A stretch of DNA of 64,000 bases from Thermococcus sp. 18S1 (GTDB taxonomy: Archaea > Methanobacteriota_B > Thermococci > Thermococcales > Thermococcaceae), in contig NZ_SNUU01000001.1 of the NCBI RefSeq assembly GCF_012027645.1, forward strand, positions 1,426,001 to 1,490,000. The letters are read 5' to 3'. Both the position numbers and the translations under genes were made by a program. Below, one piece after another: positions 1 to 64,000 of the stretch (position 1 is its first letter; each line of letters begins with the position of its first letter). The notes beneath the pieces were generated by a model that worked only from the letters and a program-made list of their open reading frames with translations, ran no database searches and was not told the DNA's origin.

Positions 1-1
1 C

Positions 2-331
2 TGCAACGCCCAGGCAAGCTGTCCCGTGGCGAAGATACAGAACGGCAAGGGCGTCGTTGAGAGGATAACCCCGGAAACCGCCCCTGCTCTGATAAAAAGG
101 GTCTCGTGGGAGCTCAAAGGGGAAGACTTTATTCTTGAGGGGCGGGCGGAGGATGGAACGTTTTTATCCGCCGCTGTCCGTGGAGGAAAGCTCACCCGGC
201 TCACTGTTAGGGATCCCGAAGGCAAAAAGAGCATTATCGAGGCTGATATTCCCGTGCTGGAGCTGGGAAGCGACCTCTTCGAGGGGCTGCCCCTCAACAG
301 GGAGTTCACAATAGAAGTTAAGAGGGCTTAA
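2..331 (+). CDS. C-terminal part of an unrecognised protein, cut by the left edge
   Basis: The reading frame is open to the left edge and ends at the TAA at 329-331. At least nine codons precede the GTG at 26, and they include two Cys residues six apart, so the GTG is probably internal. The visible 110 residues alternate short hydrophobic stretches with Lys/Glu/Arg-rich segments, which suggests a beta-rich soluble domain; there is no membrane segment. I do not recognise the family. The stop overlaps the stop of the convergent HIT gene by 4 nt. Whether the two Cys belong to a metal site cannot be judged without the upstream part. Confidence 0.6.
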   Translation, partial: CNAQASCPVAKIQNGKGVVERITPETAPALIKRVSWELKGEDFILEGRAEDGTFLSAAVRGGKLTRLTVRDPEGKKSIIEADIPVLELGSDLFEGLPLNREFTIEVKRA

Positions 332-828
332 AGCCCTGCCTCTCCCGCTATTTCATCTATAGCCTTCTTCAGCTCGTCGTAGGCTTCCTCAAGCGACTCC
401 GGGATTACCTTGGTGTCCGCTATGACCGGCATGAAGTTCGTGTCCCCGTTCCACCTCGGCACTATGTGAAGGTGCACGTGGTCGTCTATTCCGGCGCCGG
501 CAACGCGGCCGAGGTTCACACCCATGTTGAAGCCGTGGGGGTTCATGGTCTTCTTCAGGGCCTTTATCATGAGCTGGGAGAGCTTCATCATTTCAAGAAG
601 CTCCTCCTCTGTCAGGTCTTCCCACTTTCCAACGTGCCTGTAGGGGGCTATCATGACGTGTCCGGGGTTGTAGGGATAGTTGTTCATGATTATGAAGCAG
701 TGCTTCCCGCGGTAGAGAATGAGCCTCTCCCTGTCACGGTTTTCCTTCGGGAAGTCGCAGAAAATGCAGCCATCGTGTTTGGGTGAGCGTATGTATTCGA
801 TCCTCCATGGTGCCCAAAGGGTTTTCAT
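328..828 (-). CDS. HIT family nucleotide-binding hydrolase
   Basis: A 166-residue histidine-triad protein. The triad H117-x-H119-x-H121 sits in DDHVHLHIVPRW, near the usual place in the C-terminal half. The N-terminus holds a C-x2-C pair (C21, C24) which, with His residues downstream, matches the zinc site of many HIT proteins. Family members hydrolyse or transfer nucleotides from dinucleoside polyphosphates or aminoacyl/adenosine phosphoramidates; the exact substrate is not evident. The start is ATG 828, placed by a GGAGGTGAG ribosome-binding site. The gene is divergent from the phosphoglycerate mutase, with a symmetric intergenic promoter region. Family call is firm, substrate unknown. Confidence 0.9.
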   Translation of the reverse strand: MKTLWAPWRIEYIRSPKHDGCIFCDFPKENRDRERLILYRGKHCFIIMNNYPYNPGHVMIAPYRHVGKWEDLTEEELLEMMKLSQLMIKALKKTMNPHGFNMGVNLGRVAGAGIDDHVHLHIVPRWNGDTNFMPVIADTKVIPESLEEAYDELKKAIDEIAGEAGL

Positions 829-860
829 GACCTCACCTCCAGTGGGAGAAACGGGGGTAG

Positions 861-899
861 GTTAAAAGCTTTTTTGGGTCATCCAACAAAGCTTTTAAC
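861..899. promoter_or_regulatory. Symmetric divergent promoter: 12-bp inverted repeat containing both TATA boxes
   Basis: GTTAAAAGCTTT (861-872) and AAAGCTTTTAAC (888-899) are exact reverse complements separated by 15 nt. Each arm contains the TTTTAA-type TATA element facing one gene, the HIT gene leftward and apgM rightward. The symmetry may simply reflect two similar core promoters or may allow shared control. Confidence 0.6.
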
Positions 900-930
900 T
901 CCACCCTTCTACTCACCCCAGGTGATAGGT

Positions 931-2166
931 ATGAAGCAGAGGAAGGGACTTCTTATAATCCTCGATGGCCTCGGGGACAGGCCGATAGAGGAGTTCGGGG
1001 GAAAGACCCCTCTGGAGTACGCTGACACTCCGAACATGGACAGGCTCGCCAGAATGGGAATTCTCGGCCAGCAGGACCCCATAAAGCCCGGCCAGCCGGC
1101 CGGCAGCGATACCGCCCACCTGAGCATCTTCGGCTACGACCCCTACGAAGTTTATCGCGGCAGGGGCTACCTTGAGGCCATGGGTGTTGGCCTCGACCTC
1201 AGCGAGGACGACCTGGCATTCCGCGTGAACTTCGCCACCATCGAGAACGGAATCATCACCGACAGGCGCGCGGGCAGGATAAGCACCGAGGAGGCACACG
1301 AGCTCGCGAAAGCAATCCAGGAGAACGTCAAGCTCCCTGTTGACTTCATATTCGCCGGTGCCACCGGCCACAGGGCGGTTCTGGTTCTCAAGGGCATGGC
1401 TTCCGGCTACCGCGTCGGCGAAAACGACCCCCACGAGGCAGGCAAGCCGCCCCACAGGTTCACCTGGGAGGACGAGGAGAGCAAACGCGTTGCGGAAATC
1501 CTTGAAGAGTTTGCAAGAAAGGCCCACGAGGTTCTGGACAGGCACCCGATAAACGAGAGGCGCAGGAAGGAAGGAAAGCCCGTCGCCAACTACCTGCTCA
1601 TCCGCGGCGCCGGAACCTACCCTGGCATTCCGATGAAGTTCACCGAGCAGTGGAAGGTTAAGGCCGGGGCAGTCATAGCGGTTTCCCTCGTCAAGGGCGT
1701 TGCCAGGGCGATAGGCTTTGACGTCTACACCCCCGAGGGGGCCACCGGCGAGTACAACACCGACGAGATGGCCAAGGCGAAGAAGGTCGTCGAGCTCCTC
1801 AAGGACTACGACTTCGTGTTCCTCCACTTCAAGCCCACGGACGCAGCGGGCCACGACAACAACCCGAAGCTCAAGGCCGAGATGATTGAGAAGGCCGACA
1901 GGATGATAGGTTACATCATCGACAGCATCGACCTCGAAGACGTCGTCATCGCCATCACCGGCGACCACAGCACGCCGTGCGAGGTCATGAACCACAGTGG
2001 CGACCCCGTTCCGGTTCTCATAGCTGGTGGTGGCGTCAGACCGGACTACACCGAGAGCTTCGGCGAGCGTGAGTGCATGCGCGGCGGTCTCGGCAGGATA
2101 AAGGGCCACGATATCGTGCACATAATGATGGACCTAATGAACCGGAGCGAGAAGTTTGGGGCTTAA
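931..2166 (+). CDS. apgM: 2,3-bisphosphoglycerate-independent phosphoglycerate mutase, archaeal type
   Basis: 411 residues. It interconverts 3- and 2-phosphoglycerate in glycolysis/gluconeogenesis in the cytoplasm. It belongs to the alkaline-phosphatase superfamily: the N-terminus has the metal-binding ILDGLGDRP motif, AGSDTAHLSIFGYDP carries the nucleophile serine region, and the C-terminal half has HFKPTDAAGHDN and TGDHSTPCE, which contain metal-ligand Asp/His residues. The length fits the archaeal (not the 510-residue bacterial) form. Start ATG 931 follows GGTGATAGGT; an in-frame start at 874 would overlap the promoter inverted repeat and is rejected. The gene is monocistronic and convergent with the next gene. 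Confidence 0.95.
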   Translation: MKQRKGLLIILDGLGDRPIEEFGGKTPLEYADTPNMDRLARMGILGQQDPIKPGQPAGSDTAHLSIFGYDPYEVYRGRGYLEAMGVGLDLSEDDLAFRVNFATIENGIITDRRAGRISTEEAHELAKAIQENVKLPVDFIFAGATGHRAVLVLKGMASGYRVGENDPHEAGKPPHRFTWEDEESKRVAEILEEFARKAHEVLDRHPINERRRKEGKPVANYLLIRGAGTYPGIPMKFTEQWKVKAGAVIAVSLVKGVARAIGFDVYTPEGATGEYNTDEMAKAKKVVELLKDYDFVFLHFKPTDAAGHDNNPKLKAEMIEKADRMIGYIIDSIDLEDVVIAITGDHSTPCEVMNHSGDPVPVLIAGGGVRPDYTESFGERECMRGGLGRIKGHDIVHIMMDLMNRSEKFGA

Positions 2167-2456
2167 GTTGGTCTGCCCTTCGTTTCTTTTTTCACCATTA
2201 GATATATGGACATCGGGAGAAGGGTCAGGGTGAAGGCCCATATCACCGTGGCATAGAGACCCGCGTCGATTCTGTCCTGTCTCAGAAGGACGGTCAGTGC
2301 CCCCAGGGTTATGAGATAAGTACCCAGTTCCAGCGTGAAAATCCATGAGACCCTTGAGGCCCTCTCTGGGGAGGATAGCTTCCGTCGGACTTCAACCACG
2401 AGATAAACTACGCCCATGACGATGGCCAGCAGGGCCGCTATTTCCCCCCAGTCCAT
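2163..2456 (-). CDS. Small three-helix membrane protein, function unknown
   Basis: 97 residues with three predicted membrane helices (roughly residues 5-22, 40-62 and 68-90) joined by short charged loops, ending in a basic KKETKGR tail. No family motif is recognised. ATG 2456 follows AAGGTGGAGGTA; a GTG three codons upstream is possible. The gene is convergent with apgM, stops overlapping by 4 nt, and divergent from the DUF2202 gene at 2571. Confidence 0.7.
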   Translation of the reverse strand: MDWGEIAALLAIVMGVVYLVVEVRRKLSSPERASRVSWIFTLELGTYLITLGALTVLLRQDRIDAGLYATVIWAFTLTLLPMSIYLMVKKETKGRPT

Positions 2457-2504
2457 TACCTCCACCTTGCGTAGGTTTGGCCTTTTTACTTAAAATGTTT
2501 CCCA

Positions 2505-2570
2505 CCAAAAACTTTATAAACCATGCATGCATATGTAATATTGAACTTACACATGGAGAGGTGAAGAGAC
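2505..2570 (+). promoter_or_regulatory. Promoter and ribosome-binding site of the first DUF2202 gene
   Basis: An ACTTTATAAACC TATA box lies at about 2512-2523. It is followed by an ATGCATGCAT self-complementary stretch near the expected transcription start, then the ribosome-binding site GGAGAGGTGAAGAG just before ATG 2571. The palindromic stretch could be an operator, but there is no second copy here to support that. Confidence 0.5.
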
Positions 2571-3404
2571 ATGAGGAAAAAGATTTGGGGTATCGCCCTG
2601 TTGATATTGGCTGCCCTGGGGTTCACCCTGGGGAGCGTGGCAGCGTGGCACGGGACTCCAGGAGAGAACCCGTACGCCAGCCGGACAACCGCACCCATGC
2701 TCAACAGCACTATGGAGACGTACTACTCCGACCTCAGCCAGGAGGAGATAGACGGCCTGCTGTACATGGTGGAGGAGGAGAAGCTTGCACGTGACGTTTA
2801 CCTGACGCTCTACGAGCAGTGGAACCTTCCTGTGTTCAGCAACATAGCTAGGAGCGAGCAGATGCACATGGACGCGGTTCTTTCACTGATAGAGAAGTAC
2901 GACCTGACCGCTCCGGAGACTCTCGACGAAGTGGGTGTCTTCCAGAACGACGACCTCCAGGCCCTCTACGACCAGCTGGTTGAGATGGGAAGCGCAAGCC
3001 AGGAGGACGCACTTAAGGTCGGTGCACTGATAGAGGAAACCGACATAAAGGACCTCGAGGACTGGATAGCCCAGGCCGACAACGAGGACATCAAGCAAGT
3101 TTACGAGAACCTCATGGCGGGCAGCGAGAACCACCTCAGGGCCTTCGCCGGCCAGCTTGAGGTTATGGGTGTTGACTACACCGCCCAGGTACTGTCAGGG
3201 GAGCAGGTGGATGAGATACTTGCCTCAGTTCCCGACCACGGCGCTGGAATGAAAGGTGCCGCTGGAAGCATGGGGGGCATGATGGGTGCCCGCCACGGAG
3301 ATGCGGGAACGCAGAACGGAATCATCGATGGAATCGCCAACATGTTCAGACACGCCTGGGGCTGGATGAGGGGATTTGCCAACAGGGTTGGAATGCCCCT
3401 CTGA
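2571..3404 (+). CDS. Exported DUF2202 ferritin-like protein
   Basis: 277 residues. An N-terminal hydrophobic helix (about residues 5-25) acts as signal peptide or anchor. The DUF2202 domain follows (about 48-210) with the acidic helix EEEKLARDVYLTLY, ARSEQMHM (E-x2-H), a GALIEE-x-DIKDL helix and GSENHLRAF (E-x-H). The spaced Glu and E/H motifs resemble a di-metal four-helix bundle; that is family knowledge plus inference, no activity is shown. The tail is Gly/Met/His rich (about 220-245) and may bind metal. A paralogue lies at 4106, with a membrane protein between them. Start ATG 2571 follows GGAGAGGTGA. Confidence 0.85.
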   Translation: MRKKIWGIALLILAALGFTLGSVAAWHGTPGENPYASRTTAPMLNSTMETYYSDLSQEEIDGLLYMVEEEKLARDVYLTLYEQWNLPVFSNIARSEQMHMDAVLSLIEKYDLTAPETLDEVGVFQNDDLQALYDQLVEMGSASQEDALKVGALIEETDIKDLEDWIAQADNEDIKQVYENLMAGSENHLRAFAGQLEVMGVDYTAQVLSGEQVDEILASVPDHGAGMKGAAGSMGGMMGARHGDAGTQNGIIDGIANMFRHAWGWMRGFANRVGMPL

Positions 3405-3425
3405 GCTTCCTTTTCTCTTTTCTTG
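3405..3425 (+). terminator. T-rich probable terminator after the first DUF2202 gene
   Basis: The sequence TTCCTTTTCTCTTTTCTT follows the stop codon directly. Archaeal termination typically uses such T tracts without a hairpin. About 60 nt then separate it from the next gene, so the downstream genes may have their own promoter. Confidence 0.4.
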
Positions 3426-3485
3426 ATGCTGGGTGATATAGATGAAAAGGAACTGCAGATTTAAATGCCCACCGGGGGTGGTCGT

Positions 3486-4106
3486 ATGAGGGCTTCGGCT
3501 CTCGTAAGGGGTGTTACCGATCTTCTGCTGGCGGTGGTTTTCTCAGCGGCGCTCGTCACGGGCATTGGGCTCTATCTCGCACCAAGCGGAAGGATAGCGG
3601 ATAGTATAAACTGGACGTTCCTGGGTCTTGACAAGGACACCCTCACCCTGGTACACACGTACCTCGGCTTCGTGATGGCAGGGCTCGTCGCAATACACCT
3701 GGCCATTGGATTCAGTGGCATGTGGGTAATGCTGAAATCCGCGTTCAGGAGTTCCAAGCTCAAGACTGTGTCCGCCGTTGTTGTTCCCATAATCCTCCTT
3801 GCCGCAGGATATCAGGTTTTTGCAGGGTACAGCGGTGGTGAGGAAACATCCACCGTGGAGTACACCTCCGACGTCACTGGGGACGTGTATATCACGGGAA
3901 CCATGATGAAGTATTACACCGTTCAGCAGCTCGCCGATGAATTCAACGTTGAAGTGACGGGTCTTATTGAGAAACTCGGGGAGAACGGGATAGACGCATC
4001 CCCTGACGAGACCCTGGCTGAGATTGAGTACAATTACGGTCTGGACCGAGAGGAGTTCAAGGCCATACTGGAGGAGGCAATAGCCGAACTTAGGGGTGGG
4101 AATTGA
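3486..4106 (+). CDS. Membrane protein, DUF4405-like, between two DUF2202 genes
   Basis: 206 residues. Three membrane helices lie at about 9-32, 50-75 and 88-110, followed by a soluble C-terminal domain of about 95 residues. The second helix begins with VHTYLGF and carries a second His about 14 residues later, a spacing compatible with haem or metal binding, as in DUF4405/cytochrome-b-like proteins. The C-terminal part has helical TVQQLADEFNVEVTGLIEKL, resembling small DNA- or protein-binding helical domains. Start ATG 3486 follows GGGGGTGGTCGT. The stop overlaps the start of the next gene (TGATG), so the two are translationally coupled. Family assignment is tentative. Confidence 0.7.
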   Translation: MRASALVRGVTDLLLAVVFSAALVTGIGLYLAPSGRIADSINWTFLGLDKDTLTLVHTYLGFVMAGLVAIHLAIGFSGMWVMLKSAFRSSKLKTVSAVVVPIILLAAGYQVFAGYSGGEETSTVEYTSDVTGDVYITGTMMKYYTVQQLADEFNVEVTGLIEKLGENGIDASPDETLAEIEYNYGLDREEFKAILEEAIAELRGGN

Positions 4107-4801
4107 TGAGGAAGGTCGGTTTTCTGATTATCGGTCTGCTTCTGCTGGCTGCCGTTGCGGCATCGGGATGCATAGCCGGGGAGGCCGGGACGGACTCCAC
4201 ATCAACCGTGAGGGGGGAACCACCCGAGGACAGGGGCCAAGGTTCCCCCGCCCCCGGTGGCGAGATGGGCATGCCGGACATCTCGGTGCTGCCCTATCAG
4301 GAGCTCAGCGAGGATGAGATAGATGCGATACTGTACATGGCCGAGGAGGAGAAGCTCGCGCGCGACGTTTACCTGACGCTCTTCAACGAGACGGGCATTC
4401 AGGTATTCGACAACATAGCCAGGAGCGAGCAGACGCACATGGACATGGTGGTGGAGTTAATAGAGAAATACAACCTGACAAATCCCATCGAGGGACTCGG
4501 CGTGGGTGAATTCAGAAGCAGGGAGATGCAGAACCTCTACGACGACCTCGTCTCCAAGGGAAGTGCGGGGGAAGTTGAGGCCCTTAAGGTCGGGGCCCTC
4601 GTTGAGGAGATCGATATAAAGGACCTCCAGGAATACCTCAGGAGAACCGATAACGAAGACGTGAAGGCGGTCTTTGAGAGCCTGATGAACGGAAGCGAGA
4701 GCCACCTGAGGGCGTTTACCCGGGTGCTCTCGAACAGGTACGGTGTGGAGTACCATCCCCAGGTTCTCGGCGAGGATGAATACCTGGCCATTGTGGGATG
4801 A
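4106..4801 (+). CDS. DUF2202 ferritin-like lipoprotein
   Basis: 231 residues. The signal peptide ends in a lipobox (AVAASGC), so the protein is probably lipid-anchored outside the membrane. A short Ser/Thr/Pro/Gly linker leads into the DUF2202 domain, which shares the EEEKLARDVYLTLF, IARSEQTHM, GALVEEIDIKDL and GSESHLRAF blocks with the protein at 2571. The two are clear paralogues. Start ATG 4106 overlaps the upstream TGA. The gene ends next to the ArsR-type regulator, so it may be under its control. Iron or other metal storage/redox at the cell surface is an inference from the fold family. Confidence 0.85.
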   Translation: MRKVGFLIIGLLLLAAVAASGCIAGEAGTDSTSTVRGEPPEDRGQGSPAPGGEMGMPDISVLPYQELSEDEIDAILYMAEEEKLARDVYLTLFNETGIQVFDNIARSEQTHMDMVVELIEKYNLTNPIEGLGVGEFRSREMQNLYDDLVSKGSAGEVEALKVGALVEEIDIKDLQEYLRRTDNEDVKAVFESLMNGSESHLRAFTRVLSNRYGVEYHPQVLGEDEYLAIVG

Positions 4802-4863
4802 GCGGAAAGCTTTTATCTCTTTTTTCCAAACCCTCCTTTAGTCTTGACTCAGCGGTGTTGAAA

Positions 4864-5157
4864 ATGGTGCAGAGTGTCGAGGAGCTGGCCACCGTCTGCG
4901 ATGCGCTTTCAAACCCCGTTAGGGTCAGGATACTCAAGCTTCTCTGTCAGAAGGAGTGGTACGTTTACGAACTCGCCAAAGAACTTGGAATATCGCGACA
5001 GCTCCTTTATCTCCATCTCAAGAAGCTCGAAAAGGCCGGTCTCGTCGAGAGTGAACTTAGACTTGAGCCAGATGACCCAAGGGCCAAGAAATACTACCGT
5101 GCAAGACCGTTCAGTCTCGTTATAACCAACGACGTGATTGTAAATCTGGAGGGATGA
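4864..5157 (+). CDS. ArsR-type winged-helix transcriptional regulator
   Basis: 97 residues forming a winged helix: DALSNPVRVRILKLLCQKEWYVYELAKELGISRQLLYLHLKKLEKAGLVES is the classic ArsR helix-turn-helix and following helix. The wing includes a basic RAKKYYRARP segment. There is one Cys in the first helix and one before the recognition region, so no obvious multi-Cys metal sensor. Start ATG 4864 follows GGTG; the frame opens at 4798, but a TATA-like TTTTATCT lies at 4810, making the longer form unlikely. It probably controls the adjacent DUF2202 genes or the small membrane protein that follows. Confidence 0.85.
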   Translation: MVQSVEELATVCDALSNPVRVRILKLLCQKEWYVYELAKELGISRQLLYLHLKKLEKAGLVESELRLEPDDPRAKKYYRARPFSLVITNDVIVNLEG

Positions 5158-5180
5158 AAATGCCGTGGGGAGGGGAACCT

Positions 5181-5369
5181 ATGTCGACTCCAAGCGGGTG
5201 GATAAGCATAATACTCGGTCTGATAATCCTCGTGGTTTTGGTGTTCGCCTTCTACCAGGTGAACAAAACCCTGAACGAATTCAAGGTCGAGATTGAGAGG
5301 CTCAAGAACGCGCTTGAGGAAACGCGGAAAAACACGGAAGATGTAAAGAAAAAGCTGGAGGAGGTTTAA
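5181..5369 (+). CDS. Small membrane-anchored coiled-coil protein
   Basis: About 62 residues: one N-terminal membrane helix (WISIILGLIILVVLVFAFYQV) and a charged heptad-like helix (ERLKNALEETRKNTEDVKKKLEEV) resembling DUF948-type coiled coils. Three starts are possible, ATG 5154, 5160 and 5181. Both 5160 and 5181 have good GGAGGG/GGAGGGG ribosome-binding sites, and 5154 overlaps the stop of the regulator. It is probably co-transcribed with the ArsR gene. Function unknown. Its stop overlaps the convergent gene by 4 nt. Confidence 0.65.
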   Translation: MSTPSGWISIILGLIILVVLVFAFYQVNKTLNEFKVEIERLKNALEETRKNTEDVKKKLEEV

Positions 5370-5659
5370 CCCGTCAGAATCTCCAGCTCCTTTTTCATTA
5401 TGCTCCTGTTCATGATAAGGTGGATTATTATCAGGACCATCATGATGAGACCGTAGCGGGCCCTGAGCTTGAGGAAGTCAAGCTGGTTCATCCCCAGGAA
5501 AGTCCCCTGCTTTGTTGAGACGAACGTTCCAATGGTTATGAATATCACGCCAAGGAACGCTACGAACAGCGTCATCGAGAAAATTGCCTTTATTCTCAGT
5601 TTCTTCCTCATCTGGGGGTTTTTCTTGGCTTTTTCGAATACCTCTGCCATCGGGTCCAT
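5366..5659 (-). CDS. Two-helix membrane protein, unknown
   Basis: 97 residues. A basic, amphipathic N-terminal region (KAKKNPQMRKKLRIK) precedes two membrane helices (about 28-52 and 70-88) and a short KKELEILTG tail. Start ATG 5659 follows GGTGATACC; an ATG 21 codons upstream would place coding sequence in the promoter. No family recognised. Confidence 0.7.
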   Translation of the reverse strand: MDPMAEVFEKAKKNPQMRKKLRIKAIFSMTLFVAFLGVIFITIGTFVSTKQGTFLGMNQLDFLKLRARYGLIMMVLIIIHLIMNRSIMKKELEILTG

Positions 5660-5785
5660 GGTATCACCGCGCAATACTTCCGAGTCCGATTTAAAAACAT
5701 GCCGTATCCCATTTCCCTCCATCTTAGCGTTTAGACGAAAACCTTAATTAAGTTCAGTTCTCTAATCCCAAAGGCGTGATGGGTT

Positions 5786-6610
5786 ATGATTCAGGTGGAG
5801 TTGAAGAGAATCAAGACCGAGGCGGTTACCGCGGTTGGTATGGGTACGTGGGGTATAGGGGGCAAGGAAAGCCCCGACTACTCGCGGGACAGGGAGAGCG
5901 TTGAGGCCCTCAGATACGGCCTGGAGCTCGGAATAAACCTGATTGACACCGCTGAGTTCTACGGGGCGGGCCATTCTGAAGAACTCGTGGGTGAGGCTAT
6001 CAAGGGCTTTGACAGGGAGGAGCTCTTCATCGTCAGCAAGGTCTGGCCGACGAACTTTGGCTACGAAAAAGCGAAGAAAGCGGCGAGGGCAAGTGCCAAG
6101 AGGCTCGGCACGTACATAGACCTCTATCTCCTCCACTGGCCTGTGGATGACTTCGGCAGAATAGGGGAGACGCTTCACGCGCTTGAGGAACTCGTTGATG
6201 AGGGATTGATTCGTTACATAGGCGTCAGCAACTTCGATCTTGAGCTCCTCAAGCGCTCCCAGGAGGCGATGAGGAAGTACGAGATTGTTGCCAACGAGGT
6301 AAAGTACTCCCTCCGCGACCGCTGGCCGGAGACGAGTGGTCTGCTCGACTACATGAAGAGGGAGAATATCGCCCTCATAGCCTACACCCCGCTGGAGAAG
6401 GGTTCCCTCGCGAGAAACCCCTGTTTAGCCGAGATTGGCCGGAAGTACGGCAAAAGCGCCGCCCAGGTCGCGCTCAATTACCTCATCAGAGAGGAGAACG
6501 TTATCGCCATCCCGAAAGCCGGAAGCAGGATTCACCTTGAGGAGAACGCCGGCGCTATGGGCTGGAGGCTCAAGGTGGAGGACGTGGAAAAAGTGAGGGG
6601 GTGCGTCTGA
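5786..6610 (+). CDS. adhD: Aldo/keto reductase, AdhD-like
   Basis: 274 residues, a TIM-barrel NAD(P)H-dependent oxidoreductase. The catalytic tetrad is visible: D54 and Y59 (IDTAEFYG), K85 (IVSKVWP) and H117 (YLLHWP). The C-terminal cofactor-binding part has IAIPKAGSRIHLEEN. The family reduces carbonyls to alcohols or the reverse. The stop overlaps the start of a tungsten aldehyde oxidoreductase gene. From memory, Pyrococcus furiosus has the same neighbours (AdhD next to WOR4), which supports the symbol. The pair could link alcohol, aldehyde and acid. The physiological substrate is unknown. Confidence 0.85.
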   Translation: MIQVELKRIKTEAVTAVGMGTWGIGGKESPDYSRDRESVEALRYGLELGINLIDTAEFYGAGHSEELVGEAIKGFDREELFIVSKVWPTNFGYEKAKKAARASAKRLGTYIDLYLLHWPVDDFGRIGETLHALEELVDEGLIRYIGVSNFDLELLKRSQEAMRKYEIVANEVKYSLRDRWPETSGLLDYMKRENIALIAYTPLEKGSLARNPCLAEIGRKYGKSAAQVALNYLIREENVIAIPKAGSRIHLEENAGAMGWRLKVEDVEKVRGCV

Positions 6611-8469
6611 TGTACGGCTACCAGAACAAAATAGCAAGGGTGAACCTGACTGCTGGAAAGGTCACCTACGAGGAACTGCCCGACGAGGTGATTGGGAAGT
6701 TCGTGGGCGGAAAGGGCCTCGGCTACTACCTGATTTACAGGGAAGTGCCACCGGGAACCGACCCACTCAGCCCGGCCAACAAGTTCGTCTTCGCGCCAGG
6801 TGGATTAACCGGCCTGATTCCGGGTTCGAGCAAGGTCATAGCGGTCAGCAAGAGCCCGGAGACGGGGCTAATCAGCGACTCCAGCGGTGGAGACGCCTTC
6901 GGTCCGAAGCTCAAGGGGCACTTCGATGCTATAATCATCGAAGGTAAAGCAGAGGAGCCCGTCTACCTCTACGTCCATGATGGAGAGGTGGAAATCAGAG
7001 AGGCAAAGCACCTTTGGGGTAGGGGCAACTACGAGGTCGCCAGGGAACTCTGGAAGGAGCACCCGAAGGCCAGCATGGCAATGATTGGTCCCGCCGGCGA
7101 GAGGCTCAGCAGGATTGCCAACGTGATCTACGACACCGAGCGCGCGAGCGGAAGGGGCGGTCTTGGAGCCGTCCTCGGAAGCAAGAAGGTCAAAGCGGTG
7201 GTCGTTGAGCCCGGAGAGAAGCCCAAAGTTGCCAACCCCGAGGAGTTCCAGAAGCTCTGGCAGGAGTTCTACGAGCACTTCGCAACGGATCCGAAGTACG
7301 AGCACACAAGGAACTACGGGACGAGCGACGCGCTGAGAAGCTCAGCTTCCCTCGGCATGAGCCCCGCTTACAACTTCTCAAGACCCCACATCCCCGACGA
7401 GCTCGCGAGCAAACTGGCCGGAGACGAGGTCAAGAAGTACGAGGTAACCCCTGAGTGGTTCGTCCACGGCAAGAGCTGTCCGATTAAGTGCGCTCGCTAC
7501 GTAGAGGTCGAGTACAAGGGCAGGAAAATCCGCGTCAAGCCCGAGTACGAGAGTATAGCAATGCTCGGAGCCGCGACCGGAGTGTTCAACTTCCCGGCAG
7601 TTGCCTATTTCAACTGGCTCGTCAACGACCTCGGACTGGACAGCATAGCGACGGGAGCAACGATAGGCTGGGTCTTCGAGATGGTCGAGAGGGGTCTGCT
7701 CACCGAGGAGGAGATAGGCTTCCCTGTCAAGGGCTTCGGCGATGAGGAGGCCGAGGAGAGGCTCATAAAGCTCATGGCTGAGAGGAAGGGCTTTGGGGCG
7801 ATAATAGCGGACGGTGTGAAGAGGGCCTGTGAAAGGCTCGGCAGGGGCTGCGAGTTCGCGGTGCACGTGAAGGGCATGGAGAGCCCGGCCTGGGACCCGC
7901 GCGGAAGGAGGACCTACGCCCTCAGCTACGCAACGGCCGACGTTGGAGCCTCTCACCTCCGCGGCTGGCCGAGACCACACCAGCTGCCCAACCAGGGGGC
8001 TGCTAAGGAACTTGTTCCGTCGATGATAGAGGGCAGGGACGAGAGCTACATTACCGACATGCTCGGAACGTGCAAGTTCGTTTCCTACAAGATGGAGGAC
8101 TTGGCTAAGTTCTACTCGCTGGCAACGGGGGAGGAGTGGACGGTCGAGAGGCTGAGGAAGGTTGCCTGGGCCGTCGAGAGCATAGTCAGAATCCACGACG
8201 CTCTGGACTGGGTTACACCGCCGCTCGACGACACCATTCCGCCGCGCTGGTGGGAGCCGGAGCAGGACGGACCTGCTAAGGGCAACGCGGCCTTCATAGA
8301 CTACGACGACTTCCTTGAGGCGAGGAAGGAGTTCTACAGGCTTAGGGGCTGGCACGAGGAGCTCGGCGTTCCGTTGCCGGAGACGATGGAGGAACTCGGC
8401 TACCCGGAGTTCAAGGATGATGCGGAGAGGGCTTTGGAGGTCGTGAAGAAGAGGATGAACCTGGAGTGA
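6610..8469 (+). CDS. Tungsten aldehyde ferredoxin oxidoreductase family protein, WOR4-like
   Basis: 619 residues, full length for the AOR/FOR family. The N-terminal pterin-binding domain has GGKGLGYYL, FAPGGLTGL and SGRGGLGAVLGSKKVKAV. These enzymes oxidise aldehydes to acids with ferredoxin as acceptor. AOR binds its cluster with C-x2-C-x3-C plus a distant Cys; here the motif reads GKSCPIKC, so C290, C294 and C488 are kept but the first ligand is replaced by Gly287. I recall that P. furiosus WOR4 carries a 3Fe-4S cluster, which would fit. ATG 6610 follows GGGGGTGCGTCTG and overlaps the adhD stop. The substrate cannot be read from sequence. Confidence 0.88.
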   Translation: MYGYQNKIARVNLTAGKVTYEELPDEVIGKFVGGKGLGYYLIYREVPPGTDPLSPANKFVFAPGGLTGLIPGSSKVIAVSKSPETGLISDSSGGDAFGPKLKGHFDAIIIEGKAEEPVYLYVHDGEVEIREAKHLWGRGNYEVARELWKEHPKASMAMIGPAGERLSRIANVIYDTERASGRGGLGAVLGSKKVKAVVVEPGEKPKVANPEEFQKLWQEFYEHFATDPKYEHTRNYGTSDALRSSASLGMSPAYNFSRPHIPDELASKLAGDEVKKYEVTPEWFVHGKSCPIKCARYVEVEYKGRKIRVKPEYESIAMLGAATGVFNFPAVAYFNWLVNDLGLDSIATGATIGWVFEMVERGLLTEEEIGFPVKGFGDEEAEERLIKLMAERKGFGAIIADGVKRACERLGRGCEFAVHVKGMESPAWDPRGRRTYALSYATADVGASHLRGWPRPHQLPNQGAAKELVPSMIEGRDESYITDMLGTCKFVSYKMEDLAKFYSLATGEEWTVERLRKVAWAVESIVRIHDALDWVTPPLDDTIPPRWWEPEQDGPAKGNAAFIDYDDFLEARKEFYRLRGWHEELGVPLPETMEELGYPEFKDDAERALEVVKKRMNLE

Positions 8470-8486
8470 GGCTTTTCTCACCATAT

Positions 8487-8801
8487 TTATTTTGTGCTCA
8501 TAAATCCGAGCCAGAGGGGGAGCAGATCAAAGGCAAAACTAAGGGAGAAGAACACAATAGCCGGCCTTTTGAGACCGCTTCGCCCTTTGAGGACAACTAG
8601 CGGCATCAAAGCGAGGACCGTAAACAACAGCGACGCCATGTCGATCACGAGAAATGGTGTCACTTTGGAAGGTAAGTGCCTGTCAATACCGAGTGTGTCA
8701 GTGACTGCCGAACTCCAGTAGAGCAGGAAAAGGGAAGCGAGGAGGAGAAACATCCCGTAGAGGACCGCGATGGTGGTATCTCTGGCCTTTACGCGCTTCA
8801 C
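8487..8801 (-). CDS. Small membrane protein coupled to the exported protein upstream
   Basis: 104 residues with three membrane helices (about 8-28, 45-68 and 78-98) and a basic KVKARD start. The start is GTG 8801, overlapping the stop of the preceding gene (GTGA), so it is translated by coupling. A longer in-frame reading would extend about 40 codons into the upstream gene with atypical codons and is rejected. No family recognised. Confidence 0.65.
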   Translation of the reverse strand: MKRVKARDTTIAVLYGMFLLLASLFLLYWSSAVTDTLGIDRHLPSKVTPFLVIDMASLLFTVLALMPLVVLKGRSGLKRPAIVFFSLSFAFDLLPLWLGFMSTK

Positions 8802-9754
8802 CCCGTTGAGTTGGCAACGTAGGTGAACTCCCCGTTGCAGTACCTGCCTTCCCCTGTGTAGAGGCCGAAAACCGCACAGCCTTTCTCGTCGATCCTGCCC
8901 CAGCCTGGAATAACGTGGCAAAGGCAGGTCGGGTCGTTCATTTGGAAGGAGCGCCGGAATAAGACTTCGGTCCCGTTTAGGATCATGACGTAGCCCGACC
9001 GGGGCGAACCGTCAAGCTGGGGTTTCTCAAACCCCATCAGCACGTAGCTGCCATTGGAGACAAGGAAAGTGTTCCTGATTGGAACGGTACTCCCGCCGAG
9101 GTCGAACTTCTCAACAGTTCCGTTTTCTCCAATGATGTAAAAATAATCGTTTGGTGCGTACGTCCTGAAATCCTGGACGTCTGAAGAAGAGGTCTGATAT
9201 GCAAGGAGATAGAGGTAGCCGTTTGCTTGAGTGAAGAGAAGCTCCGGATATGCTGTTCCATTAGTGACCCTGTTTCTTCTTGCATCGCTGTAACTCCAGA
9301 GGTATGGGTCGAATTCCATGATCCAGAGCTGTTTTCCATCGTAGGTGCATCCCGTAAGAACCTTTACACTGACATCGGATGTAACGCTGCGAACACTCAT
9401 GTTTACAACGCTGTTGGCATCGATCTGATACAAAACAATGGGTACGGTTCTCTTCGTGGTCGTGTTCCGAACTACAATGAACCCCCAATCAAAGAAGAAG
9501 GCTTTGCTCGCGTTGATGAGGTATGCTGAGTTCCCACGCTTAATGATGTATCCGTTGGTGGTATTGTAAACTTCAGAACCGTCGGGGTTCTTAAAGAGCA
9601 GATGCCCTTCCAGTGAACTGGAGTATGGTATGAAGCATCCTGAGGACACCACGTTTTCAGGCGTGTTGGTTGGGGTTGAGCCCCTCAGAGCGACCAACGA
9701 CCCCACGAGAATTCCCACTGCAATAATCAGAAGGACGGTTCCCCTGCGTGACAT
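8798..9754 (-). CDS. Exported or membrane-anchored protein of unknown function
   Basis: 318 residues. The N-terminal hydrophobic helix (TVLLIIAVGILVGSLVAL) is a signal anchor. The rest is rich in Asn, Thr, Tyr and Ser with many N-x-S/T sites and repeated beta-strand patterns (YLLAYQ, YFYIIGENG, YVMILNG), suggesting an extracellular beta-propeller-like or beta-sandwich domain. Base composition is more AT-rich than the neighbours, hinting at faster evolution or transfer. Start ATG 9754 follows GGGGGGTG. It forms a two-gene unit with the membrane protein downstream. Confidence 0.7.
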   Translation of the reverse strand: MSRRGTVLLIIAVGILVGSLVALRGSTPTNTPENVVSSGCFIPYSSSLEGHLLFKNPDGSEVYNTTNGYIIKRGNSAYLINASKAFFFDWGFIVVRNTTTKRTVPIVLYQIDANSVVNMSVRSVTSDVSVKVLTGCTYDGKQLWIMEFDPYLWSYSDARRNRVTNGTAYPELLFTQANGYLYLLAYQTSSSDVQDFRTYAPNDYFYIIGENGTVEKFDLGGSTVPIRNTFLVSNGSYVLMGFEKPQLDGSPRSGYVMILNGTEVLFRRSFQMNDPTCLCHVIPGWGRIDEKGCAVFGLYTGEGRYCNGEFTYVANSTG

Positions 9755-9870
9755 TAAACACCCCCCAACCATCGGCAGGAATCAAAATAAAATATGCCCT
9801 TTAGGTTATAACTTTTTCTACTCCTAAGACGAAAGTGGAGGTGATAGATTGAAGAAGAAACAAACCAAAC

Positions 9871-10596
9871 TCATCCCTTCAAAAACGCCTCGATGAGGTT
9901 CCTCGTCTCGTTGAAGGCCTCGAGCGGAACTCCCTTCGGGAGGCCGCCTATTTCTCCATTCACGTCCTTGAGGACTCCCTCTCCAGCACCGAGGAACATT
10001 CCCTCACTGACGATTCCGCGGAAGTTGGCCGGCGGGAGCAGGGCAACGGCAACGCGGTTTCCTTCCTTCACCGTCAGGTCGTTGGTGACGACGGTTATCG
10101 CCCTGTCGCCAAGGTTAACGTTGGTGACGAGAAGCCTGTCGGCGTTCGGGTGCTTGCCGACGCTCATGACCTCGCCGACCTTTATATCAACTGCTATGAC
10201 CGGGTCGTTTATCTTCCCGAGGGAGAGGCGTCTCTCGAGGCCGAGGATTGTGTTCAGGAAGAACCTGACCTTGGCCACCTGCTCCTCGACCTTCTCGCGC
10301 TCGCTCTTATCCGCCAGGCTGATGAACTTGTGGTGCCAGTCCTCTCCTCCAAGGGCCTCGATTATGCCGCTGGCCTTCTCCTTCAGGGCCTTCATCTGCG
10401 GGGTCTCAATCAGCTCCTTCGGCTCCACGTAGCTGTACCTCATCGCCTGTATCTCCGGAATCATCTCCTTCGCCAGCTGAATCGCTCCCTTCTTGTTCCA
10501 CTTCCCCTTGAACTTCGCGTGCTCCACCGTCTTCAGGAACAGCTCCACCGCCTTCTCCGCCACCAGTAAGCGGTAATCCTTGCTCGTGTCCCACAT
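9871..10596 (-). CDS. tRNA-binding domain protein
   Basis: 241 residues. The N-terminal half is helical and basic; the C-terminal half (about 125-215) is an OB-fold tRNA-binding domain of the CsaA/Trbp111/MetRS-C family: [68 protein letters not shown]. Such domains bind tRNA structure and often assist aminoacyl-tRNA synthetases. Start ATG 10596 follows GGTGAGAATT. The start lies inside the 3' end of the upstream gene, which reads on for 190 nt in another frame. Confidence 0.85.
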
Positions 10597-11638
10597 AATT
10601 CTCACCCTCCAGTGCCTCTAAAACGCGGTTCTTAACGCTTTCGTCCCTTATCCCCTCGGCTATCGAACGGGCCCTGGCTTTATCGCCCCAGCGGGCATGG
10701 GCCAGAGCCACCTCTCCGAGGAGCTCCGACGCCATCTTATCGTCCCTGATAACCCCTGCCAGAATCAGCGGCTCATCCAGGAAGCCTATGCGGAGGAAGC
10801 GCCTAGCTATCCCCTCCAGCTCCCTGTCGGTCGGTCTGAACTTGCCCACGAAGATTATCTCGAGGGCGTCGTCGAAGACCCTCCTTCCGAGCCTCGGCTG
10901 CTCGTGGAGGTAGAGCCAGTAGGCCAGCTCGAGCATGGTTATAGCCCTTCCTTCCAGTGGGAGGAAGCGCATCATTGAAATCGCGGGCTCGATATCCCCC
11001 TTTTCGAGGAGCTCCTCCACCGCCGCTTTGCCCCTCTTCAGGACGTCCCTTATCAGCTCCATCTTGTCTTCAATGTACTTTGCCTGGAGCTTGAAGAATA
11101 TCGAGGCGTAAACGTCCCTGGCCAGTTCGTAGAAGTCGATGGCCATCTCGTTTGGTATCTCATCGGCGCTCTTCTCGATCAATCTGGCGACCTTTATGAG
11201 CGACGACGTTGCCGCTGATGAGAGCCCCCGAGAGGCCTGTAGGAGCTCGACGGCCTCTCTGAAAAGCTCCAGTCCGTCCTTATAACGGTCCGAGAGAACG
11301 AGGTTCCTTCCTATTCCTGCCAGCACCTCCCCCCTAACCCTCGGGGAGTCTACCCTTCCGGCGATGTCTATGGCGTTTTCAAAGTAAGCCTCGGCGTCCC
11401 TGTCCCTGTCGAGTGTGTAGAGAGCCCTGCCGAGGATTGAATACGCCAAAGCTTTCTCCGGCGTTCCCCTTACGGATTCGAGCGTTTCCAGCATGTGGCT
11501 TAAAACCTCGTCCCGCGGGAAGGCCGTCAGGACTTCACTGAGGGCCACCAGCCGTCGTATCTCATCCTCCACTGCCAGCGCGTTTTTTAATGCGTTTTTA
11601 TAGTCCCCTTTTGATAGGTAAAGCTCCACGGCCTCCAC
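10406..11638 (-). CDS. Helical repeat (TPR-like) protein with anomalous C-terminus
   Basis: 410 residues as read. The first 340 or so consist of TPR-like paired helices ([58 protein letters not shown]). The last 66 residues are Gly/Glu/Asp-rich and look like the out-of-frame translation of the downstream gene. One extra G in the GGAGGGTGAG run at 10601-10610 would give a TGA there, so a frameshift or sequence error is possible. Start GTG 11638 follows GGTGGTTCTC. A shorter relative is at 24082. Probably a protein-protein interaction scaffold. Confidence 0.7.
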
Positions 11639-11688
11639 GAGAACCACCAACCGCTAGAAATAGGGGACGAAAGTAAAAAAGGCTATCG

Positions 11689-12015
11689 CTAACCCTTGAC
11701 CTTCCTATCCCAGTTCTCAAGCATAGTGTCGAGCGCCAGAAGGCTGTTGAGCCTGAGGCGGACCTTCCGGTTCTCCCAGTCTATTGAGCCCTTGAACTCT
11801 TTGAGAAGCTCAAACACCTTCTCGGTCTCCTTCGCCGGAAGGTTCCTCCCGTAGAACTCCTCGCCGCAGTGGGGGCACTTGAAGACGAAGCCTTCAAAGG
11901 CCTCTATGAACTTTTCGCGGTCCTGGAAAATCTCACTAGCATTTTCGAGGGTGAGCATCTGCTCTATAAGTTCCGCCCAGTCAAGGGAACTGCCGCAGAG
12001 CGGGCACTTCGCCAT
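11689..12015 (-). CDS. Two-CxxC zinc-ribbon protein
   Basis: 108 residues. Two zinc knuckles, CPLCG at the N-terminus (C4, C7) and CPHCG in the middle (about C48, C51), probably bind one zinc. The rest is helical. The family is unrecognised. ATG 12015 follows GGAGGTCGATTGAA, which overlaps the stop of the DHH gene, so it is co-transcribed with the prefoldin/DUF3194/DHH genes. Confidence 0.75.
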   Translation of the reverse strand: MAKCPLCGSSLDWAELIEQMLTLENASEIFQDREKFIEAFEGFVFKCPHCGEEFYGRNLPAKETEKVFELLKEFKGSIDWENRKVRLRLNSLLALDTMLENWDRKVKG

Positions 12016-12016
12016 T

Positions 12017-13000
12017 TCAATCGACCTCCCTCAAAAACCTCTCAATCTCCTTCAGGATGAGCCTTATCGCTTCGTCAAGGTTCTTCCTTCCGTTCGCCCC
12101 GGCGGCTCCAGCGTGGCCGCCGCCCGAGCCGTCTATGACCGGCCCGACCTTTTCCATAATCTTGCCGAGGTGCAGGCCCTTCTTCACGAGGTTTTCTTTT
12201 GCCCTCGCTGAAATACGGACGCCCTTTTTCTCGCTTCCCACAACCGCTATGTCAGCGCCGAGGTTCAGGAACGTCTTGCAGGCGAGGGACTCGTAGGCAG
12301 AAACCTTGGAGACCGCTATGATGTACTTCCTGAACTTCCTTATCTCCATCCTCTGGCAGGCCTTGAGGATGGCAGTGCGCTTCGCCTGGTCTATGTTCTC
12401 GTCGCTGACAGGGGCCACGAGCTGGAATATCTCCCCCATCTGAATTGGAAAGCGCTCCAGCATCTCACTTACGGCCTTGAATGTCTTCGAGTTCGCAAAG
12501 CGGAAGTTCGCCGTATCGGTAACTATTCCAGCTAGGAGAGCCTTAACGGCTTTCTCGTCGTAGAAGTCGAGGTATTTGAAAAGCTCCCAGACTATCTCGG
12601 CCGTTGAGGTGCGCGATGAATCGACAACGACTATATCGGCTCTGATGGGCTTTTCCTTCTCGGCATGGTGGTCGATGACGATAACGGTCTTACCGCGCGG
12701 AATCTCGATTGGTTCGAGCTGTTCGAGGGAAGAGGTGTCGAAGATTACAACCACGTCTTCCCTAACAGGGGGGTCCTTTTCGAGCGGAACGGGTGAGAGG
12801 GTGAGCAGTCTCTTGGCGTAGGAGGAGACGCTCTGGGCGACACCGATTCTCACGTTTTCAACGCCGATTGATTTGAGGTAGAGAGCGAAGGCTATCGCCG
12901 AGCCGAGGGAATCTGGGTCGGCGTTGTGGTGGCAGAGGAGAAGGAAAGATTTGCCCTGTGAGCGCTGAAGGAAGCGTTTAAGCCTTATTTTTCCCCTCAT
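12017..13000 (-). CDS. DHH/DHHA1 family phosphoesterase
   Basis: 327 residues. The DHH domain shows LLCHHNADPDSLGSAIA (metal ligands), VIFDTSS, and VIDHHAEKEKP, which is the DHH motif itself. The C-terminal DHHA1 domain ends with IDGSGGGHAGAAGA, the substrate-binding GGGH loop. Members cleave phosphodiesters in oligonucleotides (nanoRNase, RecJ-like) or cyclic dinucleotides; which applies here is not evident. ATG 13000 is preceded by GAGGGAGA and overlaps the upstream DUF3194 gene by 23 nt. Its place after prefoldin beta and DUF3194 is typical of archaea. Confidence 0.88.
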   Translation of the reverse strand: MRGKIRLKRFLQRSQGKSFLLLCHHNADPDSLGSAIAFALYLKSIGVENVRIGVAQSVSSYAKRLLTLSPVPLEKDPPVREDVVVIFDTSSLEQLEPIEIPRGKTVIVIDHHAEKEKPIRADIVVVDSSRTSTAEIVWELFKYLDFYDEKAVKALLAGIVTDTANFRFANSKTFKAVSEMLERFPIQMGEIFQLVAPVSDENIDQAKRTAILKACQRMEIRKFRKYIIAVSKVSAYESLACKTFLNLGADIAVVGSEKKGVRISARAKENLVKKGLHLGKIMEKVGPVIDGSGGGHAGAAGANGRKNLDEAIRLILKEIERFLREVD

Positions 13001-13310
13001 TAGCAATCTCCCTCAGCTTTCTCTCAACGGCCGCGTAGGCCTTCTCGACGGCCTCATCTATTAGCCCCTCAACGTCCACCTTCACGAAGATTGGAACCTC
13101 CAGGTAGACCTCAACCTCAAGGTCGAGGGTCTCATCGCGGTTTATCCTCATCGTAACCTCTATATCCTTGACGTCGCTCCTGTTGAGGACGTCGAAGACG
13201 TGCTTGATTATCGTCTCCTGCGCAAGCTCGCCAACCTCAATGAGCTGCTCCTCGCTCAGCTCCGGCAGACCGATGTGGATAACCCTTCTCCCGCTGGCTC
13301 CCTCGTCCAT
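12978..13310 (-). CDS. DUF3194 family protein
   Basis: 110 residues, predicted alpha/beta: LSEEQLIEVGELAQETIIKHVFDVL helix, then paired strands IEVTMRINRDETLDLEVEVYLEVPIFVKVDV, then a C-terminal helix AYAAVERKLREI. The sequence and its position between prefoldin beta and a DHH phosphoesterase match the archaeal DUF3194 family. Role unknown. Start ATG 13310 after GGGGGTGTAGCG. Confidence 0.75.
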   Translation of the reverse strand: MDEGASGRRVIHIGLPELSEEQLIEVGELAQETIIKHVFDVLNRSDVKDIEVTMRINRDETLDLEVEVYLEVPIFVKVDVEGLIDEAVEKAYAAVERKLREIANEGKNKA

Positions 13311-13339
13311 CGCTACACCCCCAAATGAAAGAGAAGAGG

Positions 13340-13690
13340 TCAGCCCGCGGTGGGCCTTATGGCGGACTGTATCTTCGCGGTGAGCTCCTTGAGCTTCTCG
13401 TTGAGCTTCTTCTCCTGCCTCTCGAGGGCGCTGATGCGGACCTCGAGGGTCTCGACCTTCTCCTTCAGCTCCTCGACGGCCTTGGCCTTGTCCGTCTTGA
13501 CGATGAGCGTTCCGACGGTCTTGTAGATAACCGTTCCGTCCTCGACCTTCTCGAGCTCTTCCAGAGCCTTCTTTGCCTCGGTGAGCTCGAGCTGAACCTT
13601 CTGCTTCTGCTGGATGACGAGCTGGAGCTGCTGCTGGTAGCTCTCAAGTTGCCCAAGCATGGCCTGAACCTGGGGCGGAATGTTCTGCAT
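13340..13690 (-). CDS. pfdB: Prefoldin subunit beta
   Basis: 116 residues. Two long coiled-coil arms (IPPQVQAMLGQLESYQQQLQLVIQQKQKVQLELTEA and VEELKEKVETLEVRISALERQEKKLNEKLKELT) flank a beta-hairpin core, VEDGTVIYKTVGTLIVK, diagnostic of beta-class prefoldin. With alpha subunits it forms a hexamer that holds unfolded proteins for the thermosome. Start ATG 13690 after GGAGGTGTGCCTC. Confidence 0.97.
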   Translation of the reverse strand: MQNIPPQVQAMLGQLESYQQQLQLVIQQKQKVQLELTEAKKALEELEKVEDGTVIYKTVGTLIVKTDKAKAVEELKEKVETLEVRISALERQEKKLNEKLKELTAKIQSAIRPTAG

Positions 13691-13768
13691 GAGGCACACC
13701 TCCGTAATCGTAATGCCGGGTTAGAATAAGGGGTGGGCTTTAAATAGTTTCGGCTAAAGAAAAGGGGA

Positions 13769-14314
13769 TCAGAAGGCAAAGTCGTGCTTTTCCCCCAACC
13801 GATATCCAAATTTTTGATAATAAAGTCTGATATTTCTTCTAGTGAATGCCAACATTTTGTCAGCTGCCTCTTCGATATCAAGTTTTCTTAAATCCACCAT
13901 GGTTATTACTCTATTCTCGGGACGTGTCCAAAGCTTAAATGTTTCCATTAGTACCCACTGGGTTCCATTGGTTAATACCCCCAATGCCACGCCCTCTTCA
14001 AAGCAATATCCAATCAACTGACGAGCGTGTTTGGATACTACTCCCCCTCTTCCAATAACGCGGGTTTTTGCACTTTTTGCTTCCAAGAATGCCACAGGTT
14101 TTCCATCCACGAGAAGAGTGTAATCTGGCCGTCTCTTATTTCTAGTTTGTCTTTCTGGATATACCTCATGTGGCTTGTCAATTCTCCATCCCAGCTCTTT
14201 AAGAAGGGGAAGTATCATGTGTTGCTTCGTAGCTTCCTCGTTGGAAATCCTTGGGTATATCTCTATGATAGCTTCAATCTTTTCCTCTAAGGGTGAGGAA
14301 AACAACCCCGGCAT
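13769..14314 (-). CDS. Orphan restriction-type nuclease domain protein (HSDR_N, PD-(D/E)xK)
   Basis: 181 residues. It matches the N-terminal nuclease domain of type I restriction HsdR subunits: an EEATKQHMILPLLKELGW segment, RPDYTLLVDGKPVAFLEAKSAK with catalytic D and E-x-K, then ARQLIGYCFEEGVALGVLTNGTQWVL. There is no helicase domain and no methylase or specificity subunit nearby. The gene is visibly richer in A/T than both flanks, has its own TATA box, and sits inside the otherwise conserved Pcc1-prefoldin segment, which suggests acquisition. ATG 14314 follows GGTGAGCTC; an ATG at 14326 is an alternative. Confidence 0.8.
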   Translation of the reverse strand: MPGLFSSPLEEKIEAIIEIYPRISNEEATKQHMILPLLKELGWRIDKPHEVYPERQTRNKRRPDYTLLVDGKPVAFLEAKSAKTRVIGRGGVVSKHARQLIGYCFEEGVALGVLTNGTQWVLMETFKLWTRPENRVITMVDLRKLDIEEAADKMLAFTRRNIRLYYQKFGYRLGEKHDFAF

Positions 14315-14350
14315 GAGCTCACCCATAATGGAACTACCCGGTTAAGTATT
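14315..14350 (-). promoter_or_regulatory. Promoter of the orphan nuclease gene
   Basis: On the minus strand a very AT-rich AATATTTATAATACTTAA box lies at about 14337-14352, roughly 25 nt before the expected start of transcription, followed by GGTGAGCTC and the ATG. The gene therefore does not depend on the upstream Brix/Pcc1 unit. Confidence 0.5.
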
Positions 14351-14361
14351 ATAAATATTTC

Positions 14362-14631
14362 TTAGATTTCAATCGAGTCCATAGCAACCTTAATCCATCT
14401 CAGATAGGAGTTCAGAGTTCCCCTCAGGGCGGAGTTGTCCCGGGCAAGGAAGCGGATTATCACCCTGTTCCCCTCGCGGAGGAACTCTATCCTGCTCCTC
14501 CGATAAGGCACGCTCTCGTGCTCGTACAGAACACTTTCGTAAACTATTCTCGCGGTCTCCTCATCGGGAAAGGAGAGCTCGATCACTCCTTCGATGGGCC
14601 ACGCTTCAGAATCGCTTCCTTGTAGTCCCAT
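14362..14631 (-). CDS. pcc1: KEOPS complex subunit Pcc1
   Basis: 89 residues. The conserved CTAG/Pcc1 core is present: IELSFPDEETARIVYESVLYEH, the SVPYRRSRIEF strand, and SALRGTLNSYLRWIKVAMDSI. Pcc1 is the dimerisation subunit of KEOPS, which makes t6A at position 37 of tRNAs reading ANN codons. Start is uncertain: ATG 14631 keeps the first beta strand and has GGAGG 10 nt upstream but overlaps the Brix gene by 49 nt; GTG 14586 overlaps the Brix stop (GTGA) but would remove part of the strand. Confidence 0.88.
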   Translation of the reverse strand: MGLQGSDSEAWPIEGVIELSFPDEETARIVYESVLYEHESVPYRRSRIEFLREGNRVIIRFLARDNSALRGTLNSYLRWIKVAMDSIEI

Positions 14632-15215
14632 CTCCGCCCGTCCTCCATTATCCATATCTTGACGCTTATGAGAGGGCCAACGGCCTTCTCCTTATTGACG
14701 TCCAGGCGGTAGAAGTTCACCGCCATTCCGCGCGGGTGCCTCTCGATTACGCTCAGAACGTCGGTATTGTACCTATCGGCTATCCCAAGGAGCGAGCGCT
14801 CCCTTCTCGGAACGAACTTTCCGCCAGTCAGCTCGGCGAAAACCTGGGCGAATGCAACGTGGTCGAGGCCGACGCGCTTTGCGGTGGTAACGACGAGCGG
14901 CATCTCCTCGCGTATGGGCCTTATGTCTCTAAAACCGATCTCGCGCTGGAGCTTTATACCGTGGAGGTACAGGTAGCCGAGGTATCCCCAGTCCTCGGGG
15001 TCAACCTTGATGAAGGTCATTTTGAGCGGGTTGCCCTTCCAGACGTTGACTATCAGGAGTCTCTCGTAGTTCCTGTCGTAGGCCTCCATGAGAAGGTCCT
15101 GGATGGTCTTCTTTCCCCTGGTCAGGTAGAGCGAGTTAGGGAAGACCTTCTCTAGGTCGTGGCCGAAGCTCCTCGTCCTCCTCGTGGGTCTGTGGGAAGT
15201 CGTTATCAGCATCAT
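14583..15215 (-). CDS. Brix domain ribosome-biogenesis protein (archaeal Imp4-like)
   Basis: 210 residues. It begins MLITTSHRPTRRTRSFGHDLEKVFPNSLYLTRGKK, characteristic of the Brix/Imp4 superfamily, with a later DHVAFAQVFAELTGGKFV segment. Archaeal members are small and act in rRNA processing and subunit assembly. ATG 15215 follows GTGAGGGCT. It lies downstream of RpoP and L37Ae and overlaps Pcc1, matching the conserved archaeal order. Confidence 0.9.
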   Translation of the reverse strand: MMLITTSHRPTRRTRSFGHDLEKVFPNSLYLTRGKKTIQDLLMEAYDRNYERLLIVNVWKGNPLKMTFIKVDPEDWGYLGYLYLHGIKLQREIGFRDIRPIREEMPLVVTTAKRVGLDHVAFAQVFAELTGGKFVPRRERSLLGIADRYNTDVLSVIERHPRGMAVNFYRLDVNKEKAVGPLISVKIWIMEDGRRWDYKEAILKRGPSKE

Positions 15216-15267
15216 AGCCCTCACTCAAAATTCGTTTAAGCGATAAAAGGCTTTCGAAACGAAAGAA

Positions 15268-15417
15268 TCAGATCGCCTTTACGCGCCTGGCCACCCTGGG
15301 CCTGGGCTTGTAGAGTATCTTGCTGCCGCAGTAGGGACAGCGGACTTCCCTGGTGTTTTCGAGGTCGAGCTCGACCTCCTTTCCGCACTTTGCGCAGCGG
15401 TAAACGGCCATTACCAT
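15268..15417 (-). CDS. rpoP: DNA-directed RNA polymerase subunit P
   Basis: 49 residues, starting MVMAVYRCAKCGKEV and ending in KPRPRVARRVKAI, with a zinc ribbon made of YRCAKCG and RCPYCGSKIL (four Cys). RpoP is the archaeal counterpart of eukaryotic Rpb12 in the polymerase core. Start ATG 15417 after GGTGATAACC; an ATG two codons later is also possible. It follows L37Ae by 33 nt in one operon. Confidence 0.95.
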   Translation of the reverse strand: MVMAVYRCAKCGKEVELDLENTREVRCPYCGSKILYKPRPRVARRVKAI

Positions 15418-15450
15418 GGTTATCACCCTAAACTAAGCAAAGGAAAGGGG

Positions 15451-15711
15451 TCAGGCCTTGGAGGCCGTGACACGCTTGGCGACCTTTCCGGCCGGAGTGG
15501 TCGGCAGGTAGGCACCGCCGGCGAAGGTGGCGCCGCACTTCTGGCACTGCCATATGCCGGTGCTTATCCTCCTGACGGCCTTCCTTCCGCAGACCGGGCA
15601 GACGTGTTTCTGCTTCATCTTGGCCTCAACGGCGGCCACTCTTCTCCTGATCTTGAGACCGTACCTGGGACCGTACCTTCCAGCTGAACCAACCTTAGTA
15701 GTCCTTCCCAT
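15451..15711 (-). CDS. rpl37ae: 50S ribosomal protein L37Ae
   Basis: 86 residues. The N-terminus [24 protein letters not shown] and the zinc finger [31 protein letters not shown] are diagnostic (four Cys). It binds 23S rRNA. Start ATG 15711 after GGGGTGATGCTC. It heads the leftward operon L37Ae-RpoP-Brix-Pcc1. Confidence 0.97.
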
Positions 15712-15786
15712 GAGCATCACCCCTAATTACCAACGGTTTTCACGACTGGAGAGTGTTTCCGGAGACGTTTTATAAACCTTTGCCTG

Positions 15787-15809
15787 GAAACTTTGCTCCG
15801 CAAAGTTTC
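15787..15809. repeat. Hairpin A1: 10-bp stem, 3-nt loop
   Basis: Arms GAAACTTTGC and GCAAAGTTTC flank the loop TCC. It is followed by ATCAAAGTTCGCG. The stem is the same as in the copy at 16175 except that the outer pair is G-C here and C-G there. Confidence 0.75.
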
Positions 15810-15876
15810 ATCAAAGTTCGCGGTTCCTTTAAACCCGCCGGTTGATGGAAGATTCCCTTATAAAATTTATTCTGAT

Positions 15877-15899
15877 TGAAGCTTTTGGATAAAGCTTCA
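15877..15899. repeat. Hairpin A2: 9-bp stem, 5-nt loop
   Basis: Arms TGAAGCTTT and AAAGCTTCA flank TGGAT. It is followed by CCAAAGTTTG, like the other A hairpins. Compared with A1, the fourth base pair of the GAAACTTT arm is G-C instead of A-T, a compensatory change. Confidence 0.7.
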
Positions 15900-16016
15900 C
15901 CAAAGTTTGTAGCTCTTTACACAAAAGCTCGAATGAGGAGGATTTTTACCAACAAACACTCACTTTTGAGAAGAGAACACGTTTGGTGATCCTCTACAAA
16001 CCGGTTTACTCCATTC

Positions 16017-16035
16017 TGACGCCCTTTGGGCGTCA
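16017..16035. repeat. Hairpin B1: 8-bp stem, 3-nt loop
   Basis: Arms TGACGCCC and GGGCGTCA flank TTT. It is related to the hairpin at 16313 through two paired substitutions that keep the stem perfect. Confidence 0.75.
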
Positions 16036-16174
16036 ATTCCAAAGTTAAACCCTACTCAAAGAGCAATTTGAAAAGTTTTCATAACTTAAAACGGCCATTC
16101 GATAAGAAAAATCATCAGAATTTTTAGCCCTTGAAAAGGAGCTACCAACCTTGATCAAACTTCGCGCAGGCGAA

Positions 16175-16197
16175 CAAACTTTGCAAAGCAAAGTTTG
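16175..16197. repeat. Hairpin A3: 10-bp stem, 3-nt loop
   Basis: Arms CAAACTTTGC and GCAAAGTTTG flank AAA. It is followed by ACCAAAGGACACC and preceded at 16154 by GATCAAACTTCGCG, which matches the sequence after hairpin A1 at 12 of 13 positions. Confidence 0.75.
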
Positions 16198-16312
16198 ACC
16201 AAAGGACACCCTTCTCACCAACAGACGAAAGGTCAGTCGTGCACTTGTGAATTGGGCAATTTCAGAGCGAGTTTAACATTAAACAAGGCTTTGAAGTAGT
16301 TTCAGCTATTTT

Positions 16313-16331
16313 TGGCGTCCGAAGGACGCCA
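16313..16331. repeat. Hairpin B2: 8-bp stem, 3-nt loop
   Basis: Arms TGGCGTCC and GGACGCCA flank GAA. Relative to B1, an A-T pair has become G-C and a C-G pair has become T-A, while every other stem pair is unchanged. Confidence 0.75.
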
Positions 16332-16447
16332 TTTGGAAAGTGAAACACTCTCCAAAAAGCGAGTTAAAAAGAAACTCTCCATACAGTTGTCAAATTTTGT
16401 AAAATGCACCTAAACTTCCGCCAGCGCTTGCGAAGCAAGGGCTGTGA

Positions 16448-16473
16448 GGGGGCCATTGGAGATGTCGGCCCCC
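16448..16473. repeat. GC-rich inverted repeat upstream of the gene at 16574
   Basis: GGGGGCC (16448-16454) and GGCCCCC (16467-16473) can form a 7-bp stem with a 12-nt loop. A smaller stem, CTTGC-GAA-GCAAG, lies just before it at 16427-16439. Role unknown; both lie before the TATA box of the next gene. Confidence 0.55.
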
Positions 16474-16573
16474 TGGGGGTCCCGACGTCATCGCAACCCA
16501 ATACTCGTCGGGCAGTCATTTCTATGCACAAAACCTTATAACAGTTGGGCCAACTCACCCATAGGTGCAGAAC

Positions 16574-17074
16574 ATGGCCGGAACGATAAGCAAGATAATA
16601 CACTTCCGCGACGAAGAGGAGTTCCTCGACGACATGACCGAGATAATGGAGCGCTTCTCATATCTAGCCAGCAAATACGGCCACAATCCCGTTGAAGGCG
16701 TTCTCCTGTGGGACTATATAGGCGTCCAGGACGAAGAGGGTGTCAAAATTTTCCGCGTGGGCGAGTTCCCCTACTTTGAGGGGGCCCTGAAGGTTGACCT
16801 TGAGACTTTGCGCGTTATGGAGCGCTACTTCGACGAGATGGAGAGCAAGTGGGACGAGCTCCGCGTAGAGGACATCGCCTACTTCGTGGAGATGCTCAAC
16901 GACGCCCTGGGCAGGGAAATCGTCTACTACGAAGCCTACGACCTCGGCCTTGACAGGAACACCGCTTACATAATCATTAACATCGCGAACCTTCACTATC
17001 TGGAAAGTGTTCTCGATGGGCGGGACAGGGAGATATTCGAGGAAGCCGTTGAGATGCTGATGAGATATATCTAA
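16574..17074 (+). CDS. Conserved-looking acidic protein of unknown function
   Basis: 166 residues, acidic and mostly helical (DEEEFLDDMTEIMERFSYLASKYG, LETLRVMERYFDEMESKWDEL), with a central beta segment (GVLLWDYIGVQDEEGVKIFRVGEFPYFEGALKVDL). There is no signal peptide or known motif. ATG 16574 follows GGTGCAGAAC and a TATA box at about 16530. It could be a Thermococcales-specific family; function not inferred. Confidence 0.7.
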   Translation: MAGTISKIIHFRDEEEFLDDMTEIMERFSYLASKYGHNPVEGVLLWDYIGVQDEEGVKIFRVGEFPYFEGALKVDLETLRVMERYFDEMESKWDELRVEDIAYFVEMLNDALGREIVYYEAYDLGLDRNTAYIIINIANLHYLESVLDGRDREIFEEAVEMLMRYI

Positions 17075-17127
17075 TTATGTAATCATTGAATCGCATGATT
17101 GTTTAGTTAAAGCTGGAGGTGGTGGTC

Positions 17128-17388
17128 GTGCTCTTCAAGAAGAGGGGAACCTTCACCGAGGAGGACGCTAGAAAGGTCATCGAGATCGTGAGCGAGAGGC
17201 CCGACGAGAGGGAGATAATCATCATGGCGGAGAAGGTTACGGAAGAAGCAAAGAGGCGCCTCTGGGACTACGCCAGGGGAGTTCAGCTTATGGCCGACAT
17301 GACCGGCGAGGACAGAAGTGTAAGGGTCGAGATTCTCGAGGGCTACGTGAGCGAACACGTGAAGGGCGTTGATGTGGATGAGCTGTGA
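17128..17388 (+). CDS. Small unknown protein upstream of queE
   Basis: 86 residues: LFKKRGTFTEEDARKVIEIVSERPDEREIIIMAEKVTEEAKRRLWDYARGVQ is helix-strand-helix, followed by a strand SVRVEILEGYVSEHV. No family recognised. GTG 17128 follows GGAGGTGGT; GTG codons at 17119 and 17122 overlap that site. It ends 9 nt before queE and is probably co-transcribed. Confidence 0.65.
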   Translation: MLFKKRGTFTEEDARKVIEIVSERPDEREIIIMAEKVTEEAKRRLWDYARGVQLMADMTGEDRSVRVEILEGYVSEHVKGVDVDEL

Positions 17389-17397
17389 GGTGTTGGC

Positions 17398-18159
17398 ATG
17401 AGACTCGTGATGGCCGAGGTCTTCAACAGCTGGCAGGGAGAGGGAGGAAGCGTCGAGGGTTCTGCCTTTGGTAGGAGGCAGATTTTCGTCCGCTTCGCCG
17501 GCTGCGACCTTAACTGCCTCTGGTGCGACTCCAGGGAGTACATCAGGGCTTCCCAGGTTTCACGCTGGCGCTATGAGGTGGAGCCCTTCACAGGGAAGTT
17601 CGAGTACAGACCTAATCCAGCAGAGCTCGGCGATGTCGTTGATGCCGTTCTGCGCCTTGATACCGGGGATGTTCACTCGATAAGCTACACCGGCGGCGAG
17701 CCGACGCTCCAGGTAGAACCGCTCAAAGCCCTTATGGGAGAGATGAAGAGCCTCGGCTTCGACAACTTCCTTGAAACCCACGGCGGTTTGCCGGAGCTAA
17801 TTGAAGAGGTCGCCACTCTCACAGATTACGCGAGCGTTGACATAAAGGACGAGACGGCTAAGGCCACTGAGGACTGGAGGGCCTTAGTTCTCCGCGAGGT
17901 AGAGAGCATAAGGATTCTGAAGGAAGCGGGGGCAAAAGTTTACGCCAAGCTCGTCGTTACGTCGGAGACGAAAATCGAGAACGTCCGCTGGTACGCGGAG
18001 CTACTGAAGGGCCTAGCTCCACTCGTAATCCAGCCGAGGGAGCCGATCGAGATAAGCCAGGAGAGGCTCATGGAGCTCTATCGCGAGGCGGCTCTGATCA
18101 TGGGTCGGGAGAACGTCGGGCTGAGCTTTCAGGTTCATAAGTACCTTCACGTGCTTTGA
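17398..18159 (+). CDS. queE: 7-carboxy-7-deazaguanine synthase, radical SAM
   Basis: 253 residues. The N-terminus VFNSWQGEGGSVEGSAFGRRQIFVRFAGCDLNCLWCDS contains the C-x3-C-x2-C cluster motif (C36, C40, C43) and the substrate pocket typical of QueE. SYTGGEPTLQ is the radical SAM GGE motif. QueE makes the 7-deazaguanine precursor that archaea use for archaeosine in tRNA. ATG 17398 after GAGGTGTTGGC. Confidence 0.92.
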   Translation: MRLVMAEVFNSWQGEGGSVEGSAFGRRQIFVRFAGCDLNCLWCDSREYIRASQVSRWRYEVEPFTGKFEYRPNPAELGDVVDAVLRLDTGDVHSISYTGGEPTLQVEPLKALMGEMKSLGFDNFLETHGGLPELIEEVATLTDYASVDIKDETAKATEDWRALVLREVESIRILKEAGAKVYAKLVVTSETKIENVRWYAELLKGLAPLVIQPREPIEISQERLMELYREAALIMGRENVGLSFQVHKYLHVL

Positions 18160-18190
18160 GAGGGTTTTTAAGGGCCCGTCATAACTTTTT

Positions 18191-18251
18191 CCGGCGATGA
18201 TGACATTGGCCTTTGGGGTGAACGATGCCCGGGATCGACGGCCTGAGCCGT
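18191..18251 (+). ncRNA. Probable C/D box small RNA
   Basis: The gap after queE holds ATGATGA (C box, 18197-18203) and CTGA (D box, 18243-18246), spanning 50 nt, the usual archaeal size. CGGC before the C box pairs with GCCG after the D box, giving a terminal stem. A TATA-like GTTTTTAAG at 18164-18172 would start transcription close to 18194, and a pyrimidine/T-rich stretch follows. The internal C'/D' boxes are poor (TGAACGA near 18219), which lowers confidence. The stretch before the D box, GGGATCGACGGC, would be the guide; its methylation target was not identified. Confidence 0.5.
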
Positions 18252-18315
18252 GCCGTCAAATTTTTAAATCTCTCTTCTTTTAGTAACCCTCGGAAAGATT
18301 AAGGGGGGTGGTGTC
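18252..18315 (+). promoter_or_regulatory. Promoter and leader of the TIP49-like gene
   Basis: AAATTTTTAAATC at 18258-18270 is a TATA element; TCTCTTCTTTT after it may also terminate the small RNA. GGGGGGTGGTGTC gives the ribosome-binding site before ATG 18316. Confidence 0.5.
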
Positions 18316-19641
18316 ATGCCAGTGATAGAGGAAGTGACCGCACCGAGGAGCTTCGAGAGGATTGGAAGCCACTCCCACATAAGGGGCCTCGGTCTCGACG
18401 AGAGCGGGAAGGCGAAGTTCATGGCCGACGGAATGGTTGGGCAGGTTAAGGCTAGGGAAGCGGCTGGAATAGCTGTTGAGCTCATCAAGCGCGGCAAGCT
18501 CGCCGGAAAGGGAATACTTCTCGTTGGCCCGACGGGAAGCGGTAAGACGGCCATAGCAATGGGCATAGCAAGGGAACTCGGTGAGGACGTGCCCTTCGTC
18601 CAGATAGCGGGAAGCGAGATTTATTCCGCCGAGGTCAAGAAGACCGAGTTCCTGAAGGAGGCCCTGAGGAGGGCCATAGGAGTGAGGATAAGCGAGGAGA
18701 GGAAGGTCTACGAGGGCGAGGTCAGGGAGATAAGGATAAACCGCACCAGGCACCCGTTCAACCCCTACGTCGAGATTCCCGAGAGCGTCGTCATAACCCT
18801 CCGCACCAAGGACGATGAGAAGACCATCAGGGCAGGCAGGGAGATAGCCTATCAGCTCATGGAGATGGGCGTTGAGGAGGGCGACGTCATACAGATTGAC
18901 GCCGAAACCGGCAGAATTTCGAAGATAGGAACCACGAAGGAGGAAGAGGGACTGTTCTTCAAGCGCAAGGTGAACCTGCCGAGCGGCCCGGTTCTCAAGA
19001 TAAAGGAGTTCACCTACACCGTCACGCTCCACGACCTCGACGTTGCCAACGCCCGCGGCAACATCTTCGGCCTGCTCTTCAGCACCGGGGCGGAGATAAG
19101 CGACGAGATAAGGCAGCGCGTTGATGAGACCGTCAAAAAGTGGATCGAGGAAGGGAAGGCCAGCCTCGTGCCGGGAGTTCTCTTCATAGACGAGGTCCAC
19201 ATGCTCGACATTGAGGCGTTCTCCTTCCTCGCGAGAGCGATGGAGAGCGAGCTGGCACCGATTCTTATCCTCGCGACGAACCGCGGAAGGACGAAGATAA
19301 GGGGCACCGACCTCGAAGCCCCGCACGGGATACCCATCGACATGCTCGACAGGCTGCTCATAATCAACACCGAGCCATACAAGAAGGAGGAAATCAGGGA
19401 GATAGTCAAGATAAGGGCGAAGGAGGAGAAGATCGAAGTCAGTGAGGAGGCGATAGAGTACCTCGCGGAGCTCGGAGAGAAGACCAGCCTCCGCTACGCG
19501 GTGCAGCTCCTCGCCCCGGCCAGCGTCCTGGCAAAGGGCGGAAGGGTGGAGAAGGAGCACATCGAGAGGGCAAAGGAGTACTTCGCGGACCTCAGGAGGA
19601 GCATGGAGTTCGTGGAGAAGCTGGAGGGCATGCTTCAGTAA
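18316..19641 (+). CDS. TIP49/RuvBL-like AAA+ ATPase
   Basis: 441 residues. The N-terminus HSHIRGLGLDESGKAKFMADGMVGQVKAREAAGI is the signature of eukaryotic RuvBL1/2 (TIP49). Walker A GPTGSGKTA is at 71-79, followed by a roughly 110-residue insertion (domain II, OB-like), then Walker B LFIDEVHMLD, the sensor LATNRG and a C-terminal AAA lid with SLRYAVQLL. Eukaryotic homologues form hexamers in chromatin remodelling and snoRNP/PIKK assembly; archaeal roles are undefined. It is interesting that a probable C/D box RNA lies immediately upstream. Start ATG 18316. Confidence 0.92.
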   Translation: MPVIEEVTAPRSFERIGSHSHIRGLGLDESGKAKFMADGMVGQVKAREAAGIAVELIKRGKLAGKGILLVGPTGSGKTAIAMGIARELGEDVPFVQIAGSEIYSAEVKKTEFLKEALRRAIGVRISEERKVYEGEVREIRINRTRHPFNPYVEIPESVVITLRTKDDEKTIRAGREIAYQLMEMGVEEGDVIQIDAETGRISKIGTTKEEEGLFFKRKVNLPSGPVLKIKEFTYTVTLHDLDVANARGNIFGLLFSTGAEISDEIRQRVDETVKKWIEEGKASLVPGVLFIDEVHMLDIEAFSFLARAMESELAPILILATNRGRTKIRGTDLEAPHGIPIDMLDRLLIINTEPYKKEEIREIVKIRAKEEKIEVSEEAIEYLAELGEKTSLRYAVQLLAPASVLAKGGRVEKEHIERAKEYFADLRRSMEFVEKLEGMLQ

Positions 19642-19682
19642 AACTTTTAAACTTTAATCTTTTAACTTTTCCTGGTGATAAT

Positions 19683-20288
19683 GTGTCGCCGAAGTTTCGG
19701 GGGAAAAGGCTCTTCGTTTTCCCTGTGGTTCTGGCTCTTTTGGGATTCCTCCCCTATGGTGGGCCCTCCTTAACCTACGTCCAGCTCAACGGAACTTTCT
19801 CCGGGGGTATCGTTGTTCCCGTGGAAATTTCCGATGAGGTTGTGGATTACCTCTCCGGTTTCAACGCCACCCTCTACTCGTTCGAGGCAAGGGTCCTCGG
19901 AGACGATATGAACGCCAGCATAATCCTCTCCGCCCTGAGGCTTTCCCCACCGCACGAACCGGAGGACTTCGAGGTTATCGTAAACGCCCGCCCGATAAAA
20001 GGGGCCACCTACGTCCCCTACGCCGAGAGAATACCTGTTTGTATACGGTACCACGGCCACGACTACAGGGCGTTCTTGACCGTAAAGGCCAGGGATGAGG
20101 TGAAGGCTTCCGGAAGCTGGAGCCGGGGTTACCTCGACGGCGCTTCCAACTCCACCCTGCTGGAAGTGGGCGACCTGAAACTGGTCGTCAGGGTCGAAGA
20201 GCCGGGACACTACTTCTTCTCCATCGTGACTGCCTGGAAAAATGTTGAGGTGAATAGTGGGGGGCTTATACTGGGGGTGGGGGAGTGA
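19683..20288 (+). CDS. Exported or membrane-anchored beta-rich protein, unknown
   Basis: 201 residues. A basic N-terminus (SPKFRGKR) leads to one hydrophobic helix, then a mostly beta domain with several N-x-S/T sites and a second hydrophobic strand-like segment near the end. No family recognised. GTG 19683 lies after GGTGAT. The stop overlaps the GTG start of the next gene (GTGA), so they form a pair. Confidence 0.65.
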   Translation: MSPKFRGKRLFVFPVVLALLGFLPYGGPSLTYVQLNGTFSGGIVVPVEISDEVVDYLSGFNATLYSFEARVLGDDMNASIILSALRLSPPHEPEDFEVIVNARPIKGATYVPYAERIPVCIRYHGHDYRAFLTVKARDEVKASGSWSRGYLDGASNSTLLEVGDLKLVVRVEEPGHYFFSIVTAWKNVEVNSGGLILGVGE

Positions 20289-20572
20289 GACGGCTTCTCT
20301 ACGCTTTGCCCTTCCTGTTTCTGGGGCTGGCCCTGCTGTTCTGGCGGCTGACGCCCACGGGAGCAATGGTGGTACTCCTTGCCTGGCTAACCTTCGTCCT
20401 GGAGTACAGGTACGGGGGAGAAAGCAGGGAAGGCGATGAACTGGTTGCACTCGGCGTCTCCATATCCGTCCTGCTCCTGCCCCTGCACGAGGCAATCGCC
20501 GAAATACTTGCTCTCTTCATCTTTATCCTGGCGATGACAGCCCTCGTCATCAAGTTCAAGAGGGGGGCTTAG
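20285..20572 (+). CDS. Small membrane protein paired with the preceding gene
   Basis: 95 residues with two to three membrane helices (about 3-20, 25-40, 52-88) and a short KFKRGA tail. GTG 20285 overlaps the stop upstream, so translation is coupled. Exported protein plus small membrane protein is the same arrangement as at 8487-9754, though the sequences do not look alike. Confidence 0.65.
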   Translation: MRRLLYALPFLFLGLALLFWRLTPTGAMVVLLAWLTFVLEYRYGGESREGDELVALGVSISVLLLPLHEAIAEILALFIFILAMTALVIKFKRGA

Positions 20573-21574
20573 TTACCTCCTCATTATTTCCATCAGCTTC
20601 CTGCTGAGCTTCAGGTGGAACTCGAACTCGTGATAGGCTCTGTTCTCGGTTGGAAAGACCAGCTTCAGCTCGTTCAGCCCGCCCTTGCCCCCAAACTCGC
20701 CGAACACCGTTATTCCGTTCACCTCTATGACGCCGAAGACGGCCGCGAGGTTGAAGAGGAGCGTCCTTAGCTGGTATGCCGTTATGTCGTGCCGTCCAAT
20801 CTCCTGGCGAGGGTACTTGAAGAGGAAGTACTCCAGCCCCTCCATCTCGGCCACGTCGGTTATCGCTATGTCTGCCGTTAGGAAGACGAGCAGGCTTGGT
20901 GTCATGTTGTCGTAGTGCTTGAGGGACTTGACTATTATCTCGTCGTTGTTGTGGGCTGGCTCCTTGACGCTCTCCGCTATGATTATCCTGTCCTTTAGCC
21001 TTTCGAACTCCTTAAGGGCTATGTATGCGGCCTTCCTGCTTCTCTTCGTCCTCCTGTTGCTGAACTCCCGGAGAAGGCTTCCGTTTCTAACCTCGCGCCT
21101 GATTTCCTCCAGCTCCCTGTGCCGGTACTTGTAGTTCATCGCGTTCTCAATCTCCTTCTTCACGCCCTCGGCCACGACTATCTGGTACCTGTCAAGGGGC
21201 CTGAAGCCCGAGATGAAGCGGTGGTAGAAGAGGTTCGTGTCCGGGGCGAAGGCCACGCCCTTCTTGAGCCTCTCGTAAAGCTCGAGGTTCTGGAGGAACT
21301 CGTCTATGTTCGCGTATCTCACGATGCCGGCTGATATGAAGCACTCATAGAAGTCCATCCAGGTGGGAAGTTCGTGGGAGAGATACTCCGGAACATGCTC
21401 GTTGAACTCCCGCCTGTTCACAGTGAGCTCAACGCGGTAGCCGGTTTCCACAGGCTTTGCCCTCAGCAGGGGCAGCCCGTAGAGTGGATAACTCCCCCTG
21501 ATCTCGCCCAGAACGTTGAGGAGTATCTGAAGCTCCGGCTTCTCTATGACCTCGCTAGTCTCCCTCACTCTCAT
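20573..21574 (-). CDS. PIN domain nuclease paired with a CARF-like protein
   Basis: 333 residues. The first 105 form an accessory domain. A PIN fold follows: APDTNLFYH (D112), VVAEGVKKEIENA (E141/E143), HNNDEIIVKSL (D211/E212) and LTADIAITDVAE (D235/D240) give the acidic set of a metal-dependent RNase. A basic insertion NRRTKRSRKAA lies between the second and third acidic groups. The C-terminal 80 residues are a further unrecognised domain. The start overlaps the end of the CARF-like gene by about 20 nt: ATG 21574, or GTG 21568 with GGTGATG as ribosome-binding site. No antitoxin-like small gene is next to it. Confidence 0.8.
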   Translation of the reverse strand: MRVRETSEVIEKPELQILLNVLGEIRGSYPLYGLPLLRAKPVETGYRVELTVNRREFNEHVPEYLSHELPTWMDFYECFISAGIVRYANIDEFLQNLELYERLKKGVAFAPDTNLFYHRFISGFRPLDRYQIVVAEGVKKEIENAMNYKYRHRELEEIRREVRNGSLLREFSNRRTKRSRKAAYIALKEFERLKDRIIIAESVKEPAHNNDEIIVKSLKHYDNMTPSLLVFLTADIAITDVAEMEGLEYFLFKYPRQEIGRHDITAYQLRTLLFNLAAVFGVIEVNGITVFGEFGGKGGLNELKLVFPTENRAYHEFEFHLKLSRKLMEIMRR

Positions 21575-22037
21575 CACCCAGGAAGTTCTTTATCGGCTGC
21601 ATGTGGGTGGGAATCATCATGTAGGGCCTGTCCGGGAAGTCCAGATCGAGGAGCCCCATGTAAACGATGAACGCCACCGGGAACTGCCTTATCTGGACTA
21701 TCGCGGCCGCGACGAGGGCCTTTCTTCCGGAGGTTATGTCCAACCCCATTCTGTAGCCCTCGCGCTCCAGCTTGGAGAACAGCTCCCTGAACTTTCTGTC
21801 GGCTACGAAGAAGCCGTAGTCTGGAACAACTTCGGTTTCTATCCTCGGGTTAAGGTTGTAGGCCTCTGAAATGGCCTTAATAGCCTCGACGACCTTGGGC
21901 AGGTTGTGGCGGTAGCGCTCCTCTGTGAATATGTACACCCTCTCCGCCTTTCCTTTCCGCGTGAGGAGCTTGTAGTAGGTGTTAACGACCGCCCACGGAG
22001 AGCGGCCAAGAAGGGTTATGTAGGCAACCTTCACCAT
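21555..22037 (-). CDS. CARF-like (CRISPR-associated Rossmann fold) sensor protein
   Basis: 160 residues, a stand-alone Rossmann domain. It begins KVAYITLLGRSPWAVVNTYYKLL, matching the first strand and G-x-SP loop of CARF domains, and continues with VYIFTEE and MGLDITSGRKALVAAAIVQ, equivalent to the D-I-T-G-G-T-K motif (D100, S103-K106). In CARF proteins these loops bind cyclic oligoadenylates. There is no fused effector; the PIN nuclease gene overlaps the 3' end. The call rests on motif recognition, and another Rossmann family remains possible. Confidence 0.7.
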   Translation of the reverse strand: MVKVAYITLLGRSPWAVVNTYYKLLTRKGKAERVYIFTEERYRHNLPKVVEAIKAISEAYNLNPRIETEVVPDYGFFVADRKFRELFSKLEREGYRMGLDITSGRKALVAAAIVQIRQFPVAFIVYMGLLDLDFPDRPYMMIPTHMQPIKNFLGDESEGD

Positions 22038-22486
22038 AATCCATTCCCCCAGATGTACGCGATAACTCCATAAACCAGTGCCAAAACGAATGGAACAGCC
22101 GAAATCCGTCCCTTGACGGTCTTGTGGGCGATCAGAAACGGCGTCAGCGCCATTACGATGTACTCGAGACCGTAGGTTTCGTGGACTCCAATGCCCCCTG
22201 CGGCAAAGAAGAAGAGAAGCGCGACAAGCACCCCAGCGGGAACGGTTAAAACCGTGAGCATGAGCATGTCTGGAGCTTTGCTCGATTTTCTCTCGGGGAT
22301 CAGGACTATCCAGAAGAGGAAGCTGAGAACAATGAAGTGGAGCAGCAGCTGCCAGAACTCCACATCAATATTGGGTTCCCCATTCCCGGGCAGGTAGTAG
22401 AACCACGCGGCCCCGAAGGCATACACGAGCGTCATTATGAGTGAGATTCCCCACTTCATTCCTGTGGGGGAGACGTTTTCCTTCAT
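22031..22486 (-). CDS. Five-helix membrane protein upstream of the CARF-like gene
   Basis: 151 residues with about five membrane helices (11-32, 46-64, 75-98, 105-122, 128-146) and short loops. No family recognised. It overlaps the CARF-like gene by 7 nt, so both are in one transcript. A membrane partner could localise the signalling pair or be unrelated. Start ATG 22486 after GGTGTGAATGG. Confidence 0.7.
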   Translation of the reverse strand: MKENVSPTGMKWGISLIMTLVYAFGAAWFYYLPGNGEPNIDVEFWQLLLHFIVLSFLFWIVLIPERKSSKAPDMLMLTVLTVPAGVLVALLFFFAAGGIGVHETYGLEYIVMALTPFLIAHKTVKGRISAVPFVLALVYGVIAYIWGNGLW

Positions 22487-22498
22487 CCATTCACACCG

Positions 22499-22960
22499 TT
22501 ATTCAATTAGCACCATCCCGTACAAAACGCTTTCGGAGAAGTCGATTTTCACGAGTCTTCCAATCTCGATGCCGATGGCGTCTATACTCGGCCTGACCCT
22601 GGTGGGCATCCTGCACGGCTCGCCCCTCTCGAAGGGACAGTCATCACAGAGGTTGCAGTTCCCGGGGAACAGGGCTGTTGCATACATTTTTCCCTTCCGG
22701 AAAAACTCATCCTCCCTCTTCAGCAGGTATAGGATGGCTTCCCGTTTGTCCTCCTCAAATCGTGCCATGTCTATCTCAAACTTTATTATCAAAGCCTTTT
22801 TGAAGTGCCTCACCCAATCCTTCGCTTCCCTCCAGTCAGGAACGTGTGGTGGGCAGCTCGGTCTCCTGCCGTACATTGGACATGAGCGGCACTTCCAGAC
22901 AGGTCGGGGTGAGAGGACTATCTCATCCGCTGGAATTTCCCTCTCCCACAGCACCTTCAT
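22499..22960 (-). CDS. DUF2284 family metal-binding protein
   Basis: 153 residues with two Cys clusters: WKCRSCPMYGRRPSCPPHVPDW in the first third and CNLCDDCPFERGEPCRMPTRVRPSIDAIGI in the last third. This pattern is DUF2284, predicted to bind metal or an Fe-S cluster; function unknown. It is 12 nt upstream of the membrane protein gene and likely heads the same operon. Confidence 0.85.
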   Translation of the reverse strand: MKVLWEREIPADEIVLSPRPVWKCRSCPMYGRRPSCPPHVPDWREAKDWVRHFKKALIIKFEIDMARFEEDKREAILYLLKREDEFFRKGKMYATALFPGNCNLCDDCPFERGEPCRMPTRVRPSIDAIGIEIGRLVKIDFSESVLYGMVLIE

Positions 22961-23161
22961 GGGGCATCAAGAAAAGATGGAGCCGGAGCTTAAAAATCAA
23001 TACCCCGGTTACGGTGGCGTTTGCTTTATCCCTAGTGGACATGTTGGCCAGCCCTTTTATCCCGTGGCCAATGCCACCCCATAAACAACACCACAATGTT
23101 GTTGCTATTGATAAAGCATTATGCCGAAATCTTTTTACGTTCTGTCGAGTATACTGTTTAC

Positions 23162-23716
23162 ATGAAGTGGTTAGCGCCGCTCCTGGTGGTTTTGCTGGCC
23201 CTGAGTGGGGGATGTATATCTTCAAAGGATTCCGGAGGGGATGTTAGGATGGACCTTGAGATTGGTTCTGTATTTCACAACGGGGAGACCATACCCGTCG
23301 AGTTCACCTGTGATGGGAACGACGTGAACCCGCCAATATTCATCGGACACGTGGACCCAAACGCAAAGAGTCTCGTCATCATCATGGACGACCCCGATGC
23401 TCCCGGAGGAACGTTCACCCATTGGATAGCGTGGAACATTCCGCCCCTGGGTGAGATACCGAAAGGGGTTCCGCCGCACGGGGTTGTGGATGCTCCAGTT
23501 AGGATGGTTCAGGGAAAGAACGACTTTGGAAAAATCGGATACGGTGGGCCCTGCCCGCCGCGGGGGCATGGGGTGCATCATTACCACTTCAAAGTCTATG
23601 CCCTTGACACGGTCCTGGAACTCGATCCTGGGGCGAGTAGAAAAGAACTGGAAAAGGCCATGAACGGCCACATCATTCAGATGGGCGAACTTGTGGGGCT
23701 CTACGAGCGGAAATGA
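23162..23716 (+). CDS. PEBP/YbhB-like lipoprotein
   Basis: 184 residues. The signal peptide ends in a lipobox (LALSGGC), so the domain is displayed outside. The domain is the phosphatidylethanolamine-binding/Raf-kinase-inhibitor-like family: SLVIIMDDPDAPGGTFTHWIAWNIPP and GKIGYGGPCPPRGHGVHHYHFKVYALD are diagnostic. The anion-binding pocket is intact. The ligand in archaea is unknown. Start ATG 23162; an in-frame start at 23096 would lengthen the signal peptide unnaturally. Confidence 0.9.
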   Translation: MKWLAPLLVVLLALSGGCISSKDSGGDVRMDLEIGSVFHNGETIPVEFTCDGNDVNPPIFIGHVDPNAKSLVIIMDDPDAPGGTFTHWIAWNIPPLGEIPKGVPPHGVVDAPVRMVQGKNDFGKIGYGGPCPPRGHGVHHYHFKVYALDTVLELDPGASRKELEKAMNGHIIQMGELVGLYERK

Positions 23717-23728
23717 GCCCTTTGCCCG

Positions 23729-23980
23729 TTATTTTTCCATTAGCTTTACCGCCAGGTTTATCGCACTCTGGAACGCGGACAGGAAGTTCAGGGTGAAAAA
23801 TATCCAATCCCCTATTATGTATGAGTATATTGTCAGCATACTTGCCGCGGCCACGTAGATTATAATGAACTCTAGGTTCAGGGGGCAGTGCTTTGTTCTC
23901 AATGTCTCAACTGTTTGGGGAATCCATGAGCCCACCAGCAGCAGCATTCCGATGAGTCCAATTATCGCTCCGATCTCCAT
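23729..23980 (-). CDS. SemiSWEET-like PQ-loop transporter
   Basis: 83 residues, three membrane helices. GSWIPQTVETLRTKHCPLNLEF contains the PQ motif of the MtN3/SWEET/PQ-loop superfamily after the first helix. Half-size proteins of this kind work as dimers that move sugars or other small solutes. Start ATG 23980. Convergent with the PEBP-like gene. Confidence 0.75.
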   Translation of the reverse strand: MEIGAIIGLIGMLLLVGSWIPQTVETLRTKHCPLNLEFIIIYVAAASMLTIYSYIIGDWIFFTLNFLSAFQSAINLAVKLMEK

Positions 23981-24081
23981 GGTCTCTCACCGCCAACGGG
24001 AAGGGGAGAGCGTAAAAAAGCCTTGTGGATGACCCCATGTTAAAATCGAATAGAACGGTTGGATGAATAGACAAATTTGAG

Positions 24082-24546
24082 CTAAAGTTGGCTGGCGAGT
24101 CTGGACATCGCCCACGTCTTGACGTCATCGTCCATGATGCCGTTGATTATCTCCATCGCCTCGGCGACCTTTCCCCTCTTGGCGAGGGCCAGCGCTACCT
24201 CTGCCTCAACTTTTGACTTGTTCGGGAGGTCAGTTATATACTTGGAAATCCTGAGGGCTTCCTCCGGATTGCCCAGGTTCAGAAACTCAAAGGCCAAGCT
24301 CATCAGAGCCTTCGTGCTCTCGTCGCGGTTGTCGATATCAAGGGCTGCCTTGACCGCCCTCTCCAGTGCTGAGGTATAATCCCTCCCCGACTTCGCCACC
24401 TCTACCGCTATGTGTGAGAACGCCTTCGAGCGTATGTTGCCGTCGGGTATTCCTTCAGCCATATCGAGGGCCTCATCGACCCTTCCGGATTCCACGAGTT
24501 TAAGAACCGCCTCGTACAGTGCCCTGGAGCGGTACCACTCCTGCAT
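24082..24546 (-). CDS. TPR-like helical repeat protein
   Basis: 154 residues made of paired helices (ALYEAVLKLVESGRVDEALDMAEGIPDGNIRSKAFSHIAVEVAKSG and similar). It resembles the repeat part of the protein at 10406-11638, including the [23 protein letters not shown]-like pattern, and is probably a scaffold. ATG 24546 follows GGGGATGATC. Function unknown. Confidence 0.75.
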   Translation of the reverse strand: MQEWYRSRALYEAVLKLVESGRVDEALDMAEGIPDGNIRSKAFSHIAVEVAKSGRDYTSALERAVKAALDIDNRDESTKALMSLAFEFLNLGNPEEALRISKYITDLPNKSKVEAEVALALAKRGKVAEAMEIINGIMDDDVKTWAMSRLASQL

Positions 24547-24667
24547 GATCATCCCCTAACATCCTTGGCGCCAGAGGATTTAAGCATTCTGCTCGGATAG
24601 CTTCAACTGAGATTGAATAGGAGCAAGGTTTTATAACCCCCAAAGATAAGTTTAGATGGGTGGTTAG

Positions 24668-25249
24668 ATGAAAAAATTTGGACTGGTGCTTCTTATTATA
24701 CTCCTCGCAGGCTTTGCAGCAGGCTGCATTTCGAGCTCAGGCGACTCGAATACACCATCCACAACTCAAACGACGTCCTCAGGCGGATCCGACTACGTCG
24801 TCGTGAACGGTACGAAGATATACCTGGATGACATCCACTTTTACATGTACGGCATGAAAACCTGCCCCCACTGCCATAAAATGCGTGAGGAGATCCCGAA
24901 GACCTACGGTGAGGACAGTTTAACCTACTATGAACTGGTGGATAATGAGGAAAACGCAAATCTGTTCCAGAGAATATACCAGCTAACGGGAATTCAGGGT
25001 GTTCCTGCTATAGCCATAACATACAACGGGACACTCTATGCTGTTCTTGAGGGAGAGTTCAACGTCACGGCAGTCCCGAATATAATCTACACAGGGATGG
25101 AGAATAACGGGGCCATTCTAGTCGTTGGAGGCAAGGTGTACCTCCTACCCAGAGACAAAGAGGACTCCGCCAAGGTCCTCGACGAGCTCTACATACTCTT
25201 CGTCGAACACAAGATGCCTCCCCAGGAATCAAACTCCACTTCCGGCTGA
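24668..25249 (+). CDS. Thioredoxin-fold lipoprotein with CPHC site
   Basis: 193 residues. The lipobox is AGFAAGC (C20), followed by a Ser/Thr-rich linker and a thioredoxin-like domain: FYMYGMKTCPHCHKMREEIP with redox pair C66/C69 and a cis-Pro loop GVPAIAI. It probably handles disulfides outside the membrane. The next gene encodes a CcdA-like membrane electron carrier, which could feed it electrons from cytoplasmic thioredoxin. Promoter: GGTTTTATAACC near 24632. ATG 24668 after GGTTAG is only weakly supported by a ribosome-binding site. Confidence 0.88.
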   Translation: MKKFGLVLLIILLAGFAAGCISSSGDSNTPSTTQTTSSGGSDYVVVNGTKIYLDDIHFYMYGMKTCPHCHKMREEIPKTYGEDSLTYYELVDNEENANLFQRIYQLTGIQGVPAIAITYNGTLYAVLEGEFNVTAVPNIIYTGMENNGAILVVGGKVYLLPRDKEDSAKVLDELYILFVEHKMPPQESNSTSG

Positions 25250-25313
25250 ACTACTTTCGTTTCCAACTTTTTGTTTTCGAAACCCACAAAAAGAGTGGTG
25301 ATAACTGACTATC

Positions 25314-26042
25314 ATGAAGAGTGAGATAAAGGGACTGGCGATAATTCTTCTGGCATCCTTCGGGGTGAGTTCCCTTGCGCTGTGGGCGCTGGGTATGGTG
25401 GACTTTATACCCAAGTTCTTCGCCCTGGCCATGAGCGACTCGATAAACCCGTGCACCTTCGTCATATACACCATGCTTCTCATAGCACTCTCCGTCAGGG
25501 AGATATCAAAGAAGAGGCTGTATTTCATAGGGGCCGCATTCATAGCAGCTGTTTACATATCCTACTACCTTCTTGGGGTAGGGCTGCTGTACTTCGCCGG
25601 CTACCTGCCCCTCTGGGTTGCGGGGGTTGCCGCGATAATATTCGGTGCCTACACCATAGCCACAGGCCTGATGGAGAAGTCCCGCGTCGGGGACAAAAGC
25701 AAAATCAGGAAGAAAATATTCAGCAGCGACGCAACCGCCATTGGGGCTTTTACGCTTGGGGTTATAGTCTCGACAACCCTGCTTCCGTGTTCCGCGGGCA
25801 GCTACCTCGTCTATGCGATAATAATCTCCAAAGCTGGCCAGGCCCTCGCGTTCCTCCTCCTGGCGCTCTACAACCTCGTCTTCGTGCTCCCTCTGGTCGT
25901 CATACTGCTCGCCATGGGGAGCGTCACCGAGAGCAAGCGCTTCTCCCAGGCGATGGTGCGGCACAGCAGGGAGCTGTCGGTCATAGCCGGGATACTGCTG
26001 ATAGCCATCGGAGTTTGGGTTCTTACGGGCGCCTCACTCTGA
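25314..26042 (+). CDS. CcdA/DsbD-like transmembrane thiol-disulfide carrier
   Basis: 242 residues, six predicted helices. The redox pair sits in SDSINPCTFVIYT (C47, first helix of the repeat) and STTLLPCSAGSYL (C159, its symmetry mate), each with the NPC/LPC Pro-Cys context of CcdA/DsbD-beta. It moves reducing equivalents across the membrane, probably to the upstream CPHC lipoprotein. The family usually serves cytochrome c maturation, but no cytochrome c genes are seen here. The 3' end overlaps the convergent thioredoxin gene by 9 nt. Confidence 0.9.
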   Translation: MKSEIKGLAIILLASFGVSSLALWALGMVDFIPKFFALAMSDSINPCTFVIYTMLLIALSVREISKKRLYFIGAAFIAAVYISYYLLGVGLLYFAGYLPLWVAGVAAIIFGAYTIATGLMEKSRVGDKSKIRKKIFSSDATAIGAFTLGVIVSTTLLPCSAGSYLVYAIIISKAGQALAFLLLALYNLVFVLPLVVILLAMGSVTESKRFSQAMVRHSRELSVIAGILLIAIGVWVLTGASL

Positions 26043-26381
26043 ACCCAGCTTTTCCCTCACCCTTCTCTCGAATTCGGCAAAGTTCGGAACCCCAATGAAC
26101 TCCACCCTGTTGTCTATGAGTATCGTGGGGGTTCCCATTATGTTGTGCTCCATGGCCTTCCTCTGGCCTTCGGGAGTTGCCACGCTCAGTTCCCTCGCTA
26201 TGACGCCCTCGTATTTTCTCTCAAGCTCCTGAGCCATTGCCCAGGCTATCGGGCAGTATGGACAGCCGGGTGACGTTATGACCTCGATGACCACCTTTCT
26301 CTTCGGCTTGACCTCTATCATTCCTGCCCTCTTCATGAGTTCAAGCATCTTCTTTCTCCTTATCATCTCAAGCTCGTCCAT
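26034..26381 (-). CDS. Cytoplasmic thioredoxin/glutaredoxin-like protein, CPYC
   Basis: 115 residues. After a charged 25-residue helix, VVIEVITSPGCPYCPIAWAM carries the redox pair C40/C43 and HNIMGTPTILIDNRVEFIGVP the cis-Pro loop. There is no signal peptide, so it is cytoplasmic. It could be the reductant of the neighbouring CcdA. It is the last gene of a possible leftward unit starting at the regulator at 28294. Start ATG 26381. Confidence 0.88.
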   Translation of the reverse strand: MDELEMIRRKKMLELMKRAGMIEVKPKRKVVIEVITSPGCPYCPIAWAMAQELERKYEGVIARELSVATPEGQRKAMEHNIMGTPTILIDNRVEFIGVPNFAEFERRVREKLGSE

Positions 26382-26443
26382 CCTCTCACCCCCGTCAGAA
26401 AAGAGAAAGAAGGGGGTTTAAAAAGAAATTCTTGAAAAAAGCT

Positions 26444-27013
26444 TCAATCGATGGCGTTTAGATGTGCCGCCAGGAGTACGACGAATATAATCGCCAGCAG
26501 GATGTGCAGCTTCTTCCATTTTTCGTACCTGTTCACGTACTTCCTTGCTTTTTCCATGTCGTTGGCCTTTGCGGCCGAGATTATGCTGTGGTTTATGCTC
26601 CTTCCTATGAAGCCCATCACGTTCAGGAGGACGAGAACGACCGCCATTGCCAGCCCCGTTGTACCCGCCAGACCGGTGTAGTTGCCGCACGAGAAGAAGT
26701 GGACGAAGACCAGCAGGGTTCCGGTTATCGTGAAGAAATGGTGGACAGTCATCGGTGATATCGGGCCGATTACTGTCATATACGGATGTTCCATCTTTAT
26801 CTCGAAGCCCCAACTGCTTGACCTCTGGTGGGTTATGATGAGCTTCCGCTTGGTGAGGGCGTAGTAGACAACTCCCACCGCTATCATTGCAACCCCTGCA
26901 ACCGCGAGGGAGGTATAGCCAGCCTCGTACTCGTTTTCTTCCCCGTCATCGTCCGCAAGAACAAGGGGTGCTATGAGGAGAACCAAAAGAAGAAAAGCCA
27001 AAAGCCTCTTCAT
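26444..27013 (-). CDS. Exported four/five-helix membrane protein with paired His, cytochrome-b-like
   Basis: 189 residues. The signal peptide is MKRLLAFLLLVLLIAPLVLA. After a short acidic loop come helices at about 34-52, 80-108, 115-135 and 165-185. His residues cluster in helices: TVHHFFTITGTLLVFVHFF (HH and H 14 later) and LHILLAIIFVVLLAAH (two His 14 apart). That spacing is typical of haem b ligation in four-helix bundles, but no family is identified. It is 10 nt after the upstream unknown gene, in one operon. ATG 27013 after GAGGTGATGCCC. Confidence 0.7.
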   Translation of the reverse strand: MKRLLAFLLLVLLIAPLVLADDDGEENEYEAGYTSLAVAGVAMIAVGVVYYALTKRKLIITHQRSSSWGFEIKMEHPYMTVIGPISPMTVHHFFTITGTLLVFVHFFSCGNYTGLAGTTGLAMAVVLVLLNVMGFIGRSINHSIISAAKANDMEKARKYVNRYEKWKKLHILLAIIFVVLLAAHLNAID

Positions 27014-27023
27014 GGGCATCACC

Positions 27024-27836
27024 TCAAAACGCCCCGCTTCCAGGGCCGCATATCTTTGCGAATGGACAGACCGAGCAGTCCTCGGTGTACGGCTTGAGGT
27101 ATGGCTCGCCCTTGATGGCCTTCGTTATCTCCTTCGCCTTCTCCATTGCCTCATCGTCCCCCTCAAGGACGAGGGTGACGCTTCCTTCAGCTCCACCGGC
27201 TCCGCCTGCAGCTATCGGTATGGCCTCGACGCCTGCCAGAATCCTGTATGCTTCCACCTCGGTAACTGGGTGGGAGTGCGGTATCGGCACGAGGGCTGAG
27301 TAAAGCCCGGTTCCCCAGTCGAAGGAGTAGATGCCGGTGAGCTTGGCGCTCTCCTCGACCGGAGTCGGCACGAACTTCTCAAGGCTTACCGGTGTTATCG
27401 TGAAGACGCCCTTGGTTATAGTCCATCCAAAGGTTTTTCCTATCGTCCCCCCGTCGGGAGCCGCTGCAAAAACTGCCACATTCCAGTTGATGTCGATCGC
27501 GTTGGCACCCTTGATAAAGACGTCCTTCGGCCCCATCCTCTTGAGGGCCTCAAGTGGGTCGTCGAAGGGCTCTCCCTTGTACAGAACAAGGTGCTTGGGC
27601 CAGGTGGCCTTTGGGGTAACGCAGGTTCTTCCCTTACTGATAACGCCGACGGTCCACTTCTCCTTTTCTATCTTCTCCCCGAGTATCTCCTCGGCCACAT
27701 AGGCGGCTGTTGTGCCGGTGGCTATGTAAACGAAGCCATGTTTGAGGGCGTGCTGAACTTCGGGCATGGCAACGACGGCCTTTGCGATGAGCCTTTTGCT
27801 CTCGGGTGGGGTAAGGGTAACCAGGGCCCTTTTCAT
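27024..27836 (-). CDS. Conserved-looking protein with C-terminal Cys cluster, unknown
   Basis: 270 residues, soluble alpha/beta. Recognisable blocks include FVYIATGTTAAYVAEEILG, KGANAIDINWNVAVFAAAPDGGTIGKT and a Gly-rich PIAAGGAGGAEGSVTLVLEG. The tail holds CSVCPFAKICGPG (C-x2-C-x5-C), a possible Fe-S or zinc site. I do not recognise the family. ATG 27836 follows GGTGATTCTT. It lies 70 nt after the stress-type regulator and 10 nt before the membrane cytochrome-like gene, suggesting a redox role. Confidence 0.7.
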   Translation of the reverse strand: MKRALVTLTPPESKRLIAKAVVAMPEVQHALKHGFVYIATGTTAAYVAEEILGEKIEKEKWTVGVISKGRTCVTPKATWPKHLVLYKGEPFDDPLEALKRMGPKDVFIKGANAIDINWNVAVFAAAPDGGTIGKTFGWTITKGVFTITPVSLEKFVPTPVEESAKLTGIYSFDWGTGLYSALVPIPHSHPVTEVEAYRILAGVEAIPIAAGGAGGAEGSVTLVLEGDDEAMEKAKEITKAIKGEPYLKPYTEDCSVCPFAKICGPGSGAF

Positions 27837-27907
27837 AAGAATCACCGACATTAAAATCTCCATCGAAACATATTAACCTTCCCTTAGCCGAGCCGAGAAG
27901 CCTTAGC

Positions 27908-28294
27908 TCAGCCGAAAAGTTCAAGGCACACGCTGCATTCCGCGGGATTAATCTCCGGGTCGATTTTTGAATGGAACTGGCAGACGTAGCCCTTTCCAAG
28001 CATCTCGACGGAGATTTCCACTATTTTTCTATGTATCTCATATTCATCCGGTTTTCTCTCCACGATCTCCCGGGCGAGAGACTGGAGTTCCTCCTCTATG
28101 TCTGGATAGCTGGAAACGTCCATCAACGCGCCTCTGTCCATCCGAAGATAGCGGGAAACCGCCGATTGGGTTATGTGGAGGAGCTGGGCTATCTCGGTCT
28201 GCTTCAGGCCGTTTTCGTAGAGTATCTCAACGAGCCTCCGCCTGAGGGAGGGATACACGTAGCGCGAGGCCACTTCAAAGGCGTTGGTCTTCAT
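27908..28294 (-). CDS. HTH regulator with C-terminal Cys cluster, probable hcp regulator
   Basis: 128 residues. The HTH is LVEILYENGLKQTEIAQLLHITQSAVSRYLRMDRG (about 21-55). The C-terminal third carries C105, C120 and C123 with H108 (GYVCQFHSK, AECSVCLEL), suitable for a redox or metal/Fe-S sensor. Its gene is divergent from hcp and the shared intergenic region has three TATGAC-type palindromes, so autoregulation and control of hcp are likely. ATG 28294 follows AAGGATACC; a longer frame up to 28369 would run through the promoter and operator. Confidence 0.8.
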   Translation of the reverse strand: MKTNAFEVASRYVYPSLRRRLVEILYENGLKQTEIAQLLHITQSAVSRYLRMDRGALMDVSSYPDIEEELQSLAREIVERKPDEYEIHRKIVEISVEMLGKGYVCQFHSKIDPEINPAECSVCLELFG

Positions 28295-28303
28295 GGTATC
28301 CTT

Positions 28304-28319
28304 TATGACGCGTGGAATA
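28304..28319. promoter_or_regulatory. Degenerate TATGAC palindrome near the regulator's transcription start
   Basis: TATGAC-GCGT-GGAATA keeps one perfect half-site of the TATGAC-N4-GTCATA motif and four of six bases of the other. It sits just upstream of the regulator start codon and downstream of its TATA box (GGTTTAAATATT on the minus strand), where binding would repress. Confidence 0.4.
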
Positions 28320-28354
28320 TTTAAACCTTTCTGCCAAGCCTTTTGGGATGTTGT

Positions 28355-28370
28355 TATGACATAAGTCATA
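28355..28370. promoter_or_regulatory. Operator TATGAC-ATAA-GTCATA upstream of the regulator gene
   Basis: Perfect 6-bp arms with a 4-nt centre, about 30 bp upstream of the regulator's TATA box. Same motif as the sites at 28435, 30339 and 30402. Confidence 0.65.
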
Positions 28371-28404
28371 TGGCCTCTTTAGGTTAAGAAACCACAAGAT
28401 TTTT

Positions 28405-28420
28405 ATGAAGGTCACTTCAT
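28405..28420. promoter_or_regulatory. Second inverted repeat in the hcp promoter, ATGAAG-GTCA-CTTCAT
   Basis: Perfect 6-bp arms with a 4-nt centre, overlapping the downstream edge of the hcp TATA box (AAGATTTTTAT at about 28396-28406). It has the same 6-4-6 layout as the TATGAC sites but a different sequence, so a second regulator is possible. Confidence 0.4.
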
Positions 28421-28434
28421 CTATAATCGAAGGA

Positions 28435-28450
28435 TATGACACGTGTCATA
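28435..28450. promoter_or_regulatory. Operator TATGACACGTGTCATA at the hcp transcription start
   Basis: A perfect 16-bp palindrome located about 30 nt after the hcp TATA box, at or just after the expected transcription start, followed by GGAGGGA and ATG 28467. Its position predicts repression of hcp when occupied. Confidence 0.75.
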
Positions 28451-28466
28451 AAAGGAGGGATTGAAG

Positions 28467-29834
28467 ATGATAAAGGTGCCTGAGAATTTGGACATGCTCT
28501 GCAACCAGTGCTCGATGAGTTTGGCCGGAGGATGTACGATAAGGGGAGTCTGCGGTAAAGACCCCGACCTCAACTCGCTCCAGGAGGCCCTTCTGTACGG
28601 TATAAAGGGAACCGCGGCCTACTACTACCACGCCCTTGAGGTCGGCTACGACGACCCGAGGATAGGTCACTTTTTGGCTGAGGCGCTTTATTCGACCCTA
28701 ACCAACGTGAACTTCAACAAAAACCGCTTCCTTGAGCTTATCCTCGAAAACGGAAGGGTTCACCTTGAGGCCATGAAGCTCCTCGATAGGGCTTACGTCG
28801 AGACCTTCGGAAGGCCGGAGCCTGTTGAGGTCCCGACCGGAACGGCCGACGGGCACGGCATACTCGTTACCGGCCACAGCTACAAGGCCCTGCACGAGCT
28901 CCTCAGGCAGATTGAGGAGATGGGCCTTGAGGAGGAGCTGAAGGTCTACACCCACGCGGAGATGTTCCCAGCCCATGCATACCCCGAGCTGAGGAAGTTC
29001 AAAGCCCTCTACGGCAACTGGGGAGGCTCGTGGCTCTACCAGAAGAAGGAATTCGCAGAGTTCCCGGGAGTTATCCTGGGAACAAGCAACTGTGTCCAGC
29101 AGCCGACGAAGGCGTATCAGGATAGAATCTTCACCGTCGGAATAGCGGGCCTTGAGGGGGTTCCCCACATCGAGGACTACAACTTCGAGCCGCTCATAAA
29201 GCGCGCCCTTGAGACACCCAGGATGAAGGCTTACGACGGTGGAAAGCTCCTCACCGGCTTCCATCACACCAACGTCCTCGCCATGAAGGACAAACTGATA
29301 GAGCTCATTCAGGAGGGCAAGATAAGGCACATCTTCGTCGTGGGCGGCTGTGATACGCCGCACAAGGGCATGGGCTACTACGAGAGACTCACCGAGCTGA
29401 TCCCCGACGATGCGCTGATACTCTCCGCGGCATGCGGCAAGTTCCGCTACAACGCGAGGGACTACGGCACCATCGATGGAATCCCGCGCTTCCTCGACTT
29501 CGGCCAGTGCAACAACGTGTACTCGATAATCGAGATTGCAATAGCACTCGCGAACGAGCTCGGAACGGATGTGAATTCCCTGCCGGTGAGCATAGTCCTG
29601 AGCTGGATGGAGCAGAAGGCCATAGCGATACTCTACTCACTCCTCTACTTGGGCATTAAGGGCATCTACATCGGGCCAAAGCCGCCGGAGTTCCTGACCC
29701 CCAACGTGTTTGAAACCCTTAGAAGGCAGTTTGACCTCAGGCTTATCGGTGACCCCGAGGCCGACCTCAGGGACATGCTTAGCAAGGGAATAAAGGTAGA
29801 AGAGGGTTCGCCCCTCGCTGAGGAGCTTGATTGA
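28467..29834 (+). CDS. hcp: Hybrid cluster protein (hydroxylamine/NO reductase family)
   Basis: 455 residues, the short archaeal form. The N-terminal cluster motif MLCNQCSMSLAGGCTIRGVCG (C-x2-C-x7-C-x5-C) is present. Hybrid-cluster ligands are visible in FVVGGCDTPHKGMGYYE, ALILSAACGKFRYN and FLDFGQCNNVYS. Hcp reduces NO or hydroxylamine and protects against nitrosative stress. ATG 28467 follows GGAGGGATTGAAG. The promoter has the perfect operator at 28435. Confidence 0.96.
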   Translation: MIKVPENLDMLCNQCSMSLAGGCTIRGVCGKDPDLNSLQEALLYGIKGTAAYYYHALEVGYDDPRIGHFLAEALYSTLTNVNFNKNRFLELILENGRVHLEAMKLLDRAYVETFGRPEPVEVPTGTADGHGILVTGHSYKALHELLRQIEEMGLEEELKVYTHAEMFPAHAYPELRKFKALYGNWGGSWLYQKKEFAEFPGVILGTSNCVQQPTKAYQDRIFTVGIAGLEGVPHIEDYNFEPLIKRALETPRMKAYDGGKLLTGFHHTNVLAMKDKLIELIQEGKIRHIFVVGGCDTPHKGMGYYERLTELIPDDALILSAACGKFRYNARDYGTIDGIPRFLDFGQCNNVYSIIEIAIALANELGTDVNSLPVSIVLSWMEQKAIAILYSLLYLGIKGIYIGPKPPEFLTPNVFETLRRQFDLRLIGDPEADLRDMLSKGIKVEEGSPLAEELD

Positions 29835-29838
29835 TTTT

Positions 29839-30318
29839 TTACTTTTTCTTTTCCAGCCCTTTCAGTTCTTCCATCATCTCTTTGAACTTCTCGTCGCTCA
29901 TCCCAATGAGTCTCTTGGCGTCCCTCAGGGTTATCGTCCTCGCGAGGGTCTTTCTCATCTCGGGATTCTCAAGGGGCGAGAAGCCGTACTTCACCAGGAT
30001 TTTGAGGGATTCCGGATAGGCCTTTAGGAGCTTGCCCACGTTGGTTTCCTCCGTTATTTCGTCCAGCTTATCGTCGCACTCCTTGACTTCCATCGTAAGC
30101 TCCTTGGAGTTCTCGGTCTTGGTTATCCTGAGCACGAATGCCCCGCCAACTTCTTTCAGCTCAACCCGATAACCGGCTTCCTCAAGTTTCCCCAGCATAT
30201 CAACGAAGGGCTTGTCGCCTATGACTTCAAGCGTTTCCCCCACCTGAAGCTTTCCGAGGGACTGGATTATCATAACCGCCGGTTGGGGAGGCTGTAATCC
30301 ACGAACGTCAAGCATCAT
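29839..30318 (-). CDS. DUF2249-DUF1858 protein
   Basis: 159 residues. The N-terminal domain (about 1-75), LDVRGLQPPQPAVMIIQSLGKLQVGETLEVIGDKPFVDMLGKLEEAGYRVEL, is the TusA-like DUF2249. A DUF1858-like helical domain follows (about 88-135): ITEETNVGKLLKAYPESLKILVKYGFSPLENPEMRKTLARTITL. Both occur with DUF438/hemerythrin and YtfE/Ric-type proteins in bacteria. The usual DUF1858 Cys is absent. The start is ATG 30318 (a second ATG follows), after GGTGATGAAAA. It shares an operator-bearing intergenic region with the DUF438 gene. Convergent with hcp. Confidence 0.82.
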   Translation of the reverse strand: MMLDVRGLQPPQPAVMIIQSLGKLQVGETLEVIGDKPFVDMLGKLEEAGYRVELKEVGGAFVLRITKTENSKELTMEVKECDDKLDEITEETNVGKLLKAYPESLKILVKYGFSPLENPEMRKTLARTITLRDAKRLIGMSDEKFKEMMEELKGLEKKK

Positions 30319-30338
30319 TTTTCATCACCGTTCCCTCC

Positions 30339-30354
30339 TATGACATGCGACATA
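30339..30354. promoter_or_regulatory. Operator TATGAC-ATGC-GACATA before the DUF2249 gene
   Basis: One mismatch in the second arm relative to TATGAC-N4-GTCATA. On the minus strand it touches the TATA element TCTTTATATG, so binding should block initiation of the DUF2249 gene. Confidence 0.6.
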
Positions 30355-30364
30355 TAAAGATTGT

Positions 30365-30380
30365 TGGGCAAATCTGCCCA
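30365..30380. promoter_or_regulatory. Inverted repeat TGGGCA-AATC-TGCCCA between the two operators
   Basis: Perfect 6-bp arms with a 4-nt centre in the middle of the divergent promoter region. It may be an additional protein-binding site or only a small hairpin. Confidence 0.4.
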
Positions 30381-30401
30381 GAAACGCTTAAAAGTACCCA
30401 G

Positions 30402-30417
30402 TATGACACTCGTCATG
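30402..30417. promoter_or_regulatory. Operator TATGAC-ACTC-GTCATG at the DUF438 gene start
   Basis: One mismatch at the outer base relative to TATGAC-N4-GTCATA. It lies about 20 nt after the TATA box CGCTTAAAAGTA and 12 nt before ATG 30430, overlapping the expected transcription start. Confidence 0.65.
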
Positions 30418-30429
30418 AAGGTGATAAAG

Positions 30430-31770
30430 ATGACTGAGTTGCTGAACAATCGCGAATACAAGAAGGAGCAGCTGAAGAAGCTTCTCCTTAGAATTCACGA
30501 GGGCGAGGACGTGAATAAACTCAAGGACGAATTCCGCCAGGTTTTGAGCGGCATTTCACCCCTTGAGATTCCAATCATAGAGCAGGAGCTCGTGAAGGAG
30601 GGAATCTCCGCTAAGGACATAGCGAAGATGTGCGACCTGCACGTTGAGCTGTTCAGGGAAGCGGTTGCCGGAACGGAGGAGCTTGAGGAGAAAGACCTGC
30701 CCGACGGACACCCGCTCAAGACGCTCTACCTCGAAAACAAGGAGATAATGAAGGACGCCGAGATGCTCAACCTCTACGCGAGGACTTTGGCAACCACCAA
30801 GGACGAGCGCATGAGGGAGGAAATCCTCGGTGTCCTGGAGGAGATAGTGGGCAACCTCAGAAAGATCGGCTTCACCCACTACAACCGGGAGGAGATGCTC
30901 ACCTTCCCGTACATCGAGCGCCGCGGTCTGACCGCGATAGCGACGGTTCTCTGGACGAAGCACGACGAGATAAGGTTCATGATAAAGAGGCTTGCCGAGC
31001 TTTTGAGGAAGAGGGATGAGATGCCCTGGGAGGAGTTCGTTGAACGCTTTAAGGAAAAGGCCGGCGAGGCTTCATTCGCGCTGAGCGACATGGTCTTCAG
31101 GGAGAACAACATCTACTACCCAACCCTCAGGGCGCTGCTGAGCGATGGAGAGTGGAAGGCAATAAGAATGCAGGAGGATGAGATCGGCTACTACAAGGTC
31201 AACCCACCCGCCTGGGACCCCGGCGAGGACGTTAAACCGCTCCATCCATGGGAAATCAACCCTGAACTGAGCGTCGAGCAGCTCCTTGGTCTTCCAAAGG
31301 AGGTTCAGCAGGCATTGAAGGGCAGGCCGCTGGAATTCGACAAGTCTCAGCTCATGAGAGAGGGCGACATCGACCTCGGAACGGGCTTCATCAGCTTGGA
31401 AGAGCTGAAGGCAATATTCGAGGCCCTTCCGGTTGATGTGACCTTCATCGACAAGGACGACCGCGTTCGCTTCTTCTCTCCGGGCGAGAGAATATTCACA
31501 AGAACCCCCTCCGTGCTCGGGAGGCCCGTCCAGCTCTGCCACCCGCCGAAGAGCGTCCACATAGTCAACAAGATACTCAAGGCATTCAAGGAGGGCAGAA
31601 AGAAGGAGGCAACCTTCTGGCTCAGGCTCGGACCGAAGTACGTTTACATAAAATACGTGCCCCTCTTTGACAAGGAGGGCAACTATCTGGGAACCCTTGA
31701 AATGACCATGGACATCGAGCCGTATAAAAGGATTGAGGGCGAGAAGAGACTGCTGGACTGGAGGGATTGA
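30430..31770 (+). CDS. DUF438-hemerythrin-PAS protein
   Basis: 446 residues. DUF438 is at the N-terminus (about 1-75, REYKKEQLKKLLLRIHEGEDVNKLKDEF). A hemerythrin-like HHE domain spans about 95-250 (LPDGHPLKTLYLENKEI, FTHYNREEMLTFPYIERRG, LWTKHDEIRFMIKRLAELL), supplying His and Glu for a di-iron site. A PAS domain is at the C-terminus (about 330-440, FEALPVDVTFIDKDDRVRFFSPGERIF). Such proteins are thought to sense or detoxify NO or O2. ATG 30430 follows AGGTGATAAAG. The operator at 30402 places it in the hcp regulon; the cupin gene starts 2 nt after its stop. Confidence 0.9.
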   Translation: MTELLNNREYKKEQLKKLLLRIHEGEDVNKLKDEFRQVLSGISPLEIPIIEQELVKEGISAKDIAKMCDLHVELFREAVAGTEELEEKDLPDGHPLKTLYLENKEIMKDAEMLNLYARTLATTKDERMREEILGVLEEIVGNLRKIGFTHYNREEMLTFPYIERRGLTAIATVLWTKHDEIRFMIKRLAELLRKRDEMPWEEFVERFKEKAGEASFALSDMVFRENNIYYPTLRALLSDGEWKAIRMQEDEIGYYKVNPPAWDPGEDVKPLHPWEINPELSVEQLLGLPKEVQQALKGRPLEFDKSQLMREGDIDLGTGFISLEELKAIFEALPVDVTFIDKDDRVRFFSPGERIFTRTPSVLGRPVQLCHPPKSVHIVNKILKAFKEGRKKEATFWLRLGPKYVYIKYVPLFDKEGNYLGTLEMTMDIEPYKRIEGEKRLLDWRD

Positions 31771-31771
31771 G

Positions 31772-32083
31772 ATGATAGTTGTTAGGGTTGAAGACGCCCC
31801 GCGGGTTGACAACCCCCACGGAGTGGACGTGAGAAAGCTGATGGATGAGAAAAGTGCCCAGATATTTTACATAACCCTGAAGCCGGGGGAGAGCCTGAAG
31901 AGACACACAACGCCGGTTGATGCGTTCATCTATGTCCTTAAGGGCAGGGGCATCGTGGAGGTCGGCGATGAGAGGGCAGAGGTTAAGAAGGGAACCGCCG
32001 TATATCTCCCGAAGGAAGTGCCGCACGCGGTCTCCAACGAGGGAAGCCTCGACATGGCATTCCTCGTTATCAAGGTGATGTAA
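31772..32083 (+). CDS. Small cupin-domain protein
   Basis: 103 residues. A cupin barrel: LKPGESLKRHTTPVDAFIYVLKGRGIVEVGDE (motif 1, reduced set of His) and GTAVYLPKEVPHAVSNEG (motif 2, one His). It may bind one metal or a small ligand. ATG 31772 follows GGAGGGATTGAG and starts 2 nt after the previous stop, so it is part of the DUF438 operon. Substrate unknown. Confidence 0.85.
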   Translation: MIVVRVEDAPRVDNPHGVDVRKLMDEKSAQIFYITLKPGESLKRHTTPVDAFIYVLKGRGIVEVGDERAEVKKGTAVYLPKEVPHAVSNEGSLDMAFLVIKVM

Positions 32084-33160
32084 ATGCGCGGAAATCCCGA
32101 AATTTTCAAGAGACGGGTGGAGCGCTTTCAGGAACTCCTCAGGGAGAACGAGATAGATGGGGCGGTTATCAGAACCCTTTCCAGCTTCATATATTTCACC
32201 GGAACCAAGTGGCTCAGGCCGAGCCTCCTCATCCCGGCGGAGGGCGAACCCGTGGTTTACGTCGTCAAAGGTGAAGCGGAGCTTTTCAGGGAGAAGAGCT
32301 GGATTGAAAACGTCGTGGAGTTCCAGCGCGTTGAGGACCTCATGGCGGGCATAGTAACGTGGATACACGGAAACGGAATGGAGCGCGTTGGCCTTGAGTT
32401 CGGCATAGAGCGCGACGCCTACCTGATATTCCTCAAGATATTCGAGCGCCTCAACCCCACGATTGAGATAGTTGACGTTCTTGACCTCACAATGAGCCTG
32501 AGGATGGTGAAGGATGACTGGGAACTGGACAACATCAGGAAGGCAGGGAAGATAGCCGTTAAGGGAATGAAAGTCGCCGAGGAGGTCATAAAGCCCGGAC
32601 TGAGTGAGCTTGAGATAGCGGCAGAGGTAGGCAGGGAGCTCATGCTCAACGGAAGCGAGGATCCCAAGGTCTACGTTTCCGTGACGCCCAGGGCTCATGC
32701 CGAACCGTTCCGCGACCTGAGGGTTCCGGAGAACGGCGTCGTTACCGTCGTCATCGGGGCGGACTGGAACAGCTATTATGCTAACATGGCCAGAACCTTC
32801 ATCGTTGGAGAGCCGGGCGAAAGGGTCAGAAGGGCAATCGAAGTCAAGGAAGAGGCCTACAGGATTGCGCTTGAGGAAACTAAGGTTGGAGTTCCACTGA
32901 GCGCCGTCGAGAAGAAGCTCGCGAACTTCTTCAGGGAGAAGGGATTCGCCGATGCGTATCTGGCCGGCTACACCCATGGTGTAGGCCTTCTCATCGAGGA
33001 GCCGCCTATAGCGACGATAGTCGTCCCCCAGAGGGCCGCAAAGGTTCAGGAAAACATGGTTCTAACGATAATACACCCGCCCCTCATGATTCCGGAGGGT
33101 GCGATAAAGCACGAGGACACTTACATCGTCAAAAAGGATGGGCTTGAGAGGGTGACCTAA
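32084..33160 (+). CDS. M24 (prolidase-fold) protein lacking metal ligands, likely pseudoenzyme
   Basis: 358 residues, creatinase/prolidase N-domain plus pita-bread C-domain. The five metal ligands of prolidases map as follows: first Asp is V223, second Asp is N234 (NSYYANMART), His is H298 (THGVG), first Glu falls in TIIHPP and is lost, last Glu is E344 (KHEDT). With three of five ligands gone, dipeptidase activity is unlikely; a metal-free role as in creatinase, or a binding role, is possible. The start abuts the cupin stop. It ends against the Lrp gene with a 4-nt stop overlap. Confidence 0.85.
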   Translation: MRGNPEIFKRRVERFQELLRENEIDGAVIRTLSSFIYFTGTKWLRPSLLIPAEGEPVVYVVKGEAELFREKSWIENVVEFQRVEDLMAGIVTWIHGNGMERVGLEFGIERDAYLIFLKIFERLNPTIEIVDVLDLTMSLRMVKDDWELDNIRKAGKIAVKGMKVAEEVIKPGLSELEIAAEVGRELMLNGSEDPKVYVSVTPRAHAEPFRDLRVPENGVVTVVIGADWNSYYANMARTFIVGEPGERVRRAIEVKEEAYRIALEETKVGVPLSAVEKKLANFFREKGFADAYLAGYTHGVGLLIEEPPIATIVVPQRAAKVQENMVLTIIHPPLMIPEGAIKHEDTYIVKKDGLERVT

Positions 33161-33618
33161 AACACCCTCGCGTAGCCCCACTTCCGCACGCTCGTCAGGA
33201 TAGACGTTTCTGTGCTCCTTATCCCCTCTATCCTTCCGAGCTTCTCTATAAGGAAGCTCTCCAGCTCCTGAAGGTCTTTGACGGTCACCTGCATGAGTAT
33301 ATCGTGCGCCCCGGTTGCTATACCGAGAACGTCCACCTCCGGGAGCTTGCTGAGCTCTTCGGCCGCTTTCTTCACCCTGCTTGGCTCAACATCAACTGCT
33401 ATGAAAGCAACGATCGAGTAGCCTGCCTTGAAGGGGTTTATCAGCGCCGCAAACTTCCTGATGACGCCCTTCTCGATGAGTTTCTTCACGCGCAGCCTGA
33501 CCGTTGATTCCGGAACCTTCAGACGTCTCGCTATCTCCGAATAGCTGGCCCTTCCGTCCTCCTGAAGGATGTGGAGTATCATCCTGTCCAGCTCGTCAAG
33601 ATGCCCATTATCTCGCAT
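33157..33618 (-). CDS. Lrp/AsnC family transcriptional regulator
   Basis: 153 residues. HTH LDELDRMILHILQEDGRASYSEIARRLKVPESTVRLRVKKLIEKGVI (about 7-55), then the ligand-binding RAM domain (AFIAVDVEPSRVKKAAEELSKLPEVDVLGIATGAHDILMQV). These regulators respond to amino acids. The gene is divergent from a class III aminotransferase and likely controls it. ATG 33618 follows GGTGGGAAATA. Confidence 0.93.
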   Translation of the reverse strand: MRDNGHLDELDRMILHILQEDGRASYSEIARRLKVPESTVRLRVKKLIEKGVIRKFAALINPFKAGYSIVAFIAVDVEPSRVKKAAEELSKLPEVDVLGIATGAHDILMQVTVKDLQELESFLIEKLGRIEGIRSTETSILTSVRKWGYARVF

Positions 33619-33671
33619 TATTTCCCACCTATTTTTGCCAATCTGATGTTGTCCTTTTAAATATTTCCACG

Positions 33672-33696
33672 GAATTCGCAAAATTTAGGCGAAATT
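33672..33696. promoter_or_regulatory. Candidate Lrp operator between divergent genes
   Basis: TTCGC (33675-33679) and GCGAA (33689-33693) form an inverted repeat around an AT-rich centre, with flanking AA/TT extending it imperfectly. It lies between the Lrp and aminotransferase promoters, the expected place for a shared site. Confidence 0.35.
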
Positions 33697-33735
33697 GCTA
33701 TTAATTTTAAACGCGTATAGCAGTACGGTGAGAGC

Positions 33736-35079
33736 ATGGGGTATCCCAAAAACAAGGAGGAAGTCGTGGAGCGCTATTCACGGATTTTCCCAAGGTCGGC
33801 ACGCGTTACCTATGCTCCGATAGTAGGAGTGAAAGCCCGGAACGCCCTCGTCTGGGACATCGAGGGCAGGGAGTACATAGACTTTCTGAGCGATGCCGCC
33901 GTTCAGAACGTTGGCCACAACAATCCAAGGGTGGTGAAAGCAATAAAGGAAGGGGCCGAGAGGCTCATCCATTTCACGTTTATCTACGGCTTCCCGGTTG
34001 AGCCGCTTCTCCTGGCTGAGAAGCTCGCCGAGATAGCGCCGATTGAAAACCCGAAGGTCAGCTTCGGAATGACCGGGAGCGATGCCAACGACGGTGCAAT
34101 AAAGTTCGCGAGGGCCTATACCAAGAGGAGAACCATCCTGAGCTATCTTAGGAGCTATTACGGGGCAACCTACGGTGCTATGAGTATAACCGGCCTTGAC
34201 TTCGAGGTTCGCTCCATAGTGGGGGAACTGAGCGACGTTCACTACATCCCCTATCCCAACTGCTACCGCTGTCCCTTTGGGAAGGAGCCGAAGACCTGCA
34301 AAATGGAGTGCGTCTCATACATCAAAGAGAAGTTCGAGGGGGAGGTTTACGCCGAGGGGACCGCCGCACTCTTTGCCGAGCCGATACAGGGCGATGCCGG
34401 GATGGTCGTTCCGCCGGAGGGCTACTTCAAAAAGGTGAAGAAAATCCTCGATGAACACGGCATCCTCTTAGCTGTGGACGAGGTTCAGAGCGGAATGGGA
34501 AGAACCGGAAGGTGGTTCGCGATAGAGCACTTCGGGGTTGAGCCGGACATAATAACCCTCGCGAAGCCCCTCGGGGGAGGACTGCCGATAAGCGCGATAA
34601 TTGGCAGGGGAGAAATCCTCGATTCCCTGCCGTCCATGGGCCATACGTTTACACTGAGCGGCAATCCCTTAGCGAGCAGAGCAGCTTTGGCCGTCATCGA
34701 GGAGATCGAGGAGAATGACCTTCTTAGGAGGGCAGAGAAGCTGGGGAAACATGCGAAAAAGCGGCTGGAGAGGATGAAGGAGGAGCACGAGCTCATCGGT
34801 GACGTTCGCGGTCTCGGTCTGATGCTCGGCGTTGACCTCGTGAAGGACAGAGAGACCCGGGAGAGAGCCTACGAGGAGGCCAGAAAGGTCGTCTGGCGCG
34901 CCTACGAGCTCGGCCTTGTGCTCGCCTTCCTCCAAGGCAACGTGCTGAGGATTCAGCCGCCCCTCACGATAGAGGAGGAGCTCCTTGACGAGGGTCTCGA
35001 CAGGCTGGAGAGGGCCATAGCCGACGTGGAGGAGGGCAGGGTTCCGGACGAGGTTCTGACGAAGGTTCAGGGCTGGTGA
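33736..35079 (+). CDS. Class III PLP aminotransferase/amino-acid racemase family
   Basis: 447 residues, fold type I. Diagnostic parts: [53 protein letters not shown] (cofactor Asp) and [18 protein letters not shown], which carries the Schiff-base Lys. It has a Cys-rich insertion, [20 protein letters not shown], typical of the thermococcal subgroup. Thermococcal relatives include omega-aminotransferases and broad-specificity racemases, so the substrate is open. ATG 33736 after GGTGAGAGC; promoter TTAATTTTAAAC upstream. Confidence 0.92.
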
Positions 35080-35155
35080 TTGACATTTTTCTGTTTATTT
35101 TCTCAGCTTCCGAAAGCTTTTTAAACAAACTTTTACACAGATTGAGCGGGCTTCA

Positions 35156-36457
35156 ATGGAAACCCTTGAAACCATGAAAGGACCGGTACTGAAGGTTGGA
35201 ATCGAGGATAAAGTTGAACCTTCAAAGGCTTTGGTTTTTGGCCTTCAGCATGTTCTTGCAATGTTCGGCGCCACCGTTACCGTTCCCCTCGTGGTGGGGA
35301 GCGCCGTCGGTCTCAGCGGCTCCGAGATTGCCCTCATGATACAGGCCGTTCTGCTGGCGATGGGCATCGCCACGCTGCTCCAGACGACGATAGGTTCCCG
35401 CTATCCGATAGTACAGGGCTCAAGCTTCGCCTTTATCCCCGGGCTGATAGCGATAGGCTCAAGCCTTGGAATGGCAGCGGTGCAGGGTGCACTTATCGTT
35501 GGAGGACTGATCGAGGCGGCGATAGGCTGGTTCGGGATTATAGGGAAGGTCAGGAGGCTCTTCACCCCGCTGGTTACGGGGGTTACGATAACCCTCATCG
35601 GATTCAGTCTCGCAGACGTTGCTGTCAAGAACTTCTTCAACTTCTACGCGGACCCATCGGGAGGAACCATTGCCCGGGCGACTTTAGTGGCGGTCATAAC
35701 TTTCCTCACGACGGTTTTCGTTGCCCTTAAGGCTAAGGGGAGCCTGAAGGCGATGCCCGTCGTTGTCGGCGCAGTTGTCGGCTATCTTGTGAGCGTTCCC
35801 CTCGGTCTCACGGACTTCGGGCTGGTGGAAACCCTGCCCGTGGTAAGCGTTCCCACACTCTTTCCATGGGGCCAGCCGGTCTTCGACACCACCGCGATAG
35901 TCCTTCTCCTGTTTGCCTTCATGGTGAGCATAATAGAGAGCGTCGGGGACTACCACGCGATAGCGGCCGTAACGGACTCGGAGATAAGCGAAAAGCGGAT
36001 AGCGAGGGGCATCGGCAGCGAGGGCTTGGCCTGTTCGGTAGCCGGTCTTCTCGGAGCGTGCGGGACAACGAGCTACTCCGAGAACATAGGCGTTGTGGCG
36101 CTGACCAAGGTCGGCAGCAGGTACGTGGTGCAGGTAGGGGCGGTCATCCTCATACTGCTCTCACTGGTTCCCAAATTCGCCGGGATACTGGCCTCAATGC
36201 CGGCGCCGGTTCTTGGAGGTCTGACCTTAGCCCTGTACGGAATGATCAGCGTCACCGGGCTGAAGCTTATAAAAGAGAGGGTGGAGTTCAGCGACAGGAA
36301 CACCCTGATACTGGCCGCTTCTCTGATAGCCGGCCTCGGCGCACCTCAGCTTCCGGCTGAGTTCCTGGCGGTATTTCCGAAGGTTATAGCCAGCATCCTT
36401 GAGTCCGGCATGGCTGTTGGAGCGCTTACGGCCATAATCCTCGACAGGCTCCTCTGA
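35156..36457 (+). CDS. NCS2 family uracil/xanthine permease
   Basis: 433 residues with about 12-14 membrane helices. Family features: FGLQHVLAMFGATVTVPLVVG at the N-terminus, YPIVQGSSFAFIPGL, and the substrate-site region SIIESVGDYHAIAAVTD followed by GACGTTSYSENIGVVALT. It imports nucleobases with a cation gradient. TATA box AGCTTTTTAAAC near 35114. ATG 35156 lacks a clear ribosome-binding site. Confidence 0.93.
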   Translation: METLETMKGPVLKVGIEDKVEPSKALVFGLQHVLAMFGATVTVPLVVGSAVGLSGSEIALMIQAVLLAMGIATLLQTTIGSRYPIVQGSSFAFIPGLIAIGSSLGMAAVQGALIVGGLIEAAIGWFGIIGKVRRLFTPLVTGVTITLIGFSLADVAVKNFFNFYADPSGGTIARATLVAVITFLTTVFVALKAKGSLKAMPVVVGAVVGYLVSVPLGLTDFGLVETLPVVSVPTLFPWGQPVFDTTAIVLLLFAFMVSIIESVGDYHAIAAVTDSEISEKRIARGIGSEGLACSVAGLLGACGTTSYSENIGVVALTKVGSRYVVQVGAVILILLSLVPKFAGILASMPAPVLGGLTLALYGMISVTGLKLIKERVEFSDRNTLILAASLIAGLGAPQLPAEFLAVFPKVIASILESGMAVGALTAIILDRLL

Positions 36458-36481
36458 ACCCCCTTATTTTTCTATAGAGAT

Positions 36482-37054
36482 TCACCAAATGACCTCTTCC
36501 ACCGGCGCTGGTTCGGGCTCTTCTCCGAGTTCTTTGGGCATGTTGTTGAATGCTATTATGACGAAGATGCGCGCGATCAGGAGCAGCAGGAAGCCGATGA
36601 GGATTACTGCAGTTAGGGCACCCCACCACACCCACGTGGCTGCGTCTTTGAACTCTTTGGTGCCGGTTATCTCATACATCGCGAGCCATGCCCTTTTCTG
36701 GAAGTAGGCCGCTCCGACTATCAGAATCACGAACAGTATGAAGAATGTGATTGCCAGACCTATCCCGGCCGATTCGCTGAGACGCCATCCCGCTGGAACG
36801 AGGGCGAACGTTCCGAAGACAAGGGCAAGGATGACTAATAGACTGCCTATCGCAAAGATGACACCGTAGAGGTAGTTCTTAAAGGGCCTCTCGTCGCCTA
36901 CGGCATCGCTTATGCCTTTAAGTGCCAGCAGCATCAAGACGAAGCCGATCAGCGATATTACACTGCCGATGTAGGGTACAAAACTGCCGACGAGGCTGAG
37001 GATTGCACCCCACATTCCCATGCTCTTTTCGCTGCTAACGTCAACAACAGGCAC
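36482..37054 (-). CDS. DUF996-like membrane protein
   Basis: 190 residues, about five membrane helices, with the segment LLALKGISDAVGDERPFKNYLYGVIFAIG shared with the tandem paralogue at 37118. The C-terminus is acidic (EEPEPAPVEEV). GTG 37054 follows GGTGGTCTCA. Function unknown. Confidence 0.75.
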   Translation of the reverse strand: MPVVDVSSEKSMGMWGAILSLVGSFVPYIGSVISLIGFVLMLLALKGISDAVGDERPFKNYLYGVIFAIGSLLVILALVFGTFALVPAGWRLSESAGIGLAITFFILFVILIVGAAYFQKRAWLAMYEITGTKEFKDAATWVWWGALTAVILIGFLLLLIARIFVIIAFNNMPKELGEEPEPAPVEEVIW

Positions 37055-37117
37055 TGAGACCACCGTATGAAAAATCAACCTCAAGCTTAAAAACCTTACA
37101 TAAAAAGGTGGGAAAGT

Positions 37118-37711
37118 TCAGCCAATGGGATTGAATTCCTCCTCCTTCATCCGTTCCTCAAACTCTTCCGGAAGGTTGGCGAAGGCCAGTATCTGGTACA
37201 CCGCCGCGACGAGGAGCAGGACGAGGCCGATGAGGACTATCAGCAGTATCGCACCCCACATGAGCCACGTGGCGGTCTTGTCGAACTCCTCGACGCCGGT
37301 GAGTTCGTACGTAGTGCGCCAGGCCTTGATGGTGAAGTATATGCCGATTATTGCTGCGGCCAGGAGCACCAGCAGTCCGGTACCGAGAAGGCTGATGCCG
37401 ACCAGGGACACGGAGTCGCCATTCTCAACGAACGCTGGTATGGACAGGGCTCCGATTATAACCAGAACCGCTGCCAGTATCAGTCCGGCTATTCCAGCGA
37501 TAACGGAGTAGAGGTAGTACCTGAATGGTCTGTCGTCACCCAGCTTGTCGCCTATCCCCTTGAGGGCGAGCAGAATAAGCACCTGCCCGACGAGGGAGAT
37601 GGCTCCCATGAACGCCCCGATGTACGGAATTATTCCAAGGAATCCTCCCGCGAGAACAAGAACCGAACCTATCAGCCCGTAGTTCTTTTCATTCTTCAGG
37701 CTCACAGCCAT
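37118..37711 (-). CDS. DUF996-like membrane protein, paralogue
   Basis: 197 residues, about five membrane helices. It shares LLALKGIGDKLGDDRPFRYYLYSVIAGI and the IKAWRTTYELTGVEEFDKTATWLMWGAIL block with the protein downstream, so the two arose by tandem duplication. ATG 37711 follows GGGGGAGGCAAT, with TATA ACTTTAAAG upstream. Function unknown. Confidence 0.78.
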   Translation of the reverse strand: MAVSLKNEKNYGLIGSVLVLAGGFLGIIPYIGAFMGAISLVGQVLILLALKGIGDKLGDDRPFRYYLYSVIAGIAGLILAAVLVIIGALSIPAFVENGDSVSLVGISLLGTGLLVLLAAAIIGIYFTIKAWRTTYELTGVEEFDKTATWLMWGAILLIVLIGLVLLLVAAVYQILAFANLPEEFEERMKEEEFNPIG

Positions 37712-37822
37712 ATTGCCTCCCCCCGATAGTTGTGTGCAATTATTACTTTAAAGGGTTACGCTGGGAGAGGCGGTGTGGGTACGTTAGTCAGAGGAATAGA
37801 AAGAAGAGGAATAATAAAACGC

Positions 37823-38548
37823 TCACTCGGTCTTCTCCTCTGGCTTGGCCTGGGCCTTTTCTTCGGTCTTCTCGGCAGGCTTGGCCTCCTTCTTTTCGGC
37901 CGGCTTGGGGGCCTCTTTCTTCTCCAGGGCCTTAGCCGGTTTTGCCGCGGGCTTGGCCGGGGCCGGCTTCTTAGGCGGCCTTATGCCGTAGCCGAGTATC
38001 TTGAACTTGAACACGGTGCCGTTCCTGAGGTGGTAGGTTACCTCCCTGCTCTCCCTGTCGAACTCTATCTTCTCAACCGGGAAGCGGTAGTCGCCGTATT
38101 CGTCCTGGTATTTCTTGAACTCGTTCGGGTGTATTGGAACCCAGTCGAATATCTCAAGCTGCTCCTCCTGCCAGGTGGTGGTTATCATGAAGGTCTCGAT
38201 GAAGCCCAGGGCTCCGGTGGGGCACACGTCAACACAGAACTGGCAGTAGGTGCATCTTCCGTAGTCTATCTTGGGGTGCGGTCTCTTCTCCATCTGACCG
38301 TCCTTTTCGAGCCAGGTCATCTCTATTGCCCTGGCCGGGCATATCTGGCCGCAGAAGTTACAGCCAACGCACTTCTTCCAGTCAAGGGTGTGAAGGCCAC
38401 GGTACTCCTTTGCAATCGGGGTCTTCTCCTGGGGTATCTTTATCGTGACCGGCTTCTTGAAGAGGTACTTTAGACCCATCCACGGCTTGATGTACGATGG
38501 CTTCTTCCTGATTTTGCTCTCCGGGGCGACCTTAAAATCAACCTCCAT
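37823..38548 (-). CDS. mbxN: Membrane-bound sulfane reductase subunit N (NuoI-like, two 4Fe-4S)
   Basis: 241 residues. Two ferredoxin motifs, CVGCNFCGQICP and CTYCQFCVDVCP, bind two 4Fe-4S clusters that pass electrons from ferredoxin to the J/L subunits on the cytoplasmic side. The last 50 or so residues are a low-complexity Lys/Ala/Pro/Glu tail absent from the core family. ATG 38548 follows GGTGATGGCC, and that site overlaps the stop of mbxL. Last gene of the operon. Confidence 0.92.
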   Translation of the reverse strand: MEVDFKVAPESKIRKKPSYIKPWMGLKYLFKKPVTIKIPQEKTPIAKEYRGLHTLDWKKCVGCNFCGQICPARAIEMTWLEKDGQMEKRPHPKIDYGRCTYCQFCVDVCPTGALGFIETFMITTTWQEEQLEIFDWVPIHPNEFKKYQDEYGDYRFPVEKIEFDRESREVTYHLRNGTVFKFKILGYGIRPPKKPAPAKPAAKPAKALEKKEAPKPAEKKEAKPAEKTEEKAQAKPEEKTE

Positions 38549-38553
38549 GGCCA

Positions 38554-39729
38554 TCACCTGTCGATATCCGGTGGGCAGTTGTCAAGGCTTACGAGTATCA
38601 CGGGCACGTCGGCTATTCTCGCTCCGACGAGGAGCTGTTCAATGACTCTGATTCCGTGGGATATGCTCGGCCCCCTGAGCTGCAGCCTGTACGGCTTGTT
38701 CTTTCCATCGCTGACGACGTAGGCTCCGAAGTCTCCCTTGGTGCTCTCGACGTGGGCGAAGGCATCTCCCTCCGGAACCTTGAACCTCGGCAGGTTCTTC
38801 ATCCTCGGGTCATCGACCTTGTACGGCCCGCTCGGCGGTCCCATGTCGAGGAGCTGCTCGAGTATGTAGAGGTCCTGCTCCAGCTCATACCTCCTCACCA
38901 GGACCCTTGCGAGGGCGTCTCCGTCCCTCAGGACGGGCACCTCGAAGTCGAGCTCCGGATAGAGGAGGTACGGGTCAACGCGCCTCACATCGTAGGGGAC
39001 TCCGGTGGCACGGAGGTTGGGTCCGGTAACGCCCTCGCTGAGGGCAAACTTCTTGTCCATTACACCTACTCCCTCAAGCCTGCGGTGGGCGATGTAGTTC
39101 TCGAAGAGTATCTCGTCGAAGTCCTTCAGCTTGCTCTTGATGTACTCCACGGTGTCCTGGAGCTTGCGGAGCCATGCGTCGTTTGGAATGTCCCTCCTGA
39201 CTCCGCCGGGGATTGTGTAGATGTGATACACCCTGGCTCCGGTGAGCTGCTCGAAGAGCGCCATGAACCTCTCACGGTATGCCGCAGCCCACTGGCCGGC
39301 GGTGTAGACACCGAGCTTAAAGGCCATACCCATGGTCCAGAACAGGTAGGCGCTGACCCTGGCCATCTCGAGGACGGTCGTCCTGATCCACTGCGCCCTG
39401 TCGGGAATCTCCCAGCCGAGTATCTCCTCAACGGCCATGGAGTAGATGACCTCCGGCACATCAGGCTCTGGCACACAGACCCTGAGGAGCAGGGCTATGT
39501 TGGTGTGCCACGGCCTGTATTCCGCCAGCTTCTCGAATCCTCTGTGGAGGAAGCCGGGGTTGGCTATTGCCTTGGCAACCCTGTTGCCGTCCATCTTGAG
39601 GATTATGCTGTAGTTCTCGGTGGCCATGTGCTGCGGACCGAAGAACAACTCGTAGGTATCCCTTTCTATTGGAAGCAGGTCCATACCGTTCTCCTTTGCC
39701 TCACGTATAAGCTCGCTCTGTGAAACCAT
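38554..39729 (-). CDS. mbxL: Membrane-bound sulfane reductase catalytic-site subunit L (NuoD-like)
   Basis: 391 residues, large-subunit family of [NiFe] hydrogenases/NuoD. Hydrogenases have two C-x2-C pairs; here each pair is reduced to a single Cys: C85 in LLRVCVPEPD and C385 in LDNCPPDIDR. This excludes a NiFe centre and fits MBS, where two Cys remain at the polysulfide site. ATG 39729 follows GGTGAGGATA. It lies between K and N as in P. furiosus mbx. Confidence 0.93.
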   Translation of the reverse strand: MVSQSELIREAKENGMDLLPIERDTYELFFGPQHMATENYSIILKMDGNRVAKAIANPGFLHRGFEKLAEYRPWHTNIALLLRVCVPEPDVPEVIYSMAVEEILGWEIPDRAQWIRTTVLEMARVSAYLFWTMGMAFKLGVYTAGQWAAAYRERFMALFEQLTGARVYHIYTIPGGVRRDIPNDAWLRKLQDTVEYIKSKLKDFDEILFENYIAHRRLEGVGVMDKKFALSEGVTGPNLRATGVPYDVRRVDPYLLYPELDFEVPVLRDGDALARVLVRRYELEQDLYILEQLLDMGPPSGPYKVDDPRMKNLPRFKVPEGDAFAHVESTKGDFGAYVVSDGKNKPYRLQLRGPSISHGIRVIEQLLVGARIADVPVILVSLDNCPPDIDR

Positions 39730-39739
39730 TATCCTCACC

Positions 39740-40255
39740 TCAGATCACGTAGGTGTCCTTATCCTCATCGAACCTGTCCAGTATCTTATACTTCCTCTTC
39801 ACGTAGCCGAGCATGTCGAAGTCCTTCCTGTAGGAGAGTCCGGCCTCTTTGTCTTCCTCCTCCAGTATCCAGGGCATCTCCAGTTTGGGATTGCCCTCGA
39901 AGACGACCTGGAAGAACTCGTGGGCGTCCCTCTCGTAGGTCTCCGCAGCGGAATAGATGTCCATGACGGTTGGCACTACCGCGCTGTCCCTCGGTATGGC
40001 GGTTCTCACGAAGGTGTGTGTCCTGTGGGTTATGCTGAAGACCTGGTAGACCAGCTCGATTTCTCCCCTGTCCGGCCAGTCAACCGCCGTGATCTGGAGC
40101 AGGAGCTCAAAGTCGTTGTCCTTGAGCAGCTTGAGGAAGTCCCTTATCCTGTCGGAGGGTATCCTGAACTCTATCCTCCTCTCGCGCCTGACCTTTCCCT
40201 CCGCGTACGGGGCCTTCTCGGTGATGGTTGAAACGAGAGCCTCGTAGTCAGTCAT
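39740..40255 (-). CDS. mbxK: Membrane-bound sulfane reductase subunit K (NuoC-like)
   Basis: 171 residues. It has the 30-kDa NuoC signature: ELVYQVFSITHRTHTFVRTAIPRDSAVVPTVMDIYSAAETYERDAHEFFQVVFEGNPKL. It is a structural subunit that binds L. ATG 40255 overlaps the stop of mbxJ by 8 nt. Confidence 0.93.
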   Translation of the reverse strand: MTDYEALVSTITEKAPYAEGKVRRERRIEFRIPSDRIRDFLKLLKDNDFELLLQITAVDWPDRGEIELVYQVFSITHRTHTFVRTAIPRDSAVVPTVMDIYSAAETYERDAHEFFQVVFEGNPKLEMPWILEEEDKEAGLSYRKDFDMLGYVKRKYKILDRFDEDKDTYVI

Positions 40256-40841
40256 TCTTCTCACGCTCCTTTTCGACTCTCTTGATATCGTCCATTATCC
40301 AGGGAAGCCACCTCTTGGCCTCCTTCTCGCGCCACCCCTCTCCGAACAGCTCGTCCTGGTTCTTCTTGTACCACTCGTAGTTCTCCTTGTAGCGCTTCCA
40401 GCTGTCGGCCGTGCCGTTCTCGATCATCTCCATCATCTTGTTGATTCCTTCCATGACCGACTCGGGCCTCGGCATACAGCCGGCTATGTAGACGTCAACC
40501 GGGATGTAGGCGTCAAGCCTCTTGATGGCGTTGTAGGCGTCCCAGTAGATGCCTCCGTTGATGGTGCACGAACCGTGGGCTATGACGTACTTCGGGTCTG
40601 GCTGCATCTCGTAGGTTATGATTATCCTCTTGAGGGTCTTCGGCGTGACGTAGCCGGTGATGAGGAACAGGTCGGCCATTCTCGGGGCCGGGTTGGGCAT
40701 CATTCCGAAGCGCTCTATGTCGTATCTGGAGGTCATGAGCGGCGGCATCTCTATACCGCCGCATCCGGTACAGAATGAAACAATCCAAAGACTCCTCTTT
40801 CTTGCGAATTCTATCAGCGGTTCCCACAACTTCCAGTCCAT
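40248..40841 (-). CDS. mbxJ: Membrane-bound sulfane reductase subunit J (NuoB-like)
   Basis: 197 residues. The proximal 4Fe-4S cluster ligands are visible: SFCTGCGG (C24, C27), AHGSCTINGG and IAGCMPRP. It bridges subunit N and L. The C-terminal 50 residues are charged and helical. ATG 40841 follows GAGGTGAGGAAA; a GTG three codons upstream is possible. Confidence 0.94.
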   Translation of the reverse strand: MDWKLWEPLIEFARKRSLWIVSFCTGCGGIEMPPLMTSRYDIERFGMMPNPAPRMADLFLITGYVTPKTLKRIIITYEMQPDPKYVIAHGSCTINGGIYWDAYNAIKRLDAYIPVDVYIAGCMPRPESVMEGINKMMEMIENGTADSWKRYKENYEWYKKNQDELFGEGWREKEAKRWLPWIMDDIKRVEKEREKND

Positions 40842-40851
40842 TTTCCTCACC

Positions 40852-41781
40852 TCACAGGCTTGCTAACACTGCTCCAAGGGCCGCTATTATGGTCGGCCAC
40901 TTCCAGTAGAACTTGGCCGCCTGGTCGATGGTGAACCTCGGGAAGATGTTTCCGATGAATATTGCCACCATGAGCACGGCTATCTGCTTGACGAGGAGGA
41001 TTCCGAGGCTGGCTATGGTGTTGAGCACCGGGCTGGCGAACGCTGTGACCACCGCACCGCCGAGGAATATGTTGCTGAAGAACAGCGTCTCGGCGAAGAG
41101 TGCTATGGCGTGCTGTATCTGGAGGATTCCCATGTGCTTGCCGCCGAACTCGACCATCGGGCCGAGGGATATCTCACCCGGTGCGATCATGATGTCGAAC
41201 GGCTCCTTTCCGAACATTGCCTGAAGGACTATGTCGTACGCTATAGCCGCCAGCAGGAGGGGTACGTGGATTATGCTCCATCCCATGGTCTGCTGTGCCA
41301 CCACTATCTGGTAGGTGCTGAACGTTCCGTAGAACTCAGCCAGGGCGACTATGGCGAAGCCGAGCGGAACCTGTATGGCGAGCAGTGTGAGCAGTGCACG
41401 CTGGGCACCGAGGCCTGCCCACGGGTTTCCTGAGCTCATTGCGGCGAACATTATTCCGAGCATCGGTATCTCGAGCAGGAACGTGATGAGGATGAGGTCA
41501 CCGTAGGCCCTGAGTATGCTGACGCTGCCTATCGGAATGAAAAACAGCGCCAGTATGGTTGCTCCGAGGGCGTAGACGATTCCGAAGTCGTAGATGAGGC
41601 CGTGGGTTATGTTGCTCTTCTTTGAGAGGAGTTTTATGGTATCGAGTATCGGCTGATAGAGCGGCGGACCGACCCTTCTGTGTATCCTCGCGCTGACCTT
41701 CCTTATGATACCCATGAAGAGGAACCCTACGAAGGTCGCGTAAAGTAATAGGAAGAGGGCCTTCAGCGCAACTTCAAACAT
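40852..41781 (-). CDS. mbxM: Membrane-bound sulfane reductase subunit M (NuoH-like)
   Basis: 309 residues, about eight helices. NuoH features: the ARIHRRVGPPLYQPILDTIKLL loop and FGKEPFDIMIAPGEISLGPMVEFGGK. It connects the peripheral arm to the ion-pumping subunits. ATG 41781. Confidence 0.95.
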   Translation of the reverse strand: MFEVALKALFLLLYATFVGFLFMGIIRKVSARIHRRVGPPLYQPILDTIKLLSKKSNITHGLIYDFGIVYALGATILALFFIPIGSVSILRAYGDLILITFLLEIPMLGIMFAAMSSGNPWAGLGAQRALLTLLAIQVPLGFAIVALAEFYGTFSTYQIVVAQQTMGWSIIHVPLLLAAIAYDIVLQAMFGKEPFDIMIAPGEISLGPMVEFGGKHMGILQIQHAIALFAETLFFSNIFLGGAVVTAFASPVLNTIASLGILLVKQIAVLMVAIFIGNIFPRFTIDQAAKFYWKWPTIIAALGAVLASL

Positions 41782-41784
41782 CCT

Positions 41785-43647
41785 TCACACCCCCCACATT
41801 GCCAGTATAAGGAGTATTATGGCAAGATACCAGGCATAGCTCTGAACGTTTCCATTGTAGACGTAGTTCTTCAGGGTCTCGGCGAAGTCCTCGGTGGTCT
41901 TTCCAAAGTCCTTGTAGAGCTTGTCAAAGCTTATCCTGAGCCAGAATGACATGGCCTCCTTGAGCGGCAGGAAGAAGTTCCTCCTTATGGTGAGGTTATA
42001 GTCCATGGTGACGGGGTTTCCTGCCTGGTAGGTGTCCGTGACCGGAACCCTCCTGACCTTTGCGCCGAGGAAGTAGATTATTGCCGCTATCACCATGCCG
42101 ACGACGAGCCATATGGTTATCAGGAGGCCGTTGTACTTGCCGACCCCGATGTTAAGCTCCCAGATGGTTCCCCCTATGACGTCGCTTCCAAACACCTTGT
42201 TGAGCTCCTGGGCCACAATGCCCGGTGCTATTCCGAAGACCACATTGAAGAGTGCCAGTATGGCCATGCCTATCGCAAGCGGGAGCGGGGCGTCTTTGAC
42301 GTCGTCGAGGTCAGTCGGCCTCTGTCCGAACCAGACGGCGTAGGTGAACCTGATGAGGTAGACGAAGCCTATCGCACTTCCAAAGAACACCATGCCGCCC
42401 AGGATCGGCATGTTCTGGCTTATGACTGCCTCGAATATCAGCCACTTGCTCGCGAAGCCGACCATCGGGGGTATTCCCGCGAGGCTCAGTATCGCCACGA
42501 AGGCCATGGCGAACGTGAACGGCATCTTCTCGGCTAAACCTCCCATGTCCTTGAACTCGGTTTTGCCCGTGCGGTAGATTATCGTCGCCACGATGAGGAA
42601 GAACAGCCCCTTGAAGAGGGCGTGGCTTATTGCGTGGTATATGCCCGCCTCTATGCTGAGGGCGCTGCCGACACCGATGGCGACGAGGATGTAGCCTATC
42701 TGGCTGATACTCGAGTACGCGAAGAGCTTTCTGAGGTCTTCCTGGAGTGCGGCGAGAATACCACCGATGACTATTGTAAGTCCACCCAGGAGTGCTATGA
42801 TGTAACCGAACTTCGGAACGCTTCTGAAGGTTCCAAACTCAACGACGAGTCTGTATCCGAGGAGCATGTAGATGAGTATAAATCCGTAGACTCCCGTCTT
42901 GCTGAGAACGCCGCTGAACATTGCCGTGTAGCTCTGGTTGGTCTCGCTGTATGCATCGGGGGCCCAGACGTGGAGCGGGAAGGTGCCCGCCTTGACGCCA
43001 AAGGCCACCAGGAAGAGGCCGAATATGGCCGCCATGTCCCCCTTGCTAAATATAGTGCCCGCGCCCACTGCCCCAATTGCGGCGTCCTGAGTCAGGGCCT
43101 TGTAGACCTCCACGAAGCTGAAAGACCCTACTTTTGCGTATATTATGCCTATCGCAAGGAGCATGGCGTAGGCGCCTATGATGCTGAGCACGAAGTACTT
43201 GAGGGACGCGCTTCTGTTGTACTTAAGCACCATCATGAACGAGCCGAAGGTCATGAGCTCCCAGAACAGGAAGAAGCCCATGAGGTCGTAGGCGAGGAAG
43301 ACGCCGTAGACACTGCTGAGGCTCATGAGGGCGAAGAGCCACTCGTAGCTGTTTCTGGAGGTGGAGACCATTCCAAGCACTGCCGCGAGCCCAACGACTC
43401 CGGCTATCATGGCAAATACCCAGCTGAGATGGGTCAGTGCAAAGTCAAAGGTGAAGCCTCCGAAGCTTATGGAGTGCTGTATGACGTCACCCGCGTTGAC
43501 ACTCTGGTAGAGCTTTATCAGGTACGCCAGCGGAACCGCCGCGCCGATGACGCCCACTATTTCCCTGAGGCCCTTGATGTCAAGCGCCCATGCGATGACA
43601 CCGGCAATCAGGGGCGCGAAGATTATAATGAAGAGCTCGTTGATCAT
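41785..43647 (-). CDS. mbxH': Membrane-bound sulfane reductase antiporter subunit H' (NuoL-like)
   Basis: 620 residues, about 14-16 helices. The antiporter core has ELMTFGSFMMVLKYN, FPLHVWAPDAYSETNQSYTAMFSG and AYSSISQIGYIL with buried Lys/Glu/His residues. A C-terminal extension of about 100 residues could be the lateral helix of NuoL. Presence of a second H gene separates mbx from the single-H mbh operon. Overlaps mbxH by 4 nt. Confidence 0.93.
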   Translation of the reverse strand: MINELFIIIFAPLIAGVIAWALDIKGLREIVGVIGAAVPLAYLIKLYQSVNAGDVIQHSISFGGFTFDFALTHLSWVFAMIAGVVGLAAVLGMVSTSRNSYEWLFALMSLSSVYGVFLAYDLMGFFLFWELMTFGSFMMVLKYNRSASLKYFVLSIIGAYAMLLAIGIIYAKVGSFSFVEVYKALTQDAAIGAVGAGTIFSKGDMAAIFGLFLVAFGVKAGTFPLHVWAPDAYSETNQSYTAMFSGVLSKTGVYGFILIYMLLGYRLVVEFGTFRSVPKFGYIIALLGGLTIVIGGILAALQEDLRKLFAYSSISQIGYILVAIGVGSALSIEAGIYHAISHALFKGLFFLIVATIIYRTGKTEFKDMGGLAEKMPFTFAMAFVAILSLAGIPPMVGFASKWLIFEAVISQNMPILGGMVFFGSAIGFVYLIRFTYAVWFGQRPTDLDDVKDAPLPLAIGMAILALFNVVFGIAPGIVAQELNKVFGSDVIGGTIWELNIGVGKYNGLLITIWLVVGMVIAAIIYFLGAKVRRVPVTDTYQAGNPVTMDYNLTIRRNFFLPLKEAMSFWLRISFDKLYKDFGKTTEDFAETLKNYVYNGNVQSYAWYLAIILLILAMWGV

Positions 43648-45131
43648 GCTCCCACCCCCATAAGTGGAACGTTCTTAATGTACTGGGCCACATTGAAGAT
43701 GTCGTTTCCAGCCTTCTGGGCGATGCTCCAGGCGTAGTCGGGGTAAACGCCTATGACTATCACGAGGGCCGCGAGGAAGAGCAGCATGAGGCTGATGGCA
43801 AGTCCCTCGCTTATCCTCTCGCCCTCTCCGGTGAACCACATCGTGTGTATAAGCCTGAAGTAATAGACCGCCTCCACGACGCTGGCCGCCAGTATGAGGG
43901 CTATGACCCCGGTCTTGCCTGCCGCCATTGAGGCCATCACAAGCTGCATCTTGCTCCAGAACACGTTGAACAGTGGAACTCCCGTGATGCTTATGGCGCC
44001 GATGGTTATGGCAAACGCCGTGAGCGGCATCCTTTTTCCAAGCCCTTTGAACCTCTCCAGCTCCGATCCGCCGAGAATCACCGCCACGTGTCCGATGGCA
44101 AGGAACATCAGGACCTTAACCACCGCGTGGTTGACCATGTGGAACACTGCCGCGTTCACGCCCGCCTGGGTGCCGAGGGCAAAGCCAACCGCGATGAATC
44201 CGACCTGGGCAATGCTGGAGTATGCGACCATTCTCTTCACGTCCCTCTGTCTGAGGGCCGCAAGCTCACCGACTATGACGGTCAGCGTGCCGAGGGTTAT
44301 GAGCAGTCCAAGGATGGAGTTCCAGCCTGCGGAAGCCTGCATGAGGTAGAGTATCCTGGCCATGGCGTAGAGACCCGCTTTGACGACAAAGCCCGAGAAC
44401 ATGGCAGTTACCGGGTGCGGCGCGGCCTGGTAGGCGTCGGGCGCCCATGCGTTGAGCGGGAAGATTTCGGCCTCAACCGCCAGTCCGAAGATTATCAGTG
44501 CCAGTCCGACCTGGGCAACGGTCGGGTCGATGGTACCAGCGAGCTGGGCTATCTGGGCCATGTTGAGGGTTCCAAGTGCACCGTAAATGAGGGCGACGCC
44601 GATGAGGAAGAAGCTTGAGCCTATTCCGCCGAGGATTATGTACTTCATCGAAGCCTCCGCGGCTTCGCCGGTCTTGTTGTAGGCGGTCAAAGCGTAGGCG
44701 CTGATTGCGGTTATCTCCATGAAGACGAAGAGGTTGAAGATGTCTCCCGTTGCTATCATGCCGGTGGCTCCGAGCATCAGCAGGAGGAACAGCATGGCGT
44801 ACTTGTCTATCGGCTCAACTTCGATGGCTTTGAGGCTGAAGACGGCCATCAGGAAGCTGACCGCGGCGATGATGAGCACGAAGAGAGCCGCGAAGTGGCC
44901 GATGTAGAGGTTGATTCCAACGGGCGGCCTCCAGGCGCCGGCCATGACTATTATCGGCTGTCCGGTGGTGTAAACCTGCTGGAATATCCACGCCGCGATT
45001 CCGGTCTGGACTGCGGTGACGGCTATGAGGTAGTACTTAACGGCCTTCTTTCCGAACCCCTTTATCAGGGGCACGAAGAAGGCGCTTATGAGGGGTAGCG
45101 CAATGAGGAGTGAAGCGTACTGCCCGTTCAT
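43644..45131 (-). CDS. mbxH: Membrane-bound sulfane reductase antiporter subunit H (MnhD/NuoN-like)
   Basis: 495 residues, about 14 helices. Core motifs: FVFMEITAISAYALTAYNK, FPLNAWAPDAYQAAPHPVTAMFSG, AYSSIAQVGFIAV and HMVNHAVVKVLMFLAIG. It is a paralogue of H' and moves H+ or Na+. The start overlaps mbxG by 4 nt. Confidence 0.93.
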   Translation of the reverse strand: MNGQYASLLIALPLISAFFVPLIKGFGKKAVKYYLIAVTAVQTGIAAWIFQQVYTTGQPIIVMAGAWRPPVGINLYIGHFAALFVLIIAAVSFLMAVFSLKAIEVEPIDKYAMLFLLLMLGATGMIATGDIFNLFVFMEITAISAYALTAYNKTGEAAEASMKYIILGGIGSSFFLIGVALIYGALGTLNMAQIAQLAGTIDPTVAQVGLALIIFGLAVEAEIFPLNAWAPDAYQAAPHPVTAMFSGFVVKAGLYAMARILYLMQASAGWNSILGLLITLGTLTVIVGELAALRQRDVKRMVAYSSIAQVGFIAVGFALGTQAGVNAAVFHMVNHAVVKVLMFLAIGHVAVILGGSELERFKGLGKRMPLTAFAITIGAISITGVPLFNVFWSKMQLVMASMAAGKTGVIALILAASVVEAVYYFRLIHTMWFTGEGERISEGLAISLMLLFLAALVIVIGVYPDYAWSIAQKAGNDIFNVAQYIKNVPLMGVGA

Positions 45132-45472
45132 CCTCTCAACCTCCTTATCTCCTCAACGTTAAGGGTTCCGTACTTCTCGTGGAGTATCATGGCGACGCTA
45201 AGGGCCATAGCTGTGGTGGCAACGCCTATGACTATCGCCGTGAGAACCAGCGCCTGGGGAATCGGATCAACGGCCTGGTTCGGCCCGATTCCCTCGCTCA
45301 GTATGGGCGCGCTCCTTCCGGCAACGTAGCCGACGCTGACCAGGAGGAGGTTCACGCCGGTCTCCATTATGCTCAGCCCGATGAGCATCTTAAGGAGGTT
45401 CTTCTTGACGAGGACTGCGTAGAGGCCTATCAGTATGAGCGAGATGGCACCGAAGTAGTAGACTGAAATCAT
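45128..45472 (-). CDS. mbxG: Membrane-bound sulfane reductase subunit G (MnhC/NuoK-like)
   Basis: 114 residues, three helices with the NuoK/MrpC pattern KMLIGLSIMETGVNLLLVSVGYV including a membrane Glu, then PIPQALVLTAIVIGVATTAMALSVAM. Overlaps both neighbours by 4 nt, showing tight translational coupling. Confidence 0.93.
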   Translation of the reverse strand: MISVYYFGAISLILIGLYAVLVKKNLLKMLIGLSIMETGVNLLLVSVGYVAGRSAPILSEGIGPNQAVDPIPQALVLTAIVIGVATTAMALSVAMILHEKYGTLNVEEIRRLRG

Positions 45473-46176
45473 TCGCTCACCTCCTCCTTGAGCATGTTGT
45501 CTATGATTCCGCTCAGCTCGGTGCCGACTTTGAGGCCGATGATGGTGTAGATTATGGGGATGAATCCTCCGCTGAGGAGCCTGCCGACGTTGTCAACGCC
45601 AAAGCCCCAGTCCTGCCATATCCAGTCGTAGAGGAAGTAGCCGCCTATGGCGAGGCCGATGAGGCCGACGAGCACGTAGGCCATTCCGACCGCTCCCTCG
45701 GTCTTCTCGAAGGCCTTGTGCGGTATCTCGTAGGCGGTGAAGGCCATGTAGAGCAGCAGGAACGCGGTGGCTATGGTGGCTCCGCCGGGGAATCCTCCAC
45801 CCGGTGTGAGGTGTCCGTGGATGAAGATGTACGCACCGAAGAGCATCACGAATGGCACCAGAAGTCTTGTTCCTGTCGTGAGGACTATTGAGCCCTCAGT
45901 CTTCGCGGTCCTCTGCTTCTTCCTCCTCCAGAGGAGTGCTCCAACTCCGGTTGAGGCTATGAACAGAACGGTGACCTCACCGAGGGTATCGAATCCACGG
46001 TAGTTCACGACGACGGCAGTTACCGCATTGACCGCGCCGGTCTGCTCCTTGACGTTGTCGAGGTAGTACTGGCCGACGAGCATCTTATCCTCGCCGAACG
46101 GGACTCCAGCGAGCCCCTGGGCGAGCCAGTAGCCGATGATGATCAGGGTTATTATCGCGAGAGCGCGCTTGAGCAT
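45469..46176 (-). CDS. mbxF: Membrane-bound sulfane reductase subunit F (MnhB-like with E-like N-terminus)
   Basis: 235 residues. The first 95 resemble MbhE/MrpA C-terminal sequence (AVNAVTAVVVNYRGFDTLGEVTVLFIASTGV). The rest is MrpB-like (RLLVPFVMLFGAYIFIHGHLTPGGGFPGGATIA). So E-like and F-like parts are joined, in agreement with the lack of a separate E gene. ATG 46176 after GAGGTGGTGAAA. Confidence 0.9.
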   Translation of the reverse strand: MLKRALAIITLIIIGYWLAQGLAGVPFGEDKMLVGQYYLDNVKEQTGAVNAVTAVVVNYRGFDTLGEVTVLFIASTGVGALLWRRKKQRTAKTEGSIVLTTGTRLLVPFVMLFGAYIFIHGHLTPGGGFPGGATIATAFLLLYMAFTAYEIPHKAFEKTEGAVGMAYVLVGLIGLAIGGYFLYDWIWQDWGFGVDNVGRLLSGGFIPIIYTIIGLKVGTELSGIIDNMLKEEVSE

Positions 46177-46178
46177 TT

Positions 46179-46463
46179 TCACCACCTCACCCACCAGCCG
46201 GGCTTCTCCTCTTCCTCGGTCTCAAAGCGCTGGGTCCTCTTGATGGCGAAGATGAATATCGCACCGCTGAGTGCTGCGCCTATCGCTGCCTCCGTCATCG
46301 CCACGTCCGGGGCCTGCAGCATGAAGAACAGCAGCGAGGCGAATAGACTCACCGCCGCCATTCCAACGGCCGCCGCGAGCAGGTCCCTCCACTCGACGGC
46401 AAGCACTGCGGAGATTATCATTATACCCACTATCAGGTACTCGATAAGGGCTATGCCGTTCAT
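46179..46463 (-). CDS. mbxD: Membrane-bound sulfane reductase subunit D (DUF4040-like)
   Basis: 94 residues, three helices: VEWRDLLAAAVGMAAVSLFASLLFFMLQAPDVAMTEAAIGAALSGAIFIFAIKR is the MrpA-C/DUF4040 pattern with APDVAMTEAAIG. ATG 46463 overlaps mbxC by 4 nt. Confidence 0.92.
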   Translation of the reverse strand: MNGIALIEYLIVGIMIISAVLAVEWRDLLAAAVGMAAVSLFASLLFFMLQAPDVAMTEAAIGAALSGAIFIFAIKRTQRFETEEEEKPGWWVRW

Positions 46464-46855
46464 TCTTCACCACCCTCCTTGGGGGTCTCTTCGGGGGCCT
46501 TCTCCTTACCCTCCAGGTGCTCGCGGTACTTATCGACGACACTGCCCTCCCAGAGGGGTATGCCGCTCTTGTAGGCAGCCCTGATGAGGGCGTGGGCGCT
46601 TATCGGGTTGGTGAGCAGCAGGAAGACTGCTATAACTATGGTCTTGGTGAGCCATGCCGCGCTTCCGAAGTCGGTACCGAGCGCCCAGATTCCAACGCCC
46701 ACTATGACTCCGAGGCTTCCAAGGGTCGCGCTCTTGGTCGAAGTCTGCATCCTGTTGTACACATCGGGCATCCTGATGAGACCCAGGGCTGACAGTAAGT
46801 AGAAGAACGTTCCTATGAGAACGAGGATTTCTCCTATCGCGGTCAGAGCGCTCAT
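46460..46855 (-). CDS. mbxC: Membrane-bound sulfane reductase subunit C (MnhG-like)
   Basis: 131 residues, three helices with the MrpG signature GLIRMPDVYNRMQTSTKSATLGSLGVIVGV and LLTNPISAHALIRAAY. An acidic/basic 35-residue tail follows. ATG 46855 overlaps mbxB by 4 nt. Confidence 0.92.
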   Translation of the reverse strand: MSALTAIGEILVLIGTFFYLLSALGLIRMPDVYNRMQTSTKSATLGSLGVIVGVGIWALGTDFGSAAWLTKTIVIAVFLLLTNPISAHALIRAAYKSGIPLWEGSVVDKYREHLEGKEKAPEETPKEGGEE

Positions 46856-47106
46856 AGTCCTCCCTCCATGTAGCGCGCGAATGCTATGACTCCACCGAAG
46901 GCGAGTATCGCGTAGACCAGGGCCACGTCGAGGAATATCATGCGCTCGTAGTAGAGTGCGAAGAGCACCATGAGTCCCGCGGTGATGGTGGTCATGATAT
47001 CAACAGCAACGAGCCTGTCGACTGTGGTCGGTCCCCTGAAAACCCTGTACATGCTGAGCAGCGTTGCTATAGCTATAAGGACGAGGTAAACGTTTATCCC
47101 TATCAT
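46852..47106 (-). CDS. mbxB: Membrane-bound sulfane reductase subunit B (MnhF-like)
   Basis: 84 residues, three helices with the MrpF pattern RVFRGPTTVDRLVAVDIMTTI. ATG 47106 overlaps mbxA by 4 nt. Confidence 0.92.
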   Translation of the reverse strand: MIGINVYLVLIAIATLLSMYRVFRGPTTVDRLVAVDIMTTITAGLMVLFALYYERMIFLDVALVYAILAFGGVIAFARYMEGGL

Positions 47107-47633
47107 CCGAAGATCACCTTCAGGAACTTTTCGAAGGGAACGGTTATTCCCTCGGAGGATGCCTTAACGTGCTCCTCTTCGCTCTCGGTCAGGGCCTCAT
47201 CCGGAACCCAGATCCAGTGGATGAAGTACTCGTCTTCGTCCACATCAAGGGTTATTGTTCCAGGGGTCAGTGTTATCGAGTTGGCCAGGGCGAGCTTTCC
47301 AACGTCGCTGTTGAGGACGGTCTTGCACTTCACTATTCCGGGCCTTATGGGTCTCTTGGGGTGGAGGACCCTGTAGGCAACGTCGAGGTTGGCCATGATC
47401 ATGGCCCACAGGAAGTAGGGGATGTACGCTATCATGTACGCTATCCTCTTGGGGTGGAGGTTCGCCAGGCCGTTGGTGGTGAATATCTCGTAGGTGAATG
47501 CCGCGACTATGAGCGACAGCAGTAGGCCGAATCCTAGCTCCTGTACGTCCAGGCTGGCAGTTATGGCCAGCCATATCAAGAACAGTACGATCACCGTGTA
47601 CAGGTATCTGCTTATTTTGCTTGCTTCTCCCAT
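47103..47633 (-). CDS. mbxA: Membrane-bound sulfane reductase subunit A (MnhE-like)
   Basis: 176 residues. Two N-terminal helices and the MrpE soluble domain: NSITLTPGTITLDVDEDEYFIHWIWV. First gene of the 13-gene leftward operon A-B-C-D-F-G-H-H'-M-J-K-L-N, which is the order known for P. furiosus mbx. ATG 47633 follows GGAGGTTGATGAT. Confidence 0.93.
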   Translation of the reverse strand: MGEASKISRYLYTVIVLFLIWLAITASLDVQELGFGLLLSLIVAAFTYEIFTTNGLANLHPKRIAYMIAYIPYFLWAMIMANLDVAYRVLHPKRPIRPGIVKCKTVLNSDVGKLALANSITLTPGTITLDVDEDEYFIHWIWVPDEALTESEEEHVKASSEGITVPFEKFLKVIFG

Positions 47634-47686
47634 ATCATCAACCTCCAGCGGTTGGTGGACATGTCCGAACAGAGTTAAGGGAAGCT

Positions 47687-47703
47687 AATCTTTGGTTTTT
47701 AAC
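47687..47703 (-). promoter_or_regulatory. SurR-like binding site at the mbx promoter
   Basis: On the minus strand GTT-AAA-AAC-CAAAG-ATT matches the SurR consensus GTT-N3-AAC-N5-GTT with one mismatch in the last triplet. It lies about 10-25 nt downstream of the TATA box (47707-47718), over the expected transcription start. SurR is the thiol-sensing regulator of the sulfur response in Thermococcales and is known to bind mbx promoters in P. furiosus. Confidence 0.6.
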
Positions 47704-47706
47704 ATT

Positions 47707-47718
47707 GACTTATAAACC
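47707..47718 (-). promoter_or_regulatory. TATA box of the mbx operon
   Basis: GGTTTATAAGTC on the minus strand, about 75 nt before ATG 47633. Another AT-rich box, AAAAGTTTTAAACC, lies further upstream at about 47729-47742. Confidence 0.55.
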
Positions 47719-47982
47719 TTACCTGCGAATAACAAAGGTTTAAAACTTTTGGTTGAAATGAAGGCATCAGATTTGTTCTTTGATGACAAGAAGGGTTCTT
47801 CAGGGAGCACCGCTCTATAGGAGCCAATATGTCCAGTTTGTCTTCCTGGCATGGGGATGGAGGAAACGGGAGATGGTGTTTAGAAGGGTGCGTCAGGATG
47901 ACTGCACTCCGCACTAAAGGGTTGAAGCAAGAATTGTCAGGATCCAAAGTCAATGAAAATAGAGAATGGTGGGAACGAGCAA

Positions 47983-48483
47983 TCAGTATATCGAAATCCT
48001 CTTGACGCCCTCGAGCTTTGAAAGCTCGTTGATGAGGTCACCCGGAATGGGCTTCTCGGTGATTATCGTGAGGGTCGCCTCCGGGTACAGCTCGGGGTCC
48101 TCGGCAACGACCTGTACGATGTTGATGTCGCGCTCGGCTATCTTGAGGGCAATCTTGGCGAGTATTCCTATCGCCCTCGGCTCGGGCTCTATCTCGATGA
48201 CGCCGTAGCCGACGTGCCTGCCGACGTACTTCATGTGAACCGTCGGCTCGAGGTTGGTGTATATCTCCTTCAGCTCGGGTATCTTGAGTATCATGCCGAC
48301 GGTCTCCTTGACGACCCTCCTGTCCACGTCGAGGGCCTTGGCGATCTTGGTGTACGGAACCTCTATGTCACCGGCCTTGATCTTGAGGTCATCGGAGACC
48401 TTGAGGCCGTACTTGAGGAGGGTCTTGGCTATCTGCTTCCTGACTGGATATTCGTCAAAATAATGCTCTATCTTTCCCCACAT
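47983..48483 (-). CDS. HTH-ACT domain regulator
   Basis: 166 residues. The N-terminal half has an HTH-like segment (RKQIAKTLLKYGLKVSDD, DIEVPYTKIAKALDVDRRVVKETVGMIL); the C-terminal half (about 92-166) is an ACT domain: YGVIEIEPEPRAIGILAKIALKIAERDINIVQVVAEDPE. It matches the archaeal ACT-containing regulators of amino-acid metabolism; its ligand is unknown. ATG 48483; upstream is AT-rich promoter sequence. Confidence 0.88.
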   Translation of the reverse strand: MWGKIEHYFDEYPVRKQIAKTLLKYGLKVSDDLKIKAGDIEVPYTKIAKALDVDRRVVKETVGMILKIPELKEIYTNLEPTVHMKYVGRHVGYGVIEIEPEPRAIGILAKIALKIAERDINIVQVVAEDPELYPEATLTIITEKPIPGDLINELSKLEGVKRISIY

Positions 48484-48671
48484 TCCATATCACCCACACT
48501 AGTCCATTGTTAGACTGTTTAATTCAATAATATTAAAATGTTTCCATGCCCGCATGATGCCAACAGGTCTTCCCTTAAAAACCTTTGGGCAGTGACGCCC
48601 CTGGAGGCCCACCCATGTCGGGATGTTTTATCCATCGTCGGATTTTTAAGAGGGGCCCCAAATCCCGGAAC

Positions 48672-49931
48672 ATGATAGAGGTTCACCTTCCCCACGTCAC
48701 CTTTGAGGATGCCGGCGAGAGCATCAGGCTGATATGGAGAGAGACCCTCTATGCGGACTTCGACAAGAGCGAGCTGGCGAGGATTCTACGGCGGAAGTAC
48801 CGCGTTGAGCCCGAGATAACGGTACGCAACGGGGTCATGGTCATCGACACCGACTACCCGGGCATCGAGCAGTACATCTCAATATACATCCAGAACAACC
48901 TCGGCGCCCTTTTGAGAAACCGCTACACCAACAGGAGAATCCTCTATATCCATGAGGGGCTTGACGTTCCACTCCTGGGATACAACGCCTTCGGCCTGAT
49001 TGACAGGGGGACCAACCTGATTCAGGTTCGCGGTGTCAGCGGCTGCAACCTCAGCTGCGTCTTCTGCTCCGTCGATGAGGGGCCGTATTCAAGAACGAGG
49101 AAACTCGACTACGTGGTTGATATAGACTACCTGATGAAATGGTTCGATGAAGTTGCGAGAATAAAGGGAAAAGGCTTAGAAGCCCACCTTGACGGCCAGG
49201 GCGAGCCGCTCATCTACCCCTTCCGTGTTGAGCTTGTCCAGGCACTCCAGGAACACCCGAACGTGTCCGTAATCTCTATGCAGAGCAACGGAACCATGCT
49301 GACCGACAGGCTCATCGAGGAGCTGGCGGAGGCCGGCCTCGACCGTGTGAACCTTTCGCTCCACTCCCTCGACCCGGATAAGGCCAGGATGCTGATGGGG
49401 AGGAAGGACTATGACCTCCAGCACGTTCTGGACATGGCAGAGGCACTTGTAAACGCTGGAATTGACGTCCTCATTGCTCCGGTCATAATATTCGGAGTAA
49501 ACGACGACGAAGCAGAGGCATTCATAGAGTTCGCGAGAAAAATCGGTGCAGGAAAGCGCTGGCCGGCCCTCGGCTTCCAGAACTACATCCCCTACAAGTT
49601 CGGCAGGAACCCAACGATAGCGAAGCTCGTTCCCTTCAAGGACTTCTACGCCTGGCTCAGGGGACTCGAGGAGAAGACCGGAATGAAGCCCCTCGTCCTG
49701 AAGCCCAAGCACTTCGGTATGGAAAAGCGCGAGTTCATCCCCCTCTCCTTCCGGCCGGGAGAGATCGTCAAAGCGGAGGTTGTCCTCCCGGGAAGGATAA
49801 AGGGAGAGATGCTCGCGAAGGCCCGTAACCGCCTCATTGAGGTCATCAACACTGACGCCGAGGTCGGGGACAGGATTAGGGTCAGGATAGTCAGGACGAG
49901 GCACGGAATCTACATCGGAACGCCCGTTTGA
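48672..49931 (+). CDS. Radical SAM protein with C-terminal TRAM-like domain
   Basis: 419 residues. The first 110 are a distinct N-domain. The radical SAM core has RGVSGCNLSCVFCSVDEG (C-x3-C-x2-C) and LDGQGEPLIYPF. The last 70 residues (GEIVKAEVVLPGRIKGEMLAKARNRLIEVINT...GDRIRVRIVRTRHGIYIGTPV) are TRAM-like, suggesting an RNA substrate. It resembles the archaeal COG2100 group; the reaction is unknown. ATG 48672 lies about 25 nt after a TATA box (GGATTTTTAAG), fitting a leaderless start. ATG 48615, with GGAGG upstream, would add 19 residues with atypical codons. Confidence 0.85.
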   Translation: MIEVHLPHVTFEDAGESIRLIWRETLYADFDKSELARILRRKYRVEPEITVRNGVMVIDTDYPGIEQYISIYIQNNLGALLRNRYTNRRILYIHEGLDVPLLGYNAFGLIDRGTNLIQVRGVSGCNLSCVFCSVDEGPYSRTRKLDYVVDIDYLMKWFDEVARIKGKGLEAHLDGQGEPLIYPFRVELVQALQEHPNVSVISMQSNGTMLTDRLIEELAEAGLDRVNLSLHSLDPDKARMLMGRKDYDLQHVLDMAEALVNAGIDVLIAPVIIFGVNDDEAEAFIEFARKIGAGKRWPALGFQNYIPYKFGRNPTIAKLVPFKDFYAWLRGLEEKTGMKPLVLKPKHFGMEKREFIPLSFRPGEIVKAEVVLPGRIKGEMLAKARNRLIEVINTDAEVGDRIRVRIVRTRHGIYIGTPV

Positions 49932-49997
49932 TTTTTACATCTCTCTGTCCAAAAATTATTTAAAGCCCTCCTTCGGATTCTACCCTGGGTCGTGGTT

Positions 49998-50663
49998 ATG
50001 AAGAGGGCACTTGTGATAGTTGTCATCGTCCTGCTTCTCGTTGTTCCTGCTGTGCTCATCGCGTTCCAGAACACAGTTATCGCGGATTATTCCGGGGAGC
50101 GAGTGTTCTCCAACGGTCCTGTGCTCATCAACGGCACTTTAAACGCCACTGCAATTCCCTCCAGTAAGGATACCATCTACATCGTCGTGATTGCAAGCGA
50201 CCCCCTGTACACCCTGCTGACAGGAATGCTTGAGGAGGTCGCCAGGGAGAATGGATTGAACCCGGTTGTTGTTCCCACACCCTCAGGAACTGAGGATTTG
50301 ATGAAGCTCCAGTTCAAGGGCAGGATTCTCGTGGTTTACGTGCCGTTCAGGGGGGAAGAGCCCGGCCTGCTGTCAAAGACCTATCTGGCCAGCATTGTGG
50401 TCTATTACTCCACATCCGGCGATATATTGAGCTTCATCACCACGTACAATTCTGCCCATACGGCGGATACCGAGGAATTCGCCGAGGAGCTTTCGGAGAA
50501 CGCCAACAGGTATCTGGTGGAGAACCTGCTGGAGGGAACCGTCGGAATTTCCTGGTGGAAGAACCTGAAAGTTCACAAGGGCTACCTCGCGAAGGGAGAT
50601 CCGTACCGGGAGATGGTGCTTGAGGTCAGGAGGGGAGTTGAGAACCTTCTAAGGGGTTCGTGA
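49998..50663 (+). CDS. Signal-anchored extracellular protein, unknown
   Basis: 221 residues. N-terminal helix KRALVIVVIVLLLVVPAVLIAF, then an alpha/beta domain with alternating strands (TIYIVVIASDPLYTLL, RILVVYVPF, SIVVYYSTSGDI) separated by helices, like a Rossmann or flavodoxin-type domain outside the cell. The protein encoded next has the same layout, so the two are probably distant paralogues. ATG 49998 after GGGTCGTGGTT. Confidence 0.7.
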   Translation: MKRALVIVVIVLLLVVPAVLIAFQNTVIADYSGERVFSNGPVLINGTLNATAIPSSKDTIYIVVIASDPLYTLLTGMLEEVARENGLNPVVVPTPSGTEDLMKLQFKGRILVVYVPFRGEEPGLLSKTYLASIVVYYSTSGDILSFITTYNSAHTADTEEFAEELSENANRYLVENLLEGTVGISWWKNLKVHKGYLAKGDPYREMVLEVRRGVENLLRGS

Positions 50664-50673
50664 GGGGGTCCTC

Positions 50674-51279
50674 ATGAGAAAAGCCGCTGTCCTGCTGCTG
50701 GTCGTGCTGGTTTTCTCCATCGTTTTCTACTTCGGTACGTTTACCCTCGGGAGGTCTGAGGCCCGCTCTGAAGTTCACTCGGAGGTCGCGTCTCCGATCA
50801 ACGCGACGTTTAACCGGGGATTCTGCGTCTATCCGGACTCCCCCTTCGGAAAGATTGTGGCCGGTGAACTCAGGGACAGGGGACACAAGGTTCTCCTTCT
50901 GGCTGCCCCAGTGGAATGCGACGGTCAGTTTCTGGCTGTCTGGGTAAACTATACTGACGTCGAGTATTCTCCGGTTCTCTCAAAAGGCTCCATCAGGGTG
51001 GTTGCCGTTTACTCCAGTGCCGGCGACCCCGCGGACTACCTCCACTACCGAAACAGCACTGGAGAATATGTCCCGGGCTCATCCTGGATAACCTCCGAGC
51101 CTCAGGTTCGGGCATACCTCGTGGTTGATGTCTCCGACGAATCGAAGGGCCTGATGGGATACTCGGGCTACATGCAGCACCTGCTGAAGGAAGCGGCCAG
51201 GGCCGTGGTGGAAAGGGTTGAAGGGCTCTCAAAAGAAGAGGGTAAGAAAACCGGTCTCAGCACCTCAGATGAACCTTGA
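50674..51279 (+). CDS. Signal-anchored extracellular protein, second of the pair
   Basis: 201 residues. The N-terminal helix KAAVLLLVVLVFSIVFYF anchors a domain with FCVYPDSPFGKIVAGELRDRGHKVLLLAAPVECDGQFLAVWVNY and RVVAVYSSAGDPADYLHY, parallel to strands in the upstream protein. It starts 10 nt after that gene. The last 15 nt overlap the convergent wecB gene. Function unknown. Confidence 0.7.
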   Translation: MRKAAVLLLVVLVFSIVFYFGTFTLGRSEARSEVHSEVASPINATFNRGFCVYPDSPFGKIVAGELRDRGHKVLLLAAPVECDGQFLAVWVNYTDVEYSPVLSKGSIRVVAVYSSAGDPADYLHYRNSTGEYVPGSSWITSEPQVRAYLVVDVSDESKGLMGYSGYMQHLLKEAARAVVERVEGLSKEEGKKTGLSTSDEP

Positions 51280-52398
51280 GCCCCTGACGGTCAGCTCGCC
51301 CCTCTCATGGAGCTCCAGCAGAATTTCCGCTATCCTCTCCCCGGCCTTCCCATCGCCGAAGGGATTCGGAGCCTCGGCCATTTTCCTGTAGAACTCCTCA
51401 TCCTCCAGGAGTCTCTGGAGATACCCCAGGGCGCGCTCCTTCTCCAGGCCCACGAGAACGTTGCCGCCCGCGGCGACGGTTTCCGGCCTCTCTGTGTTGT
51501 AGCGGAGCGTCAGGCAGGGCACGTTCAGGATTATCGCCTCCTCCTGGACGCCGCCTGAGTCGGTCATTATCGCGAAGGCGTTCCTCTCGAGCTTCAGGAA
51601 GTCGAGGTAGCCGAGGGGCTTTGTCACGGTCAGGTTCTCTATCGAGGCCACCCTCTCCCAGAGGCCAAACTCCTCCAGTCTGCCCCTCGTGCGGGGGTGC
51701 ATCGGGTAGACCGCCCTTATTGGAAGCCCTTCCAGAATCTCAATGAGCCTCTCGAGATTCTCCCTGTTGTCGGTGTTCTCGGCGCGGTGGGCGGTTATGA
51801 GCACGTATTCCTTCGGCTTCAGCCCAAGCCTCTCGAGCACATCGCTCTTTCTCTCCGCCACCTCCGAGTTCTGGAGAACTGCATCCACAACGGTGTTGCC
51901 AACGACGTAGACGTTCTCCGTTATGCCCTCGCGCTCCAGGTTTTTCCTGGCTTCTTCCGTTGGGGGGAAGAGAACCTCGCTCGCGTGGTCTGCAAGAATC
52001 CTGTTTATCTCCTCCGGCATCGTCCGGTCAAAGCTTCTGAGACCGGCCTCCACGTGGGCAACGGGGATTTTGAGCTTGACGCTGGCGAGGGCCCCGGCCA
52101 GGACGGTGTTGGTGTCCCCCTGAACGAGCACGACGTCTGGCCTCTCGTCCATCAGGACCTTCTCGATCTTAATCATCGCGAGACCCGTCTGCTCGGCCTG
52201 CGTTCCCGAACCGACCTCGAGGTGGTGGTCTATGGGGGGCATCTCCAGCTCTTCCAGAAAGACGCTGCTCATCTCGTAGTCGTAGTGCTGTCCGGTGTGA
52301 ATCAGGAGCGGCTTAACGCCCCTATCAAGGAACGCCCGTATTACCGGCGCGAGCTTTATTATCTCCGGCCGGGTTCCGAATACAAAGGCGGGTTTCAA
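51265..52398 (-). CDS. wecB: UDP-N-acetylglucosamine 2-epimerase (non-hydrolysing)
   Basis: 377 residues. Family blocks: FVFGTRPEIIKLAPVIRAF, LIHTGQHYDYEMS, VLVQGDTNTVLAGALASVKLKIPVAHVEAGLRSFDRTMPEEINR, MTDSGGVQEEA and LRYNTERPETV. It converts UDP-GlcNAc to UDP-ManNAc for surface polysaccharide or N-glycan synthesis. The start overlaps the stop of wecC by 4 nt. Confidence 0.96.
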   Translation of the reverse strand: MKPAFVFGTRPEIIKLAPVIRAFLDRGVKPLLIHTGQHYDYEMSSVFLEELEMPPIDHHLEVGSGTQAEQTGLAMIKIEKVLMDERPDVVLVQGDTNTVLAGALASVKLKIPVAHVEAGLRSFDRTMPEEINRILADHASEVLFPPTEEARKNLEREGITENVYVVGNTVVDAVLQNSEVAERKSDVLERLGLKPKEYVLITAHRAENTDNRENLERLIEILEGLPIRAVYPMHPRTRGRLEEFGLWERVASIENLTVTKPLGYLDFLKLERNAFAIMTDSGGVQEEAIILNVPCLTLRYNTERPETVAAGGNVLVGLEKERALGYLQRLLEDEEFYRKMAEAPNPFGDGKAGERIAEILLELHERGELTVRGSRFI

Positions 52399-53681
52399 TA
52401 CTCACCCCTCCCAACGCCTTTGAAGACGAACCCTTCGGGCGGCACCCCGACCACGCGGCGGCCGTCGATGAGAACGCGGTTCCGCATGAGCTTCCCGAGG
52501 GTTTCCCAGTCGAGGGATTTGAAGACCGTGTGGTCCGTCGCTATTACTACCGCATCGGCGCCCCTCAGAGCCTCTTCGATGCTGCTGTGGGTTCCTTCCA
52601 CGAACGGGTCGTACGTCCTTACCTCCGCCACGTCATCCACGATGGCTTCCACGAATGCGGAGGCGGGGGAGTTCCTGGTGTCGTCGCTGTTCCCCTTGTA
52701 AGCCAGCCCAAGCACCGCGACCACGGCTTTTTCCGGTGGGAGGTTGATGGTTCTCAGCGCCTCAAAAAGAAGGTCCTTGACGAGCAGGGGCATGCCGTCG
52801 TTTATCTCCCTCGCGAGCCTTATGAGACCAAAGTCGTCCTTCGCCGGCCAGACGAGAAGGTGGGGGTCCTTTGGAAGGCAGTGGCCGCCAACGCCTATTC
52901 CCGGAACGTGGATTTTAACGCGTGGGTGGCTGTTGGCCAGTTCTATTGCCTCGAAGACGTTTATCCTGTACTGGTGGGCGAGGTAGGCAAACTCATTCGC
53001 GAGGGCTATGTTGACGTCCCTGAAAGTGTTCTCCATGAGCTTGACGACCTCACTGACGGTCGATTTCGTCCTGAATATCTGTCCTTTAACAAAGGAGCGG
53101 TAGAGCCTTTCGGCAAGCTCGGCGCTTTCGGGGGTTATTCCACCGAGGATGCGCGAGTTGTACACCAGCTCTTTGAATATTCTGCCCGGCATCACCCTCT
53201 CCGGCGCGTGAACCATGTGGAAATCCATTCCAGGCTTCAACCCGGTCAGTTCCTCTATGAGCTCGGCCATTCTAACCGTCGTGAGCGGGGGAATGGTGCT
53301 CTCGATAACGATGAGTGCGCCCGGCTTCATGGCCTTTGCGACGGTTTCAACGGCGCTTTCCAGGTATGTGAGGTTGGGCGTCCTGTCCTCCCTCAGAGGC
53401 GTTTGGACACAGATTATGTAAACGTCCTTTTCTCTGATATCCGCGGGGTTCGACGTTGCCCGCAGCTTTCCGCTCTCAATTGCCTTCCTGAGGAGATCAT
53501 CTATATCCGGCTCGACTATGTGGGCCTTTCCGGAATTTATTCTCTCAACAACATCTTTTCTTATTTCATACCCGGTAACATTGAAGCCCGCGTTGGCGAA
53601 CATTATCGCAGTTGGGAGGCCGATGTACCCGAGGCCGATGACAGCTATCTCTGCCGTTCTATTCTCTATCCTGTCCCGCAT
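52395..53681 (-). CDS. wecC: UDP-N-acetyl-D-mannosaminuronate dehydrogenase
   Basis: 428 residues. The NAD site is EIAVIGLGYIGLPTAIMFANAGF (16-21 GLGYIG). Other family parts: ESTIPPLTT, FAYLAHQYRINVFEAIELANSHPRVKIHVPGIGVGGHCLPKDP with the catalytic Cys, and VLGLAYKGNSDDTRNSP. It oxidises UDP-ManNAc to UDP-ManNAcA, directly following WecB. ATG 53681 after GGGTGACACGA. Confidence 0.96.
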   Translation of the reverse strand: MRDRIENRTAEIAVIGLGYIGLPTAIMFANAGFNVTGYEIRKDVVERINSGKAHIVEPDIDDLLRKAIESGKLRATSNPADIREKDVYIICVQTPLREDRTPNLTYLESAVETVAKAMKPGALIVIESTIPPLTTVRMAELIEELTGLKPGMDFHMVHAPERVMPGRIFKELVYNSRILGGITPESAELAERLYRSFVKGQIFRTKSTVSEVVKLMENTFRDVNIALANEFAYLAHQYRINVFEAIELANSHPRVKIHVPGIGVGGHCLPKDPHLLVWPAKDDFGLIRLAREINDGMPLLVKDLLFEALRTINLPPEKAVVAVLGLAYKGNSDDTRNSPASAFVEAIVDDVAEVRTYDPFVEGTHSSIEEALRGADAVVIATDHTVFKSLDWETLGKLMRNRVLIDGRRVVGVPPEGFVFKGVGRGEY

Positions 53682-53924
53682 TCGTGTCACCCATCAACGC
53701 TTTTCCCGCATGAATAAAAGCCTTTTCCAGAAAACGGTTTCCGGCCCGGTTTCTTGGGATGCAGAGGTTTTCAGACTATTTTACGGGGTCAGGGCATATT
53801 TACAAGATTTCTACCTTTGGCCAGACCTGTTTTCATGGAAAGAAAGCGTTCTAAACGTTCTTTTGTCTGAAAACATACTGTTAAAGCTTTGAAAAGAAGG
53901 CTTCACAACCGTTTTTGGGAAAGC

Positions 53925-53947
53925 CTTATATTGAACAGAGCTGTTCA
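53925..53947. promoter_or_regulatory. TATA box followed by palindrome TGAACAG-AG-CTGTTCA
   Basis: GCCTTATATTG (53922-53932) is a TATA element. The perfect 7-bp arms at 53932-53938 and 53941-53947 lie between it and the expected transcription start of the DUF354 gene. A protein bound there should repress. The rest of the 283-nt gap between 53682 and 53964 shows no gene. Confidence 0.5.
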
Positions 53948-53964
53948 GTAACATGGTGGGTAGA

Positions 53965-55104
53965 ATGAAGGTATGGATCGACATAACAAACTCCCCTCAC
54001 GTTCACTTCTTCAAGGGTATAATCAGGGAACTGGAAAAGGCCGGACATGAGGTTTTAATAACCACGCGCGAATTCGACGGCCTTACCGGCATCCTCGACA
54101 TGTACGGGTTTGATTACTACGTCGTCGGAAGGCACGGGGGTGCCACCCTCGAGGGCAAGCTCGTGGCCGGTACCGAGAGGATGTACCGCCTCAGCAAGCT
54201 CATTGTGGAGGAGAAGCCGGACCTGGCTCTCTATAAGCACTCCGCTGAGGCACCGCGCGTCGCCTTTGGCCTCCAGATTCCTTCGATAGGCTTTGTGGAC
54301 AACGAAACCGCCGTTGGCCAGAACAAGCTTATACTCCCCTACACCGAACTCCTGGTGTTCCCCAAGGCCATAGACGCCTACGAACTGATCAGATGCGGCG
54401 CAGACCCCAATGGTATGAGGCCGATAAACGGCTTCTCCGAGCTGTCTCACCTCTACGGCTTCGTTCCCAACAGAAAGGTCCTGAATAAGCTCGGTGTCAG
54501 GAGGAACGAGTACATCGTCATGCGTACCGAACCCGTGAAGGCCAACTACTTCAACGGGAACGGGAAGAGCATACTTGAGAACGTTATACCCCTCCTTCCA
54601 GAGGTGCCTATAGTTCTCTTCCCCAGGACCCCGGAGCAGAGGGAGCGCTTCGAGCGCTTTGACAACGTGATCATGCCGGAGGAGCCCGTTGACAGCCTCA
54701 GCCTGCTCTACTACGCCAGGCTTATGATAGGGGCCGGTGGAACGATGAACCGCGAGGCCATAGCCCTCGGAACCCCAACGATCTCCACATATCCTGGCAG
54801 ACTGCTCGCGGTGACACGGTGGCTCGTCGAGAAGGGCGTCAAGTTCCACTCAACCGATCCCGTGAAGGTCGCTATGATGGCAGAGCGCATGATGGAGATG
54901 AACGGAAGCTACCGGGCGTACCTCAGGAGCGTTGTGAGCGGCTTTGAGAACCCCATGGACGTCATACTCGGCGAGATCGAGACGTACGAAGAGTTCGGAA
55001 CGTTCAGCGCGATGAAGATTGGGGAGGCGGGGACCTCAGAGGCCCGCAACCCTGGGGGTTACGTAGGCCTCAATGAGGGCCGCGACGAAAAGGAGCAGAA
55101 CTGA
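53965..55104 (+). CDS. DUF354 glycosyltransferase-like protein
   Basis: 379 residues, two Rossmann-like halves as in GT-B enzymes. Diagnostic start: MKVWIDITNSPHVHFFKGIIRELEKAGHEVLITTREFD; later LMIGAGGTMNREAIALGTPTISTYPGR is the nucleotide-sugar-type loop. DUF354 proteins are thought to act in surface sugar biosynthesis, consistent with wecB-wecC next door. ATG 53965 follows GGTGGGTAGA. The last 23 residues overlap the convergent SpoIIM-like gene by 69 nt. Confidence 0.88.
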   Translation: MKVWIDITNSPHVHFFKGIIRELEKAGHEVLITTREFDGLTGILDMYGFDYYVVGRHGGATLEGKLVAGTERMYRLSKLIVEEKPDLALYKHSAEAPRVAFGLQIPSIGFVDNETAVGQNKLILPYTELLVFPKAIDAYELIRCGADPNGMRPINGFSELSHLYGFVPNRKVLNKLGVRRNEYIVMRTEPVKANYFNGNGKSILENVIPLLPEVPIVLFPRTPEQRERFERFDNVIMPEEPVDSLSLLYYARLMIGAGGTMNREAIALGTPTISTYPGRLLAVTRWLVEKGVKFHSTDPVKVAMMAERMMEMNGSYRAYLRSVVSGFENPMDVILGEIETYEEFGTFSAMKIGEAGTSEARNPGGYVGLNEGRDEKEQN

Positions 55105-55605
55105 CAGGATGAAAAGCTTCAGACCCTTAACTGCCCCCCTTCTGAACCTTTCTCCCCCATCGCCCTCTCCTGAGATTATCTCCCTGTACCAGACGATACC
55201 GGCGACGCCGGCGAGGGCTATCGCGGGTATCTCAACGACGCCGTGGGGCACTAGGCCTAAGATTATCTGCCCCATCGGCATCCCGCCAATTCTGTGAACC
55301 GCAAGCACGACCAGCCCAACGACGAAGCCGTTGAAGGCCATTATAAACCACGGACCGAGACCGAAGAAAAGGCCCGATATGAATGTGAGGAGCGCCACCA
55401 TAGAGTTGTTGGTGAATATCTTGATGAAGTTGTGGAAGCTGGAGTCAGAGATAGGCCCGATCTGCTCGATTATCTTGCGAACTGCCTCGAGGGCCGTGTT
55501 CGGACTGGCGGCCCCGGCCCAGTATCCTCCGAGGGCGGATAGCAGGAACACCAGCAGCAGGTGCCCCATGGTTCTCTTCGGAACCTTCACATCGAGCACG
55601 TCCAT
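55036..55605 (-). CDS. SpoIIM-like (DUF95) membrane protein
   Basis: 189 residues, about five helices. It has the stage II sporulation M/DUF95 pattern: IFTNNSMVALLTFISGLFFGLGPWFIMAFNGFVVGLVV and LGLVPHGVVEIPAIALAGVAG. The archaeal role is unknown; membrane or lipid handling is suggested for the superfamily. ATG 55605 overlaps the upstream TGA. Confidence 0.88.
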   Translation of the reverse strand: MDVLDVKVPKRTMGHLLLVFLLSALGGYWAGAASPNTALEAVRKIIEQIGPISDSSFHNFIKIFTNNSMVALLTFISGLFFGLGPWFIMAFNGFVVGLVVLAVHRIGGMPMGQIILGLVPHGVVEIPAIALAGVAGIVWYREIISGEGDGGERFRRGAVKGLKLFILSVLLLFVAALIEAYVTPRVAGL

Positions 55606-55883
55606 CACTCCTTCAGCGCGTTTTTGAGCGCGATTTTGAAGTCCTCGATGTTTACGTAGGGCATCTCAATGTCCATCCTCATAGCAAAGAACTCGTCCAT
55701 CAGGGATTCCAGCTCGTCGATCCCGTGCCCTTCAAGCTTTTGCTCCAGCTCATGGATAGCTTCCTCTGGGTGCATGAAGAAGTCTCCCGTGATCCTGACG
55801 TGCTCGACCCTGCCGTCTCTCTCATCAAACTCTATCCTGATGAGTCCCTTCTTCGCCTTGTGCTCGCCCACATGGTGTTTCAT
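55605..55883 (-). CDS. Lipoate-protein ligase C-terminal domain protein (LplB-like)
   Basis: 92 residues. GLIRIEFDERDGRVEHVRITGDFFMHPEEAIHELEQKLEGHGIDE matches the accessory domain of lipoate-protein ligase A, which in several archaea is a separate LplB subunit. No catalytic LplA gene is in the window. ATG 55883 follows GGAGGTGGGTAGA; the frame is open further upstream but that would run through this site. Confidence 0.8.
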   Translation of the reverse strand: MKHHVGEHKAKKGLIRIEFDERDGRVEHVRITGDFFMHPEEAIHELEQKLEGHGIDELESLMDEFFAMRMDIEMPYVNIEDFKIALKNALKE

Positions 55884-55932
55884 TCTACCCACCTCCAGAG
55901 TAAATTGGTGGAAGAAGTTTTTAAAGGTTGGG

Positions 55933-56655
55933 TCATGTTTCTTCGAGTTCGGCATCGCCCGCCCACAGGAGAAAGTCCTTGGCCTCGTCCGAGTATTCCA
56001 GATGTATCCTGGCGGTTATCGATATCGACAGGCTTCCGAAGGAATGTTTTCCCCCTGATACCTCCAGAGTGCCGTCGGGATACGCCACAAGGGCCACCAC
56101 CAGGACCTTTCCGTGCCATACCTTACGTGCCCTTACGTACACGGGCAGCTCTTCCTCGGTGGCATTCCCACCGAACACCCCCGGAAGTTCCAGGGGAAAC
56201 GAGAAGCGCCACACAACGTCTTTCCCGGATGTGTACCTCTCCCTAAATTCCAGCCCCAGTTCTCTCGCCATGGAGAAAACCTCGTCCTCAATGAACCCCA
56301 TGGCCTCTTCCTCCACCTTTCCACGAGCCAGGGGAAGCATCGTCGATGGAACCGAGGAGAGATCGACAACCGCCACGTATCCCACAACTCCATCTTCCAG
56401 GGACACACTCACGCCGGCCAGCCGTGAAAGGTTTTCCATGTCACGGGCGAATCCAGTGTAGGAGTACTCAGTTATGGTGTACCTCACATCTATTGGGCCG
56501 TAGGGAATGGTATTCACCTGTGTTCCTTTGGGGCTCCATTCGTCTGGGGCAGTGGATGGCACAAGGGTTCGGGGTTCGTCCATTGTGGCCACTGTTAGGA
56601 TGGAAACCAGCGCTATCACCGCGAGGATGATTCCGATGATTTTCAGCGCCCTCAT
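55933..56655 (-). CDS. Exported protein of unknown function
   Basis: 240 residues. N-terminal signal helix LKIIGIILAVIALVSILTVA, then a beta-rich domain with SYTGFARDMENLSRLAGVSVSLEDGVVGYVAVVDLSS. No family recognised. The start overlaps the stop of the lipoprotein upstream by 4 nt. The two proteins share a general layout (DSEVAGML.. / EEEAMGFIEDEVFSMARELGL segments followed by a long strand pair), hinting at common origin. Confidence 0.72.
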   Translation of the reverse strand: MRALKIIGIILAVIALVSILTVATMDEPRTLVPSTAPDEWSPKGTQVNTIPYGPIDVRYTITEYSYTGFARDMENLSRLAGVSVSLEDGVVGYVAVVDLSSVPSTMLPLARGKVEEEAMGFIEDEVFSMARELGLEFRERYTSGKDVVWRFSFPLELPGVFGGNATEEELPVYVRARKVWHGKVLVVALVAYPDGTLEVSGGKHSFGSLSISITARIHLEYSDEAKDFLLWAGDAELEET

Positions 56656-57416
56656 TTAACCACCCCTGCCACACTCTCCGCGTCCGACACCAGGGAACCG
56701 TCATGGAGATTCCAGTCAATCTCGACCTCGACCTCAACAAACTCGAGGGGACGCAGCGTGACCCTCCTGTGGTAGTCCTCGGGAACGGCGACTATAACAA
56801 TACCATACCCGCTGGTTGATTGGATGAGGTATTCACGTATCTCTACTTTCACATTCCCCATATCGACGGTGCCATATGGAGTCCTGAACGTTCCTACGGG
56901 ATACCCTGCGGACAGTTTTTTAAGCATCAATCCATCCTTTTCCTTCCATTCCCCTTCCGAGATTATCGAGAGTCCCATTTTATTCAACATCCCTGCGACT
57001 TCTGAATCGAGGGAATCTTTTATCTCCTTCTCGAGAACGGGCTTCAGAGCCCTCTTGGCCGGCACATCTGACGTGTCAATCCATCCAATCGCCATAGTGG
57101 TAAACTCGGGAGTTTCCATGGATTCGCTGATGTTAAGGAATTCAAAAAGCCCCTCCAGCTCTTTCATTCGCCGGTTCTCATAAGCGGGCTTTCTGAAGAG
57201 CAGTATTCTGTAGGGAATTTTCACAAGGGAAAACCGATAAATCGAAAGTTCGTAGGTTTCAGAGTACCCTTCCCCTGTTTTGACCCACCCCAGGGATTCG
57301 GCTTCCATGATCATGGCTTCCAGCTTCCCTGTGGTCTCAACCTGCTCCTTTTCCCCTATGCATCCAGCCGAGGACACCAGAAGGATCATCACAAGCAGGA
57401 CGGCGACCCTCTTCAT
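56652..57416 (-). CDS. Lipoprotein of unknown function
   Basis: 254 residues. Signal peptide with lipobox LLVSSAGC. The mature part has a helix LEAMIMEAESLGW and a DVPAKRALKPVLEKEIKDSLDSEVAGMLNKMGLSIISEGEW segment that parallels the protein encoded downstream. ATG 57416 follows GGGGATCCGGT. Probably a two-gene surface unit; function unknown. Confidence 0.75.
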   Translation of the reverse strand: MKRVAVLLVMILLVSSAGCIGEKEQVETTGKLEAMIMEAESLGWVKTGEGYSETYELSIYRFSLVKIPYRILLFRKPAYENRRMKELEGLFEFLNISESMETPEFTTMAIGWIDTSDVPAKRALKPVLEKEIKDSLDSEVAGMLNKMGLSIISEGEWKEKDGLMLKKLSAGYPVGTFRTPYGTVDMGNVKVEIREYLIQSTSGYGIVIVAVPEDYHRRVTLRPLEFVEVEVEIDWNLHDGSLVSDAESVAGVVK

Positions 57417-57430
57417 ACCGGATCCCCTAA

Positions 57431-59449
<2,019 letters not shown>

Positions 59450-60523
59450 TCACTCCCTCAAGACTTTTTCCACCACGGGGTCGATTATCCTGTACCCCCC
59501 GTTCTCCTTCTTTATCCATCCCATCTTTTCCAGGTTCCTGATAAGGCTGCCCAGCCTGGCGTTCGTTATGGGGCCACTCTTTGCCTCTACATAGTCCCTT
59601 ATCTCGGACCACCTTGACAGTCCGATGGAGACCCCACGCAGGATGAGGGTGTACCTCGGGGAGCGCTTTTCAAGTTCTAGCAGTTCCTCCCGTATCATGT
59701 TCCTCGCCTTTGCTATCGTGGCTTCCAGGGCCTTTTTGGGGTCTCCCTTTTTCCAGTAATTGAATCCAAACTCAACTAGCCATCCGGGGATTCCATCCAG
59801 CTCATCAACAGCTCTTTTGATGTCATCCTGTGGTACGTCCAACCCAATCTCCGAGAAGCCCGCCCGGAGGAACTCCTCGGAAAGTTCCCTCGGGAACGGC
59901 CTGACCTCAACCTCCTCGTAGATTCTTCCGTAGAGGGGGCTTGAGTAATCATCCAGTCCCAGAAAGTCGTGGAGGAGTCCAACCTCCGAGCCGGTGAATA
60001 TGAAACCTAGATTCGGCATTGAGTCATAGGCGTGGGCTATGCCTGCCAGCAGGTCCTTTCCACCCCGGGAACCGTAGAATCTTAGATACTGGGCCTCATC
60101 AAAGGCCAGGATGACTTTCTGGCCTGTTCTTTCCCCAATTCCGTTGATAACCTCAAGGACGTCCATGAATCCCATGTCACGGGGTTTGATCTGAATCCCC
60201 CCGAGATTCACCTTCTCAACGCTTACGCCCCTGAGGAACCCAAAACGACCCCTTCCCAGGAGTATTCTACCAAGCTCGTCAGTCATCACCGAGGCGCTTA
60301 TGTTTCCGCCCCCTGCCGCGTAGAGCCTGCGGGCATCGAGATAGAGCCCGATTCCCTGATATTCGTTGAGAGCCGCCTTTAGAAGGGAGCTCTTGCCCAC
60401 ACGGCGGATTCCTATGATAAGGGTTATCGGATACTCCTCCATACCCATAAGAATGGCATCAAGCTCAGCCTCTCTGTCAAACATCTCCTCCCTTCTCTCT
60501 TTTGGTCTCGGGTCAAAGAGCAT
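59450..60523 (-). CDS. Archaeal AAA+ ATPase (DUF234-type)
   Basis: 357 residues. Walker A GIRRVGKSS at 38-46, Walker B-like KVILAFDEAQYLRF, sensor GFIFTGSEVGLLHDFL. The C-terminal winged helix (SRWSEIRDYVEAKSGPITNARLGSLIRNLEKMGWIKKENGGYRI) suggests DNA binding. This family is expanded in Thermococcales, often near mobile regions; function unclear. ATG 60523 is chosen because longer frames run through the palindromic promoter. It shares that promoter region with the DapA-like gene. Confidence 0.87.
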   Translation of the reverse strand: MLFDPRPKERREEMFDREAELDAILMGMEEYPITLIIGIRRVGKSSLLKAALNEYQGIGLYLDARRLYAAGGGNISASVMTDELGRILLGRGRFGFLRGVSVEKVNLGGIQIKPRDMGFMDVLEVINGIGERTGQKVILAFDEAQYLRFYGSRGGKDLLAGIAHAYDSMPNLGFIFTGSEVGLLHDFLGLDDYSSPLYGRIYEEVEVRPFPRELSEEFLRAGFSEIGLDVPQDDIKRAVDELDGIPGWLVEFGFNYWKKGDPKKALEATIAKARNMIREELLELEKRSPRYTLILRGVSIGLSRWSEIRDYVEAKSGPITNARLGSLIRNLEKMGWIKKENGGYRIIDPVVEKVLRE

Positions 60524-60535
60524 AGGTATCGCCCC

Positions 60536-60560
60536 CGATACTTGGTATCGGTACCGATAC
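60536..60560. promoter_or_regulatory. Three-half-site palindromic operator between ATPase and DapA-like genes
   Basis: GTATCGGTACCGATAC (60545-60560) is a perfect 16-bp palindrome. A third half-site CCGATAC lies at 60536-60542, making a second inverted repeat with the middle half-site. The TATA box ACTTAAAAACTT of the rightward gene starts at its right edge. No second copy occurs elsewhere in the window. Confidence 0.7.
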
Positions 60561-60617
60561 TTAAAAACTTCCCGGAACCCTAAAATACCCCCTTCCCCCA
60601 AAATCTTCGGTGATTCC

Positions 60618-61499
60618 ATGCGCGGTGTTGTGGTGCCCCTTGTAACGCCCTTCAACGAGGACTACTCCATTGACTTCCCCGCCCTCGAGGAGCACACCGA
60701 GTTTCTCCAGAAGGTCGGCGTCCACGGGATATTCATCAACGCAACGACCGGTGAGTTCACGAGTCTGAACCTGGACGAGCGAAAGCTCCTCGCCGAGAAG
60801 GGCAGGGAGCTGGTCAAGTCGGCGTTCTACCTGGTCGGTACGGCCTCCTCGAACACCTTCGAGGTCGTTGAGCTTACGAAGCACGCCCAGGACATAGGGG
60901 CCGACTACGTCGTGATAGCGCCCCCCTACTACTGCCCCCTGAACGACGACGCCCTGTTCGCCCACTACTCGACCGTGGCCGAGAGCACTGACATACCGAT
61001 CATCCTCTACAACATCCCCTCCTGCGCCAACCCGCTCAGCGTTTCCCTCATCAGGCGCCTTGCCCTCGAGTATTCGAACATCTCCGGTGTGAAGGAGACG
61101 ATTGACAGCGTAAACCATATCCGGGACGTTATTCTTGAAGTTAAGGGCGAGAGGAATGACTTCAGGGTCTTCACCGGCCTCGACCAGCACTTCCTGAACA
61201 CGCTCGTTCTGGGCGGGGACGGGGGGATAATGGCCTGCGCCAACTTCGCCCCAGAGGTTCACCTGGCCCTCTGGAAGGCGTTCCAGGAAAAGAGGTTTGA
61301 GGATGCGTTTGAGCATGCCAGAAGGCTTGCAAAACTGTCCAGGGTCTACGACGTTGCGTCATCCTTTGGCTCGGCAATAAAGCTCGCCATGTCGCTCCGC
61401 GGCTTCTCAATAAAACCCGTCCTCAGGCCCCCGTACACGATTGACGGGGATGATGTGAAGGAGAATATAAGAAAGCTGCTCGCCGAGGTGCTGGGCTGA
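60618..61499 (+). CDS. DHDPS/N-acetylneuraminate lyase family aldolase
   Basis: 293 residues, a class I aldolase TIM barrel. Family marks: VVVPLVTPFNEDYSIDFPAL, NATTGEFTSL (substrate loop), YNIPS with Y131 and ISGVKETIDS with Schiff-base K159. Members include dihydrodipicolinate synthase, 2-keto-3-deoxygluconate aldolase and sialic acid lyase. No lysine pathway genes are adjacent, so a sugar-acid or other keto-acid substrate is as likely. ATG 60618 follows GGTGATTCC. Confidence 0.9.
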   Translation: MRGVVVPLVTPFNEDYSIDFPALEEHTEFLQKVGVHGIFINATTGEFTSLNLDERKLLAEKGRELVKSAFYLVGTASSNTFEVVELTKHAQDIGADYVVIAPPYYCPLNDDALFAHYSTVAESTDIPIILYNIPSCANPLSVSLIRRLALEYSNISGVKETIDSVNHIRDVILEVKGERNDFRVFTGLDQHFLNTLVLGGDGGIMACANFAPEVHLALWKAFQEKRFEDAFEHARRLAKLSRVYDVASSFGSAIKLAMSLRGFSIKPVLRPPYTIDGDDVKENIRKLLAEVLG

Positions 61500-61556
61500 G
61501 TTCAAGCGTCTTCCTGAATCCCCGTGCGGTTGAAGAAAAAAGGAGACGCACGGAAC

Positions 61557-62804
61557 TCACTGAATCTTGTACCTCAGGAACGCCGCTATTCCGCCGAAGG
61601 CCTTGTAGAACTGCTGGCCCTCCTCGGTATCAAGGGAGATGACCTCCACTTCGGAGCCGGATTCCTCCGCCATTTTTATTAGCTCCTCAGCGACGTCCCA
61701 CTTCTCGAAGCTGAGGTTCTGACTGCCGCACTTGGGGCAGTGGGTGACCTTTTTCTTGTAAACGTGGAACTCGGACTCGCTCATGGTCTTGAGCTCTTCC
61801 CAGCCGCAGCTGTTGCACTTGACCTTGACCCTGACCCTGTCGTAGCCCTCGCTGATGAGGAGCGTATCGACGGCGCCGAGTTCGAGGGCCTTCCTGACTT
61901 CGTTCTCACCGTACGTTATCATTCCAGTATCCTTGACGAGGTGCCTGAAGAAGTTCTGTATGAGGTGGCGCTCCTTTATGGCCTCGTGGTCCTTCAGGAT
62001 GTCGCTAGCCTTCTCGACGAGCTCCTTAAGGCCGTAGGCTCCGCTGTAGCTGATGTCAACGACGCCGATTATCTTCTTTCTCAGCTCGTGGTGGAGGTAC
62101 TCGCCGTCTATGAAGTCCTCCTTGGTCGGTCCGGGGCCGCCTATGATGATGCCCCTCAGCTCGCCCTTCTCGAGGAGGGGGAGGAAGGCCTTGTTGGCGT
62201 GCTCGGCGATGCGCTTCATGAACTCGTGGGTCTCCTGCTCACGGATGCGCTCGTAACGCCTGGCCGACTGACCACCGGCCCTCGTCTTGCCCGGGACGTT
62301 GGAGGTCAGCTCGTCTATGACGTCAATGCGCTTTCCGCGGAGAACTCCGATGGTGGCCTCGTTCTTCTCAACGGTTATGAGGCCGTAGGCGTCCTTGACG
62401 CGGAGCATCTCCTCCAGCGGCTCTGTGATGAAAGTCTGGTCGCATCGGTAGAGCCTGACCTTAAGCGGTTCCGGCGGGATTATCGCCCAGAGCTTTATGT
62501 CGCTGACGCCCTCCTGCTCGCTGACGTTTCCGACGAAGAGGGCCAGACCAGTCTCAGGGGTCTTACGGTAAAGCTTGAGGTGCTGCATTGCCCTCTCAAG
62601 GGCACCAAGGACGTTCTTTCTGGTTGACTTGCTCTTGATGTTCTGGGCCGTTCCGTACTCCTCCCTCAGCTGCTGCATGACCTTGTTCAGGTCGTATCCA
62701 GCCGGAACGTAGAGAGTCACCAGTTCGGTGGCTCGACCTCGATAACCCTTCAGCTCCTCGACCTTCTTCTTGAGTTCATACATCTCGGCTGACTTGTGAG
62801 ACAT
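61557..62804 (-). CDS. prf1: Peptide chain release factor aRF1
   Basis: 415 residues, the eRF1/aRF1 family. The stop-codon reading loop NIKS (55-58) and the GGQ motif (177-179, [12 protein letters not shown]) for peptide release are intact. The C-terminal domain carries a zinc ribbon, [10 protein letters not shown] and [13 protein letters not shown] 62804 follows GGGGAGTGATGCTC. Confidence 0.97.
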
Positions 62805-62905
62805 GAGCATCACTCCCCTTCAGAACGTTTTTCAGCCAGTTTCCGCTACTTGAGAATGAAAAAGCGGGGAATTTATAAAAGTTTAGGAACGGGAAGGGAA
62901 TGTGG

Positions 62906-63142
62906 CTAGAACCAGTAGACTATTATCAGGGCTATGACGCCCAGGATTCCGCCTATGGCTACCACCAGAACGTTCAGCGCCGTCAGCGGTACGTCCGATA
63001 TTCCTATCCAGTTCGTGAACCACAGAATTATCAGGCCTATTACGGCGTTGGCCACAAGGTACTTGACTATGCCAAAGCCAACCTTGACTATCAACAGTAC
63101 TGCCAGGAGCAGGAAAAACAGGAACAGCAACTCCGCTATCAT
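62906..63142 (-). CDS. BofA-like small membrane protein
   Basis: 78 residues, three helices: IAELLFLFFLLLAVLLIVK, YLVANAVIGLIILWFTNWIGISDVPLT and VLVVAIGGILGVIALIIVY. The VKYLVANAVIGLIILWFTN...VPLTALNVLVVAIGGILGVI pattern is that of pro-sigmaK inhibitor BofA, known also in archaea without sporulation. Role unknown. ATG 63142 after AAGGTGATACC. Confidence 0.8.
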   Translation of the reverse strand: MIAELLFLFFLLLAVLLIVKVGFGIVKYLVANAVIGLIILWFTNWIGISDVPLTALNVLVVAIGGILGVIALIIVYWF

Positions 63143-63234
63143 GGTATCACCTTAAGTAGTTAAAACGAACAGGCTTATTAATCTTTCGCAACATAAATGG
63201 AATAATGGAAGAAACGCATTGATTCGATTTCAGT

Positions 63235-63795
63235 TCATGAAAGTTTTTCAAGGACCTCTTTGGCTATCTCCCCCAGCGGAACCCATTTCTTGCCCTCGAA
63301 CGGGAGTATAACCTTGTCCTCGACACTGACGAGCTCTTCAACGTGACCCTTTGCCTCTTTGGCCCTGAGCTCACCAATCAGTATCAAAGCGAACCCCTTC
63401 GTGTTCTTGTCGCCTTCACTGAGCTCATTGATCAGATCGTCGATTATTGTGCCCTTCAGGGCCCTGACCCTGTCCGGGAACCTGTGGGCAAGCTCGTAAG
63501 AGAGGATCATGGCGTTTTCCTTTACGTAGGGATTTCTGTTTCTGGTGAGCTCAATAGCTTTGGGGAATATCTTCTCGACATGGGGTTCGACAACATCTGC
63601 CCTCTGCTCGACCAGCATTCCCAGAATCAGCAGCGCATCTCCCCTGATGCCCGGCGCAGTGTCGTCGAGAAGTTCAATGAGTCCATTAAGTGCCTTCTTG
63701 TCCTTCACTGCCATCGAAACTATCTCATCAAAGCGCTCCGCTTCGATGAGCTTTTTTATTTTATCCTTCTTCGAACCGAAGGAGAGGAAGCCCAT
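63235..63795 (-). CDS. HEAT-repeat protein
   Basis: 186 residues. Repeated paired helices: ALNGLIELLDDTAPGIRGDALLILGMLVEQ, VEKIFPKAIELTRNRNPYVKENAMILSYELAHRF, LKGTIIDDLINELSEGDKNTKGFALILIGEL. This is an ARM/HEAT scaffold. There is no signal peptide. ATG 63795 after AGGTGACTTATC. Binding partner unknown. Confidence 0.82.
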   Translation of the reverse strand: MGFLSFGSKKDKIKKLIEAERFDEIVSMAVKDKKALNGLIELLDDTAPGIRGDALLILGMLVEQRADVVEPHVEKIFPKAIELTRNRNPYVKENAMILSYELAHRFPDRVRALKGTIIDDLINELSEGDKNTKGFALILIGELRAKEAKGHVEELVSVEDKVILPFEGKKWVPLGEIAKEVLEKLS

Positions 63796-63905
63796 GATAA
63801 GTCACCTAATGGGTTATAAGCGTGATGCATTAAATTTTTTTCGATTCTTGATTTGGATTTTATTGTTGGGGTTATTTTTATAAATGTCGGCTAGTATTTA
63901 ACACG

Positions 63906-64000
63906 ATGAAATCGAAATTGATGTCGAACCTTTTGTATGGAGGGGTATTATCGTTTGGACTTCTTCTTCTCGCAAAACTTAATGTATATTTTGCACCTTT
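63906..64000 (+). CDS. N-terminus of a membrane or exported protein, cut by the right edge
   Basis: 31 codons are visible: a short basic start (MKSKLMSN) and a hydrophobic helix (LLYGGVLSFGLLLLA). The composition is markedly AT-rich compared with the rest of the window. TATA-like TTATTTTTATAAATG lies at 63871-63885, about 25-30 nt before the ATG. No function can be assigned. Confidence 0.5.
   Translation, partial: MKSKLMSNLLYGGVLSFGLLLLAKLNVYFAP

Follow-up and report, generated by a model that had tools for sequence, protein, structure and literature searches.

Between the genes for Pcc1 and prefoldin beta, the window (the whole 64,000-nucleotide stretch of Thermococcus DNA analyzed here) carries an insert that encodes, in the reading to which we give a probability of about 60%, an active DNA nuclease of the PD-(D/E)xK group, made of a single domain and of the type I/IIG restriction kind, which would be one of several alternative cassettes occupying the place between pcc1 and the prefoldin-beta promoter. 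What can be read directly from the DNA comprises the nuclease domain, its intact catalytic residues, the constraint on the protein, a patchy presence among genomes, alternative cargo at the same place and edges that are legible to the base in two pairs of genomes. The nuclease thereby belongs to a known family, and the passenger spot that it occupies is of a generally known kind as well.

The Nuclease Gene and Its Protein

The locus comprises the following features.

12978..13310, minus strand: DUF3194 gene (Pfam), whose junction to prefoldin is uninterrupted in 54/54 genomes
13340..13690, minus strand: prefoldin beta gene (Pfam PF01920), right flank of the insert
13697..13729, minus strand: prefoldin-beta leader, where homology resumes between genomes with different cargo
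13738..13747, minus strand: CTATTTAAAG, TATA-like, preceding prefoldin beta at the right edge of the insert
13769..14314, minus strand: nuclease ORF, a 181-aa single-domain HSDR_N PD-(D/E)xK protein with D64, E78, K80 and Q99-x3-Y103
14348..14355, minus strand: TTTATAAT, TATA-like, read directly 34-41 nt ahead of the nuclease start
14362 to about 14386, minus strand: putative exchanged tail of pcc1, its last 13-25 nt, from the two pairs with a readable edge
14362..14655, minus strand: Pcc1 gene (Pfam PF09341), left flank of the insert
14583..15224, minus strand: Brix-domain gene, overlapping Pcc1, named from the initial sequence reading

The open reading frame of the original prediction was recovered at 13769-14314, and its strand is minus. 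An alternative in-frame ATG at 14326, upstream of this start, would lengthen the protein by 4 residues, but the 181-residue form is the likelier one because GGTGA, read directly, stands 6 nt ahead of the ATG at 14314. The protein matches the Pfam family HSDR_N at 3.4e-16 and 60.1 bits (cut-off 25.1); an NCBIfam scan gave no match, and sequence searches returned no convincing relative of solved structure. The D and E-x-K motifs had been described as intact, and the PD-(D/E)xK residues indeed align throughout, D64, E78 and K80 being the same in 48/48 homologues, while N25-E26-E27, Q99 and Y103 are unchanged in the whole of a 12-sequence alignment. No helicase or translocase domain follows the nuclease domain, since the protein ends at 181 aa and matches only HSDR_N families in Pfam.

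The predicted AT-richness was also borne out: the gene has the lowest GC (0.431), the lowest GC3 (0.416) and the largest codon-usage distance (0.419, for a mean of 0.186) among 72 window ORFs, a set called mechanically at 100 aa or more, in which the nuclease ORF was counted from 14326 and the codon-usage background was that of the window ORFs rather than of the whole genome. Against its nearest relative, the copy of genome G049 (record JAMOTW; a second entry, L032, is the same contig and was counted once), omega is 0.087 over 181 codons. The protein is therefore maintained, and this codon comparison indicates that the gene is under purifying selection. The TTTATAAT-like element recurs in G049 (L038) and, less clearly, in the copy of G042.

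Predicted Fold and Likeness to Known Enzymes

A structure model computed from nine sequences reached a mean pLDDT of 70.3 (42-48 for the other four models) and a pTM of 0.71, values that are moderate. Its best fold matches were DrdV (7lvv; Z 10.3, 130 aligned residues, rmsd 3.2), BpuSI (3s1s; Z 9.6, 143 aligned, rmsd 3.6) and the HsdR of Vibrio vulnificus (3h1t; Z 9.5 over 131 residues). The match to the HsdR of EcoR124I (2w00; Z 7.3 over 131 residues) is indistinguishable from background, because unrelated mitoribosomal chains reach Z 7.0-7.5, and Foldseek matches were weak (best E 0.011). The protein is thus predicted to have a restriction-endonuclease fold, by a model of moderate quality against which unrelated chains score up to Z 7.5. 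The sole PADLOC match was REase_MTase_IIG, at 1.5e-4.

With the R subunits of type I systems (EcoR124I, Vibrio vulnificus HsdR), the window nuclease has in common the Pfam family, the D/E-x-K and Q-x3-Y motifs and the fold, but it has no helicase domain, no HsdM was found in its genome and it is only 181 aa long. We therefore rejected a role as the R subunit of a type I system, since the helicase part is absent and HsdM was not found in the window genome with the one methylase family searched (PF02384). The type IIG/IIL enzymes DrdV and BpuSI provide through their nuclease domain the best fold match; compared with them, the window protein has neither a fused methylase nor a target-recognition domain.

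A Variable Junction in a Conserved Gene String

Pfam confirmed Pcc1 (PF09341), prefoldin (PF01920), DUF3194 and DHH as neighbors, and the nuclease does separate Pcc1 from prefoldin as had been proposed; for L37Ae, RpoP and Brix, the names are those of the initial sequence reading. Pcc1 and prefoldin beta were readable together in 54 Thermococcus genomes. Among the 61 of the genus, G036, G039 and G041 gave no Pcc1 hit, and G044, G037, G055 and G030 were left out for having no prefoldin hit on the fetched stretch. The junction has a gap below 100 nt, with nothing there, in 22/54 genomes and one of 123-229 nt with no gene in three others; four contain the short nuclease, with one copy frameshifted, and the remaining 25 contain other cargo, of 496 nt or more. 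These surveyed lengths run to codon 6 of prefoldin beta (query start 13675) and are each 15 nt too long, so that empty junctions really measure about 62-76 nt; the window insert measures 671 nt. A comparison across Thermococcus had been suggested for deciding whether the gene is universal at this place, and with 4/54 genomes it is not. The other cargo falls into at least five kinds, sorted by eye with Pfam run on nine example proteins.

Rce1-like protease: 3 genomes (Pfam on one)
Phosphate-transport and PhoU genes: 5 genomes (Pfam on three proteins)
Secreted protein of ~366 aa: 5 genomes (one at a contig end outside the 54, one with the phosphate genes)
Small membrane protein: 11 genomes (some behind another small gene)
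Coiled-coil pair: 3 genomes (by eye)

The membrane, secreted and coiled-coil examples matched no Pfam family at 1e-5, and no nuclease showed up in the scan of the nine proteins. As controls, the prefoldin-DUF3194 junction spans at most 44 nt in 54/54 genomes and Brix and Pcc1 overlap in 48/52; separately, in G043, G038 and G008 (L079, L080, L090) the Brix and Pcc1 genes are by estimate 1.1 kb apart. Outside Thermococcus, Pcc1 and prefoldin are adjacent with an empty junction in 19/20 genomes of two other genera (13/13 and 6/7). The same holds in 1/8 genomes of a third genus, whose other seven show no Pcc1 within 1.5 kb upstream; there the genes may be ordered differently, or a long insert may be present. 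The empty junction is probably the ancestral state. Judging from these sequences, the place between pcc1 and prefoldin looks like a variable, recurrently used exchange spot in Thermococcus, with the nuclease as one of several interchangeable passengers. The claim of an insertion into a conserved gene string thus stands, but its framing as a lone accident was too narrow for a spot that holds at least five kinds of other cargo.

A TATA-like element of the CTATTTAAA or TTCTTAAA type was seen by eye ahead of prefoldin beta in 54/54 genomes, whether the junction was empty or occupied, and an insertion here need not therefore break an operon. The insert looks to be located at the boundary between two transcription units. 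Judged by eye, most genomes share a similar prefoldin leader after the TATA, the exceptions being G034, G040 and G051. No Rfam match was found in 10000-19000, and an RNA element at the nuclease locus was discarded on this ground.

The spot resembles cDHS1 of Pseudomonas aeruginosa, for which variable cargo between two conserved genes is described (PMC10250203). The differences are that the cargo here consists of single small genes or one operon, mostly not recognizable as defense, and that the edges extend into the coding end of pcc1. Since the other cargo is not recognizably of the defense type, the spot itself gives no support for a defense role of the nuclease. Among the matches listed by our literature search, outside which most of the subscription literature lies, we recognized no paper dealing with the pcc1-prefoldin spot or with HSDR_N proteins that stand alone in Thermococcus.

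Edges and History of the Cassette

How the cargo changes can be followed by comparing flanks. Between G025 and G002, which carry different cargo, identity in 40-nt bins on the pcc1 side is 70% in the last bin and 90-100% further up; on the prefoldin side it is 50% in the bin just before and 95-100% after. Their differences concentrate in the final 25 nt of pcc1; the pcc1 tail of G025 matches those of G022 and G019, which carry the same cargo as G025. The nuclease-bearing G029 compared with the cargo-less G017 gives 80% then 90-100% going up and 52% then 85-100% going down (40-nt bins), and its pcc1 tail departs from that of G027 over roughly the final 13 nt only. For the window genome (G000) versus G019, the 60-nt bins read 80% then 90-100% up and 65% then 87-98% down; versus the empty G028, the drop at the flank is less sharp (77, 87, 87, 97). 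Identity thus falls off sharply at the same edges in G025/G002, G029/G017 and G000/G019. In two pairs whose backbones are almost identical, the genomes diverge only in the cargo, the TATA region of prefoldin and the final 13-25 nt of pcc1, which points to replacement of the cassette via its flanks. We suggest that incoming DNA recombines homologously through the conserved flanks and that the cassettes would be swapped in this way with no recombinase of their own; exchange through conserved flanks has been proposed for defense hotspots flanked by core genes such as cDHS1 (PMC10250203). The spot is of general interest as an example of a place at which passengers of one gene join a string of archaeal core genes with no obvious break and with edges readable to about 20 nt, which helps in finding further exchange spots and new defense genes in archaea.

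A more elaborate version would make the junction a dock for gene swapping, to which passengers bring their own last codons of pcc1 and sometimes their own prefoldin TATA, so that the tail of Pcc1, a KEOPS subunit, and the expression of prefoldin would follow the cargo, and where the nuclease would cut DNA bearing a different passenger and thereby promote the swap; we regard it as most improbable.

Three other origins of the insert or of its edges were considered. An integrated plasmid or virus remnant, or an element driven by an integrase, was rejected, since no tRNA is present in 8000-20000, no repeat pair linking both ends of the insert was found and the insert has no separate second ORF of at least 45 aa that does not overlap the nuclease. 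A pcc1 remnant at the right edge was dismissed as well: by eye, two of the four nuclease inserts, those of G000 and G042, have TTTAG ahead of the prefoldin TATA, and in the others it is no general feature. Finally, the nuclease could itself be a homing-like intergenic element which would cleave pcc1-prefoldin junctions that lack a cassette and be copied into them as they are repaired, thereby arriving at the same place in separate lineages. The single junction shared by four host lineages, the solitary gene and a fold match to the bacterial homing enzyme I-Ssp6803I (Z 5.0) are compatible with homing, but the spot evidently needs no nuclease, other cargo being present in 25/54 genomes with none among the nine proteins scanned; moreover, the long relatives of the nuclease are located elsewhere, and the insert of G029, whose pcc1 side departs from that of its sister over those 13 nt only, shows no long co-converted tract. 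Homing is in our opinion very improbable.

Replacement of the cassette through its flanks can also be set against the histories of the hosts. By RLI, the window genome is closer to G029 (93% identity) than to G042 (83%), yet the nuclease of G029 is the more distant one (59% versus 78%), so that the histories of nuclease and hosts disagree. In a tree of the four flank proteins beside the spot, the four nuclease hosts stand in four places (4 changes are required for 4 tips, and 15 for the empty state), and G029 groups with G017, G027 and G014 (98), which are all empty. This tree of 54 tips is weak, with 17/51 branches open, and its tips differ from the 54 genomes of the junction survey: it leaves out rows with at least 45% gaps and includes G044, G037 and G055, scored as not empty. 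For the pair formed by the window genome and G049, dS is 1.11 in the nuclease and 3-5 times lower in the flanks (0.24-0.34); flank and cargo therefore have not moved together recently in this pair, and either the cassette predates the similarity of the flanks or its synonymous sites evolve faster.

Relatives of the Nuclease in Thermococcales

An HSDR_N-type match exists in 55/61 Thermococcus genomes and in 84/94 genomes of Thermococcales, or 72/74 when only those of good quality are counted. The short gene occurs in only four Thermococcus genomes, in each of which it separates Pcc1 from prefoldin. These are the window genome, G049 (81% identity to the window copy), G042 (78% over residues 1-121) and G029 (59% over 8-168). 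A frameshift interrupts the copy of G042 (L069) at about codon 120, in a run of G, by decay or assembly error. In the genus, the HSDR_N protein is mostly a ~295-aa paralogue encoded near the ABCE1/RLI gene, as judged by comparing hit positions by hand: the two lie at most 10 kb apart in 44 of the 53 Thermococcus genomes having both (in one case across the origin), on separate contigs in five and hundreds of kilobases apart in four. The paralogue of the window genome itself (L093:7279-8157, C1 about 1752683) has 292 aa, an identity of 37% to the nuclease and an intact D/E-x-K.

Nearest to the short clade are long HSDR_N proteins of Thermococcus (G006, G008, G027, G039, G016 and G004), with 43-49% identity to the window nuclease over the nuclease domain. 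They number about 335-345 residues (for G008 a 409-aa ORF was called, with a start that may be placed too far upstream) and differ from it by ~150 extra C-terminal residues, a part with no Pfam family in the examples scanned, and in some cases by neighbors such as DUF365, EVE, a PLD-SNF2 helicase or an Eco57I-type methylase. In the family tree, the short clade (SH-aLRT 99) nests with the long forms (98) and apart from the core clade; this tree has 48 rows, after dropping ten duplicate or fragment rows, and comes from a short search with SH-aLRT only and with long branches flagged. We propose that the nuclease derives from these longer, partly defense-associated relatives and would have lost the C-terminal ~150 residues.

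Within about 15 kb of the long forms of G006 and G008 are genes for a PLD-SNF2 helicase, an Eco57I-type methylase and an EVE protein, the helicase of G006 being the PADLOC HKD+Snf2 match (3.5e-58). The long form of G039 adjoins an EVE gene and a NOV_C/helicase-like protein, those of G027 and G006 are directly behind DUF365 and that of G004 has a DUF365-like gene nearby (by sequence likeness); around that of G016, neither DUF365 nor the EVE/helicase/methylase set was seen. An archaeal operon of methylase, DUF499, SWI2-SNF2 helicase-nuclease and EVE genes is described in PMC7641849, and two of the long relatives likewise have nearby an EVE gene, a large methylase and a SNF2 helicase that includes a PLD domain. 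In contrast to that operon, the window nuclease has none of these neighbors, and its genome has no EVE match. As side observations, the long gene of G006 is broken into two reading frames (L094:7842-8549 and 8540-8857), and the Thermococcus barophilus plasmid pTBMP1 encodes a long HSDR_N protein (L137:5923-6954) in a run with genes annotated as NYN-domain, ribonuclease J, glutamine amidotransferase and ADP-ribosylglycohydrolase. All relatives in phage and plasmid records are below 60% identity. A virus-collection scan with the single protein gave no relative, and one with an alignment gave 8 contigs at 38-41% over residues 23-120 with ORFs of 405-431 aa, which are too distant to be the source of the window nuclease.

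The main rival to a defense-derived nuclease is a role as a housekeeping enzyme, the short protein processing DNA in repair or recombination as its ~295-aa paralogue would, with no part in defense, and being present at the spot incidentally. The near-universal HSDR_N match, its frequent proximity to ABCE1/RLI, the D and E-x-K retained by the paralogues and the Holliday-junction resolvases that appear among the weaker fold matches would all suit such a role. The short form is, however, patchy and AT-rich, with a history at odds with that of its hosts, and its place in the family tree is with the long forms and not with the core clade, for which reasons we consider the housekeeping role unlikely. 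In the likelier reading, that of a defense-derived nuclease, the enzyme would be expressed from a promoter of its own and would cut DNA that is foreign or damaged.

Partner Genes and the Protection of Host DNA

No methylase adjoins the window nuclease. Its genome gives a single N6_Mtase (PF02384) match, which is weak (30 bits) and corresponds to a THUMP/UPF0020 protein of the RNA-methylase type, so that the predicted absence of a partner is supported for the window genome by the one methylase family searched, N6_Mtase (PF02384). PF02384 matches are weak (26.7-30.4 bits) in three of the four short-nuclease genomes, and among these that of the window genome is the only one identified. G042, alone among the four hosts, has a strong N6_Mtase match (388 bits) on another contig, in addition to a weak one, and its nuclease may have its partner methylase there. 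This strong match (L201, contig 27) happens to lie ~12 kb from the core HSDR_N paralogue of G042.

The methylase-less nuclease had been presented as a paradox of this locus. The lack of a methylase holds for the window genome by the one family searched, but the puzzle is not special to this gene, because nearly all good Thermococcales genomes have an HSDR_N-type match; in Thermococcales, it is usual for an HSDR_N gene to come with no methylase, and the window locus is no oddity in this. A nearly universal protein of this kind bears on how restriction-type nucleases spare their own genome, and the core HSDR_N paralogue and the sharp-edged spot are the interesting features. For the defense-derived nuclease, we suggest that host DNA would be spared by the choice of substrate (structure, ends or modification), with no cognate methylase, and that the enzyme would act alone or with a further partner.

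A reader of modified bases (EVE or DUF365) was found neither in or beside the window nuclease nor in its genome, and no EVE or DUF365 match was found in any of the four short-nuclease genomes, G049 being only 73% complete. This absence, like the ~150 residues present in the long relatives and the frameshift of the G042 copy, would fit a neutral leftover of a decaying restriction system that had lost its C-terminal part and its partners. Decay is hardly reconciled, though, with an omega of 0.087 at a dS above 1 between the window and G049 genes, with catalytic residues that are all kept and with the TATA-like element kept in G049, and we find it improbable.

Two minor observations concern the gene string around the insert. 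Upstream of the L37Ae-like gene, an AT-rich stretch (15721-16564) has a GC content down to 0.41, with no convincing ORF or Rfam match. In G049, a nucleotidyltransferase/HEPN-like pair lies further down the same string, directly before DHH (L092:9836-10535), which by its look we presume to be a toxin-antitoxin couple.
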